From positions 1 through 37,326 of the forward strand of contig JAFXYD010000055.1 of the NCBI GenBank assembly GCA_017541995.1: 37,326 bases of DNA, written 5' to 3'. The position numbers and the translations under genes are program-made. The notes beneath the pieces are model-generated. The model made no database searches, had not been told where the DNA came from, and saw only the letters and a program-made list of their open reading frames with translations. Position 1 is the first letter of the stretch. Each line of letters starts with the position of its first letter. Below are positions 1 through 37,326 of this stretch, piece after piece. Source of the stretch: Oscillospiraceae bacterium. Its GTDB lineage: Bacteria > Bacillota > Clostridia > Oscillospirales > Oscillospiraceae.

Positions 1-106
1 AGATTTCAACCTTGATGTCTCTCTTGGTAGAGCCGGTCTCGATGATCTCGCCGCATGCGCATCTGATGGTCGTCTGTTCGTACTTGGGATGGATACCTTC
101 CTTCAT
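1..106 (-). CDS. rpmE: 50S ribosomal protein L31, N-terminal part (cut by window edge)
   Basis: The reverse strand from position 106 encodes [11 protein letters not shown], followed by a CAC-type motif and [13 protein letters not shown]. This is the classic start of bacterial L31, a 50S surface protein at the inter-subunit region. About 35 residues are present and the rest lies beyond the window. The ATG is preceded by an AGAGGTG ribosome-binding site at about 116-122. The CxC near residue 18 fits the zinc-binding (C+) form of L31, although the downstream cysteines cannot be seen. A separate promoter lies 65-95 bp upstream, so it is probably transcribed independently of the SLH gene. Confidence 0.93.
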
Positions 107-134
107 TTCAGTTCACCTCTTTCTATTAGGGTAA

Positions 135-148
135 GGGGCAATTGCCCC
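135..148 (-). promoter_or_regulatory. Perfect palindrome in rpmE 5' leader
   Basis: GGGGCAATTGCCCC is a perfect 14-bp palindrome about 30 nt upstream of the rpmE start, inside the predicted transcript. As RNA it can form a 5-bp GC stem with an AATT loop. Autoregulatory leader structures in L31 mRNAs are established in several bacterial groups. Whether this hairpin is one is inference. Confidence 0.35.
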
Positions 149-170
149 GTGATTTTTAATCAGCCCGCAT

Positions 171-199
171 ATAATAGCACAGCCAAGCGAAAAAAGCAA
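171..199 (-). promoter_or_regulatory. Sigma-A promoter for rpmE
   Basis: On the minus strand, -35 TTGCTT (199-194), a 17-nt spacer and -10 TATTAT (176-171) point towards rpmE. The surrounding 150-260 stretch is strongly AT-rich, in contrast to the GC-rich coding DNA. The expected transcript has a leader of roughly 55-60 nt. Confidence 0.7.
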
Positions 200-256
200 G
201 TGTTTTTTGAAAAAAATCAAAATTTTTTTGGAAAAAACACTATATGTTGGGTCCTT

Positions 257-311
257 ACAAAAAAACGGGAGACGGTTCTGTCTGCGCCAGGCGCTCCAGC
301 TCCGTCTCCCG
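257..311 (-). terminator. Rho-independent terminator after the SLH-domain gene
   Basis: The arms CGGGAGACGG (266-275) and CCGTCTCCCG (302-311) form a perfect 10-bp stem. Read on the minus strand, the stem is followed by a run of seven T. It lies directly downstream of the SLH gene stop codon at 329. Confidence 0.8.
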
Positions 312-328
312 CGTCCCGAATGCTTTGA

Positions 329-1765
329 TTAATCAAGCTGAGCGGCCTTGTACAGGAAGGTCACGATCTGACCGCGGGTACAGGGCTTGCCGACACCGAA
401 GACACTTGCGCTCGTGCCGCTGGTGATGTCGTTCATGTTGGCCCACAGGACGGCGTAGTAATAATACTTGCCTTTCTCCACGTCGGAGAAGGGATTCTCC
501 GCGTATTTGGGTGGACGAGAACCCCAGGCCTTCCAGAGGAAGGTCACGACCTGTTCCCGCGTACAGGGCTTGCCCACTCCGAATTTGCCGTCGCCGACGC
601 CGGTGGTGATCCCGGTCTGAACCGCCCACTGGACAGCCTTGGTGTAATATTTCCCGGGCTTGACGTCTGTAAAGAGATCCTCAGGGCTGTCAGGCTCCGG
701 CGCGCCTGCCGCCTTCCAGAGGAAGGTCACGATCTGCTCCCGGGTGCAGGTCTGATTCGGGTTGAACAGGCCTTCGCTGCTGCCCGCGGTGATCCGCGGA
801 TCATGGCAATAGGCCCAGCGAACGGGCATCGTGTAATACTTGCCCAGCTTGGTGTCTGAAAACATCGGGAACTCAAATCTGAGCCCGGAATAGTAATAGT
901 CGGGGTCGGCGTTGATCAACTCAGCCTGCTCCGCCTTGGTCAGATTCAGCGTATAGCTGCCATAGAGATTTGTCTCGGGATCGGCATAGTAGTCCATCGT
1001 GGAGAACATTCGACTCGTTGGCACAACAGAGTAGATGTCAAAATGTCCGTCGCAATCGAGGTCATAACGCGACTTCCCGAAGGTGTTGCCATCCCCCGGG
1101 ATATGCGTTTTGATGATCCGGTTCGAATTGATCAGCCAGCCGAACGTTTTGGACTGCGCGTGGAATTCCTTCAGGGTATCCTCATCCATCTGATGGGGCG
1201 GGCCGTCCACAATCACTCTATGGCTGCCCACGCTGAGATCCATATGCTCCGTACCCAGGTCATACTCGCTGTACGGCGAAAATTTGAAGTTAATCGTGGA
1301 ATAATAAAGGCTCACATTTGGATCATCATCCAGATACTTCCTGTCTTCCCTGTTCAGCCGCATGGGATAGTCTCCGCTGAGCCTGGTTTCGGGATCGGCC
1401 TTGTAAACCAGGTAATAGTAAATCCCATCATTCGCCACCGAGATGGTAATGTCATAAAAGCCGTCCAGATCCAGATCGATGCGTTCTCCTGTGAAGTATG
1501 CCTCCTCTTCTTTGGGTTCATACCGGATCATACCGTTTCTGGAAAGATATCCCATCGTTTTTCCGAACGCCCGGTATTCGTTCAGGAGATCCTCGGTCAT
1601 CTGATGTGGTATTGCGTCCACGATGATGTCGTAGCCGTATCCGGTCAGATCCACGTTCTCCTCGCCCATATCTTTGCTCTCCGCGGAGGCTCTTCCGGGC
1701 AAAAGAACGCAAACCATTGCCAGCGTCAGCAGCAGACCGACAGTTTGCGTCATCCAGCGTTTCAT
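329..1765 (-). CDS. Exported SLH-domain protein with an internal duplication
   Basis: This is a 478-aa predicted surface protein. Residues 1-28 form a signal peptide (KR, hydrophobic LLLTLAMVCVLLPG, then ASA cleavage site). Two tandem units of about 125 residues follow (about 39-163 and 176-301). Both share a pattern of IIVD/VIVD, a PHQM motif, a Phe/Tyr-Gly-Trp/Tyr-Leu segment, an acidic DLDLDG or DLDCDG loop followed by F/Y-DI, and a DPET-L-G-Y motif. Three SLH repeats occupy about 302-352, 364-413 and 425-475, each ending in CTR-x-Q-x-VTFL-(W/Y)KA. SLH domains normally anchor proteins non-covalently to cell-wall polymers. The acidic DxDxDG loops suggest calcium binding (inference). Its own promoter and terminator make it monocistronic, and the RBS is GGAAGGG. 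The function of the duplicated module is not recognised. Confidence 0.85.
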   Translation of the reverse strand: MKRWMTQTVGLLLTLAMVCVLLPGRASAESKDMGEENVDLTGYGYDIIVDAIPHQMTEDLLNEYRAFGKTMGYLSRNGMIRYEPKEEEAYFTGERIDLDLDGFYDITISVANDGIYYYLVYKADPETRLSGDYPMRLNREDRKYLDDDPNVSLYYSTINFKFSPYSEYDLGTEHMDLSVGSHRVIVDGPPHQMDEDTLKEFHAQSKTFGWLINSNRIIKTHIPGDGNTFGKSRYDLDCDGHFDIYSVVPTSRMFSTMDYYADPETNLYGSYTLNLTKAEQAELINADPDYYYSGLRFEFPMFSDTKLGKYYTMPVRWAYCHDPRITAGSSEGLFNPNQTCTREQIVTFLWKAAGAPEPDSPEDLFTDVKPGKYYTKAVQWAVQTGITTGVGDGKFGVGKPCTREQVVTFLWKAWGSRPPKYAENPFSDVEKGKYYYYAVLWANMNDITSGTSASVFGVGKPCTRGQIVTFLYKAAQLD

Positions 1766-1832
1766 AGCACAGTCCCTTCCTTTCTGATGATTCCGCAGAT
1801 TTCAATAATCGATCCAGGCCCTTGCCGATTTT

Positions 1833-1861
1833 ATAATACATGATGCTGCGTGCCTTGTCAA
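1833..1861 (-). promoter_or_regulatory. Consensus sigma-A promoter of the SLH gene, overlapping the tmcAL stop
   Basis: On the minus strand, -35 TTGACA (1861-1856) and -10 TATTAT (1838-1833) are separated by 17 nt. The -35 hexamer overlaps the tmcAL stop codon (1858-1860), so the SLH gene is started from within the end of tmcAL. Confidence 0.75.
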
Positions 1862-3399
1862 TCGGTTGACCCGCTTTTTCGCAGTCGCGGATCCGGATCT
1901 TTCACGTTCCCGCAGCATTCGCTCTGCGCTTCATCCGGGGCTCCGAAAAACCGAACCCGCTGGCGGGCTTCTTCTCCGCCGGGGCGGGGGCCCTCCGCGG
2001 AGAAAAGGCTGTAGAGCTCGGCAGCCCGGCATTCCAGAGCGTAATATGCCCCGTCGGCGGGGCGCTCCCCGGCGTTCACCAGGGGGAAGCGCGGCTTCAT
2101 ACCCCGCAGCAGGACCCGGCCCCGGGGGTTGAAGCCCAGGATCCGGACGTAGGGGGCGGGGCGGGCCAGATCCTCGGCCCTCAGACCCAGGACGGCGCAG
2201 AGCAGCATTCGCTGTATCCGGGGGCGGGCGTAGCGCTTGGAAAGGGTGCTTTGCAGGATCTCCTCCGTGGAGCCGCGGCTGCGGCAGTTTTTCATCAGCT
2301 TGGACCAGAGGCCCTCGGCCCCGAAGGGGAGCTGTCGGAAGGCAGCATCGGGCAGGGTGCGGAGGATGGCCAGGGCGGCCCGTTCCCCCGCCTGCCAGGT
2401 ATGGAGGGGCGCGTTTTCGTACAGGGCGTGGAGGCAGGCTGGGACGGCGGCGAGCCAAAGGGGCACGGAGACGGGGGATAAGGATTCTTCGCTGCGCTCA
2501 GAATGACAGGAAATCGGGACGGGGGACGCGGATTCTTCGCTGCGCTCAGAATGACGGGGAGGAAGGACGGGGGATGCGGATTCTTCGCTTTGCTCAGAAT
2601 GACAAATTTGGAACGCTGCCGGGTCTGCGGGCGGCCGATGACCGCCCCTACAGAGAGGGTCGGCGGGGGCGGACGAGCAATGCTCGCCCCTACGGGCAGA
2701 GGCGGCGTCTTCGGGCGGCCGATGACCGCCCCTACAGGCGGGTGCGGCGGGCGGCCAATGACCGCCCCTACAGTCGGAGGCCAGGGCTGCGCGCAGGGCG
2801 GTGGCGGAGGGGGCTTCCGGGTCCAGGGCCTCGGCGTGGTAGCTGCCCGGGCGATGGATGGGCAGGGGCTCCATGGGGCTGCGCTGGCGCAGCAGGGCCT
2901 TGAGGTATTCCACGGCCAGGATGTCGTTGGGAGAGGAGACCCCCTCTCCTGCCCCCAGGGCCGTCAGGGCCCGCTGCCGGGCGGCGGCGTAGGAGCAGCC
3001 GCTCTTCAGCTCCCGGCGCAGCAGCTCGTCGAAGGCCGGGTCCAGATTGGCCTCCGCGCTGCGGCGCAGCAGGGCCGGGTCCTCGGTCTCCGTGCCGAAG
3101 CAGAGCCCGTCGCAGCCCAGGGCCGTGAGGATCCGGACGCCCCCGGCGGCGAAGCCCTCGGCGGAGGACAGGGCGGCGGTCAGGGGCAGCTCCAGCACCA
3201 GATCCGCCCCGCAGCGCAGGGCGGCCTCGGCCCGGATCGCCTTGGGGAAGATCGCCGGCGCTCCGCGCTGGACGTAGTTGCCGCTCATCAGGCAGACGAC
3301 GGCGCAGTCCTCCCCCGCCAGCTCCCGGGCCAGCCGAAGCTGCCGCGCATGACCCTTGTGCAAGGGATTGTATTCGCAGATGATGCCGATTGTTTTCAT
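1858..3399 (-). CDS. tmcAL: tRNA(Met) cytidine acetate ligase, with a repeat-derived insertion
   Basis: This is a TmcAL (YlbM-type) nucleotidyltransferase, which acetylates the wobble cytidine of elongator tRNA-Met using acetate and ATP. The start at 3399 gives MKTIGIICEYNPLHKGH with the nucleotide-binding HxGH motif at residues 14-17; GGGAG lies about 10 nt upstream. Family blocks follow: SGNYVQRG (39-46), GADLVLELP (64-72), SSAEGFA (78-84) and SPNDILAVEYLKAL (156-169). Later come LSKRYARPRIQRMLL and YVRILGFNPRG. The protein is 513 aa; the family is usually near 400. The excess is a segment at about 209-313 (DNA 2461-2775) translated entirely from two dispersed repeat families: four RGGH-type units and three HSERSEES-type units of 16 residues. 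The frame stays open through it. The C-terminal tail of about 25 residues also looks non-family. Acetate use fits the divergent neighbour ackA only loosely. Activity is plausible but unproven because of the insertion. Confidence 0.9.
   Translation of the reverse strand: MKTIGIICEYNPLHKGHARQLRLARELAGEDCAVVCLMSGNYVQRGAPAIFPKAIRAEAALRCGADLVLELPLTAALSSAEGFAAGGVRILTALGCDGLCFGTETEDPALLRRSAEANLDPAFDELLRRELKSGCSYAAARQRALTALGAGEGVSSPNDILAVEYLKALLRQRSPMEPLPIHRPGSYHAEALDPEAPSATALRAALASDCRGGHWPPAAPACRGGHRPPEDAASARRGEHCSSAPADPLCRGGHRPPADPAAFQICHSEQSEESASPVLPPRHSERSEESASPVPISCHSERSEESLSPVSVPLWLAAVPACLHALYENAPLHTWQAGERAALAILRTLPDAAFRQLPFGAEGLWSKLMKNCRSRGSTEEILQSTLSKRYARPRIQRMLLCAVLGLRAEDLARPAPYVRILGFNPRGRVLLRGMKPRFPLVNAGERPADGAYYALECRAAELYSLFSAEGPRPGGEEARQRVRFFGAPDEAQSECCGNVKDPDPRLRKSGSTD
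2482..2603 (+). repeat. Three 48-bp tandem units of a CATTCTGAGCGCAGCG-type repeat inside tmcAL
   Basis: Near-identical 26-bp cores with the sequence GATTCTTCGCTGCGCTCAG followed by AATGAC start at 2482, 2530 and 2578, exactly 48 bp apart. The third has TTTGC in place of TGCGC. The core is an imperfect inverted repeat (ATTCT...AGAAT). Read on the minus strand inside tmcAL, each unit encodes a 16-residue period around HSE(R/Q)SEES. The 48-bp period keeps the reading frame. Confidence 0.9.
2629..2772 (-). repeat. Four TGTAGGGG-palindrome elements inside tmcAL
   Basis: Copies lie at about 2629-2652, 2666-2693, 2713-2736 and 2749-2772. Each has, on the minus strand, (T)GTAGGGGCG followed by an inverted repeat ending CGCCC. 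Three use a GGTCAT(T/C)GGCC core; the second uses a GAGCATTGCTCG core. They are in frame and encode CRGGH(R/W)PP or RRGEHCSS. Confidence 0.88.
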
Positions 3400-3416
3400 G
3401 ATTTCACGGCTCCCAT

Positions 3417-3440
3417 GGCGCACACTGTGCGCCGCTACAA
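3417..3440 (-). repeat. Palindrome upstream of tmcAL, variant of the TGTAG element family
   Basis: GGCGCACA (3417-3424), one base, and TGTGCGCC (3426-3433) form a perfect inverted repeat. On the minus strand it is preceded by TTGTAGC. This matches the TGTAG-plus-palindrome layout of the other copies, except for GCG in place of GGG after TA. It lies in the leader region just before the tmcAL RBS. Confidence 0.5.
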
Positions 3441-3465
3441 TTTTCCTGCAAAACAGAATTTGTGC

Positions 3466-3494
3466 TTGCCTTATTTCAAATTATGGTATAAAAT
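3466..3494 (+). promoter_or_regulatory. Promoter of ackA
   Basis: TTGCCT (3466-3471) is followed after 17 nt by TAAAAT (3489-3494), inside an AT-rich stretch. A strong RBS (AGGAGAGG) lies at about 3550-3557, just before the ackA ATG. No equally convincing promoter was found for the divergent tmcAL. Confidence 0.55.
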
Positions 3495-3562
3495 AGGTAT
3501 GTTGAGTTCATTGTACCACACAATGCCAAAAAATCATAGAATAAATTTAGGAGAGGAAAACA

Positions 3563-4750
3563 ATGAAAATTCTGGTCATCAACGCAGGCAGCTCTTCCCT
3601 GAAGTATCAGCTCATGGATCCCGATACCGGCGACGTTTTCGCCAAGGGTCTGTGCGAGCGCATCGGCATCGACGGCCGCCTGAATCACAAGGCCCCCGCC
3701 AAGGACGTAAAGGTGGTGCGGGAGATCCCCATGCCCACCCATGCCGAGGCCATTACCGCCGTTCTGGACATCCTGGTGGACCCCGTCAACGGCGTGGTCG
3801 CCTCTGTGGATGAGATCGACGCCGTGGGTCACCGGGTGGTGCACGGCGGCATGAAGTTCGCCTCCTCCTGCCTCATCGACGAGGCCTGCCTGGAGGCCGT
3901 CCGGGAATGCATCCCCCTGGGCCCCCTCCACAACCCCGCCAACCTGCTGGGCATCGAGGCCTGCCAGAAGATCCTGCCCAACAAGCCCCAGGTTGCCGTC
4001 TTCGACACTGCCTACCACATGACCATGCCCCCCAAGGCCTACCGCTACGCCATTCCCGACGAGTACTATGAGAAGGACAGCCTGCGCCGCTACGGCTTCC
4101 ACGGCACCTCTCACCGCTACATTGCCAAGCGGGTGGAGGCCCTCATGGGCAAGGGCCTGAAGGTCATCAACTGCCACCTGGGCAACGGCTCCTCCCTGGC
4201 CGCCATCTACGACGGCAAGTGCCAGGACACCTCCATGGGTCTGAGCCCCCTCTGCGGCGTGCCCATGGGCACCCGCGTGGGCGACATCGACAACACCGTC
4301 GTGCAGTACATCTGCAAGAACTACAACAAGACCGTGGACGAGGTCATGACCATCCTCAACAAGAAGTCCGGCGTGCTGGCCCTGTCCGGCGGCGTGAGCT
4401 CCGACTTCCGGGATCTGGAGGCCGGCGCCGCCGAGGGCAACGAGAAGTGCCAGCTGGCCCTGGAGAAGTTCGCCTACGAGGTCAAGAAGTACATCGGCGC
4501 CTACGCTGCCGCTCTGGGCGGACTGGACGTGCTGGTCTTCACCGCGGGCGTGGGCGAGAACGGCGTTCTGATGCGCTCCATGATCTGCGAGGGCCTGGAG
4601 TTCCTGGGCGTCAAGCTGGACGCCGAGAAGAACAAGCTCCGGGGCGACGAGCGGATCATCTCCGCCGAGGACTCCAAGGTCACCGTCTGGGTCATCCCCA
4701 CCAACGAGGAGCTGATGATCGCCCAGGACACCGCCGAGCTGGCGAAGTAA
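3563..4750 (+). CDS. ackA: Acetate kinase
   Basis: This 395-aa protein has the normal family length. It interconverts acetyl phosphate plus ADP with acetate plus ATP in the cytoplasm, the ATP-yielding last step of fermentative acetate production. Signature 1 (VINAGSSSLKYQL) is at residues 5-17 and signature 2 (DAVGHRVVHGG) at about 90-100. Other family blocks are FDTAYH, RYGFHGTSHRY, NCHLGNGSSL, PMGTRVGDID and FTAGVGEN. It is monocistronic, with its own promoter and a double-hairpin terminator region downstream. Phosphotransacetylase (pta), its usual partner, is not next to it. Confidence 0.98.
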   Translation: MKILVINAGSSSLKYQLMDPDTGDVFAKGLCERIGIDGRLNHKAPAKDVKVVREIPMPTHAEAITAVLDILVDPVNGVVASVDEIDAVGHRVVHGGMKFASSCLIDEACLEAVRECIPLGPLHNPANLLGIEACQKILPNKPQVAVFDTAYHMTMPPKAYRYAIPDEYYEKDSLRRYGFHGTSHRYIAKRVEALMGKGLKVINCHLGNGSSLAAIYDGKCQDTSMGLSPLCGVPMGTRVGDIDNTVVQYICKNYNKTVDEVMTILNKKSGVLALSGGVSSDFRDLEAGAAEGNEKCQLALEKFAYEVKKYIGAYAAALGGLDVLVFTAGVGENGVLMRSMICEGLEFLGVKLDAEKNKLRGDERIISAEDSKVTVWVIPTNEELMIAQDTAELAK

Positions 4751-4757
4751 AAACAAA

Positions 4758-4827
4758 CCGCCGCGGGATTGCGCCGCGGCGGCCCGAACAAAGAAATTCC
4801 TCCCTTTCCGGGAGGAATTTCTATTTT
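4758..4827. terminator. Two hairpins between convergent ackA and msrC; the second is a bidirectional terminator
   Basis: Hairpin 1 is CCGCCGCGG (4758-4766) paired with CCGCGGCGG (4774-4782). Hairpin 2 is GAAATTCCTCCC (4793-4804) paired with GGGAGGAATTTC (4810-4821), a 12-bp stem with a 5-nt loop. TATTTT follows on the plus strand and TTTGTT on the minus strand. It can end transcripts from both sides. Confidence 0.85.
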
Positions 4828-4848
4828 GCGGCGCGGGATCCGTCTGCC

Positions 4849-5295
4849 TCAGATGGCCTGCTCCAGAATGGCGGCGAAGGCCTCCAGGCCCAGGCGGTCG
4901 GCCTCGGTGAAGCGGTTTTTCACCGGGCTGTCCAGATCCAGGACCCCCACCACGGCGCCGTTTTTCCGCAGGGGCACCACAAGCTCGGAGTTGGAGGCGC
5001 TGTCGCAGGCGATGTGGCCCCGGAAGCAGTGGACGTCCGCCACCAGCTGGGTTTTGTTCTCCCGGGCCGCCGTGCCGCAGACCCCCCGGCCCAGGGGGAT
5101 CTCGATGCAGGCGGTCTTGCCCTGGAAGGGCCCCAGCACCAGCTTATCCCCCTCCAGCAGATAGAAGCCCGCCCAGTTCAGCTCCGGCAGGCTGTGCCAG
5201 AGCAGGGCCGCAGCGTTGGCCAGGTTGGCGATGGGATGGGGGATTCCCTCCGTCAGGGCCTGTAATTGGGCATTCAGGGTCTGATAATCGGTCAT
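4849..5295 (-). CDS. msrC: Free methionine-(R)-sulfoxide reductase (GAF-domain fRMsr)
   Basis: This 148-aa, single GAF-domain protein fits the fRMsr family (YebR/YtsP), which reduces free L-methionine-(R)-sulfoxide, probably with thioredoxin. The family's three redox cysteines appear with the right spacing: C63 (ACIEIPLG), C73 (GRGVCGTAA) and C97 (GHIACDS), i.e. gaps of 10 and 24. An additional cysteine, C90, lies between the last two. The SNSELVVPL block is also typical. The RBS is GGGGAGGA. It has its own promoter and shares a bidirectional terminator with ackA. A role in oxidative-stress repair is inferred from the family. Confidence 0.93.
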   Translation of the reverse strand: MTDYQTLNAQLQALTEGIPHPIANLANAAALLWHSLPELNWAGFYLLEGDKLVLGPFQGKTACIEIPLGRGVCGTAARENKTQLVADVHCFRGHIACDSASNSELVVPLRKNGAVVGVLDLDSPVKNRFTEADRLGLEAFAAILEQAI

Positions 5296-5322
5296 AGCAG
5301 ATTCCTCCCCGGTTTTTTCTTG

Positions 5323-5351
5323 ATTATACCACTTCCGCGCCCGGAATACAA
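5323..5351 (-). promoter_or_regulatory. Promoter of msrC
   Basis: On the minus strand, a perfect -10 TATAAT (5328-5323) follows a weak -35 TTGTAT (5351-5346) with a 17-nt spacer, 28-56 nt upstream of the msrC start. Confidence 0.65.
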
Positions 5352-5383
5352 GCCTGTTCCGCGCGCAGGGCGAAACGACCGGA

Positions 5384-5417
5384 AAATAAGAGACGCGGCA
5401 TCCGGGCGGATGCCGCG
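5384..5417 (-). terminator. Terminator of the zinc-ribbon gene
   Basis: CGCGGCATCC (5394-5403), loop GGGC, and GGATGCCGCG (5408-5417) form a 10-bp stem. On the minus strand it is followed by TCTCTTATTTT. It starts 16 nt beyond the stop codon at 5433. Confidence 0.75.
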
Positions 5418-5432
5418 AACTGATTTATGAAA

Positions 5433-5711
5433 TCAGCCGTTCTCTCTCATCTTTGCAAAGCACTCGCTGCAGTACACGGGGCGGTCGGTCTTGGGCTCAA
5501 AGGGAACCCGGGCTTCCTTGCCGCAGTTGGCGCAGACGGCAGTGAAGAACTCTCTGGGGCCGCGGGCAGCGTTCTTGCGAGCGTCACGGCAGGCCTTGCA
5601 GCGCTGGGGCTCGTTCTGGAAGCCTCTCTCAGCGTAGAACTCCTGCTCGCCGGCGGTGAAAACGAATTCATTGCCGCACTCTTTGCAAACTAAGGTCTTG
5701 TCTTCGAACAT
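5433..5711 (-). CDS. Double zinc-ribbon protein of unknown function
   Basis: This 92-aa protein has two four-cysteine modules. The first is C9-x2-C12 with C38-x2-C41, the CKECG...RCKAC pattern of the zinc-ribbon family often found in Firmicutes. The second is C60-x2-C63 with C81-x2-C84 (CANCGKEARVPF...RPVYCSEC). No signal peptide or membrane segment is visible, so it is probably cytoplasmic. The RBS AGAGAGGT is good. It has its own terminator. It is downstream of the sigma-factor gene with only 64 bp between, so co-transcription is possible. The second module resembles CxxC domains of nucleic-acid-associated small proteins, but no function can be assigned. Confidence 0.85.
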   Translation of the reverse strand: MFEDKTLVCKECGNEFVFTAGEQEFYAERGFQNEPQRCKACRDARKNAARGPREFFTAVCANCGKEARVPFEPKTDRPVYCSECFAKMRENG

Positions 5712-5775
5712 GGGATTTACCTCTCTTTTGGTTGCCTGTCCTGTTATGATGCGAACAAGGGCAAAATATGATATG

Positions 5776-6354
5776 CTAAACGGAGCTACCGTCTTCGCCG
5801 AAAAGGATGACGGCCTTGCGCCGGATCCGTTGGAGCGCGTTGTCCACGGACTTGGGCGTTTTGCCGGTTTTGGCGGCGATCTCCCGGCAGGAGAAGCCGT
5901 CTAAATACAGGGGAAGGATCCCGCGCTCCAGGGGAGAGAGCCGGCCGCGCAGGGTCTCCAGCATGGTTCGGAAGCCCTCCCGGTCCAGCAGGGCCGCCTC
6001 GGGATCCGCCAGCTGCAGCTCCGCCCGATCCAGGGGCAGGGCTTCGTTGAGGGGCGCGTGCTTCCGGGCGGTGGCCGCCCGCACGGCGGAAATCAGACTG
6101 CGCCGGACGCACAGGGCCGCGAAGGCCTCAAAGGGAACGCCGCTGTCGGGCTGATACGCCCGAATGGCGTCCAGCAGGCCCAGCATTCCCTCCTGGAGCA
6201 GGTCTTCATCGTCGCCTCCCGCCAGGAAAAAGGGACGGGCGCAGGCGCGAACCAGGCGGGTGTGGCGGGTAATCAGCTCCCGCATGGCCTCGTGGGACTC
6301 GCCGCAACGGGCCAGAAGCTCCTCTACAGAGCAGCGTGTGAAATCTTCAACCAT
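5776..6354 (-). CDS. SigH-like RNA polymerase sigma-70 family factor
   Basis: This 192-aa sigma factor has region 2 at about 26-95 (LVRACARPFF, then DEDLLQEGMLGLLDAIRAYQPDSGVPFEAFAALCVRR in shorter blocks) and region 4 at about 127-185 (LSPLERGILPLYLDGFSCREIA, then a recognition helix with KTPKSVDNALQRIRRKA). The DLLQEGMxGL core, SGVxFxxFAxLC and RKHxPLN resemble the early-sporulation/stationary factor SigH rather than ECF factors. Given the SpoIVA/SipL genes here, a sporulation or transition-phase role is a reasonable inference. The ATG at 6354 has no obvious Shine-Dalgarno sequence although it has a near-consensus promoter. The start is therefore not fully certain, but region 2 would be intact with any nearby start. 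Confidence 0.82.
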   Translation of the reverse strand: MVEDFTRCSVEELLARCGESHEAMRELITRHTRLVRACARPFFLAGGDDEDLLQEGMLGLLDAIRAYQPDSGVPFEAFAALCVRRSLISAVRAATARKHAPLNEALPLDRAELQLADPEAALLDREGFRTMLETLRGRLSPLERGILPLYLDGFSCREIAAKTGKTPKSVDNALQRIRRKAVILFGEDGSSV

Positions 6355-6377
6355 TATTTTTCATTTATGCGATAATA

Positions 6378-6405
6378 ATTATACCACGAGATACCATTCT
6401 GTCAA
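6378..6405 (-). promoter_or_regulatory. Strong sigma-A promoter of the SigH-like gene
   Basis: On the minus strand, consensus -35 TTGACA (6405-6400), a 16-nt spacer and consensus -10 TATAAT (6383-6378) lie 24-51 nt upstream of the start. The 6355-6503 interval is otherwise AT-rich and contains no gene or clear terminator. Confidence 0.8.
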
Positions 6406-6503
6406 CAAATATTTTTATATTTTCTTAAAATGATCTTCATTTCTGTGCAATATACACAAATTATTCTGCATATTCATTCCAAAATCCGACAAATGTATTC
6501 CGT

Positions 6504-7541
6504 CTACAGCTTCATTTGCTGTTGTCCGACATAAGCAATACCCAAATGATCGTATGCCAGCTGGGTGACGCATCTGCCCCGGGGGGTCCGGGAGAGGAAG
6601 CCGATCTGCATCAGATAGGGCTCGTAGACGTCCTCCAGGGTGACGGCCTCCTCCCCGATGGTGGCGGCCAGGGTCTCCAGGCCCACGGGGCCGCCGCCGT
6701 AGTTCTCGATGATGGCCCGCAGCATCCGGTGGTCGATGCGGTCCAGACCCAGCTCGTCGATCTCCAGCTTTTCCAGGGCGTGGGCCGCCGCCGCCTCGGT
6801 GATGACCCCGTCATAGTAGATCTGGGCGTAGTCCCGGACCCGGCGGAGAATGCGGTTGGCGATGCGGGGGGTACCCCGGCTGCGGGAGGCGATTTCCCGG
6901 GCGCCGGCGGGGTCGATGGCCATACCGAAAAGGCTGGCGGAGCGGGTGACGATCCGGGCCAGCTCCTCCGGCTGATAGAGCTCCAGCCGCAGGGAGACCC
7001 CGAAGCGGTCCCGGAGGGGGGAGGATAGCTGCCCCGCCCGGGTGGTGGCCCCGATGAGGGTGAAGCGGGGCAGGTCCAGGCGGATGGAGTTGGCGCTGGG
7101 GCCCTTGCCCACGATGATGTCGATGGCGAAGTCCTCCATGGCGGGATAGAGAATCTCCTCCACCACCCGGTTCAGCCGATGGATCTCGTCGATGAAGAGG
7201 ATGTCGCCGGGGTTGAGATTGGTCAGCAGGGCCGCCAGGTCCCCGGGCTTCTCGATGGCGGGGCCGGAGGTGATCCGGATATTGACCCCCATCTCGTTGG
7301 CGATGACCCCCGCCAGGGTGGTCTTGCCCAGGCCCGGGGGGCCGTAGAGCAGCACGTGATCCAGGGGCTCATTCCGGCGGCGGGCCGCCTCGATGTAGAC
7401 CGCCAGATTCTCCTTGGCCTTCTCCTGGCCGGTGTAGTCCCGCAGGGTCTTGGGCCGCAGGGAGAGCTCTCCCTCGTCCAGGGGGGTGACGGAGGCCGTC
7501 ACCACGGGGGCTTCATAATCTTGAGAAAAGTCGATGCTCAT
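6504..7541 (-). CDS. ruvB: Holliday junction branch-migration ATPase RuvB
   Basis: This 345-aa AAA+ motor works as hexamers with RuvA to drive branch migration of Holliday junctions. Walker [10 protein letters not shown] is at 67-75 and Walker B ILFIDEIH at about 114-121. Sensor 1 is in LIGATTRAG, and an arginine-finger type segment SSPLRDRFG follows. The C-terminal winged-helix block ends in [10 protein letters not shown]. Length is normal. It is the last gene of the small-ORF-ruvC-ruvA-ruvB operon, starting 11 nt after ruvA stops. Confidence 0.98.
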
Positions 7542-7552
7542 TCACAGCCCTC

Positions 7553-8158
7553 CTATTTCATGACCATGGCCCGCAGACCGTAGCGGACCAGCTCCTCGAC
7601 GCTGAGCTTCTCGGCGTCGGCGCCTCGGAGGGCGGCGGCGGCCTCGGACTGGGAATAGCCCAGCTCCGCCAGGGCCGCCGTGGCCAGGGCCACCCGGCCG
7701 CCCTCCTGATAGGCCGCGGCCGAGGGAGCGGGGCCTGTGCCCTCGGAGAAGTCCAGCTCGCCGCCGATCTTGTCCTTCAGCTCCAGGATGATGCGCTTGG
7801 CGCTCTTGGCCCCCACCCCCTTGGCCCGGGTGATGGACTTCTCGTCCCCGGTCAGAATCGCCAGGGTCAGCTGGTCCGGGGAGAGGACGGAGAGAATGGC
7901 CAGGGCCGAGGCCGGGCCCACCCCGGTGACGGCGGTGAGCTTCTCGAACAGGCGCAGCTCCTCCTTGCCGGAGAAGCCGTAGATATCGAAGGCGTCCTCC
8001 TTGACGATGACGTGGGTATAGAGCTTATGGGGCTCCCCCACCCGAAGCTGGGACTGGGTGTAGCTGCTGCAATGGCAGGCGTAGCCCACCCCGGCGCAGT
8101 CCACCACGGCCAGCCCGGCCTCCAGGACGGTTATTTTTCCGTTCAGATAATAAAACAT
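7553..8158 (-). CDS. ruvA: Holliday junction DNA-binding protein RuvA
   Basis: This 201-aa protein is the RuvA tetramer subunit that holds the four-way junction and loads RuvB. It starts MFYYLNGKI as the family does, with an OB-fold N-terminal part and HVIVKEDAF. The helix-hairpin-helix segment TAVTGVGPASALAIL is followed by a second one in AKGVGAKSAKRIILELKDK. The C-terminal domain III (about 150-201), which contacts RuvB, includes ALAELGYSQSEA. It lies 15 nt downstream of ruvC. Confidence 0.97.
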   Translation of the reverse strand: MFYYLNGKITVLEAGLAVVDCAGVGYACHCSSYTQSQLRVGEPHKLYTHVIVKEDAFDIYGFSGKEELRLFEKLTAVTGVGPASALAILSVLSPDQLTLAILTGDEKSITRAKGVGAKSAKRIILELKDKIGGELDFSEGTGPAPSAAAYQEGGRVALATAALAELGYSQSEAAAALRGADAEKLSVEELVRYGLRAMVMK

Positions 8159-8173
8159 AAGTGTTCTTCCTTC

Positions 8174-8677
8174 TCACAAGGGAGTATTTTGCAGCTTCGC
8201 CAGCAGGGAGCTCTGGGAGCGGGCGTGGCAGAGGGCGATGGCGATGGCGTCCGCCGCGTCGTCGGGGCGGGCCACCCGTTCCATGTGCAGCAGGCGCCGG
8301 GTCATATCCATGACCTGGCGCTTTTCCGCCTTCCCGTAGCCCACCACCGCCTGCTTCACCTGCATGGGAGTGTATTCAAAGACCGGGACCCCGGACTTGG
8401 TCAAAGCCAGCAGGATGACCCCCCGGCCGTGGGAGACCCCGATGCCGGTGGTGATGTTGTGGCCCCAGAAGAGCTCCTCCACCGCGGAGGCGTCGGGCCT
8501 GGTGACCTCCACCAGCCGCGTCAGATCGTCGTAGAGGATCTCCAGCCGTTGGGGAAAGGGCAGCTCCTTGGGGGTGGTGACCACCCCGTACTGCAGCAGC
8601 CGCAGCCCCGCCCCTTCGGCCTCCACCAGGCCGAAGCCCGTGGTGGCGTAGCCGGGGTCGATGCCTAAGATGCGCAT
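8174..8677 (-). CDS. ruvC: Holliday junction endonuclease RuvC
   Basis: This 167-aa protein resolves Holliday junctions by symmetric nicking. The RNase H-like catalytic acids are visible: D7 in LGIDPG, E67/E68 in AVEELFWG, and D140/D143 in RPDDAADAIAIALCH. Other family blocks are GVSHGRGVILL and YTPMQVKQAVVGYGKAEK. It begins 3 nt after the small membrane-protein ORF and leads into ruvA and ruvB. Confidence 0.97.
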   Translation of the reverse strand: MRILGIDPGYATTGFGLVEAEGAGLRLLQYGVVTTPKELPFPQRLEILYDDLTRLVEVTRPDASAVEELFWGHNITTGIGVSHGRGVILLALTKSGVPVFEYTPMQVKQAVVGYGKAEKRQVMDMTRRLLHMERVARPDDAADAIAIALCHARSQSSLLAKLQNTPL

Positions 8678-8680
8678 GGC

Positions 8681-8872
8681 TTATTTGAGGATGCCGGAGA
8701 TCCAGCAGTAGGAGAGGATTACCCCCAGCACCACGGCCCCCGCCAAGATCCAGGCCAGGACCCGCTGGGACCTGGGGCGCTCCACGTAGGGCTCCGGCTG
8801 CTGCTCCTGCCGGTTCAGCTCCTGCTCCGCCCGGTGCTCCAGCTCTTCTCGGTTCATCTGATTGTCTGTCAT
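8681..8872 (-). CDS. Small single-pass membrane protein preceding ruvC
   Basis: This 63-aa ORF starts at ATG 8872, chosen because GGAGGTGG lies about 7 nt upstream; a longer in-frame start at 8929 would fall inside the terminator and promoter. The N-terminal half is polar and rich in Glu/Gln/Arg (REELEHRAEQELNRQEQQP). A hydrophobic segment VLAWILAGAVVLGVILSYCWI (in two blocks) at about 38-58 predicts one membrane helix with a short C-terminal end. It is the first gene of the ruv operon and 3 nt from ruvC. No family is recognised and a link to recombination is only positional. Confidence 0.75.
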   Translation of the reverse strand: MTDNQMNREELEHRAEQELNRQEQQPEPYVERPRSQRVLAWILAGAVVLGVILSYCWISGILK

Positions 8873-8890
8873 AGCGACCACCTCCGATTT

Positions 8891-8919
8891 ATGATAGCAT
8901 AAAACCGCATAGAATGCAA
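8891..8919 (-). promoter_or_regulatory. Promoter of the small-ORF-ruvCAB operon
   Basis: On the minus strand, -35 TTGCAT (8919-8914), a 17-nt spacer and -10 TATCAT (8896-8891) lie 19-47 nt before the ATG at 8872. The -35 overlaps the T-run of the preceding terminator. Confidence 0.7.
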
Positions 8920-8965
8920 GAAAATCCATATCCCGCGGGAAAAAGATTTTCCGCGGGATATGGAT
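8918..8965 (-). terminator. Terminator of the aspartate aminotransferase gene
   Basis: ATCCATATCCCGCGG (from 8924) pairs with CCGCGGGATATGGAT (to 8965). The stem extends through AAAA/TTTT with one bulged base, giving about 19 bp. TTTTCTTG follows on the minus strand. It starts about 15 nt beyond the stop at 8980. Confidence 0.9.
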
Positions 8966-8979
8966 GGGGCTGCGAAAAA

Positions 8980-10272
8980 TCAGCAGACCGATTCCAGAGC
9001 GGCCAGCTTCAGGCAGAGACAGAAGATCTCCATGGCCTTTTCCAGCTCCTCCAGGGCGGGGTAGCTGGGGGCGATGCGAATGTTGCTGTCGTAGGGATCC
9101 TTGCCGTAGGGGTAGGTGGCCCCGGCGGCGGTCATGGTGACGCCGGCCTGGGCGCAGAGCTCCAGGGTCCGCCGGGCGAGGCCGGGCAGAGTGTTCACCG
9201 AGACGAAGTAGCCGCCCTTGGGCTCCTCCCAGACGGCCAGGCCCAGGGGCCCGATCTCCCGCTTCAGGGTGTCCAGCACGCAGGAGAACTTGGGGGCCAG
9301 CACCCGGGCGTGGCGCTGCATGATCTCCACGGTGTGGGCCTTGCTCTGCAGGAAGCGGACGTGGCGGAGCTGGTTGACCTTGTCGTAGGAGATGATCTGG
9401 TACTTCAGCAGGCCCTGGAGATAGGCCTGGTTGTCCTCGGAGCAGGCCATCACGGAGATGCCCGCGCCGGGGAAGGTGATCTTGGAGGTGGAGGCGAACT
9501 CATAGACCATATCCGGGTTCCCGGCCTTGGCGCAGAGGCTCAGAATGTCCGGGAAGGGCAGGTAGTCGCCAAAGACCTCGTGGACGCAGTAGGCGTTGTC
9601 CCACATCAGGGCGAAATCCGGGGCGGCGGGCTTCAGGGCCGCCAGCCGGGCGATGGTCTGTTCGGAATAGACGTAGCCCTGGGGGTTGGAGTATTTGGGA
9701 ACGCACCAGATACCCTTGACGGCGGGATCCTTCACCAGCTCCTCCACCAGATCCATATCCGGGCCCTCGGGGCTCATGGGGACGGTGATGAGCTCCATGC
9801 CGAAGCTCTGGCTGACGCCGAAGTGCCGGTCATAGCCGGGGGCCGGGCAGAGCCACTTGACCTTGGGCTCCTGGGACCAGGGCCGAGGGCTGTGCCGCAG
9901 GCCGTGGGTCCAGGCCTTGGCAATGAGATCGTACATCAGCTGGAGGCTGGCGCTGCCGCCGATGAAGCACTGCTCGGGCTTGCAGCCCAGAATCTCGGCA
10001 AAGAGCGCCTTGGCGGCGGGCAGGCCGGAGAGGTTGCCGTAGTTGCGGACGTCGATGCCGTCGCACTGGCAGTCGGCGGGGTCGCTGAGCACGGTGAGGA
10101 TGCCGGAAACCAGGTCCAGCTGCTCCTTGCCGGGCTTGCCCCGGGCCATGTTGAGCTTCAGCTTCATCCCGCAGAGGCGGTCAAACTCCGCCCGCAGCTC
10201 GTTTTGAAGGGCTTTCTTCTCGGAAAGCGTCAGATTAGCAAAAGGTTCCACGATAGATTCATCCTTTCCCAT
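8980..10272 (-). CDS. Type Ic aspartate aminotransferase (PLP-dependent)
   Basis: This protein of about 430 aa belongs to the class I-like aminotransferase group that includes the type Ic aspartate aminotransferases of actinobacteria and Firmicutes. It is expected to exchange the amino group between aspartate and 2-oxoglutarate. Visible features are LNMARGKPGKEQLDL (substrate side), GGSASLQLMYD (PLP phosphate region), the YSNPQGY Asn at about 196, MWDNAY Asp at about 225, the PLP-binding K264 in STSKITFPGAG, and an R-x-APSYP C-terminal block. The ATG at 10272 lacks a good RBS. A GTG seven codons in (10251) has AAGGAT about 8 nt upstream and may be the true start. It is monocistronic, with its own promoter and strong terminator. 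Confidence 0.9.
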   Translation of the reverse strand: MGKDESIVEPFANLTLSEKKALQNELRAEFDRLCGMKLKLNMARGKPGKEQLDLVSGILTVLSDPADCQCDGIDVRNYGNLSGLPAAKALFAEILGCKPEQCFIGGSASLQLMYDLIAKAWTHGLRHSPRPWSQEPKVKWLCPAPGYDRHFGVSQSFGMELITVPMSPEGPDMDLVEELVKDPAVKGIWCVPKYSNPQGYVYSEQTIARLAALKPAAPDFALMWDNAYCVHEVFGDYLPFPDILSLCAKAGNPDMVYEFASTSKITFPGAGISVMACSEDNQAYLQGLLKYQIISYDKVNQLRHVRFLQSKAHTVEIMQRHARVLAPKFSCVLDTLKREIGPLGLAVWEEPKGGYFVSVNTLPGLARRTLELCAQAGVTMTAAGATYPYGKDPYDSNIRIAPSYPALEELEKAMEIFCLCLKLAALESVC

Positions 10273-10315
10273 TCGGTGCGCGGTTCATTCTCTTTTGCGC
10301 CGTTTCGGCGGTTCT

Positions 10316-10344
10316 ATTGTACCGCAACCCGAAGGGGAATGCAA
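10316..10344 (-). promoter_or_regulatory. Promoter of the aminotransferase gene
   Basis: On the minus strand, -35 TTGCAT (10344-10339), a 17-nt spacer and -10 TACAAT (10321-10316) lie 44-72 nt upstream of the annotated start. A small GCCG-AAA-CGGC hairpin lies in the leader. Confidence 0.65.
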
Positions 10345-10401
10345 GCGCATTTTACAAAGCCTGTCAGAAGCCGCGCTTATACCGGTCCCCGGCCCGCGGG
10401 G

Positions 10402-11871
10402 CTACACCACCAGACAGATCACCCCGTTGGCCCCGTCGTTGACGATGCGCTCCAGGGCCCGGCGGAGCTTCATCCGGGCCTCCTCGGGCAGCTCGGTGAG
10501 CTTGGCGTTCAGCCGCTCGCGCACCAGCTCCCCCAGGGTCTTGCCGAAGAGATTGCTCTCCCAGACGGAGCCGTCCTCCGCCTCCCGGGCGGCGCTGAGG
10601 CGCTCCACCAGCTCCCGGGCCTGCTGCTCGCTGCCCACGGTGGGGCTCAGCTCCGCGGCCAGCTCCGTGCGCAGCAGGTGGAGGGCCGGGGCCTCGGCCC
10701 GGAGCCGGACGCCCCAGGCCCCGCCCTTCTTCACCAGCTCCGGCGCTTGCAGCCGCAGTTCCTCCCGGGCAGGCAGCACCATGCCGTAGCCGCTGCCCCG
10801 GGCCTGCTCCAGGGCGGCCCGCAGCCGCTCATACTCCCCCCGGATGGCGGCGTAGCTTCCCAGGGTCCGCAGCAGGTCCCCGTCTCCGTGCATCTCCACC
10901 CCGGAGCGCTGGGACAGGATCTCATAGAAGAGGGACTCCGGCAGGCGCACGGCGTACTTCACAGCCCCGCAGCCCAGGTCGATCTCCGTGACGGCGCAGG
11001 CCTCCACGGGCTCCAGCGCCTCCAGGGCCCGGGAGATCAGCTCCGCCTGGCAGACCCGCTCCAGCCTGGGGGCCGCCTCCCGGATGGCCCGGAAGAGCTC
11101 CCGCTTGCAGCTCTGCTCCGGCTCCAGGGCGTCGAACCAGGCGGGGAAGCTGAATTCCAGCCGCTGGGGCGGGAACTGCCCCAGCAGCTCCGTCAGAATG
11201 GAGCCGATCTCCCCCCGGTCCAGGGTCAGCAGATCCGCCGCCAGGACCCGGGCCTGGGTCTGCGCCTCCAGCTCCCGGGCCAGGGCCTCCGTCTCCGGCG
11301 CGTGGGGCCGGGCGGTGTTCAGCAGCACCAAAAAGGGCTTCCCCGTATCCCGCATATCCCGGATGGCCCGGGCCTCCGCCTCCCGGTAGTCCTCCCGGGG
11401 GATGTCGGTGACGCTGCCGTCGGTGGTGATCACCAGGCCCACGCTGCAGTGGTCCGCCATGACCTTCCTGGTGCCCAGCTCCGCGGCCTCGGTCATGGGG
11501 ATCTCATGGTCGAACCAGGGGGTCGTCACCATCCGGGGCGCGCCGTCCTCCAGGGCCCCCAGGGCCCCAGGGATCATGTAGCCCACGCAGTCGATGAGCC
11601 GCACCGAAAGCCTGGTCTGCCCGTCGGGGCAGATCTCCACCGCCTCCTCGGGGACGAACTTGGGCTCGGCGGTCATGACGGTCCGGCCGGAGCCGCTCTG
11701 GGGCAGCTCATCCCGGGCCCGCTCCCGGGCGTACTCATCGCCGATGTTGGGCAGCACCAGCTCCTCCATCAGCCGCTTGACAAAGGTGGACTTCCCCACC
11801 CGCACCGGGCCGGTGACGCCCAGGTAGATCTTGCCCCCGGTGCGCCGCTGCATATCCTCGTACAGCTTCAT
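10402..11871 (-). CDS. spoIVA: Stage IV sporulation protein A, spore coat morphogenetic ATPase
   Basis: This 489-aa SpoIVA is close to the Bacillus family length of 492. It polymerises with ATP hydrolysis on the mother-cell side of the forespore membrane and forms the coat basement layer. Early residues (EDMQRRTGGKIYLGV) match the family. Walker A GPVRVGKST is at 21-29 and the sensor-threonine region GRTVMTAEPKFVP at about 63-74. Walker B is RLIDCVGY with D94. TPWF, AAELGTRKV and VITTDGS blocks follow. The C-terminus ends in ALERIVNDGANGVICLVV, the conserved SpoIVA tail. ATG 11871 overlaps the sipL stop by ATGA and has GAGGAGG upstream. A longer upstream reading frame exists but only shadows sipL. 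Expression in the mother cell is expected; a SigE promoter is not proven. Confidence 0.97.
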   Translation of the reverse strand: MKLYEDMQRRTGGKIYLGVTGPVRVGKSTFVKRLMEELVLPNIGDEYARERARDELPQSGSGRTVMTAEPKFVPEEAVEICPDGQTRLSVRLIDCVGYMIPGALGALEDGAPRMVTTPWFDHEIPMTEAAELGTRKVMADHCSVGLVITTDGSVTDIPREDYREAEARAIRDMRDTGKPFLVLLNTARPHAPETEALARELEAQTQARVLAADLLTLDRGEIGSILTELLGQFPPQRLEFSFPAWFDALEPEQSCKRELFRAIREAAPRLERVCQAELISRALEALEPVEACAVTEIDLGCGAVKYAVRLPESLFYEILSQRSGVEMHGDGDLLRTLGSYAAIRGEYERLRAALEQARGSGYGMVLPAREELRLQAPELVKKGGAWGVRLRAEAPALHLLRTELAAELSPTVGSEQQARELVERLSAAREAEDGSVWESNLFGKTLGELVRERLNAKLTELPEEARMKLRRALERIVNDGANGVICLVV

Positions 11872-13385
11872 TCCGCATCCTCCTCTTCCTGCATGACGCC
11901 TCGGCCCGTGGGGATCAGCAGCAGCCGCTCCCGGCTCAGGCACAGCTCCTCCAGCTCGTTGGCCCTCTGGATGGCCCGGACGGTGCTGCCGTTGTCCCGG
12001 GCCAGGTCCCAGAGCTCCCCGACGCCGCTGCGGACGATGAGCGACGGCCCGCCTGTCCGGCTCTGGGGAATCAGCTCCGCCCCGGCCAGATTGCGCAGGG
12101 CGGCGCTCCGGCATTCCCGCTGCTCCGCCCGCAGGGGCAGGATGAGCTCCCGGCCCCGGCGGCTGGGGGCCTCCGCCCCGGGCCGCAGCACGCAGCGCCA
12201 GTCGCTGTCCGGCTCCGGCTGACGGCTCAGCCGCAGCTCCTGCCGCAGCAGCCTGCCCTGGAGGCGCCGGGACTCGTCATAGTACAGCAGCTGCACCCCC
12301 AGGCTGCCCCGGGCCTCCGCCCCTCCCCCGGGGGCGGAGATCCGGTCCGGGAAGAGGGTCCAGTCCAGCAGCTCCCCCAGCTCGGCGGGGAGCTCCAGGC
12401 TCTGTTCCAGCGCCGTCTCCTCCTGCCGGAGGCAGGGCTTGAGCTGGCAAAGCTGCCACTCCGGCTTGCAGGTCCCCTCCAGGTAATAGGCGTCCCGGGT
12501 CAGGGTGACGGGGACCTCCCCCCAGAGCAGGAGCTGGCAGGTGAAGCTGACGTTCACCAGCAGGCGGCGGCTGTCGGGCTGGCCGTCGGTGTCGATCTCC
12601 ATGTGGTTCAGAATCGGCTGGATGGACAGGTGGCATTCCTCCTCGCAGCTCCGGTCCAGATCCGCGTACTGGGAGAAGGGCAGGGCCCCGGACCAGGTGA
12701 AGGGCTCCCCGGCCTCCGTCAGCCCCAGGACCCGCAGCCGCAGCTCCCCCTGGAAGACGGCCCGCTCCCCCACCACCCGGCGCTCCGCCAGCTCCACGCT
12801 GCACTGGGCCTTCAACAGCCGGTCCATGCCCTTGCCCTCCTCGGGCATCAGCAGCTCGTCGGCGATGCGGACCTCCTTCTCGGCGGCGCAGAGGGGCAGA
12901 CGCATGGGGCAGGTCTCGGTGCGGAGAATCAGCCCCCGGGGCCAGCGCTCCGGCTGCTGCAGCACCAGCTCCGCCGGGCTCAGCAGGCTCAGCTCGCTGG
13001 CCAGGTCCGCCCGGATCAGCAGCTTGCGGTCGTTGACGAAGCGGGCCTCTAAGGAGCGGAGCCAGCCCCAGTAAAAGAGCAGGGTCCCGGGCTCCGTGGG
13101 AAGCTTTTTCGTGACGGTGAAGGGCAGCTGGAGCTCCAGCCGCTCCAGACCCTCCTCCCCCGCCGGGACGTAGAGCACCCCGCACTGGATGCTGCCGCTG
13201 ACGCTGACGCTGCCGTTGTCCACGCTCCGCTCCCGGACCAGGACGGCGCCGAAGCAGTCCACCACCCGGCCCAGCTCCGGCAGGGTCTCGGGGACGTTGA
13301 TCTCCCCGGTCTGCTCCTGGTGGAGATCGTCAAAGCGCTTCTCGGCCAGGTAGCTGATCTTCTGCTGGTGAAACAGAATTTCCAT
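11868..13385 (-). CDS. sipL: SipL-type SpoIVA-interacting spore morphogenesis protein (DUF3794 plus LysM)
   Basis: This 505-aa protein consists of repeated beta-rich DUF3794-like segments and a C-terminal LysM domain at about 447-493 (PSLIVRSGVGELWDLARDNG, then STVRAIQRANELEE and LLLIPT). That layout is the one described for Clostridioides difficile SipL, whose LysM domain binds SpoIVA and is needed for coat localisation. DUF3794-type sentences are visible, e.g. INVPETLPELGRVVDC, GSIQCGVLYVP and LLVNVSFTCQLL. The gene overlaps spoIVA by 4 nt (ATGA), so the two partners are translationally coupled. That linkage strongly supports the assignment. The RBS is AAGGAGGAA. A CATATAGT box at 13423-13416 resembles a SigE -10 weakly. 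SpoVID plays this role in Bacillus. Confidence 0.88.
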   Translation of the reverse strand: MEILFHQQKISYLAEKRFDDLHQEQTGEINVPETLPELGRVVDCFGAVLVRERSVDNGSVSVSGSIQCGVLYVPAGEEGLERLELQLPFTVTKKLPTEPGTLLFYWGWLRSLEARFVNDRKLLIRADLASELSLLSPAELVLQQPERWPRGLILRTETCPMRLPLCAAEKEVRIADELLMPEEGKGMDRLLKAQCSVELAERRVVGERAVFQGELRLRVLGLTEAGEPFTWSGALPFSQYADLDRSCEEECHLSIQPILNHMEIDTDGQPDSRRLLVNVSFTCQLLLWGEVPVTLTRDAYYLEGTCKPEWQLCQLKPCLRQEETALEQSLELPAELGELLDWTLFPDRISAPGGGAEARGSLGVQLLYYDESRRLQGRLLRQELRLSRQPEPDSDWRCVLRPGAEAPSRRGRELILPLRAEQRECRSAALRNLAGAELIPQSRTGGPSLIVRSGVGELWDLARDNGSTVRAIQRANELEELCLSRERLLLIPTGRGVMQEEEDAE

Positions 13386-13495
13386 TGTCGCTTCCTCCTT
13401 GTGAGTTCTGGCACTACTATATGCGGCAAGGGGGGCAAAGATGTTTTACCGGGGCCCGCCTTTGCATAAGATCTCCCGAAAGGCGGTGTTGGACG

Positions 13496-13633
13496 ATGTA
13501 TTGCAGCCGGATCCTGTGCAGGCCCGCGACTTGGGCGGGGATCGCGTTTTTGGTTTCCGCCCTGATCGGCTCCTTCTGGATCAGCTTTCTCCTGGGCGGC
13601 CTGCTCCTCTGCGTGGGACTCCTGGGACGGTAA
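13496..13633 (+). CDS. Small hydrophobic membrane protein (45 aa), hypothetical
   Basis: This plus-strand ORF is too short for ordinary gene calling. It starts MYCSRILCRPATWAGIAF, continues as a hydrophobic, Gly/Leu-rich segment long enough for one or two membrane helices, and ends LLLCVGLLGR. AAGGCGGTG lies 7 nt upstream of ATG 13496. Third codon positions are strongly GC-biased, as in neighbouring genes, and no minus-strand gene occupies this interval. The stop abuts a terminator hairpin. It is divergent from sipL and convergent with rsgA. An ATG at 13441 opens a different frame that soon becomes an rsgA shadow. Function is unknown; proximity to sipL-spoIVA hints at sporulation (inference only). 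Confidence 0.55.
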   Translation: MYCSRILCRPATWAGIAFLVSALIGSFWISFLLGGLLLCVGLLGR

Positions 13634-13667
13634 AAAAGAGAGGCCTGTTTGAAAACAGGTCTCTCTT
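13631..13667 (-). terminator. Terminator of the rsgA end of the long operon
   Basis: AAGAGAG-GCCTGTT (from 13636) pairs with AACAGG-TCTCTCTT (to 13667). The stem is about 14 bp with one G-U pair and a TGAA loop. A TTTTTT run follows on the minus strand. It begins 2 nt after the rsgA stop. The plus side has only a weak T-run but may also end the 45-aa ORF transcript. Confidence 0.85.
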
Positions 13668-13668
13668 C

Positions 13669-14568
13669 TTATATCCCCCCGGAGCGGGGGCTTTCCCAGG
13701 GCTTCAGCTTTTCCGCCTCCTCATAGAGGCGGAGATAGCTCCTGTGGCGGGAGGGCGGGATCTCCCCGGCGGCCACGGCGGCCAGAACGGCGCAGTCCGG
13801 CTCCCTCCGGTGGCTGCAGTCCTGGAAGCGGCAGCGGCCCTCATAGGGGGCGAACTCCGGGAAGCAGGCGGCCAGCTCCTCCTTGGCGATGGGCTCCGTC
13901 AGCTCCAGATCGAAGGAGGCGAAGCCCGGGGTATCGGCCACCCAGGTGTCCCCGCCGATGGGAAAGAGCTCCACGTGGCGGGTGGTGTGGCGGCCCCGGC
14001 CCAGCTTCTCGGAGACCTCCCCGGTCTCGATCTCCAGCCCCGGGCAGAGGCTGCGCAGGATGGCGCTCTTGCCCACGCCGGAATTGCCGGTGAAGGCCAC
14101 GGTCTTGCCCGCGATGAGCCCCCGGAGGGTCTCCACCCCCGCTCCGGTCTCGGCGCTGGTGCAGACCACGGGGAAGCCCGCGGCCCGGTAGAGGGCCGCC
14201 AGGGGCTCCGGGTCCGCCAGGTCGGACTTGTTGACGCAGAGGATGGGGGCCGCGCCCCGGCGCAGGGCCAGGGCGGTCATCCGGTCAATGAGGAAGGGCT
14301 CCGTGACGGGGATGGCCCGGGCGGCCAGGATGATCAGCGCGTCGATGTTGGCCACGGCGGGCCGGAGGAAGGCGTTGCGCCGGGGCAGGATGCTCCGCAC
14401 GGTGCCCCGCTCCCCCTCCGCCTGGACCGTCACCCGGTCCCCCACCAGGGGGGAATCCCCGGTTTTGCGGAATTTGCCCCGGGCGCGGCAGGCAATCCGC
14501 CGCTCCCCGGCGGCCACGTAGTAGAAGCCGGAGAGGGCCTTGACGATACGGCCTGTAAGCTCCTCCAT
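13669..14568 (-). CDS. rsgA: Ribosome small-subunit-dependent GTPase A
   Basis: This 299-aa circularly permuted GTPase (YloQ/RsgA) acts late in 30S assembly. The order is an OB-fold (about 1-65) and then permuted G motifs: NKSD (G4, about 114), the TSAETG G5-like segment, Walker A GNSGVGKSA, and ADTPGFASF (G3). The C-terminal zinc site is RCRFQDCSHRREPDC, with three Cys and one His. It starts 4 nt after prkC ends and is the last gene of the long operon. In Bacillus the neighbouring PrkC phosphorylates RsgA, which fits the linkage. The rpe and thiN genes that often follow are absent. Confidence 0.96.
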   Translation of the reverse strand: MEELTGRIVKALSGFYYVAAGERRIACRARGKFRKTGDSPLVGDRVTVQAEGERGTVRSILPRRNAFLRPAVANIDALIILAARAIPVTEPFLIDRMTALALRRGAAPILCVNKSDLADPEPLAALYRAAGFPVVCTSAETGAGVETLRGLIAGKTVAFTGNSGVGKSAILRSLCPGLEIETGEVSEKLGRGRHTTRHVELFPIGGDTWVADTPGFASFDLELTEPIAKEELAACFPEFAPYEGRCRFQDCSHRREPDCAVLAAVAAGEIPPSRHRSYLRLYEEAEKLKPWESPRSGGI

Positions 14569-14572
14569 GGCC

Positions 14573-16633
14573 TTAGGGGTTCTGCTCGCCGCCCTGCCCG
14601 GACTCGGACTCGCCGGGCGCCGACTCGGAGGCGGATTCGCTGGGCTCCGTCTGGGAGGAGGAGGGCTCCTCCTCGCTGGAGGAGGGCTCGGGGGCCGGCC
14701 CGAGGGAGACGGTGAGGGTGACGGTGCTGCCGGGCATGAGCTCGGCGTCGGGCTCCGGGGACTGGTAGACCACCCGGCCCGCGGGGACGAAGGCGTTATA
14801 CTCGCTGTTCACCGTCGCCTTGAGTTGGGCCCGCTCCAGGGTATCCCGGGCGTTCTCCTCGGTGCCGCCGGTCACGTTGGGCACGGTGACGGTCTGCTTG
14901 CCCTTGGAGATCACCACCGTGACGGTGCTGCCCTCCTCGGCCTCCTCCCCGGCCTCGGGGCTCTGGGAGATCACGTAGCCCGCGGCCACGGTGCTGCTGT
15001 AGTCCTCGCCGCTTTTGAAGGTGAAGCCCCGGGCCTCGATGGCGGCCTTGGCGTTGGACTGGGAGGCGCCCTTCACGTTGGGCACCGACGCGGTTTTGAT
15101 CTCCTTGCCCAGGCTGATATAGATCGTGACAAACTGGTCGTTTTTCAGCTCGCTCCCCTGCTCGGGGTCCGTGCGGGTGACGTGGCCCGCGGGGATGCTG
15201 TCGCTGTATTCCTCCTCCGTCAGCACCACCAGGTTGATCTTCAGGTGCTTGAGGATGATATTGGCGTTCTCGGTGCTCTGACCCTCCAGCTTGGGCATCT
15301 GGTCCGTCTCCTCGCCCAGGGAGACCTTCAGATAGACCTCCGTTCCGGGGGGCACCCGGGTGCCGGGCTGGGGATTCTGGTCGTAGACCACGCCGGCGGG
15401 GTAGTCGGCGTTGAAGTCGTAGGAGCTGTCGTCGCAGATGATCTTCAGATAGGGATTGCTCTCCTGCAGGTGCTCGTCATAGAGATTGCTGACGAAGCGG
15501 GGCACGGAGATCTCGCTGGGGACGGTGCTCTCCACGGTGCCGGCGGTGGTGTCGGTTTGCAGGGGCTTCTCCTCCCCGGACTGGCCCAGAATCAGGAAGA
15601 GCAGACCGATGAGGGCTGCCACCGCCAGGGCAATGGCGGCGATCATCCACATGCGGCGGCGCTTCTCCTCCCGATCCTGGCGCTCATACTCCCGCTCCAG
15701 CTCCTTCTGCCGGGCGGCGTTGCTCTGCTGCTTGACGGGCTGGACCCGGGGGCCTGTGGGGCTCACCGCGGCGGCCCCGCCCCGGGGCAGGAAGGTGAAG
15801 CGGATGGCGGGATTCTTGCGGAACTCCTCCATGTCCTTGAGCATATCCGTCACGGAGGCGTAGCGGATGTTGAGATCGGAGCACATGGCGTGCATGGTGA
15901 TCTGCTCCAGGCCGGTGGGGATGTCGCTGTTGAGCAGGGACGGAGACAGGGGCGTGCCGTTGATGTGCTGAATGGCCACGCTCACCGGGGTCTCGCCGTC
16001 GTAGGGGGGACGGCCCGTCAGCATCTCGTACATGACCACGCCCAGGGAGTAGATGTCCGAGCGGTTGTCCACCCGGGCGCCCTTGGCCTGCTCGGGGGAG
16101 ATGTAGTGGACCGAGCCCAGGGCCTCCTTGGTGAGGGTATTCTGGGCGGAGACGATGCGGGCGATGCCGAAATCGGCCACCTTGACGCTGCCATCCTTGA
16201 GGATCATCACGTTATGGGGCTTGATGTCCCGGTGGATGATGCCCCGGCTGTGGGCGTGCTCCAGGGCCTTGGCGATCTGCATGGAGAAATGCAGGGTCTC
16301 CCGCCAGGACAGCGGCGCCCGGTTGTCCATATACTGCTTCAGGGTGATGCCGTCGATCAGCTCCATGACGATATACTCCATCCCGTCGCTGCGGGAGACG
16401 TCGTAGACGCTGACGATGTTGGGGTGAGACAGCATGGCTACCGCCTGGGATTCCCCGTGGAAGCGGCGGCGGAAATCCGCGTCGCCCAGATAGTCGTCCT
16501 TGAGTATTTTCACAGCCACAAGACGGTTGAGCCGGTGGTCCATGGCCTTGTAGACCACAGCCATGCCGCCGACGCCGATGATCTCCAGGATCTCGTAGCG
16601 TCCGTCCAGCAGCTTGCCGATGTATTTATCCAT
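14573..16633 (-). CDS. prkC: PASTA-domain Ser/Thr protein kinase PrkC
   Basis: This 686-aa membrane kinase senses cell-wall fragments through extracellular PASTA domains. The kinase domain (about 12-275) has a glycine loop GVGGMAVVYKA, catalytic lysine K42, HRD at 134-136 with IKPHN, DFG at 154-156, and the GSVHYISPEQA activation segment. A basic juxtamembrane stretch precedes a helix at about 329-349. Four PASTA repeats follow at about 374-439, 443-508, 514-578 and 581-645. The last 40 residues are a Ser/Glu/Pro-rich tail of low complexity. The gene lies between the cognate phosphatase prpC (19 nt upstream) and rsgA (4 nt downstream), the Firmicutes arrangement. Confidence 0.96.
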   Translation of the reverse strand: MDKYIGKLLDGRYEILEIIGVGGMAVVYKAMDHRLNRLVAVKILKDDYLGDADFRRRFHGESQAVAMLSHPNIVSVYDVSRSDGMEYIVMELIDGITLKQYMDNRAPLSWRETLHFSMQIAKALEHAHSRGIIHRDIKPHNVMILKDGSVKVADFGIARIVSAQNTLTKEALGSVHYISPEQAKGARVDNRSDIYSLGVVMYEMLTGRPPYDGETPVSVAIQHINGTPLSPSLLNSDIPTGLEQITMHAMCSDLNIRYASVTDMLKDMEEFRKNPAIRFTFLPRGGAAAVSPTGPRVQPVKQQSNAARQKELEREYERQDREEKRRRMWMIAAIALAVAALIGLLFLILGQSGEEKPLQTDTTAGTVESTVPSEISVPRFVSNLYDEHLQESNPYLKIICDDSSYDFNADYPAGVVYDQNPQPGTRVPPGTEVYLKVSLGEETDQMPKLEGQSTENANIILKHLKINLVVLTEEEYSDSIPAGHVTRTDPEQGSELKNDQFVTIYISLGKEIKTASVPNVKGASQSNAKAAIEARGFTFKSGEDYSSTVAAGYVISQSPEAGEEAEEGSTVTVVISKGKQTVTVPNVTGGTEENARDTLERAQLKATVNSEYNAFVPAGRVVYQSPEPDAELMPGSTVTLTVSLGPAPEPSSSEEEPSSSQTEPSESASESAPGESESGQGGEQNP

Positions 16634-16652
16634 AATCCATTCTCCCTTCCCC

Positions 16653-17384
16653 TCAGCAGGCGATGAGCACGGCCGTCACGTTGTCCGGCGCGCCCCGCTC
16701 CTTGGCGATGCTCAGAAGCCGCTGGCAGCAGTCGTCCTTCCGCACGCCGTGGATCACTTCAAACAGAAGCTCCTGATCCGCTAAATGATTGGTCAGACCG
16801 TCGCTGCACAGCAGGATACAGTCCCCGGCCCGCAGCGGAGCGGTGTAGAGGTCGCATTCCACCGCGGCCTCGGTGCCGATGGCCCGGGTGATAAAATTCT
16901 TGCCGGGGTAGCTCTTGGCGGATTCTGAGGTGAGCTCCCCCCGCTGGACCATGAGCTCCACCAGGGAGTGGTCCACCGTGACCCGCTGGATGCCCTGGCG
17001 GTTCATGAGATAGCCCCGGCTGTCGCCCACGTTGGCGAAATAGGCTCGCTTGCCCAGGGCCAGCACCGCCACCAGGGTGGTGCCCATGCCCTTCATCTCC
17101 GGGTTGAGCTGGCCGTTCTCATAGACGGCGGTGTTGGCGATGGAGACGGCGGTGCGCAGCAGGTAGTCCGCCTTCTCCTGGTTCATGCCGGGCCGGTAGC
17201 CCCGCTTGACCTCCTCCACAAAGACCTCCGCCGCCAGGCGGCTGGCCACGTTGCCGGAGCGGGCGCCCCCCATGCCGTCGCAGACGACGGCAAGCAGGTC
17301 GTGGACCCCCAGCCTCTGGAGCAGATAATAGTCCTGGTTCTGCGTTCTGACCAAACCGGGATCGGTCAGTCCCCAAACTTCCAT
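16653..17384 (-). CDS. prpC: PP2C-family protein phosphatase, PrkC partner
   Basis: This 243-aa Mn/Mg-dependent phosphatase counteracts PrkC. Metal-binding motifs are seen: VCDGMGGARSG (about 34-44), GMGTTLVAV, ANVGDSRGYL, LCSDGLTNHL and GAPDNVTAVLI. The start at 17384 (MEVWGLTDPGLVRTQNQD) is chosen because it matches the family N-terminus and has AGGAG 9 nt upstream. A start at 17435 would read into a repeat element. The 60-bp gap to rlmN holds a TGTAGGGG-palindrome repeat. Confidence 0.95.
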   Translation of the reverse strand: MEVWGLTDPGLVRTQNQDYYLLQRLGVHDLLAVVCDGMGGARSGNVASRLAAEVFVEEVKRGYRPGMNQEKADYLLRTAVSIANTAVYENGQLNPEMKGMGTTLVAVLALGKRAYFANVGDSRGYLMNRQGIQRVTVDHSLVELMVQRGELTSESAKSYPGKNFITRAIGTEAAVECDLYTAPLRAGDCILLCSDGLTNHLADQELLFEVIHGVRKDDCCQRLLSIAKERGAPDNVTAVLIAC

Positions 17385-17425
17385 TCGGCACGGCTCCTTT
17401 CGTTCATTCTTCAGGCTTTCGCCTC

Positions 17426-17448
17426 GGGCGGCCAATGGCCGCCCCTAC
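17426..17448 (-). repeat. TGTAGGGG-palindrome element at the rlmN stop codon
   Basis: GGGCGGCC-AAT-GGCCGCCC (17426-17444) followed by CTAC on the plus strand is an 8-bp perfect stem with a 3-nt loop. On the minus strand it reads GTAGGGGCGG... and its TAG is the rlmN stop codon (17447-17445). Confidence 0.85.
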
Positions 17449-18467
17449 CGGGTATTTTGGTATTTCCTGCGCAGCTGGCCGCAGGAGGCGTCGATGTCGC
17501 TGCCCAGGGTGCGGCGCACGGTACAGGCCACCCCCTGCTCCTCCAGAATCCGCTGGAAGCGGAGCACCGAGGCCCGGTCGCTGGGCTTCAGGGGGCTCTC
17601 GGCCACGTTGTTCAGGGGGATCAGATTCACATGGGCGGGCAGGCCCTTGAGCTTTTTCAGCAGCAGCCGGGCCGTCTCGGGACTGTCGTTGAGCTCCCGG
17701 ATCATGGCGTACTCAAAGGAGATCCGGCGATTGGTTTTGGCGTAGTAGACCCGGCAGGCCTCCAGAAGCTCATCCACCGGCCAGCGGCGGTTCACCGGCA
17801 TGATCCGGCTGCGGGTCTCGTCGTCCGGGGCGTGGAGGCTCACGGACAGGGTCAGCTGCAGCCTGCTCTCGGCCAGCTCCAGAATCCGGGGCACGATGCC
17901 GCAGGTGGAGAGGCTGATGTGCCGCATGCCGACGTTCATGCCCTCCCCGCTGTTCACCAGCTCCAGGAAGCGGCAGACGTTGTCGTAGTTGTCCAGCGGC
18001 TCCCCGATGCCCATGAGCACGATGTTGGAGATGGGCTGGCCGGAGTCCAGCTGGGTGAAGAGCACCTCGTCCAGCATCTCCCCGGGGGAGAGACGGCGCA
18101 CCAGGCCCCCGATGGTGGAGGCGCAGAAGGCGCAGCCCATGGGGCAGCCCACCTCGGAGGAGATGCAGACCGTGTTGCCGTGGTGGTACTTCATCAGCAC
18201 CGTCTCCACGCAGTTGCCGTCGTGGAGCTGCCAGAGGTACTTCACGGTGCCGTCCAGCTTCGATTCCTGGCGGCGCAGCACCTGGGGGGCCGTCAGCAGG
18301 AAGCCGTCGGCCAGGCTCTGGCGCAGGGCCTTGGGCAGGTCCGTCATCTCCTCAAAGGAGCGGACGCCCCGGTGGAGCCAGGTATAGACCTGACCGGCCC
18401 GGAAGCCGGGCTGACCGGACAGGGCGGTTTTCAGTTCTGATAGGGTCAGCGATTTAATTTCAGTCAT
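17445..18467 (-). CDS. rlmN: 23S rRNA A2503 / tRNA A37 C2-methyltransferase RlmN
   Basis: This 340-aa radical-SAM enzyme methylates C2 of A2503 in 23S rRNA and A37 of some tRNAs. The cluster-binding CxxxCxxC is C108-PMG-C112-AF-C115. GIGEPLDNYDNV, LSTCGIVP and LSVSLHAPDD blocks follow. The C-terminal cysteine that forms the methyl/protein intermediate is C329 in DIDASCGQL. Its ATG overlaps the rsmB stop by 4 nt (ATGA). The stop codon is contributed by the inserted repeat, so the last residues (RKYQNTR) may be shorter than or different from the ancestral end. Confidence 0.97.
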   Translation of the reverse strand: MTEIKSLTLSELKTALSGQPGFRAGQVYTWLHRGVRSFEEMTDLPKALRQSLADGFLLTAPQVLRRQESKLDGTVKYLWQLHDGNCVETVLMKYHHGNTVCISSEVGCPMGCAFCASTIGGLVRRLSPGEMLDEVLFTQLDSGQPISNIVLMGIGEPLDNYDNVCRFLELVNSGEGMNVGMRHISLSTCGIVPRILELAESRLQLTLSVSLHAPDDETRSRIMPVNRRWPVDELLEACRVYYAKTNRRISFEYAMIRELNDSPETARLLLKKLKGLPAHVNLIPLNNVAESPLKPSDRASVLRFQRILEEQGVACTVRRTLGSDIDASCGQLRRKYQNTR

Positions 18468-19762
18468 AGTTTTCTCATGCGGGCGATAAAGAATCCGTCG
18501 GTGCCCTCCACGCAGGGCAGAAGCGTCTTCATACCCGTCGATACGCTTCCGACGCCGGGAAGGGTAAAAGGTTCCAGGAAAAATTCCGGGTGATCGGCCA
18601 AAAAGCCCTCGATGAGCGCCTCGTTCTCCCGGCGCAGGATGGTACAGGTGCTGTAGACCAGGGTGCCCCCGGGCTTGAGATGGGTGGCCTGGGCCTCCAG
18701 GATCCGCCGCTGCACGGCGGGCAGCCCCGTCAGGGGCTCCAGCTCCTTGTAGCGGATGTCGGGCTTCTTGCGGATGACCCCCAGGCCGGAGCAGGGCAGG
18801 TCGGCAATGATCCGGTCAAAGCGCTCCCGCCAGGCGGGCTCGGGCAGGGAGGCGTCCCGGGTCTCAGCCCGGACGCAGTCCAGGCCCAGGCGGGCGGCGC
18901 CCTTCTCGATGAGGGTCTTCTTGTGGGGGTGGACGTCGCAGGCCGTCACGGAGCCTGTGTTCTCCATGGCGATGGCGGCGGCGAAGCTCTTGCCCCCGGG
19001 GGCGGCGCAGCAATCCAGGATCTGCTCCCCCCGGCGGGGGGCCAGGGCCAGGACCGCCAGCCGGGCGGCGGGGTCCTGGACGTAGAACAGGCCCTCCCGG
19101 AAGGCGGCGCTCTGCTCCACGCCGCCGCCCTGCAGCAGCAGGCAGTCCGGCAGCCAGGGATGGGGCTCCGTCCCCAGACCCTCGGCCTCCAGGGCCGCGG
19201 CCAGGGCAGCAGCGTCGGTTTTGACGGTATTGGTCTGGAGATAGACGGCGGGGGCTTCGTTGTGGCTGCGGAGCAGGGGCTCCAGCAGCGCCTCGCCCAC
19301 GTTCTGCCGCAGCAGCTCCACCAGGGCCTCGGGGTGGGAGTAGCGCAGAGACAGGTTCTGCGGCACAGACAGCCGCTCCAGCTGCCGCAGCATGGCCCGG
19401 AGCACGCCGTTCACCAGAGCGGCGGCCCGAGGATTGGCCAGGCGCTTGGTCTGCTCCACCGCCTGGTTCACCACGGCGGAGGGGGGCAGCTTGTCGAAGA
19501 AGCGGAGCTGGCAGACCGCCAGCCGCAGAATATCCAGCACCACGGGCTGGAGGGCTGAGAGGCTGCTCTTGCAGAAGCGGCTGATCCACTCGTCCAGCAG
19601 CAGGCGGTTTTGCATGACCGCAGCGCAGAGCCGGGTTGCCAGAGCGGCGTCCCGGCGGTCCAAACCATCCCGGGCGAGACGCTGTTTCAGCGCAGCGTCC
19701 ATCCATGCGCCATTTTTGCGGCAGTCGATTAATACAGATAAGGCCGTATCGCGTGCGGACAT
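18464..19762 (-). CDS. rsmB: 16S rRNA m5C967 methyltransferase RsmB
   Basis: This 432-aa protein has an N-terminal NusB-like RNA-binding domain (about 1-140, ALSVLIDCRKNGAWMDAAL...) followed by a Rossmann-fold methyltransferase. SAM-binding is at LDCCAAPGGKSFAAA. The two m5C catalytic cysteines are C324 in ADLPCSGLGV and C373 in VYSTCTI. RBS AAGGAGGG precedes ATG 19762. It overlaps rlmN downstream. A 210-bp repeat-filled spacer separates it from fmt upstream. Confidence 0.97.
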   Translation of the reverse strand: MSARDTALSVLIDCRKNGAWMDAALKQRLARDGLDRRDAALATRLCAAVMQNRLLLDEWISRFCKSSLSALQPVVLDILRLAVCQLRFFDKLPPSAVVNQAVEQTKRLANPRAAALVNGVLRAMLRQLERLSVPQNLSLRYSHPEALVELLRQNVGEALLEPLLRSHNEAPAVYLQTNTVKTDAAALAAALEAEGLGTEPHPWLPDCLLLQGGGVEQSAAFREGLFYVQDPAARLAVLALAPRRGEQILDCCAAPGGKSFAAAIAMENTGSVTACDVHPHKKTLIEKGAARLGLDCVRAETRDASLPEPAWRERFDRIIADLPCSGLGVIRKKPDIRYKELEPLTGLPAVQRRILEAQATHLKPGGTLVYSTCTILRRENEALIEGFLADHPEFFLEPFTLPGVGSVSTGMKTLLPCVEGTDGFFIARMRKL

Positions 19763-19785
19763 AGGCCCTCCTTATCAGGACGTGT

Positions 19786-19811
19786 GGGCCGATGTGGGCA
19801 TCGGCCCCTAC
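19786..19811 (-). repeat. TGTAGGGG-palindrome element upstream of rsmB
   Basis: GGGCCGATG-TGG-GCATCGGCCC followed by CTAC on the plus strand reads GTAGGGGCCGATGC... on the minus strand. It lies 24 nt before rsmB, in its probable leader. Confidence 0.75.
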
Positions 19812-19853
19812 GGGGGTATGTTGGGGCGTCTGTTGGCTTTGGTGATCGGAACA

Positions 19854-19901
19854 CCACCTCATCCGGCGCTTCGCGCCACCTTCCCCTCAAGGGGAAGGCT
19901 T
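19854..19901. repeat. Single copy of the two-hairpin CCACCTCATCCG...GGGGAAGGCTT element
   Basis: CCACCTCATCC is followed by a small hairpin (GGCGC-TTC-GCGCC), then CACCTTCCCCTCAAGGGGAAG, whose CTTCCCCT/AGGGGAAG arms form a second hairpin. It has the same flanks and second hairpin as the three tandem copies at 24971-25244, but a different first hairpin. Confidence 0.85.
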
Positions 19902-19908
19902 GGAGGAA

Positions 19909-19988
19909 GGCCAACGGCCACCCCTACGATTTCAAATCGTCGCGAAGCGACACCTCAATTATTCATTATTCATTATTCATTATTCATT
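19909..19988 (-). repeat. TGTAGGGG-type element, small palindromes and TATTCAT heptamer array at the fmt end
   Basis: GGCC-AAC-GGCC followed by ACCCCTAC (19909-19927) is another element of the GTAGGGG family. GATTT-C-AAATC and a GTCGC-GAA-GCGAC hairpin follow. About four units of TATTCAT run from 19959 to 19988. The fmt stop codon (19975-19973) falls inside the heptamer array, giving fmt a C-terminal MNNE. Confidence 0.75.
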
Positions 19989-20896
19989 TGGATCGGGTGG
20001 CCCCGGAAGTAGTCGGCGGCGGGCATGGCCTTGCCGCCGGGGGCCTGGAGCCGGGTGATCAGAATCCCACCGTCGCCGCAGGCCACGGCCAGGCCCCGCT
20101 TGGTGAGGGCCAACAGTTTGCCGGGAGCGGCCCGGGTCTCCGTCTCATAAGGACGGGCCTCCCAGAGCTTGAACTCTGTGCCCCCCAGCCTGGCTGTGGC
20201 GGCGGGCCAGGGATTCAGCCCCCGGATCTGGGCCAGGATGGCCCGGGCGGGACGGCTCCAGTCCACGGGGGAAAGCTCCTTGGTGAGCATGGGGGCGTAG
20301 CTGGCCTGGGCGGGATCCTGGGGTCTGCGGGCGGCGGTCCCGGCGGCGATGGCGGCCAGGGTATCCTTCAGCAGCGCCGCGCCGATGGGGGCCAGACGCT
20401 CCATCAGCTCTCCCGCCGTCTCGTTCTCCCCGATGGGGGTGGTGCGGACGTCGATGATATCGCCCTCGTCCATACCCGCGTTGAGATACATGGCGGTGAC
20501 GCCGGTCTCCGGCAGATCCTGCAGCACCGCCCACTGCACCGGGGCGGAGCCCCGGAGGGCGGGCAGGATGGAGCCGTGGATGTTGATGCAGCCCAGGGGC
20601 GGGATGTCCAGCACCCGCTGGGGGAGGATCTTGCCGTAGGCCACGGCGATGATGAGATCCGGGGCCAGCGCCCGCAGGGTCTCCACCGCCTCGTCCTCCC
20701 GGAAGCTCTCGGGCTGGAAGACCGGGATGCCGTGGGCCTGGGCCAGAACCTTCACCTCGGAGGGGATCCGCTTCATGCCCCGGTTCTTGGGGGTATCGGG
20801 CTTGGTATAGACCCCCGCCAGCTCATGCTCCGTTGCCAGCACCGCCTCCAGGCAGGTGGCGGCGAAGGCCGGGGTGCCCATGAAGACCAGCCTCAT
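19973..20896 (-). CDS. fmt: Methionyl-tRNA formyltransferase
   Basis: This 307-aa enzyme formylates initiator Met-tRNA with 10-formyl-THF. The start MRLVFMGTPAFAATCLEA matches the family. The catalytic core is INIHGSILPALRGSAPVQW with its Asn and His, followed by AGMDEGDII with the catalytic Asp. The C-terminal OB-like domain runs from about 205 to 300. Its ATG overlaps the def stop by 4 nt, coupling formylation to deformylation. The last four residues (MNNE) and the stop are encoded by the TATTCAT array. Confidence 0.97.
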   Translation of the reverse strand: MRLVFMGTPAFAATCLEAVLATEHELAGVYTKPDTPKNRGMKRIPSEVKVLAQAHGIPVFQPESFREDEAVETLRALAPDLIIAVAYGKILPQRVLDIPPLGCINIHGSILPALRGSAPVQWAVLQDLPETGVTAMYLNAGMDEGDIIDVRTTPIGENETAGELMERLAPIGAALLKDTLAAIAAGTAARRPQDPAQASYAPMLTKELSPVDWSRPARAILAQIRGLNPWPAATARLGGTEFKLWEARPYETETRAAPGKLLALTKRGLAVACGDGGILITRLQAPGGKAMPAADYFRGHPIQMNNE

Positions 20897-21390
20897 TGCC
20901 CATCCTCCCGGTTTTCGTTGATGAGCTCCTCATACTCCTCGTCCGTGAGCATGCGATAGGCCTTCTCGGTGTAGAGATGGCCGTCCAGGTGCTCCAGCTC
21001 GTGGCAGAAGCAGCGGGCGATCAGCTCCTCCCCCTCGTACTCATACCAGTCGCCGTGCCGGTCCTGGGCCTCGATCTTCACCCGCATGGGGCGCTTGACC
21101 ATGCCGTAGCGATCGGGGACGCTGAGACAGCCCTCCAGGCCGTCCTGCTCCCCCTCCTGCTCCAGGATTCTGGGGTTCACCAGCTCCACGATTTCGTCGC
21201 CCAGATCCACCACCACGACCCGGCGCAGAACGCCCACCTGGGGGGCCGCCAGACCCACGCCGTTGGCATGGACCACGGTCTCCTTCATGTCGTCGATCAG
21301 GGTGGCAAGGCGCTCGTCAAAGGCCGTCACGGGGCGGCAGACCTTCTTGAGGGTGGGGTTGCCGTCGGTCAGAATATTTCTCAGTGCCAT
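20893..21390 (-). CDS. def: Peptide deformylase
   Basis: This 165-aa metalloenzyme removes the N-formyl group from nascent proteins. All three motifs are intact: GVGLAAPQ (44-51), EGCLS with metal-binding C88 (86-90), and HELEH (130-134), which supplies two His ligands and the catalytic Glu. The start MALRNILTDGNPTLKKVC is typical. It lies between priA (12 nt upstream) and fmt (ATGA overlap). The C-terminus is acidic (EEYEELINENREDG). Confidence 0.97.
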   Translation of the reverse strand: MALRNILTDGNPTLKKVCRPVTAFDERLATLIDDMKETVVHANGVGLAAPQVGVLRRVVVVDLGDEIVELVNPRILEQEGEQDGLEGCLSVPDRYGMVKRPMRVKIEAQDRHGDWYEYEGEELIARCFCHELEHLDGHLYTEKAYRMLTDEEYEELINENREDGQ

Positions 21391-21402
21391 ATTGTCTTTC
21401 TC

Positions 21403-23856
21403 CTATTCGTATCCGTTCACATCCACGTACACCCACACGCCCCGGTTTTCCTTCTCCTTGGAGAAGGCCTGGACCAGCCGGGCCAGCTCCAGCCGCAGAG
21501 GCTTGGAATTGGCGCATTGCAGGGTGAGACGGAAGCGGAATTTGTTGTTGATCCGGGCCACGGGGGCGGGGGCGGGTCCCAGCAGATCCGCCACGTCCCG
21601 GCGCAGGCCGCTCTGCTCCAGCCGCTCCCAGAGGGAACGGGCGAAGCGCCGGGCGTAGTCCTCCACATGGGGCTCCGGGAAGCCGGAGAAGCCGATCTGG
21701 ATCTGATCCCGGAAGGGCGGGCAGTTCCGCAGGCGGCGCAGGGGCAGCTCCGTCTCATAGAAGCTGTCATAGTCCTGGGCGGCGGCCTGGAGCAGCACCG
21801 CGTTTTTGGGGGTCATGGTCTGGATGACGGCGGCGCCGGGCTTCTCGCCCCGGCCGGAGCGGCCCACCACCTGGGTAATCAGGGCGAAGGTGGTCTCGGC
21901 GGAGCGGTAGTGGTCCACGTAGAGGGAGGAATCCGCGTCCACCACCCCCACCAGGGTCACGTCCGGGAAGTTCAGGCCCTTGGCTACCATCTGGGTGCCG
22001 ATCAGCACCGACTCCGGCCCCTGGGCAAAGCGGCTCAGCACCGCCTCGTGGGGGTTGGTGGGGGTGATGGTATCGGCGTCCATCCGCAGCAGCCCGGCCT
22101 GGGGCAGCAGCTTCCCCAAATCATATTCCAGCTGCTGGGTTCCGATGCCCACCCGCTTGAGGTGGCCCCCGCATTCGGGGCATTTCTCAAAGACCGGCTG
22201 GGAATGGCCGCAGTAATGACACATGAGCCGCTCGTTGGCCATGTGGTAGGTGAGGTTGACGCTGCAGCGGGGACAGGCGGGCACGTAGCCGCAGTCCACG
22301 CAGAGGATCAGCCGGTTGCTGCCCCGGCGGTTGAGCAGAAGGATGGACTTCTCCCCCCGCTCCATCCGCTGGGATATGGCCTCCAGAAGCCGCTGGCTGA
22401 CGGCGGTATTGTTGCCCTTCAGCAGCTCCTGCTTCATGTCCACCAGCTCCACAGCGGGCAGGGCCCGGCCGTTGAAGCGGGCCGGCAGACGGTAGAGGCT
22501 GTGATCCCCGTTTTTCGCGTGGTACATGGTCTCCACCGATGGGGTGGCGGAGCCCAGCAGCACCAGAGCGCCCTCCCGGCTACCCCGGTACAGGGCCAGC
22601 TCCCGGGCGTGATAACGGGGACTGTTTTCTGATTTATAGGTGTGCTCCTGCTCCTCGTCCACCACGATGAGCCCCAGCCCCTGGAGGGGTGCGAAGACCG
22701 CAGAGCGGGTCCCCACCACCACCCGGGCCTCGCCCCGGGCGATGCGCTTGAACGCATCGTAGCGCTCCCCCACCCGCAGGCCGCTGTGGAGCACCGCGAT
22801 CTCCCCGCCGAAGCAGGCGGTGAAGAGGGAGAGCAGCTGGGGGGTCAGCGAGATTTCCGGCACCAGCAGCAGGGCCGAGCGGCCCCGGGCCAGGCAGCGG
22901 CGGATCAGATTGATATACACTGCCGTCTTGCCGGAGCCCGTGACCCCGTAGAGCAGGGCGGAGCCGGGTCTGGGCCGGTCCATCTGGGCGCAGAGGCCCT
23001 CATAGACCCGCTGCTGATCCGGGCTCAGCGCAAAGTCGGTATCCCCCTCGTAGGGGGCGATATGGGTGCGGCGCAGCAGCTCCTGGGCCTTGATCCGCAG
23101 CAGCCCCGCCCGCTCCAGGGAGCGGAGGGTGGCCGTCGAGGCCCCGGTGAAGTATTGCAGCTCCTTCTGGGATATGACGCCCACGGTGGACATGAGCTCC
23201 AGCACGGCGCGCTGCACGGGGGCGCTTTTCCCCCGGGCGCGCAGGTGGGCCTCGATCTGCTCCCGGTCGGCGCTGAGCTCCAGAATCAGCTCGGTTTTGT
23301 CGCTGTTCTTCCGCCGCAGCTCCGTCTCAGCCCGGAGCCAGCCCCGCTCCTTCAGAAGCCGCAGGGCCTCCTTCAGCGCCGGGCCGCTGCCGCACTGGCG
23401 GTAGAGGGCCTCGTCCCGGAGGCGGCCGCCCGCCTCCCGGATCAGCTCCACCAGCTGCCGGGTCAGAGGCTCCTTGCCGCAGCGCCGCTCCCAGTCCTCG
23501 GGCAGCTTCGCCAGGACGAAGACCTCCCGGCTCTGGAGCCAGAGCCCCGCGGGCAGGGCGGCGTGGATGGCGTCGTAGAAGGTGCAGAAATAGCGCTCGC
23601 GCACAAAGGCCGCCACCCGCAGCATTCCCTCGGACAGGACGGGCTCCGGGTCCAGCAGGGCCTCCACGGCCTTGAGCTCGGGCTCGAAGCCCTCCTTCAG
23701 GCCCAGGATCATGCCCTCCCGCAGCCGGTTTCCGGCCCCGAAGGGAACGCTGACCCGGCAGCCCGGCCTGGCGGCGGACAGAGACTCCGGCAGCAGGTAG
23801 CTGTAGGGCTTGTCAATGGCGTAGGGCACGCCGTCCACGGCGACGGCGGCAATCAT
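21403..23856 (-). CDS. priA: Primosomal protein N' (replication restart helicase)
   Basis: This 817-aa superfamily 2 helicase reloads the replisome at stalled forks. The N-terminal DNA-binding domain starts AVAVDGVPYAIDKPYSYLLP. Walker A is YGVTGSGKTAVY. Walker B has a DEEQ form (VDEEQEHTYKSE); H is common at the last position elsewhere. Helicase motifs include LGSATPSVE and QVVGRSGRGEKPG. Eight zinc-binding cysteines are present in LCVDCGYVPACPRC and LMCHYCGH...KCPECGG. It lies between rpoZ and def. The coaBC gene usually found between rpoZ and priA in this operon is absent. Confidence 0.97.
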   Translation of the reverse strand: MIAAVAVDGVPYAIDKPYSYLLPESLSAARPGCRVSVPFGAGNRLREGMILGLKEGFEPELKAVEALLDPEPVLSEGMLRVAAFVRERYFCTFYDAIHAALPAGLWLQSREVFVLAKLPEDWERRCGKEPLTRQLVELIREAGGRLRDEALYRQCGSGPALKEALRLLKERGWLRAETELRRKNSDKTELILELSADREQIEAHLRARGKSAPVQRAVLELMSTVGVISQKELQYFTGASTATLRSLERAGLLRIKAQELLRRTHIAPYEGDTDFALSPDQQRVYEGLCAQMDRPRPGSALLYGVTGSGKTAVYINLIRRCLARGRSALLLVPEISLTPQLLSLFTACFGGEIAVLHSGLRVGERYDAFKRIARGEARVVVGTRSAVFAPLQGLGLIVVDEEQEHTYKSENSPRYHARELALYRGSREGALVLLGSATPSVETMYHAKNGDHSLYRLPARFNGRALPAVELVDMKQELLKGNNTAVSQRLLEAISQRMERGEKSILLLNRRGSNRLILCVDCGYVPACPRCSVNLTYHMANERLMCHYCGHSQPVFEKCPECGGHLKRVGIGTQQLEYDLGKLLPQAGLLRMDADTITPTNPHEAVLSRFAQGPESVLIGTQMVAKGLNFPDVTLVGVVDADSSLYVDHYRSAETTFALITQVVGRSGRGEKPGAAVIQTMTPKNAVLLQAAAQDYDSFYETELPLRRLRNCPPFRDQIQIGFSGFPEPHVEDYARRFARSLWERLEQSGLRRDVADLLGPAPAPVARINNKFRFRLTLQCANSKPLRLELARLVQAFSKEKENRGVWVYVDVNGYE

Positions 23857-23887
23857 GACAGCCGCTCCCGGCAGACGGGCCGAAGGC

Positions 23888-24094
23888 TCACCGCAGGTAT
23901 TCCTTCTTGACCACGGCGGCCAGCTTGCCGTCGGCCACCTCGCGGATGGCCAGGGTCACGGGCTTTTCGGGCAGGGGCTCTTCAAACTCTCTGGCCTCAA
24001 TGGCAATCTGGCGGGCCCGGCGGGCCACCACGTTCACCAGAAGATAACGGCTGTCGATGTGAGTCAGAAGCTCACTCATGGGGGGGTAAAGCAT
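23888..24094 (-). CDS. rpoZ: RNA polymerase omega subunit
   Basis: This 68-aa small RNAP subunit helps assembly of beta-prime. It starts MLYPPMSELLTHIDSRYLL and contains VVARRARQIA, the family core. PVTLAIREVADGK follows. It begins 1 nt after gmk stops. The gmk-rpoZ neighbour order is conserved through Firmicutes and supports the call despite the short length. Confidence 0.92.
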   Translation of the reverse strand: MLYPPMSELLTHIDSRYLLVNVVARRARQIAIEAREFEEPLPEKPVTLAIREVADGKLAAVVKKEYLR

Positions 24095-24095
24095 G

Positions 24096-24695
24096 TCAAT
24101 CGTCCTCCTTCAAAAGATGCTCTTGGTGTTCGGTTTTTAAGGCTTCGGCCCGGAGAATGGCCTCCACGTCGCGGACGGCGTCCTCCAGCCGGTCGTTTAC
24201 TACGATATAGCGGTACTGCCGGGCCGTGAGATATTCCATCCGGGCCTGCTGCAGCCGCATAAGAACCTTCTCCTCGTCGGTGTCGCCCCGGCCCCGCAGC
24301 CGGGCGCCCAGCACCTCAAAGGAGGGGGCCGCAATGAAAATGGGGATGGCGTCGGGCCGCCGCTGCATGATCTGCAGGCCTCCCTGGACCTCGATCTCCA
24401 GCAGCACGTCGTAGCCCTGGTTCAGCATCCGGTCCACAGGCTCCTCGGGGGTGCCGTAGCGGTTGCCCACATAGCGGGCGTGCTCCAGGAAGCGGTCCTC
24501 GGCAATCATTTGCTCGAATTTTTCGTGGGAAATAAAATAGTACTGCACCCCGTCCGTTTCCCCGGGACGCATCTCCCGGGTGGTGGCGGAGACGGAGAGC
24601 TTCAGCCTGGGGTCCCGCTCCGTAAGCGCCTTGACCACGGTGCCCTTGCCCACGCCGGAGGGACCGGAAATCACAATCAGTCTACCCTTCTTCAT
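24096..24695 (-). CDS. gmk: Guanylate kinase
   Basis: This 199-aa enzyme phosphorylates GMP to GDP using ATP. The P-loop GPSGVGKGT is at 11-19. GMP-binding residues are in [19 protein letters not shown] and [24 protein letters not shown] follows, and the lid contains [11 protein letters not shown]. It overlaps the end of remA by 14 nt. Its product class (GDP/GTP pool) sits in the same transcript as RNAP omega, as in Bacillus. Confidence 0.98.
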
Positions 24696-24945
24696 CCCTT
24701 GCGTCCTCCTCTTCCCCGTCCGCGCGGGCGCGTATGATTTTCGGCTCTAAGGCGGAGAGAATCACGTGGTCCGTGTCCATCACCAGAACCGATTTTGTCT
24801 TGCGGCCAAAGCTGGCGTCGATCAGCATGCCCCGGTCCCGGGCCTCCTGCACCAGCCGCTTGACGGGGGCAGAGTCGGGACTGATGACGGAGAGCAGTCG
24901 CTGCGCCGATACCAGATTGCCGAATCCGATGTTAATGAGCTTCAT
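24682..24945 (-). CDS. remA: RemA/DUF370 family DNA-binding regulator
   Basis: This 87-aa protein matches RemA (YlzA), a ring-forming DNA-binding activator of matrix and osmoprotection genes in Bacillus. The start [31 protein letters not shown] (here in parts) and [22 protein letters not shown] are the family core. The C-terminal 15 residues are acidic ([12 protein letters not shown]) and overlap gmk. RBS AAAGAGGT precedes the start. It sits immediately downstream of the 109-bp tandem array. Its targets in this organism are not inferable. Confidence 0.93.
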
Positions 24946-24970
24946 TCTATACCTCTTTGGGCCCTGAGGC

Positions 24971-25244
24971 CCACCTCATCCGCCCCAGTGTGCGCACTGG
25001 GGCACCTTCCCCTCAAGGGGAAGGCTTGCATCTTTGCACAGTTGCGTGTGTCCTGGAGTCCCTCTGCTCTTTCGGGACGCCACCTCATCCGCCCCAGTGT
25101 GCGCACTGGGGCACCTTCCCCTCAAGGGGAAGGCTTGCATCTTTTCGCAGTTGTGTGTATCCCGGAGTCCCTCTGCTCTTCTGGGACGCCACCTCATCCG
25201 CCCCAGTGTGCGCACTGGGGCACCTTCCCCTCAAGGGGAAGGCT
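24971..25244. repeat. Three 109-bp tandem units, each with two hairpins, between yicC and remA
   Basis: Units start at 24971, 25080 and 25189, exactly 109 bp apart; the third is cut after its hairpins by yicC. Each begins CCACCTCATCC. Hairpin 1 is GCCCCAGTG-TGCG-CACTGGGGC and hairpin 2 is CTTCCCCT-CA-AGGGGAAG. Through the hairpins and the following GGCTT, all three are identical; the linker between units 1 and 2 differs from the linker between units 2 and 3 at several positions. The array almost fills the 299-bp gap between yicC and remA and ends directly at the yicC stop. Confidence 0.92.
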
Positions 25245-26123
25245 TTATTCGATGTTCTGGATCTGCTCGCGGATTTTTTCCAGCTCGGCCTTGATATCCA
25301 CCACGGTGCGGGCGATTTCCAGGTCGGAGCACTTGGAGCCGATGGTGTTGGTCTCCCGGTTAATCTCCTGCATGAGGAAATCCAGCTTCCGGCCGATGGG
25401 CTCTGAGGCGCTCAGCATGGTCCGCAGCTGATCCAGGTGGCTGCGGAGCCGGACGGTTTCCTCGTCCACGGCCACCTTGTCGGCAAAGATGGCGGCCTCG
25501 GTGAGGATCCGGGCCTCGTCCACGGAGGCGCCTGTCAGCACCTCCTGCATTTTGGCGTAGAGCTTTTCCCGGTACTCGGCCACGGACTGGGGAGAACGGG
25601 CCTCCACAAAGGCCACCCGCTCCAGGATAAGCTCAGCCTTGGCCCTCAGATCCCGGGCCAGGGCCTCGCCCTCGGCCCGGCGCATGGCGTCGTAGCCCGC
25701 CAGGGCCTCGGCCACAACCCCCAGGAGCTGGGCCTTCAGCTCGTCCTCGTCCTGCTCCGCCTTTTCCACGGTGAAGACCTCGGGCAGTCGGGAAAGGCTG
25801 CTGACGCTGACGTCGTCCCGGACGGGGTAATCGTCGGCAATGGCCCGCATGGCGGCCAGATAGCCCTCCAGCACCGGGCGGTTGAGGCCGATCTTCACGT
25901 CGCTGCTCTGGGTGAGGTTGACGGTGACGAACACGTCCACCTTGCCCCGGGTGACGGACTGCTTCACCGCCTGCTTTACGGCGTCTTCGCAGAAGGCGTA
26001 GAGCCGGGGCAGCTTCACGCCGCAGTCCAGATAACGGTTGTTGACGGAGCGGAGCTCCACGGTGATCTGCTTGTCCGCAAATACGCCCACGGCCCGTCCG
26101 TAACCGGTCATACTTTTAATCAC
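25245..26123 (-). CDS. yicC: YicC/YloC family endoribonuclease
   Basis: This 292-aa protein belongs to the YicC family, reported as endoribonucleases that act in RNA turnover. The start is GTG at 26123 (read as Met), giving the family N-terminus MIKSMTGYGR; AAGGAGAA lies 5 nt upstream. SVNNRYLDCGVKLPR, RGKVDVFV and the C-terminal EPIGRKLDFLMQEINRETNT (20 residues) followed by IGSKC are diagnostic. In Bacillus the yloC-remA-gmk order is the same. Here the downstream gap is expanded by the tandem array, and upstream lies a degenerate J-like gene 23 nt away. Confidence 0.95.
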   Translation of the reverse strand: MIKSMTGYGRAVGVFADKQITVELRSVNNRYLDCGVKLPRLYAFCEDAVKQAVKQSVTRGKVDVFVTVNLTQSSDVKIGLNRPVLEGYLAAMRAIADDYPVRDDVSVSSLSRLPEVFTVEKAEQDEDELKAQLLGVVAEALAGYDAMRRAEGEALARDLRAKAELILERVAFVEARSPQSVAEYREKLYAKMQEVLTGASVDEARILTEAAIFADKVAVDEETVRLRSHLDQLRTMLSASEPIGRKLDFLMQEINRETNTIGSKCSDLEIARTVVDIKAELEKIREQIQNIE

Positions 26124-26146
26124 GTTGATTCTCCTTTGTTCAGAGT

Positions 26147-26791
26147 TCAGCAGCCGCCGCAGAGGCTGTCGCAGAGGACTTCACAGACGGCCTCGCAGAC
26201 GCATTCCCCTGCACAGGCGCCGCAGGCACCGCAGGCCCACTTTCCTCCGGTCTTTTTGGATTTCTTCAGCCTGTCCAGGCTGGGCGGCGCGAAGAGAATT
26301 TTGTCCAGGGCGGCCTTGTATTCCGCGTTCTTTGGTTCCATCCGGTTGGCCTGCTTCACGTATTTGGCAGCCTCGTCCAGCCAGCCCCGTTTCCAAGCGA
26401 CCATGCCCCGCAGATAGATCAGCTCCTGGTCTGTCTCCAGCTCCGGCTGGGCCTTCAAAAGCGCCTCGGCCCCATCGGGATCGTTGGCGTTCAGCAGCTT
26501 GCGCACCCGGACGGAGACGGAGCTTTCCGGCAGCGGAGGGGCGGAGATGGGCGCAGAAGCGGCCTGGGTCTCCGGGGGCGGCTCCGCCCCCGGGCAAAGC
26601 AGCGAATAGGCTTCCCGGATCCGACAACGCTTCTCCGCCGCCATATCCCAAAGAGGGCTGCCCAGGTAGTTGGTCTCGCTGAAGCGCTCCGCCAGGGAGG
26701 CGTAAGCCCGGTCAATTTCCTCCCGGGAAGCGGTTTCCGGGAGATTCAGCGTTTGATACGCGTCAGATTTGGTTTCCACTGTTTTTTCCAT
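26147..26791 (-). CDS. Degenerate J-like/TPR protein with a cysteine-rich tail
   Basis: This 214-aa protein is a paralogue of the J-domain protein at 27497-28078. Residues 8-65 align with a J domain (AYQTLNLPETASREEIDRAY...IREAYSLL), but the HPD motif needed to stimulate DnaK is replaced (AERFSETNY). A Pro/Ala-rich linker follows (about 68-92). Helical TPR-like repeats run from about 93 to 165 and share RGWLDEA with the paralogue. The tail (187-214) holds nine cysteines, e.g. CGACGACAGECVC and CDSLCGGC. No signal peptide is seen. It is 23 nt upstream of yicC and separated from the membrane-protein gene by a repeat region. Function is unknown; metal or cluster binding by the tail is inference. 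Confidence 0.8.
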   Translation of the reverse strand: MEKTVETKSDAYQTLNLPETASREEIDRAYASLAERFSETNYLGSPLWDMAAEKRCRIREAYSLLCPGAEPPPETQAASAPISAPPLPESSVSVRVRKLLNANDPDGAEALLKAQPELETDQELIYLRGMVAWKRGWLDEAAKYVKQANRMEPKNAEYKAALDKILFAPPSLDRLKKSKKTGGKWACGACGACAGECVCEAVCEVLCDSLCGGC

Positions 26792-26822
26792 TGTCCTGTG
26801 TCCTTCCGGCAGGGGAGGTTTT

Positions 26823-26969
26823 TCCGATCCCTGATCCTTGATCCCTGGTCCGTGCGGGGAAGCGCGGGACGGGGAACCCGTCCCCTACGGGCGGGTCTGA
26901 TGCCTGGTGCCTAATGCCTGATGCCTATCCCCTGATCCCTGATCCCTGATCCCTGATCCTTGATCCCTA
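26823..26969 (-). repeat. GATCCCT-type heptamer arrays surrounding a TGTAGGGG-palindrome element
   Basis: Degenerate 7-bp units (GATCCCT, GATCCTT, GATGCCT) occupy about 26826-26850 and 26897-26968. Between them GGGACGGG-GAA-CCCGTCCC followed by CTAC (26866-26888) is an oriented GTAGGGG element. The array runs into the stop codon (TAG, 26969-26967) of the membrane-protein gene. No promoter is visible in this 175-bp spacer. Confidence 0.8.
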
Positions 26970-27500
26970 TTGTATCTTCGGCAGCACATTGAGCCGGAAC
27001 CAGCCGATCAGAATGGAGAAGGCCAAGTCGTAGAGCACGAAGGCCAGGGGCAGGAGGATCAGCAGCAGATAGGGCCCGGCGGTGAACTGGCTGAAATCAA
27101 AGGGGATGGCCGCGGCAAAGAGCTTGCCGAAGATCAGCACCAGCAGGCTCATGCACAGGGCGAAGCCCATGAGCTTCAGAATCCAGCCCAGCAGGGGCTT
27201 TTGGTGCTCCGTCTGCCAGGCCTCGATCAGCGCCTTCCAGATGGGATAGTGACCGAAGAAGCAGAGGAACCAGACGCCCGCCGTCTTATCCGGCAAAAGC
27301 AGCAGGGCCAGGGCCGAGGCCGCGGCAAAGGCCCCGGCGGCCCAGCCGTAACCGCAGGCCAGCACCGCCGCGGCGGGAAAGAGCCCCGCGAAGGCCGCCA
27401 GGGACAGGGTCACCCGGGGCAGCAGCACGCTCCCCGCCAGGAAGATCACGCACAGGGCGGCCACCATGGCGGACAGGCTCAGCTTTTTGGTACGGCTCAT
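26967..27500 (-). CDS. Polytopic membrane protein, ECF S-component-like, function unknown
   Basis: This 177-aa protein starts at ATG 27500, overlapping the J-protein stop by ATGA, with GGAGG 7 nt upstream. About five to six hydrophobic helices are visible ([36 protein letters not shown]; a long [11 protein letters not shown] segment; [33 protein letters not shown]). A central [13 protein letters not shown] motif interrupts them. The size, the N-terminal basic-then-Ala-rich helix and the mid-protein motif resemble small S-component-type transporters, but this is only a resemblance. It is part of the DUF5685-J-protein operon. No substrate can be named. Confidence 0.75.
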
Positions 27501-28078
27501 CGGCAGCCTCCGCACAGGCAGTTGAGACAGAGCAGGGTGTTGCAGATGTCGCAGGCGGTGTCCATGCCGTTATTCTGGTAGTTGGTCTGCCGGTAGGGGC
27601 TGTAGCCCCCCTGGACGGTGCGCAGGGCGTTCTGGTACTCGTAGTTGTTGGGCACCATGGCGCAGGCGGTCTGGTAGTGCTGCCGGGCCTCGTCCAGCCA
27701 GCCCCGGCGGTAGGCGATCTGCCCCTTGAGGTAGTACCACTCCGCGTCCCGGTTGGCGGCGGTGTTCAGCAGGGACTCCGCCGCGTCGAGCTGGTTGGCG
27801 TTGATATAGGAGCGGACCTGGGCGTAGCCGCTGCCGCCGTAGCCCTGGTAGCCACCGCTCTGGCTGCTCTGATAGCCGCCGGAGCCGCTGCCGCGGGATT
27901 TGGTGATGGCGTCGTAGGCCTCGTTGATCTCCTTCATCTTCTCGGAGGCCAGGTCGGCCAGGGGGTTGTTGGCGTAGTTGTCGGGATGGTATTTCTTCAC
28001 AAGCTCCCGGTAGGCGGATTTGATCTCACTGTCTGAGGCGGTGCGGGACACGCCCAACACCTCGTAGGGATCCTTCAT
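27497..28078 (-). CDS. J-domain protein with TPR region and cysteine-rich tail
   Basis: This 193-aa DnaJ-family co-chaperone has a J domain at 1-62 ([21 protein letters not shown], in two blocks) with an intact HPD at 31-33. It is followed by a Gly/Ser/Gln/Tyr-rich linker (62-86) and TPR-like helices (about 87-155, including [11 protein letters not shown]). The short tail has six cysteines ([17 protein letters not shown], 176-192). It lacks the DnaJ zinc-finger and CTD domains, so it is a specialised type III J protein expected to recruit DnaK to particular clients. It starts 11 nt after the DUF5685-like gene (RBS AAAGGAGA overlapping that stop) and overlaps the membrane-protein start. The clients are unknown. 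Confidence 0.85.
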
Positions 28079-28089
28079 AGCTGTCTCCT

Positions 28090-29040
28090 TTATTTGAGCT
28101 TTTTCTGATTCCCGGGCTTAGCCGGGGCTTCCTCCCGGGTCCCGGCTTCCCGCTCCCTCCTCCGATGGGAGAAGAGCGGGGCTCTGGCCCGGAATTTCCC
28201 CGCCCGGACCGCCGCGAAGACCGCGGGCAGGCCCAGGTAGATGATGTTTTCCAAAAGGGCGTGATGGGATCGGCCCGGCAGCAGATTCAGGGCCGCCCCC
28301 GCCAGATTCACGGAGCTGTCGGTGAGCTGGGTCAGATAGGCCTGGTCCTCCGGGGACAAGACCCCCTCAGTCACGGCAAAGCGATACCGCAGGGGGTTGT
28401 AGGCGCCCTTCTCCCAGTCCTCCTTCAAGTCGTCCAGGGCGTCCGCCAGATAGAGGAAGCGGCCGGTCTGGTAGAGGATCTGCTCCATGGGCCTGCGGAG
28501 GGCGGGATCCTCCAGATCCCCGGCGCAGCCCGCCACGATGCGGGCAAAGGCGTCGGATACCGCGTCGATGGAGGGGCTTTCCGCCGCCTCCAGGGCGGCC
28601 AGGGCGCGCAGCTGCTCCGACGCCAGGGCCGCGAAGGCCGGCAGACGGCGGGCAGCCCTGCGGTACGCGCCGCGGAATACCAGATTCAGAAATCTGGCGG
28701 GCAGGCCCTTGAAAAAGCCCTTGTCCCGGATATCGTCCCGCAGCTTCTCCACGCAGAGGACGACGGTGCAGGCCGCCACGGTCTCGTAGCCGCCGGGGTC
28801 CAGGGTGCAGGTTTTTTTCCCGCAGACCCGGGCCGGGCACCAGCAGGGCCCGGCGGGGGCCGCCTCCGCCGCGGAGGCCCGCAGCAGATAGAGGAAGGTC
28901 ATGTCATAGTTCACCAGAAAGCGGGCCGCGAAGCCGTAGCCCTTGCCCAGGGCCCGGCACAGGCCGCAGTAGGCCGCCCGGTAGGCCGCCAGATCCCGCT
29001 CCTCCAGCAGGTCCTGACGGGGTCGCACATAGCCGAACAT
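28090..29040 (-). CDS. DUF5685-like all-helical protein with aspartate-rich motifs
   Basis: This 316-aa protein starts [12 protein letters not shown] and has [13 protein letters not shown] (21-32), which I recognise as the DUF5685-type N-terminus. It is mostly alpha-helical. Cysteines cluster at C25/C28, C66/C68/C73/C78 and C91/C96. Two acidic motifs, EKLRDDIRD (D102, D103, D106) and [11 protein letters not shown] (D200, D203, D204, D208) followed by GAYNP, resemble the paired Asp motifs of isoprenoid-synthase folds. The resemblance to phytoene-synthase DxxxD is by eye only. The C-terminus is basic (HRRRERE...KPGNQKKLK). It begins 15 nt after cdaR and 11 nt before the J protein. No signal peptide is seen. 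Function is unknown. Confidence 0.75.
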
Positions 29041-29055
29041 GGGGCGAGGCCGGGC

Positions 29056-30324
29056 TTATTCCTCGGCGGTGGGCTCCGGGTTCTGTTCCGAGAGCACCAC
29101 GATGATGTCCACCCGCTCCGCCACGCTGACGTCGGGGTGGTCGGGATTCTGGACCAGACCCGTCACGGTGGAGGCCCCGATCTGGGTGTTGTTGCTCAGA
29201 TCCACCTCGATGTAGAGGCCGTTTTCGCTGTTTTGCTTGATCTCCTTGACCTCGGCGGTGCCGCCGCGGACCGTCACCCGGGCGGTCCGGGTGGAGAGCT
29301 TGGCTGTGTAGCCCTCCGGCACGTTGATCAGACGGATATCCGAGACGTAGACGGTATCGGTGCTGACGCCGGTGATGCGGACGGAGGCATGGACCTCGGT
29401 CTCGCCGCTGCTGCAGCTGACGCCGGCGGGCAGGTTCAGCTTGAAGGTTTCCTCATAGCGGCTGGGGATGGAGGTGAGGTCCACGCTGCCCACGATGAAG
29501 ACCTCGTCCAGCTGCTCCACCACGTCCTCCGGGCCCATGACCTCGATGGTGGCGGGCTCCAGGGTCAGCTTGGCGTTTTCGGACTTGACGCCGCCGCCCT
29601 CGGTCAGATCCAGGCCCAGGGTCAGCTCCCGGGTGCGCAGCACCGGCAGGGAGAGGCGGAGCTCGGAATAGTCCACCTCCACCAGCTCGGAGAACTGCAG
29701 CTCGCTGCCCTCCGCGTCCAAAAATTGAATGGGCAGGGTCTCGCTGGTGGTCTCATGCAGGTCGGAGACGTCGTAGCTCACCACAGCCTTTTCGATGCTG
29801 CTCAGCTCCCGCTCCGGACCGGTGACGGTGACCTTGGCGGGCTCCAGCAGGGCGTTCTTGGCGTCGAAGAGATAGCCCTCCCGGACGGAGCCGGTCCACT
29901 GGAGCTCCACGTCCAGCTCCCGCGTCACCTGCCTGTCCACGGTGATGCTGACGCTTTTGACGCTCTGGCTGACGATCACCACGTCGTTGCTGCGGCCCAG
30001 GCTGGGGAAGGAGATATCCAGATCCAGGGTGTATTCCCCGGGCTCCCGGATGTTGCTGACGTCGCCGTAGACCCGGATGGTATCGGAGGTGAGCTTGGGG
30101 ATGTTCACCCGGGAGGTGCTCAGCCGCAGCCGCAGGGAGCTGTAGTTCTGATCCGTGATGATCAGCCCCCGCTCGTTGAGCACGTTCATATCGAAGAGGG
30201 TGATGGGGATATTGGTGACGGTGGTGGTGGCCTCCGGGGTCACCAGGGTGACCACGTAGAGCCACAACAGCACCGCCGCCAGCAGGGAGATCAGGATGGT
30301 CACGACCTTGCGGCTTTTAGACAT
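29056..30324 (-). CDS. cdaR: YbbR-domain protein, CdaA regulator
   Basis: This 422-aa protein has one N-terminal membrane helix (about 7-27, VVTILISLLAAVLLWLYVV), followed by extracellular beta-rich YbbR repeats (about 30-400), e.g. NIPITLFDMN, VTVTGPERELSSI and IEVMGPEDVVEQLDEV. It ends in a short acidic tail. CdaR binds and modulates the diadenylate cyclase CdaA in Firmicutes. The ATG overlaps the cdaA stop by 8 nt, preceded by GAGGAGG, indicating coupling. The usual third gene, glmM, is missing; DUF5685 follows instead. Confidence 0.93.
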   Translation of the reverse strand: MSKSRKVVTILISLLAAVLLWLYVVTLVTPEATTTVTNIPITLFDMNVLNERGLIITDQNYSSLRLRLSTSRVNIPKLTSDTIRVYGDVSNIREPGEYTLDLDISFPSLGRSNDVVIVSQSVKSVSITVDRQVTRELDVELQWTGSVREGYLFDAKNALLEPAKVTVTGPERELSSIEKAVVSYDVSDLHETTSETLPIQFLDAEGSELQFSELVEVDYSELRLSLPVLRTRELTLGLDLTEGGGVKSENAKLTLEPATIEVMGPEDVVEQLDEVFIVGSVDLTSIPSRYEETFKLNLPAGVSCSSGETEVHASVRITGVSTDTVYVSDIRLINVPEGYTAKLSTRTARVTVRGGTAEVKEIKQNSENGLYIEVDLSNNTQIGASTVTGLVQNPDHPDVSVAERVDIIVVLSEQNPEPTAEE

Positions 30325-31198
30325 CCTCCTCGCCTCCCTTCCTGCGATTTTTGCGTTTGATGATGTCCAGCACGTTGCTCCGCTGCTTTTCCTCGCCGAT
30401 GAGCTCGTTCATCAGCAGCTTGCGGAGGGTCTGGGCGGCCAGATGGCGCTTGAGCATGCCGCCGATGGCCACGGAGATGGCGCCGGTCTCCTCGGAGACG
30501 ATGACTACCACCGCGTCGCAGCTCTCGCTCATGCCCACGCCGGCCCGGTGCCGGGTGCCCAGGTCCGTGGAGAGGTTTCGGTTCTCCGACAGGGGCAGCA
30601 CGCAGCCCGCCGCCTCGATGCGGTTTTCATGGATGATCATGGCGCCGTCGTGGAGCGAGGCCTTGGGGAAGAAGATATTGCGGATCAGCTCCTGGGAGAC
30701 CGCGGCGTCCACCCGGGTGCCGGTGGCCGCGATCTGCTCCAGGGAATTGCCCCGCTCGAAGACGATCAGCGCCCCCACCCGCTCGGAGGACATGGCCTCG
30801 CAGGCCTGAACCACCTGCTCGATGGCCTCGGCCCCGTCGGTGGGAGAGACGGGGCCGTTCAGCCCGAAGAGGTTTTTGACGTTGCTGGTGCTGCCTCCCA
30901 CCCGCTCCAGCAGACGCCGGAGCTCCGGCTGAAAGACGATGACCAGGGCTACAAAGCCCAGCTCCAGCACCCGGTCAAGGAGATAGTTCACCGTGTGCAG
31001 GTTCAGCAGATCCGTCAGCAGGGTGGCCAGCAGCAGGATCACGATGGACCAGGCGATGCGCCGGGCGCTGGTGTTCCAGATCAGCTTGACGACGTAGTAG
31101 ATCAGGCCGGCCACCACCAGGATGTCGATCAGATCCATGACGCCGATGCTGGGGAAGGTGTTTTTGAGATTTGAGAAAAATTCCTGTATTTCTTTCAT
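30317..31198 (-). CDS. cdaA: Diadenylate cyclase CdaA (c-di-AMP synthase)
   Basis: This 293-aa membrane enzyme makes c-di-AMP from two ATP. Three N-terminal membrane helices (about 20-90) precede the DAC domain (about 100-260). The catalytic motifs are intact: DGA at 184-186 (SLHDGAMIIH) and RHR at 216-218 (LGTRHRAGVG). Start 31198 (MKEIQEFFSN) is chosen because AGGAG lies 7 nt upstream and it is the family N-terminus; an upstream in-frame start reads into the repeat element. Its promoter is about 67 nt upstream. c-di-AMP controls potassium and osmolyte transport and wall homeostasis. Confidence 0.97.
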   Translation of the reverse strand: MKEIQEFFSNLKNTFPSIGVMDLIDILVVAGLIYYVVKLIWNTSARRIAWSIVILLLATLLTDLLNLHTVNYLLDRVLELGFVALVIVFQPELRRLLERVGGSTSNVKNLFGLNGPVSPTDGAEAIEQVVQACEAMSSERVGALIVFERGNSLEQIAATGTRVDAAVSQELIRNIFFPKASLHDGAMIIHENRIEAAGCVLPLSENRNLSTDLGTRHRAGVGMSESCDAVVVIVSEETGAISVAIGGMLKRHLAAQTLRKLLMNELIGEEKQRSNVLDIIKRKNRRKGGEEDV

Positions 31199-31221
31199 AG
31201 GCAGCTCCTGTGTCTTGCGGC

Positions 31222-31242
31222 GGGAGCGCACAGCTCCCTACA
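31222..31242 (-). repeat. TGTAGGG-palindrome element in the cdaA leader
   Basis: GGGAGC-GCACA-GCTCCC followed by TACA on the plus strand reads TGTAGGGAGC... on the minus strand. It lies between the cdaA promoter and its RBS, so it is transcribed as a hairpin in the 5' leader. Confidence 0.65.
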
Positions 31243-31264
31243 GTAATCCTATTTTATCTCGTAG

Positions 31265-31293
31265 ATTATACCCCATCGGGCCGAAAATAGCAA
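31265..31293 (-). promoter_or_regulatory. Promoter of cdaA-cdaR and downstream genes
   Basis: On the minus strand, -35 TTGCTA (31293-31288), a 17-nt spacer and consensus -10 TATAAT (31270-31265) lie in an AT-rich gap. No terminator for the desulfurase gene on the other side is apparent in this gap, and the rest of 31199-31353 shows no gene. Confidence 0.75.
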
Positions 31294-31353
31294 GTGAATT
31301 CTTTTTAAACAATGAATTTCATGATTTGAACCAAAAACACGTCCGCGGCGGCT

Positions 31354-32460
31354 TCATTTTTGCAGCAGCCGCCGGGTCACGGCCAGGAAGCCCCGGATAT
31401 CCGCGGCTGTGGTGAAGGGGGAAACGGACAGCCGGAGGGTGCCCTCCGGCAGGGTTCCGGCGCTGCGGTGGGCCAGGGGGGCGCAGTGGAGCCCCGCCCG
31501 CAGGGCCACCCCGGCCCGGCCGTAGGCCGCGGCGGCCTCCTCGCAGTCCCAGCCCGGCAGACGGAAGGAGAGCACCCCTGTCTGCCCCGGTCCCGTCCAG
31601 AGGGGCAGCCCCAGAGCCCGCAGGCCCCGGACCGCCGCCGCCAGGCGCTCCCCCTCGGTCCGCCGCAGCTCCTCCGGGTCCCGCTCCAGCAGCCAGGCCA
31701 GCCCGGCCCCCAGCCCCGCGAGGCCGGGAACGTTGGGGGTTCCGGCCTCCAGCCGGTCCGGCAGCTCCGGGGGCATGCTCTGCTCCAGGGAACGGCTGCC
31801 GGTGCCGCCGAAGCGCAGGGGCTCCGGTCTCTGGCGGCAGAGCAGCAGGCCGGTGCCCATGGGGCCCAGCAGGCCCTTATGCCCCGGCATGGCGGTGAAG
31901 GCCGCGCCCCAGGCCGCGGGCCGCACCGGCAGCAGCCCCGCGCTCTGGGAGACGTCCAGCACCAGGGGAATGTTCCGGGCCCGGCAGAGCTTTCCCAGCT
32001 CCTCCACCGGCAGCACCGCTCCGAAGACGTTGGAGACCTGCAGGCACACCGCGGCCCGGGTCTCCGGGGTCAGGGCGGCGGCGAAGGCCTCCGTCCAGGC
32101 GGCCCCGTCGAAGAGGGGGGCCGTCACGGGGACGGTCCGGGCTCCCAGGGCCGCCAGGGTGCGGGTGACGGCGTTGTGCTCCAGGCCGGAGATCACCACC
32201 CGGTCCCCGGGCCGGATCAGACTTCGCAGGGCCACGTTCAGCCCCTCGGTGGCGTTGGCGGTGAAGCAGACCTGCTCCGGCTCCAGGCCGAAGTAGCGGG
32301 CCGCCAGGCTGCGGGTGCGGTACAGGGTCTGCTCCGCCCGGGCGGCTGCGGCATGGCCGCCCCGGCCGGGATTGGCGCAGAAGCGCAGGGCCTCCGCCAC
32401 GGCCCGGGCCACCTGGAGCGGCTTTTGCAGGGTGGTGGCGGCGTTGTCCAGATAGATCAT
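31354..32460 (-). CDS. Cysteine desulfurase-like aminotransferase class V
   Basis: This 368-aa PLP enzyme has start MIYLDNAATT at 32460, matching the SufS/CsdA-type N-terminus. The longer frame upstream only shadows the DUF3343 gene. Family features are EHNAVTR (94-100), DVSQSAG (169-175), the PLP lysine K195 in MPGHKGLLGP, and the persulfide-forming cysteine C326 in RAGLHCAPLAH, followed by GTLRLSVSPFTT. This sub-type often accompanies DUF3343/YedF proteins in Clostridia, suggesting sulfur or selenium delivery. The overlap with DUF3343 (ATGA) supports a two-component role. No SufBCDU or IscU genes are nearby. Confidence 0.9.
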   Translation of the reverse strand: MIYLDNAATTLQKPLQVARAVAEALRFCANPGRGGHAAAARAEQTLYRTRSLAARYFGLEPEQVCFTANATEGLNVALRSLIRPGDRVVISGLEHNAVTRTLAALGARTVPVTAPLFDGAAWTEAFAAALTPETRAAVCLQVSNVFGAVLPVEELGKLCRARNIPLVLDVSQSAGLLPVRPAAWGAAFTAMPGHKGLLGPMGTGLLLCRQRPEPLRFGGTGSRSLEQSMPPELPDRLEAGTPNVPGLAGLGAGLAWLLERDPEELRRTEGERLAAAVRGLRALGLPLWTGPGQTGVLSFRLPGWDCEEAAAAYGRAGVALRAGLHCAPLAHRSAGTLPEGTLRLSVSPFTTAADIRGFLAVTRRLLQK

Positions 32461-32711
32461 AGGCCGCTCCTCTCGAAGCTGCCCGCGCCGCCCCGCAGCC
32501 AAAGGCCCTCCGGCCGCAGGGCCGCCCGCTCCAGTACCTCCAGGGCCCGGTCCCGGTCCCGGCTCCGCAGGGCCAGGGCGTAGGCGCAGCCCTCCGGGGC
32601 AATGGCCCGGGGCGCCCGCAGCAGCTCGCAGGAGATCCCCGCCCGGCGCAGGGCCTCTCTCCCCTTCTGGCCCGGGGTCACCGAGCGCAGGGTCAAATAC
32701 AAATCATACAT
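32457..32711 (-). CDS. DUF3343 putative Se/S carrier-like protein
   Basis: This 84-aa protein resembles DUF3343: a beta start MYDLYLTLRSVTPGQKGREAL (in parts), the helix REALRRAGISCELLRAPRAI, and a cysteine (C42) in the EGCAYALALR segment, where the family has a Cys-Gly-x-Ala-Leu-Arg type motif. RBS GGGAGG lies about 8 nt upstream. Its stop overlaps the start of the desulfurase-like gene by ATGA. DUF3343 proteins are thought to carry sulfur or selenium received from desulfurase/lyase partners. That role is inferred from family annotation and context only. Confidence 0.75.
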   Translation of the reverse strand: MYDLYLTLRSVTPGQKGREALRRAGISCELLRAPRAIAPEGCAYALALRSRDRDRALEVLERAALRPEGLWLRGGAGSFERSGL

Positions 32712-32746
32712 GATGGATCCCTCCCGGCCATACTATGCGCGGCCGC

Positions 32747-32795
32747 GAAAAAACGCCCCTTTTCCCGAATCCGGAGGGATCGGGAAGGGGGGCGT
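32747..32795 (-). terminator. Terminator of vanZ-like-radC
   Basis: ACGCCCC-TT-TTCCCGA (32753-32768) pairs with TCGGGAA-GG-GGGGCGT (32780-32795), a 16-bp stem with two G-U pairs. TTTTTT follows on the minus strand. It lies 14 nt after the radC stop. Confidence 0.85.
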
Positions 32796-32809
32796 CGTCC
32801 TGTGGGGTT

Positions 32810-33514
32810 TTATTTCGGCTCCAGCATGCCGCCGGCCCGCAGGGAGAGATAGCGGCGCTCGCCGATGATGAAGTGGTCGGCCAGGATCACGTCCACCAGG
32901 GCCAGGGCCCGGGCGGCGTCCCGGGTGTAGCTGATATCCGACAGGGAGGGCAGCAGATTGCCGTTGGTGTGGTTGTGGGCCAGCACCACGGAGCTGGCAT
33001 TGGCCAGAAGGGCCGCCTCCACCAGCTTGCGGAAGGGCAGATTCACCGCGTTCACCGCTCCGCGGCAGAGCTCCCGGCACTCCAGGACCCGGCAGCTGGC
33101 GTCCAGGGACAGGAGCCAGGCCCGTTCCTCCCGGGTCCCCTCCGCCAGGGTGCAGAGATACTTCCCCAGCTCCTCGGTGCTGCGCAGATAGCGCTTGCTC
33201 CGGCTGCGGGACTCCTCGCCCCGGACCCAGAGCTCGGCCACCAGCCGGATCAGGGCCGCCGTCCGGCTGCCCACCCCCGGAACCCGGCTCAGCTGGCTCG
33301 CCGGCAGCTCAAAGATCCGGTGCAGGCCGCCGAATTCCTCCAGCAGACGATGGGCCAGGGGATTCACGTCCTGGCGGGGAATGCTGTAGCTCAGCAGAAA
33401 CTCCAGGGCCTCCACGTCGGAGAAGCCGGCCAGACCGGTGCGCAGGAAGGACTCCAGCATCCGCCGGCGGTGGCCGTTATGAACCTGGGCTTGGACTTCC
33501 TGTTCAGGCTTCAC
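32810..33514 (-). CDS. radC: RadC family JAB-domain protein
   Basis: This 234-aa protein has an N-terminal helix-hairpin-helix region (about 33-100, including VPGVGSRTAALIRL) and a C-terminal JAB metalloprotein fold. The metal ligands H180, H182 and D193 are present (LAHNHTNG...PSLSD). The motif reads HNHTNGN where most RadC proteins have HNHPSGD. The function is uncertain: RadC is widespread, and its early assignment to DNA repair is doubted. It overlaps the end of the vanZ-like gene by 11 nt and is followed by a terminator. Confidence 0.9.
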   Translation of the reverse strand: MKPEQEVQAQVHNGHRRRMLESFLRTGLAGFSDVEALEFLLSYSIPRQDVNPLAHRLLEEFGGLHRIFELPASQLSRVPGVGSRTAALIRLVAELWVRGEESRSRSKRYLRSTEELGKYLCTLAEGTREERAWLLSLDASCRVLECRELCRGAVNAVNLPFRKLVEAALLANASSVVLAHNHTNGNLLPSLSDISYTRDAARALALVDVILADHFIIGERRYLSLRAGGMLEPK

Positions 33515-33932
33515 GGCGTTTGTTCTCCTTTCGCTTTCGGATCAGCCGGGCCGGGAGCACGGCGGCCAGGACGCCGCTGAAATCCAGCAGCACGTCCAGC
33601 AGCTCCCCGCTGCGGCCCGGGATGAAGGTCTGCAGCAGCTCGTCCCCCGCCGCGAAGAGCAGCCCCGCCCCCAGGGGCAGGAGCAGCCCGTCCCGGCCCA
33701 GCAGCCGCCAGTCCAGCCACAGCAGGGCTCCCAGGACGGCGTACTCGGTGAAATGGGCCAGCTTCCGCACCAGCAGCATATCCACAAAGGGCAGAACCTT
33801 CCGCAGCAGCCCCAGCACGGCTCCGCTCTCCTCATGGGACACAGCGGCGGGCTGGGCGGAGCGGGCGTAGATGAACCAGAGCCACAGGGCCGTGGCCAGC
33901 AGGGCCAGGCCCGGCTTGCAGAATCGTTTCAT
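33504..33932 (-). CDS. VanZ-like membrane protein
   Basis: This 142-aa protein has an N-terminal helix (LALLATALWLWFIYARS), a conserved RKLAHFTEYAVLGALLW segment, a helix LLLPLGAGLLFAAGDELLQTF and the IPGRSGELLDVLLDFSG block typical of VanZ-like proteins. The C-terminus is basic (RLIRKRKENKRRE). VanZ itself gives low-level teicoplanin resistance. Chromosomal homologues like this one are common and of unknown role, so no resistance is implied. It is the first gene of the two-gene operon with radC; the RBS is GGAGGGG. Confidence 0.88.
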   Translation of the reverse strand: MKRFCKPGLALLATALWLWFIYARSAQPAAVSHEESGAVLGLLRKVLPFVDMLLVRKLAHFTEYAVLGALLWLDWRLLGRDGLLLPLGAGLLFAAGDELLQTFIPGRSGELLDVLLDFSGVLAAVLPARLIRKRKENKRREA

Positions 33933-33968
33933 CGCCCCTCCACCTCTTCACGCAGTCTTTTTTGTTTA

Positions 33969-33997
33969 ATTCTATCAGATTTTCCGCGAAAAATCAA
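33969..33997 (-). promoter_or_regulatory. Promoter of vanZ-like-radC
   Basis: On the minus strand, -35 TTGATT (33997-33992), a 17-nt spacer and -10 TAGAAT (33974-33969) lie 37-65 nt before the start. Confidence 0.65.
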
Positions 33998-34070
33998 TGG
34001 CAAAGCGGACAGAATGAAAATAGCGGCTACGCCATCAGCGCCCAGGTCACCGGGATTTCGTAATCCCCCG

Positions 34071-34109
34071 AAGGCATACGCCGGTTTTCGGACCGGCGTA
34101 TGCCTTTTT
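34071..34109 (+). terminator. Orphan plus-strand intrinsic terminator
   Basis: AAGGCATACGCCGGT (34071-34085), a TTTCGG loop and ACCGGCGTATGCCTT (34092-34106) form a perfect 15-bp stem. It is followed by a T-run on the plus strand only. No plus-strand gene lies upstream for many kilobases, and the next gene's promoter is downstream. A smaller hairpin, GGGATT-TCGT-AATCCC (34052-34067), precedes it. The 33933-34221 interval holds no other gene that I can support. Confidence 0.75.
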
Positions 34110-34154
34110 ATAAGCCGATTATGAAAAAATTATCATTTTCCGCCGGGAAAACGA

Positions 34155-34183
34155 TTTACAAATTTCCCCGGATTTGCTATGAT
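34155..34183 (+). promoter_or_regulatory. Promoter of the ABC exporter gene
   Basis: TTTACA (34155-34160), a 17-nt spacer and TATGAT (34178-34183) lie 39-67 nt before the ATG, with AAGGAAGTG as RBS. Confidence 0.65.
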
Positions 34184-34221
34184 GGAGGCGGCATACAAAA
34201 CGAAAAAAAGGAAGTGATCCT

Positions 34222-36057
34222 ATGCCAGGTCCCGGCGGCGGGCTCGGCCCGCGGGGCTTCCTCACCGAAGAGGAAAAGAAAAACAGGCCCAAGATCACCA
34301 AGGGTCTGCTGCTGCGCATTCTCTCCTATCTCAGGCCCTATTGGCCCCAGTTTCTGCTGGTCTTTCTGGCGATTCTGCTCTCCGCCACGGTGGGTCTGCT
34401 GCCCTCCATCATCACGGGCCGCATCGTGGACGAGGCCCTGGTGGGCCGGGACATGAAGCTGCTGATCACCCTGCTGCTGGCGGCCTTCGCCACTCTGACG
34501 GTCTCCCAGGTCATCGGCGTGCTGGAGAGCTACATCAACGCCTGGATCAGCCAGCGCATCATCTTCGACATGAAGAACCAGATGTACGACCACCTGCAGC
34601 ACATGCCCCACGCCTTCTTCACCTCGGAGCGCCAGGGCGACATCATCACCCGCATGAACAGCGACATCTCGGGGGTCAGCTCCGTGATCTCCGGCACCCT
34701 GTCCTCCATCGTCAGCAACATCGCCACGGTGGTGACCTCCCTGGTGGCCCTGTTCACCATGAGCTGGCAGCTGGCCCTGGTGGGCATGGTGGTGATCCCC
34801 CTGCTGATCATCCCCTCCCGCAGCGTGGGCCAGACCCGCTGGAAGCTGCTGACCCAGACCCAGGCCAAAAACGACGAGATGAACCAGATGATCAACGAGA
34901 CCCTGTCCGTCAGCGGCTCGCTGCTGGTGAAGCTCTTTGCCCGGGAGGAGCGGGAGTACGCCCGCTTCGTGGCGCTGAACGAGGAGCTCACCCGGCTCAA
35001 GCTCAAGGAGCAGCGCAGCGGCAAGTGGTTCGGCGTGGTCATGGGCATGTTCACCCAGCTGGGCCCCCTGCTGATCTACTTTGCCGGCGGCTGGCTCATC
35101 ATCGCCAGATCCGACGCCAGCCTCACCGTGGGCACCATCACCGCCACGGTGGCCCTGATCAACCGGCTCTACCGGCCCATCCAGAGCCTGTTGAACATCG
35201 GCGTGGACTTCACCCGCTCCCTGGCCCTCTTCACCCGGATCTTCGAGTATTTCGACATGAAAAATCCCATTGTCTCCAAGGACAACGGGAAGAAGCCCGA
35301 CCTGAAGCGGGCGGACATCCGCTATGAGCACGTGGCCTTCTCCTACGACCCGGAAAAGCCCCTGCTGACAGACATCGACTTCACGGTGCCCGCCGGGAAG
35401 ATGTACGCCATTGTGGGGCCCTCGGGCTCCGGCAAGTCCACGGTGGTGAATCTGATCCCCCGGCTCTATGACGTGCTGGGGGGCCGGGTCACCCTGGGAG
35501 GCGTGGACGTGCGGGATATGGATCTGCGCTACCTGCGCTCCAACGTGGGGGTGGTGACCCAGGAGAGCTATCTCTTCAACGGCAGCATCCGGGACAACCT
35601 GCTCTACGCCAAGCCCGACGCCACGGACGCGGAGCTGGAGCGGGCGTGCAGAATCGCCAACATTCACAGCTACATTGAAAACCAGCCCGCGGGCTACGAC
35701 ACCATGGTGGGCAACCGGGGTCTGAAGCTCTCCGGCGGCGAGAAGCAGCGGCTCTCCATCGCCCGGGTGATTCTGAAGGATCCCCGGATTCTGATTCTGG
35801 ACGAGGCCACCTCCGCCCTGGATTCCATCTCCGAGAGCGCCATCCAGGAGGCCCTGGAGCGGCTGATGGAGGGCAGGACCTCCATCGTCATCGCCCACCG
35901 GCTGTCCACGATCCTCAAGGCCGACCGCATCTTAGTGGTCCAGGGCGGCGTCATTGCGGAGTCCGGCGACCACGAGACCCTCCTGGCCCAGAACGGCGTC
36001 TACCGGGAGCTCTACGAGACCCAGTTCCGCACCATACTGGAGATGGAGCACAAGTGA
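34222..36057 (+). CDS. ABC-type multidrug/lipid exporter, fused membrane and ATPase domains
   Basis: This 611-aa half-transporter is expected to act as a dimer in the membrane. Six transmembrane helices span about 41-345, with the first at WPQFLLVFLAILLSATVGLL. The ATPase domain (about 365-605) has Walker A GPSGSGKST (399-407), a Q-loop in VVTQESYLF, signature LSGGE (503-507), Walker B ILILDEAT (523-530) and the switch His at 559 (IAHRLST). The Gly/Pro-rich N-terminus (MPGPGGGLGPRG) is unusual but follows a good RBS. It is similar to MsbA/LmrA-type exporters; the substrate is unknown. It appears monocistronic, and no terminator is seen before the groESL promoter. Confidence 0.93.
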   Translation: MPGPGGGLGPRGFLTEEEKKNRPKITKGLLLRILSYLRPYWPQFLLVFLAILLSATVGLLPSIITGRIVDEALVGRDMKLLITLLLAAFATLTVSQVIGVLESYINAWISQRIIFDMKNQMYDHLQHMPHAFFTSERQGDIITRMNSDISGVSSVISGTLSSIVSNIATVVTSLVALFTMSWQLALVGMVVIPLLIIPSRSVGQTRWKLLTQTQAKNDEMNQMINETLSVSGSLLVKLFAREEREYARFVALNEELTRLKLKEQRSGKWFGVVMGMFTQLGPLLIYFAGGWLIIARSDASLTVGTITATVALINRLYRPIQSLLNIGVDFTRSLALFTRIFEYFDMKNPIVSKDNGKKPDLKRADIRYEHVAFSYDPEKPLLTDIDFTVPAGKMYAIVGPSGSGKSTVVNLIPRLYDVLGGRVTLGGVDVRDMDLRYLRSNVGVVTQESYLFNGSIRDNLLYAKPDATDAELERACRIANIHSYIENQPAGYDTMVGNRGLKLSGGEKQRLSIARVILKDPRILILDEATSALDSISESAIQEALERLMEGRTSIVIAHRLSTILKADRILVVQGGVIAESGDHETLLAQNGVYRELYETQFRTILEMEHK

Positions 36058-36096
36058 GCGGGCAGTGGGCATCACAGAAAATTAACAATTCAACGG

Positions 36097-36124
36097 TTGA
36101 CAAATCCGTTTAATATGCTATAAT
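36097..36124 (+). promoter_or_regulatory. Promoter of groES-groEL
   Basis: Consensus -35 TTGACA (36097-36102), a 16-nt spacer and consensus -10 TATAAT (36119-36124) stand directly before the CIRCE operator. Confidence 0.88.
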
Positions 36125-36127
36125 AGC

Positions 36128-36154
36128 TTAGCACTCAGAAATGCAGAGTGCTAA
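36128..36154 (+). promoter_or_regulatory. CIRCE operator (HrcA binding site)
   Basis: TTAGCACTC, a 9-nt spacer and GAGTGCTAA form a perfect CIRCE. The inverted repeat extends by AGC/GCT to 12 bp per arm. It begins 4 nt after the -10, around the transcription start, so HrcA binding would block initiation until heat or folding stress releases it. Confidence 0.97.
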
Positions 36155-36190
36155 GCTATTGCTTTGTAATATTTTTAAGGAGGCATTCCT

Positions 36191-37326
<1,136 letters not shown>

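Follow-up and report, generated by a model that had tools for sequence, protein, structure and literature searches.

TmcAL acetylates the wobble cytidine of elongator tRNA-Met. In the window (the whole stretch of 37,326 nucleotides that was analysed), the open reading frame at positions 1858-3423 of the minus strand encodes a TmcAL according to both profile (PF05636, E-value 4.5e-93) and fold; the relatives of this protein include solved structures (5y0n-5y0t), and fold matches ranked below 5 are other nucleotidyltransferase folds, located on the N-terminal part. The reading frame is uninterrupted from end to end and has a GTG start (521 amino acids); the conserved methionine lies at 3399, from which the coding sequence (1861-3399) encodes 513 amino acids, with the ORF reaching upstream to the GTG at 3423. 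The divergent neighbour of tmcAL is an acetate kinase gene (PF00871, 3563-4750); acetate is used by TmcAL.

Both Pfam and phmmer match this TmcAL as two pieces, separated by an unmatched gap at about residues 216-356 (in the numbering of the 521-amino acid form). The N-terminal catalytic part (residues 1-203, ending with PSATALR; 2791-3399, minus strand) was delimited by invariant alignment columns; the invariant columns kept in two TmcAL alignments include H14, G16, H17, S198, A199 and R203. The C-terminal part starts at the conserved P320 (1861-2442, minus strand), as judged from alignments and AlphaFold2. Between the two parts lies a repeat-derived insert of 105 residues (209-313, counted from Met-3399 in the 513-amino acid form), delimited by linker length and pLDDT and predicted to be disordered: the 315 bp at 2461-2775 of the minus strand contain no stop and encode DCRGGHWPP...HSERSEESLSPVSVP. 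On the same strand, the insert contains four GTAG-tagged palindromes, at 2749-2772 (reads CRGGHWPP), 2713-2736 (CRGGHRPP), 2671-2694 (RRGEHCSS, with the variant stem CGTAGGGGCGAGCATTGCTCGTCC) and 2629-2652 (CRGGHRPP), and an array of three tandem 48-bp HSERSEES units at 2470-2613 (2470-2604 in the TRF call) with cores at 2578-2603 (reads HSEQSEES), 2530-2555 and 2482-2507. The preliminary description, which had reported four palindromes and three 48-bp units in frame and without a stop inside tmcAL, is confirmed in this respect. The start-to-start spacings of the repeats within tmcAL are 48, 48, 48, 42, 42 and 36, all six being multiples of 3, versus 9 of 50 spacings of other palindromes on the same strand in the fetched stretches of the genome (Fisher p = 1.5e-4; the 50 spacings are not independent, since some arrays contribute a spacing several times, and the psuK array, with 8/8 multiples of 3, was kept outside this comparison).

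Both repeat families are dispersed, as had also been proposed: with up to 3 mismatches, the pattern of the GTAG palindrome has 213 matches in the source genome and the HSERSEES 23-mer has 29, with no match to either reversed control. Within the window, the 23-mer (up to 3 mismatches) occurs three times (0.00 in shuffles) and CGCCCCTAC five times (0.41 in shuffles), four of these inside the insert. In the centroid fold, the palindrome at 2629-2652 consists of TGTAG and then eight paired positions around a loop of 3 nucleotides; it has the unpaired GTAG at the end of a short stem-loop (stems of GTAG REPs are mostly 6-9 bp long) and, with its 213 matches, the high copy number and dispersal that are typical for GTAG REPs. 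The HSERSEES core forms an imperfect hairpin with compensatory changes: across 150 copies compared, one pair is T-A in 125, C-G in 24 and C-A in one, and another is C-G in 144 and T-A in six. Its stem has five pairs, a GA/AG mismatch and two further pairs, and the tail is CCG. Position -1 is T in 63% and C in 31% of copies, followed by G (98%), T (100%) and C (99%), and the stem starts with A-T in 145/150 and T-A in 147/150, giving a CGTC or TGTC tag and an AT stem start; conservation of the core is partly by construction, as the core is part of the search pattern, and position -1 lies outside this pattern. Four of the six reading frames are open in the palindrome, and likewise in the HSERSEES core. 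Single palindromes are capable of forming hairpins; a structured-RNA role for the whole insert was considered and found no support, with folding no better than that of shuffles (z = -0.20), and an Rfam scan of the window identified no family.

HSERSEES is present in 17 of the 23 genomes of the genus (up to 2 mismatches), with up to 234 matches in one genome, and is patchy across the order, where a stricter pattern (25-mer, up to 1 mismatch) was found in 4 of 147 genomes drawn. A composite element, CRDEHCSSGIRNECDLSETN, is itself dispersed, with matches in 17 of the 23 genus genomes and 60 matches in one of them. Contigs C2, C33, C47, C61, C74 and C88 of the source genome carry palindromes within about their first 100 bases, some in pairs 58 bases apart, suggesting that the repeats break the assembly. 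The window also contains two heptanucleotide tandem repeats, CTGATCC at 26897-26968 and ATTATTC at 19958-19988.

The TmcAL linker was compared across relatives. A homologue search of 59 genomes, including the source, gave a match in 57, with G022 matched only at the repeat stretch; in named assemblies, 217 encoding stretches were found and 79 loci kept (Oscillospiraceae, Clostridia and similar by title, many from ruminant guts). These 79 loci, 29 loci of the 59-genome search and the window make up an alignment of 109 rows, 91 of them distinct. The linker between R203 and P320 has 13 residues in 71 of the 91 distinct TmcALs and ranges from 9 to 116 residues overall (9-15 residues in 78, 17-116 in 13). 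The window TmcAL has 116, the other 12 lengthened rows 17-68. None of the 13 lengthened linkers breaks the frame or contains a stop, and all belong to one lineage of 15 rows (SH-aLRT 88), the remaining two rows of which have 14 residues. The idea that an expandable surface loop joins the catalytic to the C-terminal part, raised in the preliminary description, is well supported by this range of lengths and by the AlphaFold2 model. The tree test does not reject the long linkers as one clade (p-AU 0.47) or a single gain in their ancestor; the number of separate insertions leans on the identity of the families.

Repeats could be recognised by eye in 10 of the 13 lengthened linkers, including the window, and belong to four families in all: GTAG palindromes (window, L101, L104, L105), the composite element (L099, L102, L103, L110; the pattern matches the last three and the L099 copy was assigned via the alignment), HSERSEES (window, L100, L102, L110) and a family reading PSPL.EGAE.SEADEGG (L101, L106). 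L107 and L111 have repeat traces only, and no repeat was recognised by eye in the linker of L109. The window also has a 109-bp element in 2.5 copies at 24971-25245 (called by TRF, strand not given), which looks by eye to be related to the PSPL.EGAE.SEADEGG insert in the linkers of L101 and L106. HSERSEES linkers (window and L100; L102 and L110) and PSPL linkers (L101; L106) are each found at two separate places in the tree, which implies either repeated arrival or several losses. The closest relative of the window TmcAL is L099, with 85% identity over 373 columns, and its insert is a different one. An exact palindrome 15-mer is present in all 12 genus genomes with linkers of at least 22 amino acids versus one of nine with shorter linkers (Fisher p = 4e-5), a comparison that is confounded by kinship. 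Sampling was one genome per species, and insertion was deduced from comparisons across species.

For eight pairs of TmcALs, dN/dS is 0.11-0.28 in the N-terminal part, 0.11-0.30 in the C-terminal part and 0.43-1.13 in the linker, the linker values being derived from rough alignments that join partly unrelated repeats. Both TmcAL domains are under purifying selection and the linker is under weaker constraint. Between the window and L099, the values are 0.23 (N-terminal part), 0.21 (C-terminal part) and 1.13 (linker); linker values of other pairs are 1.09 (L105-L107), 0.51 (L102-L110), 0.43 (L104-L102) and, for the short linkers of L108-L112, 0.48. The tmcAL gene with its insert looks functional by these measures. 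AlphaFold2 predicts both TmcAL domains with confidence and gives pLDDT values under 50 at residues 216-292 and 296-299; together with the homologue alignment, this places residues 209-313 in a low-pLDDT linker between two confident domains, and the insert is predicted to be a disordered linker between the catalytic and the C-terminal domain.

The repeats of the tmcAL insert are also present in frame in other core genes. The source genome has them in genes that match HI0933-like, CoaE, a laccase-like protein, RsmF (at two places), DNA polymerase I, DUF2344, a Toprim/DUF4093 protein and a P22-like portal; in relatives, they are found in aroE-aroK, citX-citG (two genomes), once more the Toprim/DUF4093 gene, and genes for TsaD-like, lipoate ligase, Orn/Lys/Arg decarboxylase, Orn/DAP/Arg decarboxylase, MoaA, U5-methyltransferase (two genomes) and RNA methyltransferase. 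The third-position G+C screen has both false positives and misses and returned 24 rows from 95 clusters, mostly from the source genome and some from relatives; the palindrome sample of the source genome comprises the first 100 of 213 places, and clusters lying 240 bases or less from where a fetched stretch ended were left aside. Six candidates were not counted among the decorated genes: L036, without a Pfam hit, L043, with a single weak one, L207 and L228, where the repeat precedes the likely start, and L321 and L326 (Pfam not run or no hit). By eye, insertion sites are common to orthologues in several decorated genes. In two species (L202 and L213), the Toprim/DUF4093 gene carries the composite element; the two sites coincide by eye, and the element is read there from the other strand than in TmcAL. 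An AroE-AroK fusion of G006 (L229:1423-2889) has four consecutive CHSERSEES units.

Among the 138 distinct HSERSEES sites that were assessed, third-position G+C supports the reading frame on both flanks of the repeat in 23, and these read HSERSEES (18), LR.AQND (3), FFAPLRMT (1) and VILSEAKN (1). At the gene level, an internal unit was counted in 18 genes, of which 13 use the HSERSEES frame (binomial p = 3e-5, with four open frames taken as equally likely); this count still includes L321, L326 and L252, and leaves out L047 (HSERSEES frame) and L062 (another frame), which failed the stricter screen. The bias persists in 11 of 16 genes (p = 3e-4) after removal of tmcAL and of L229, which had been chosen by similarity to the query protein. 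With four of the six core frames open, stops alone do not account for this bias. The suggestion of the preliminary description that the repeats are selected to be readable is supported solely in the sense of a filter acting after insertion: most frames of both repeats are open anyway, yet the 13 genes share one frame.

The source genome has two Y1_Tnp genes. The one at C61:24504-24863 (32.7 bits, cut-off 23) encodes a protein with an HVH motif and a YIEYNP stretch and is flanked by inverted palindromes, two copies on one side and ten at a 48-bp period on the other, which is the repeat-flanked arrangement of a RAYT gene associated with GTAG REPs. One neighbour is a PfkB kinase gene and the other we take to be a pseudouridine-5'-phosphate glycosidase gene. 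At this place (L066, G000:C61:24453-26468), the PfkB frame, the 10-copy 48-bp palindrome array and the RAYT-like transposase follow each other in one open frame of 671 amino acids. Y1_Tnp matches are present in 12 of the 23 genus genomes; no match was found in the other 11, which are incomplete assemblies and include the long-linker genomes G002, G003, G007, G008 and G013. Among 23 Y1_Tnp loci in the genus, at least 10 have GTAG-tagged palindromes no more than 900 bases away, a lower bound as loci cut by contig ends (for example L180-L182, L187 and L188) were partly scanned, and two of these loci also have the composite element. No HSERSEES unit was found near Y1_Tnp at the 23 loci, those at contig ends being scanned in part. 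The GTAG palindromes are best read as REPs, because they flank a RAYT-like gene in the same genome, and their most likely mover is a RAYT-like transposase of the kind that this genome encodes.

In-frame insertion of palindromes is best known from Rickettsia. Rickettsia palindromic elements (RPEs) are described in PMC3767692 and PMC10969869 as palindromes in frame in core genes at solvent-exposed places, where orthologues can have elements of different RPE groups at one site or close to it. The repeats studied here are alike in all these features; they differ from RPEs in occurring in other bacteria and belonging to other families, in the palindrome-flanked RAYT-like gene and in the clustering of two families in one insert. 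RPEs serve here as a functional likeness, apart from any sequence comparison with RPE families. Di Nocera 2013 (PMC3733652) describes GTAG REPs, REPtrons with RAYT genes and intragenic REPs, some of them in tRNA-modification genes; intragenic REP clusters encode 43-82 amino acids, and recB of two Xanthomonas was struck at about the same site. Our palindromes share with these the GTAG tag, the short stem-loop, the high copy number, a transposase gene with inverted flanking copies and copies inside ORFs, including tRNA-modification genes; the differences are the 105 amino acids, the two families and the position at a joint that is used by other families in relatives. GTAG repeats are named there for Proteobacteria, Cyanobacteria, Chloroflexi and PVC, and the word Firmicutes is absent from the main text. 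The same paper counts RPE-4 and RPE-6 among the CGTC REPs, which are defined by a stem of 8-9 bp, a loop of 4-5 nucleotides and a tail that is mostly CCA. HSERSEES resembles CGTC REPs in its start (mostly [T/C]GTC), in the AT pair at the start of the stem and in that no transposase gene was found beside it, and differs in its stem, broken by the GA/AG double mismatch, and in its CCG rather than CCA tail, the CGTC consensus being taken from the text description. By analogy, the palindromes in the tmcAL insert would work like RPEs and intragenic REPs. As far as our searches reach, what is new is the host group, the size of the insert and its composition from two families, and the fact that at least four families use a single joint: among the literature matches listed, those for the repeat have no mention of the peptides HSERSEES or CHSERSEE, those on in-frame or intragenic palindromic repeats do not mention Oscillospiraceae, and the sole match for RAYT, Firmicutes and palindrome is unrelated by title.

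We consider it highly probable that short mobile repeats have inserted repeatedly at the TmcAL linker and are translated as a disordered linker that is mostly a passenger. Within a single lineage of Oscillospiraceae from the gut, non-autonomous mobile palindromes would insert again and again into a permissive inter-domain linker, the GTAG-tagged elements being of the REP type and most likely moved by a RAYT-like transposase, and the 48-bp unit would grow locally in tandem after insertion. Insertions that keep the frame and add a soluble, disordered stretch would survive the purifying selection on the flanking domains, and others would be lost. In this sequence of events, the act of transposition, the translation of the inserts, their disorder and their status as passengers under weak constraint are what we infer from the comparison.

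The composition or length of the linker could itself have come under selection, for example for tethering the tRNA or a partner or for tuning TmcAL abundance; the same hydrophilic HSERSEES frame in most genes with an internal unit and the constraint in the L102-L110 and L104-L102 linker pairs would fit. However, the linkers of window-L099 and L105-L107 evolve at dN/dS values above 1, the short linkers of L108-L112 show that values of about 0.5 require no new function, linker content is swapped between near relatives, the gene is retained with linkers of 13-14 residues, and the purging of hydrophobic frames alone can yield a frame bias; such co-option is unlikely. It is very improbable that the insert is absent from the mature protein through skipping at the RNA or ribosome level: single palindromes could provide hairpins for this, but skipping does not demand that 13 of 13 lengthened linkers are in frame and stop-free, and the insert as a whole folds like its shuffles. 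The source assembly is fragmented, with 122 contigs and a completeness of 78%, and repeats invite misassembly, yet inserts at the same joint are found in separately named assemblies, dN/dS is low in both domains and the invariant residues are retained; an assembly chimera or a decaying pseudogene is disfavoured and extremely unlikely.

Repeated insertion of mobile repeats into TmcAL may be part of a wider pattern. It is possible, and we propose it tentatively, that this lineage has a repeat-decorated proteome, in which at least four palindrome families, partly moved by RAYTs, keep providing core enzymes with disordered linkers at fixed permissive sites, and in which the HSERSEES frame is favoured for a peptide that is either useful or harmless. 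If this is true, TmcAL would keep a record of repeat invasions, with each species carrying its own set. The gut lineage offers many species, many repeat copies and RAYT-like genes in some of the genomes, and a single gene, tmcAL, allows inserts to be compared between 13 genomes at one common joint. In such a lineage it can be tested whether the inserts are carried along as passengers or serve as a source of new linkers, and at which sites and in which frames proteins tolerate them.
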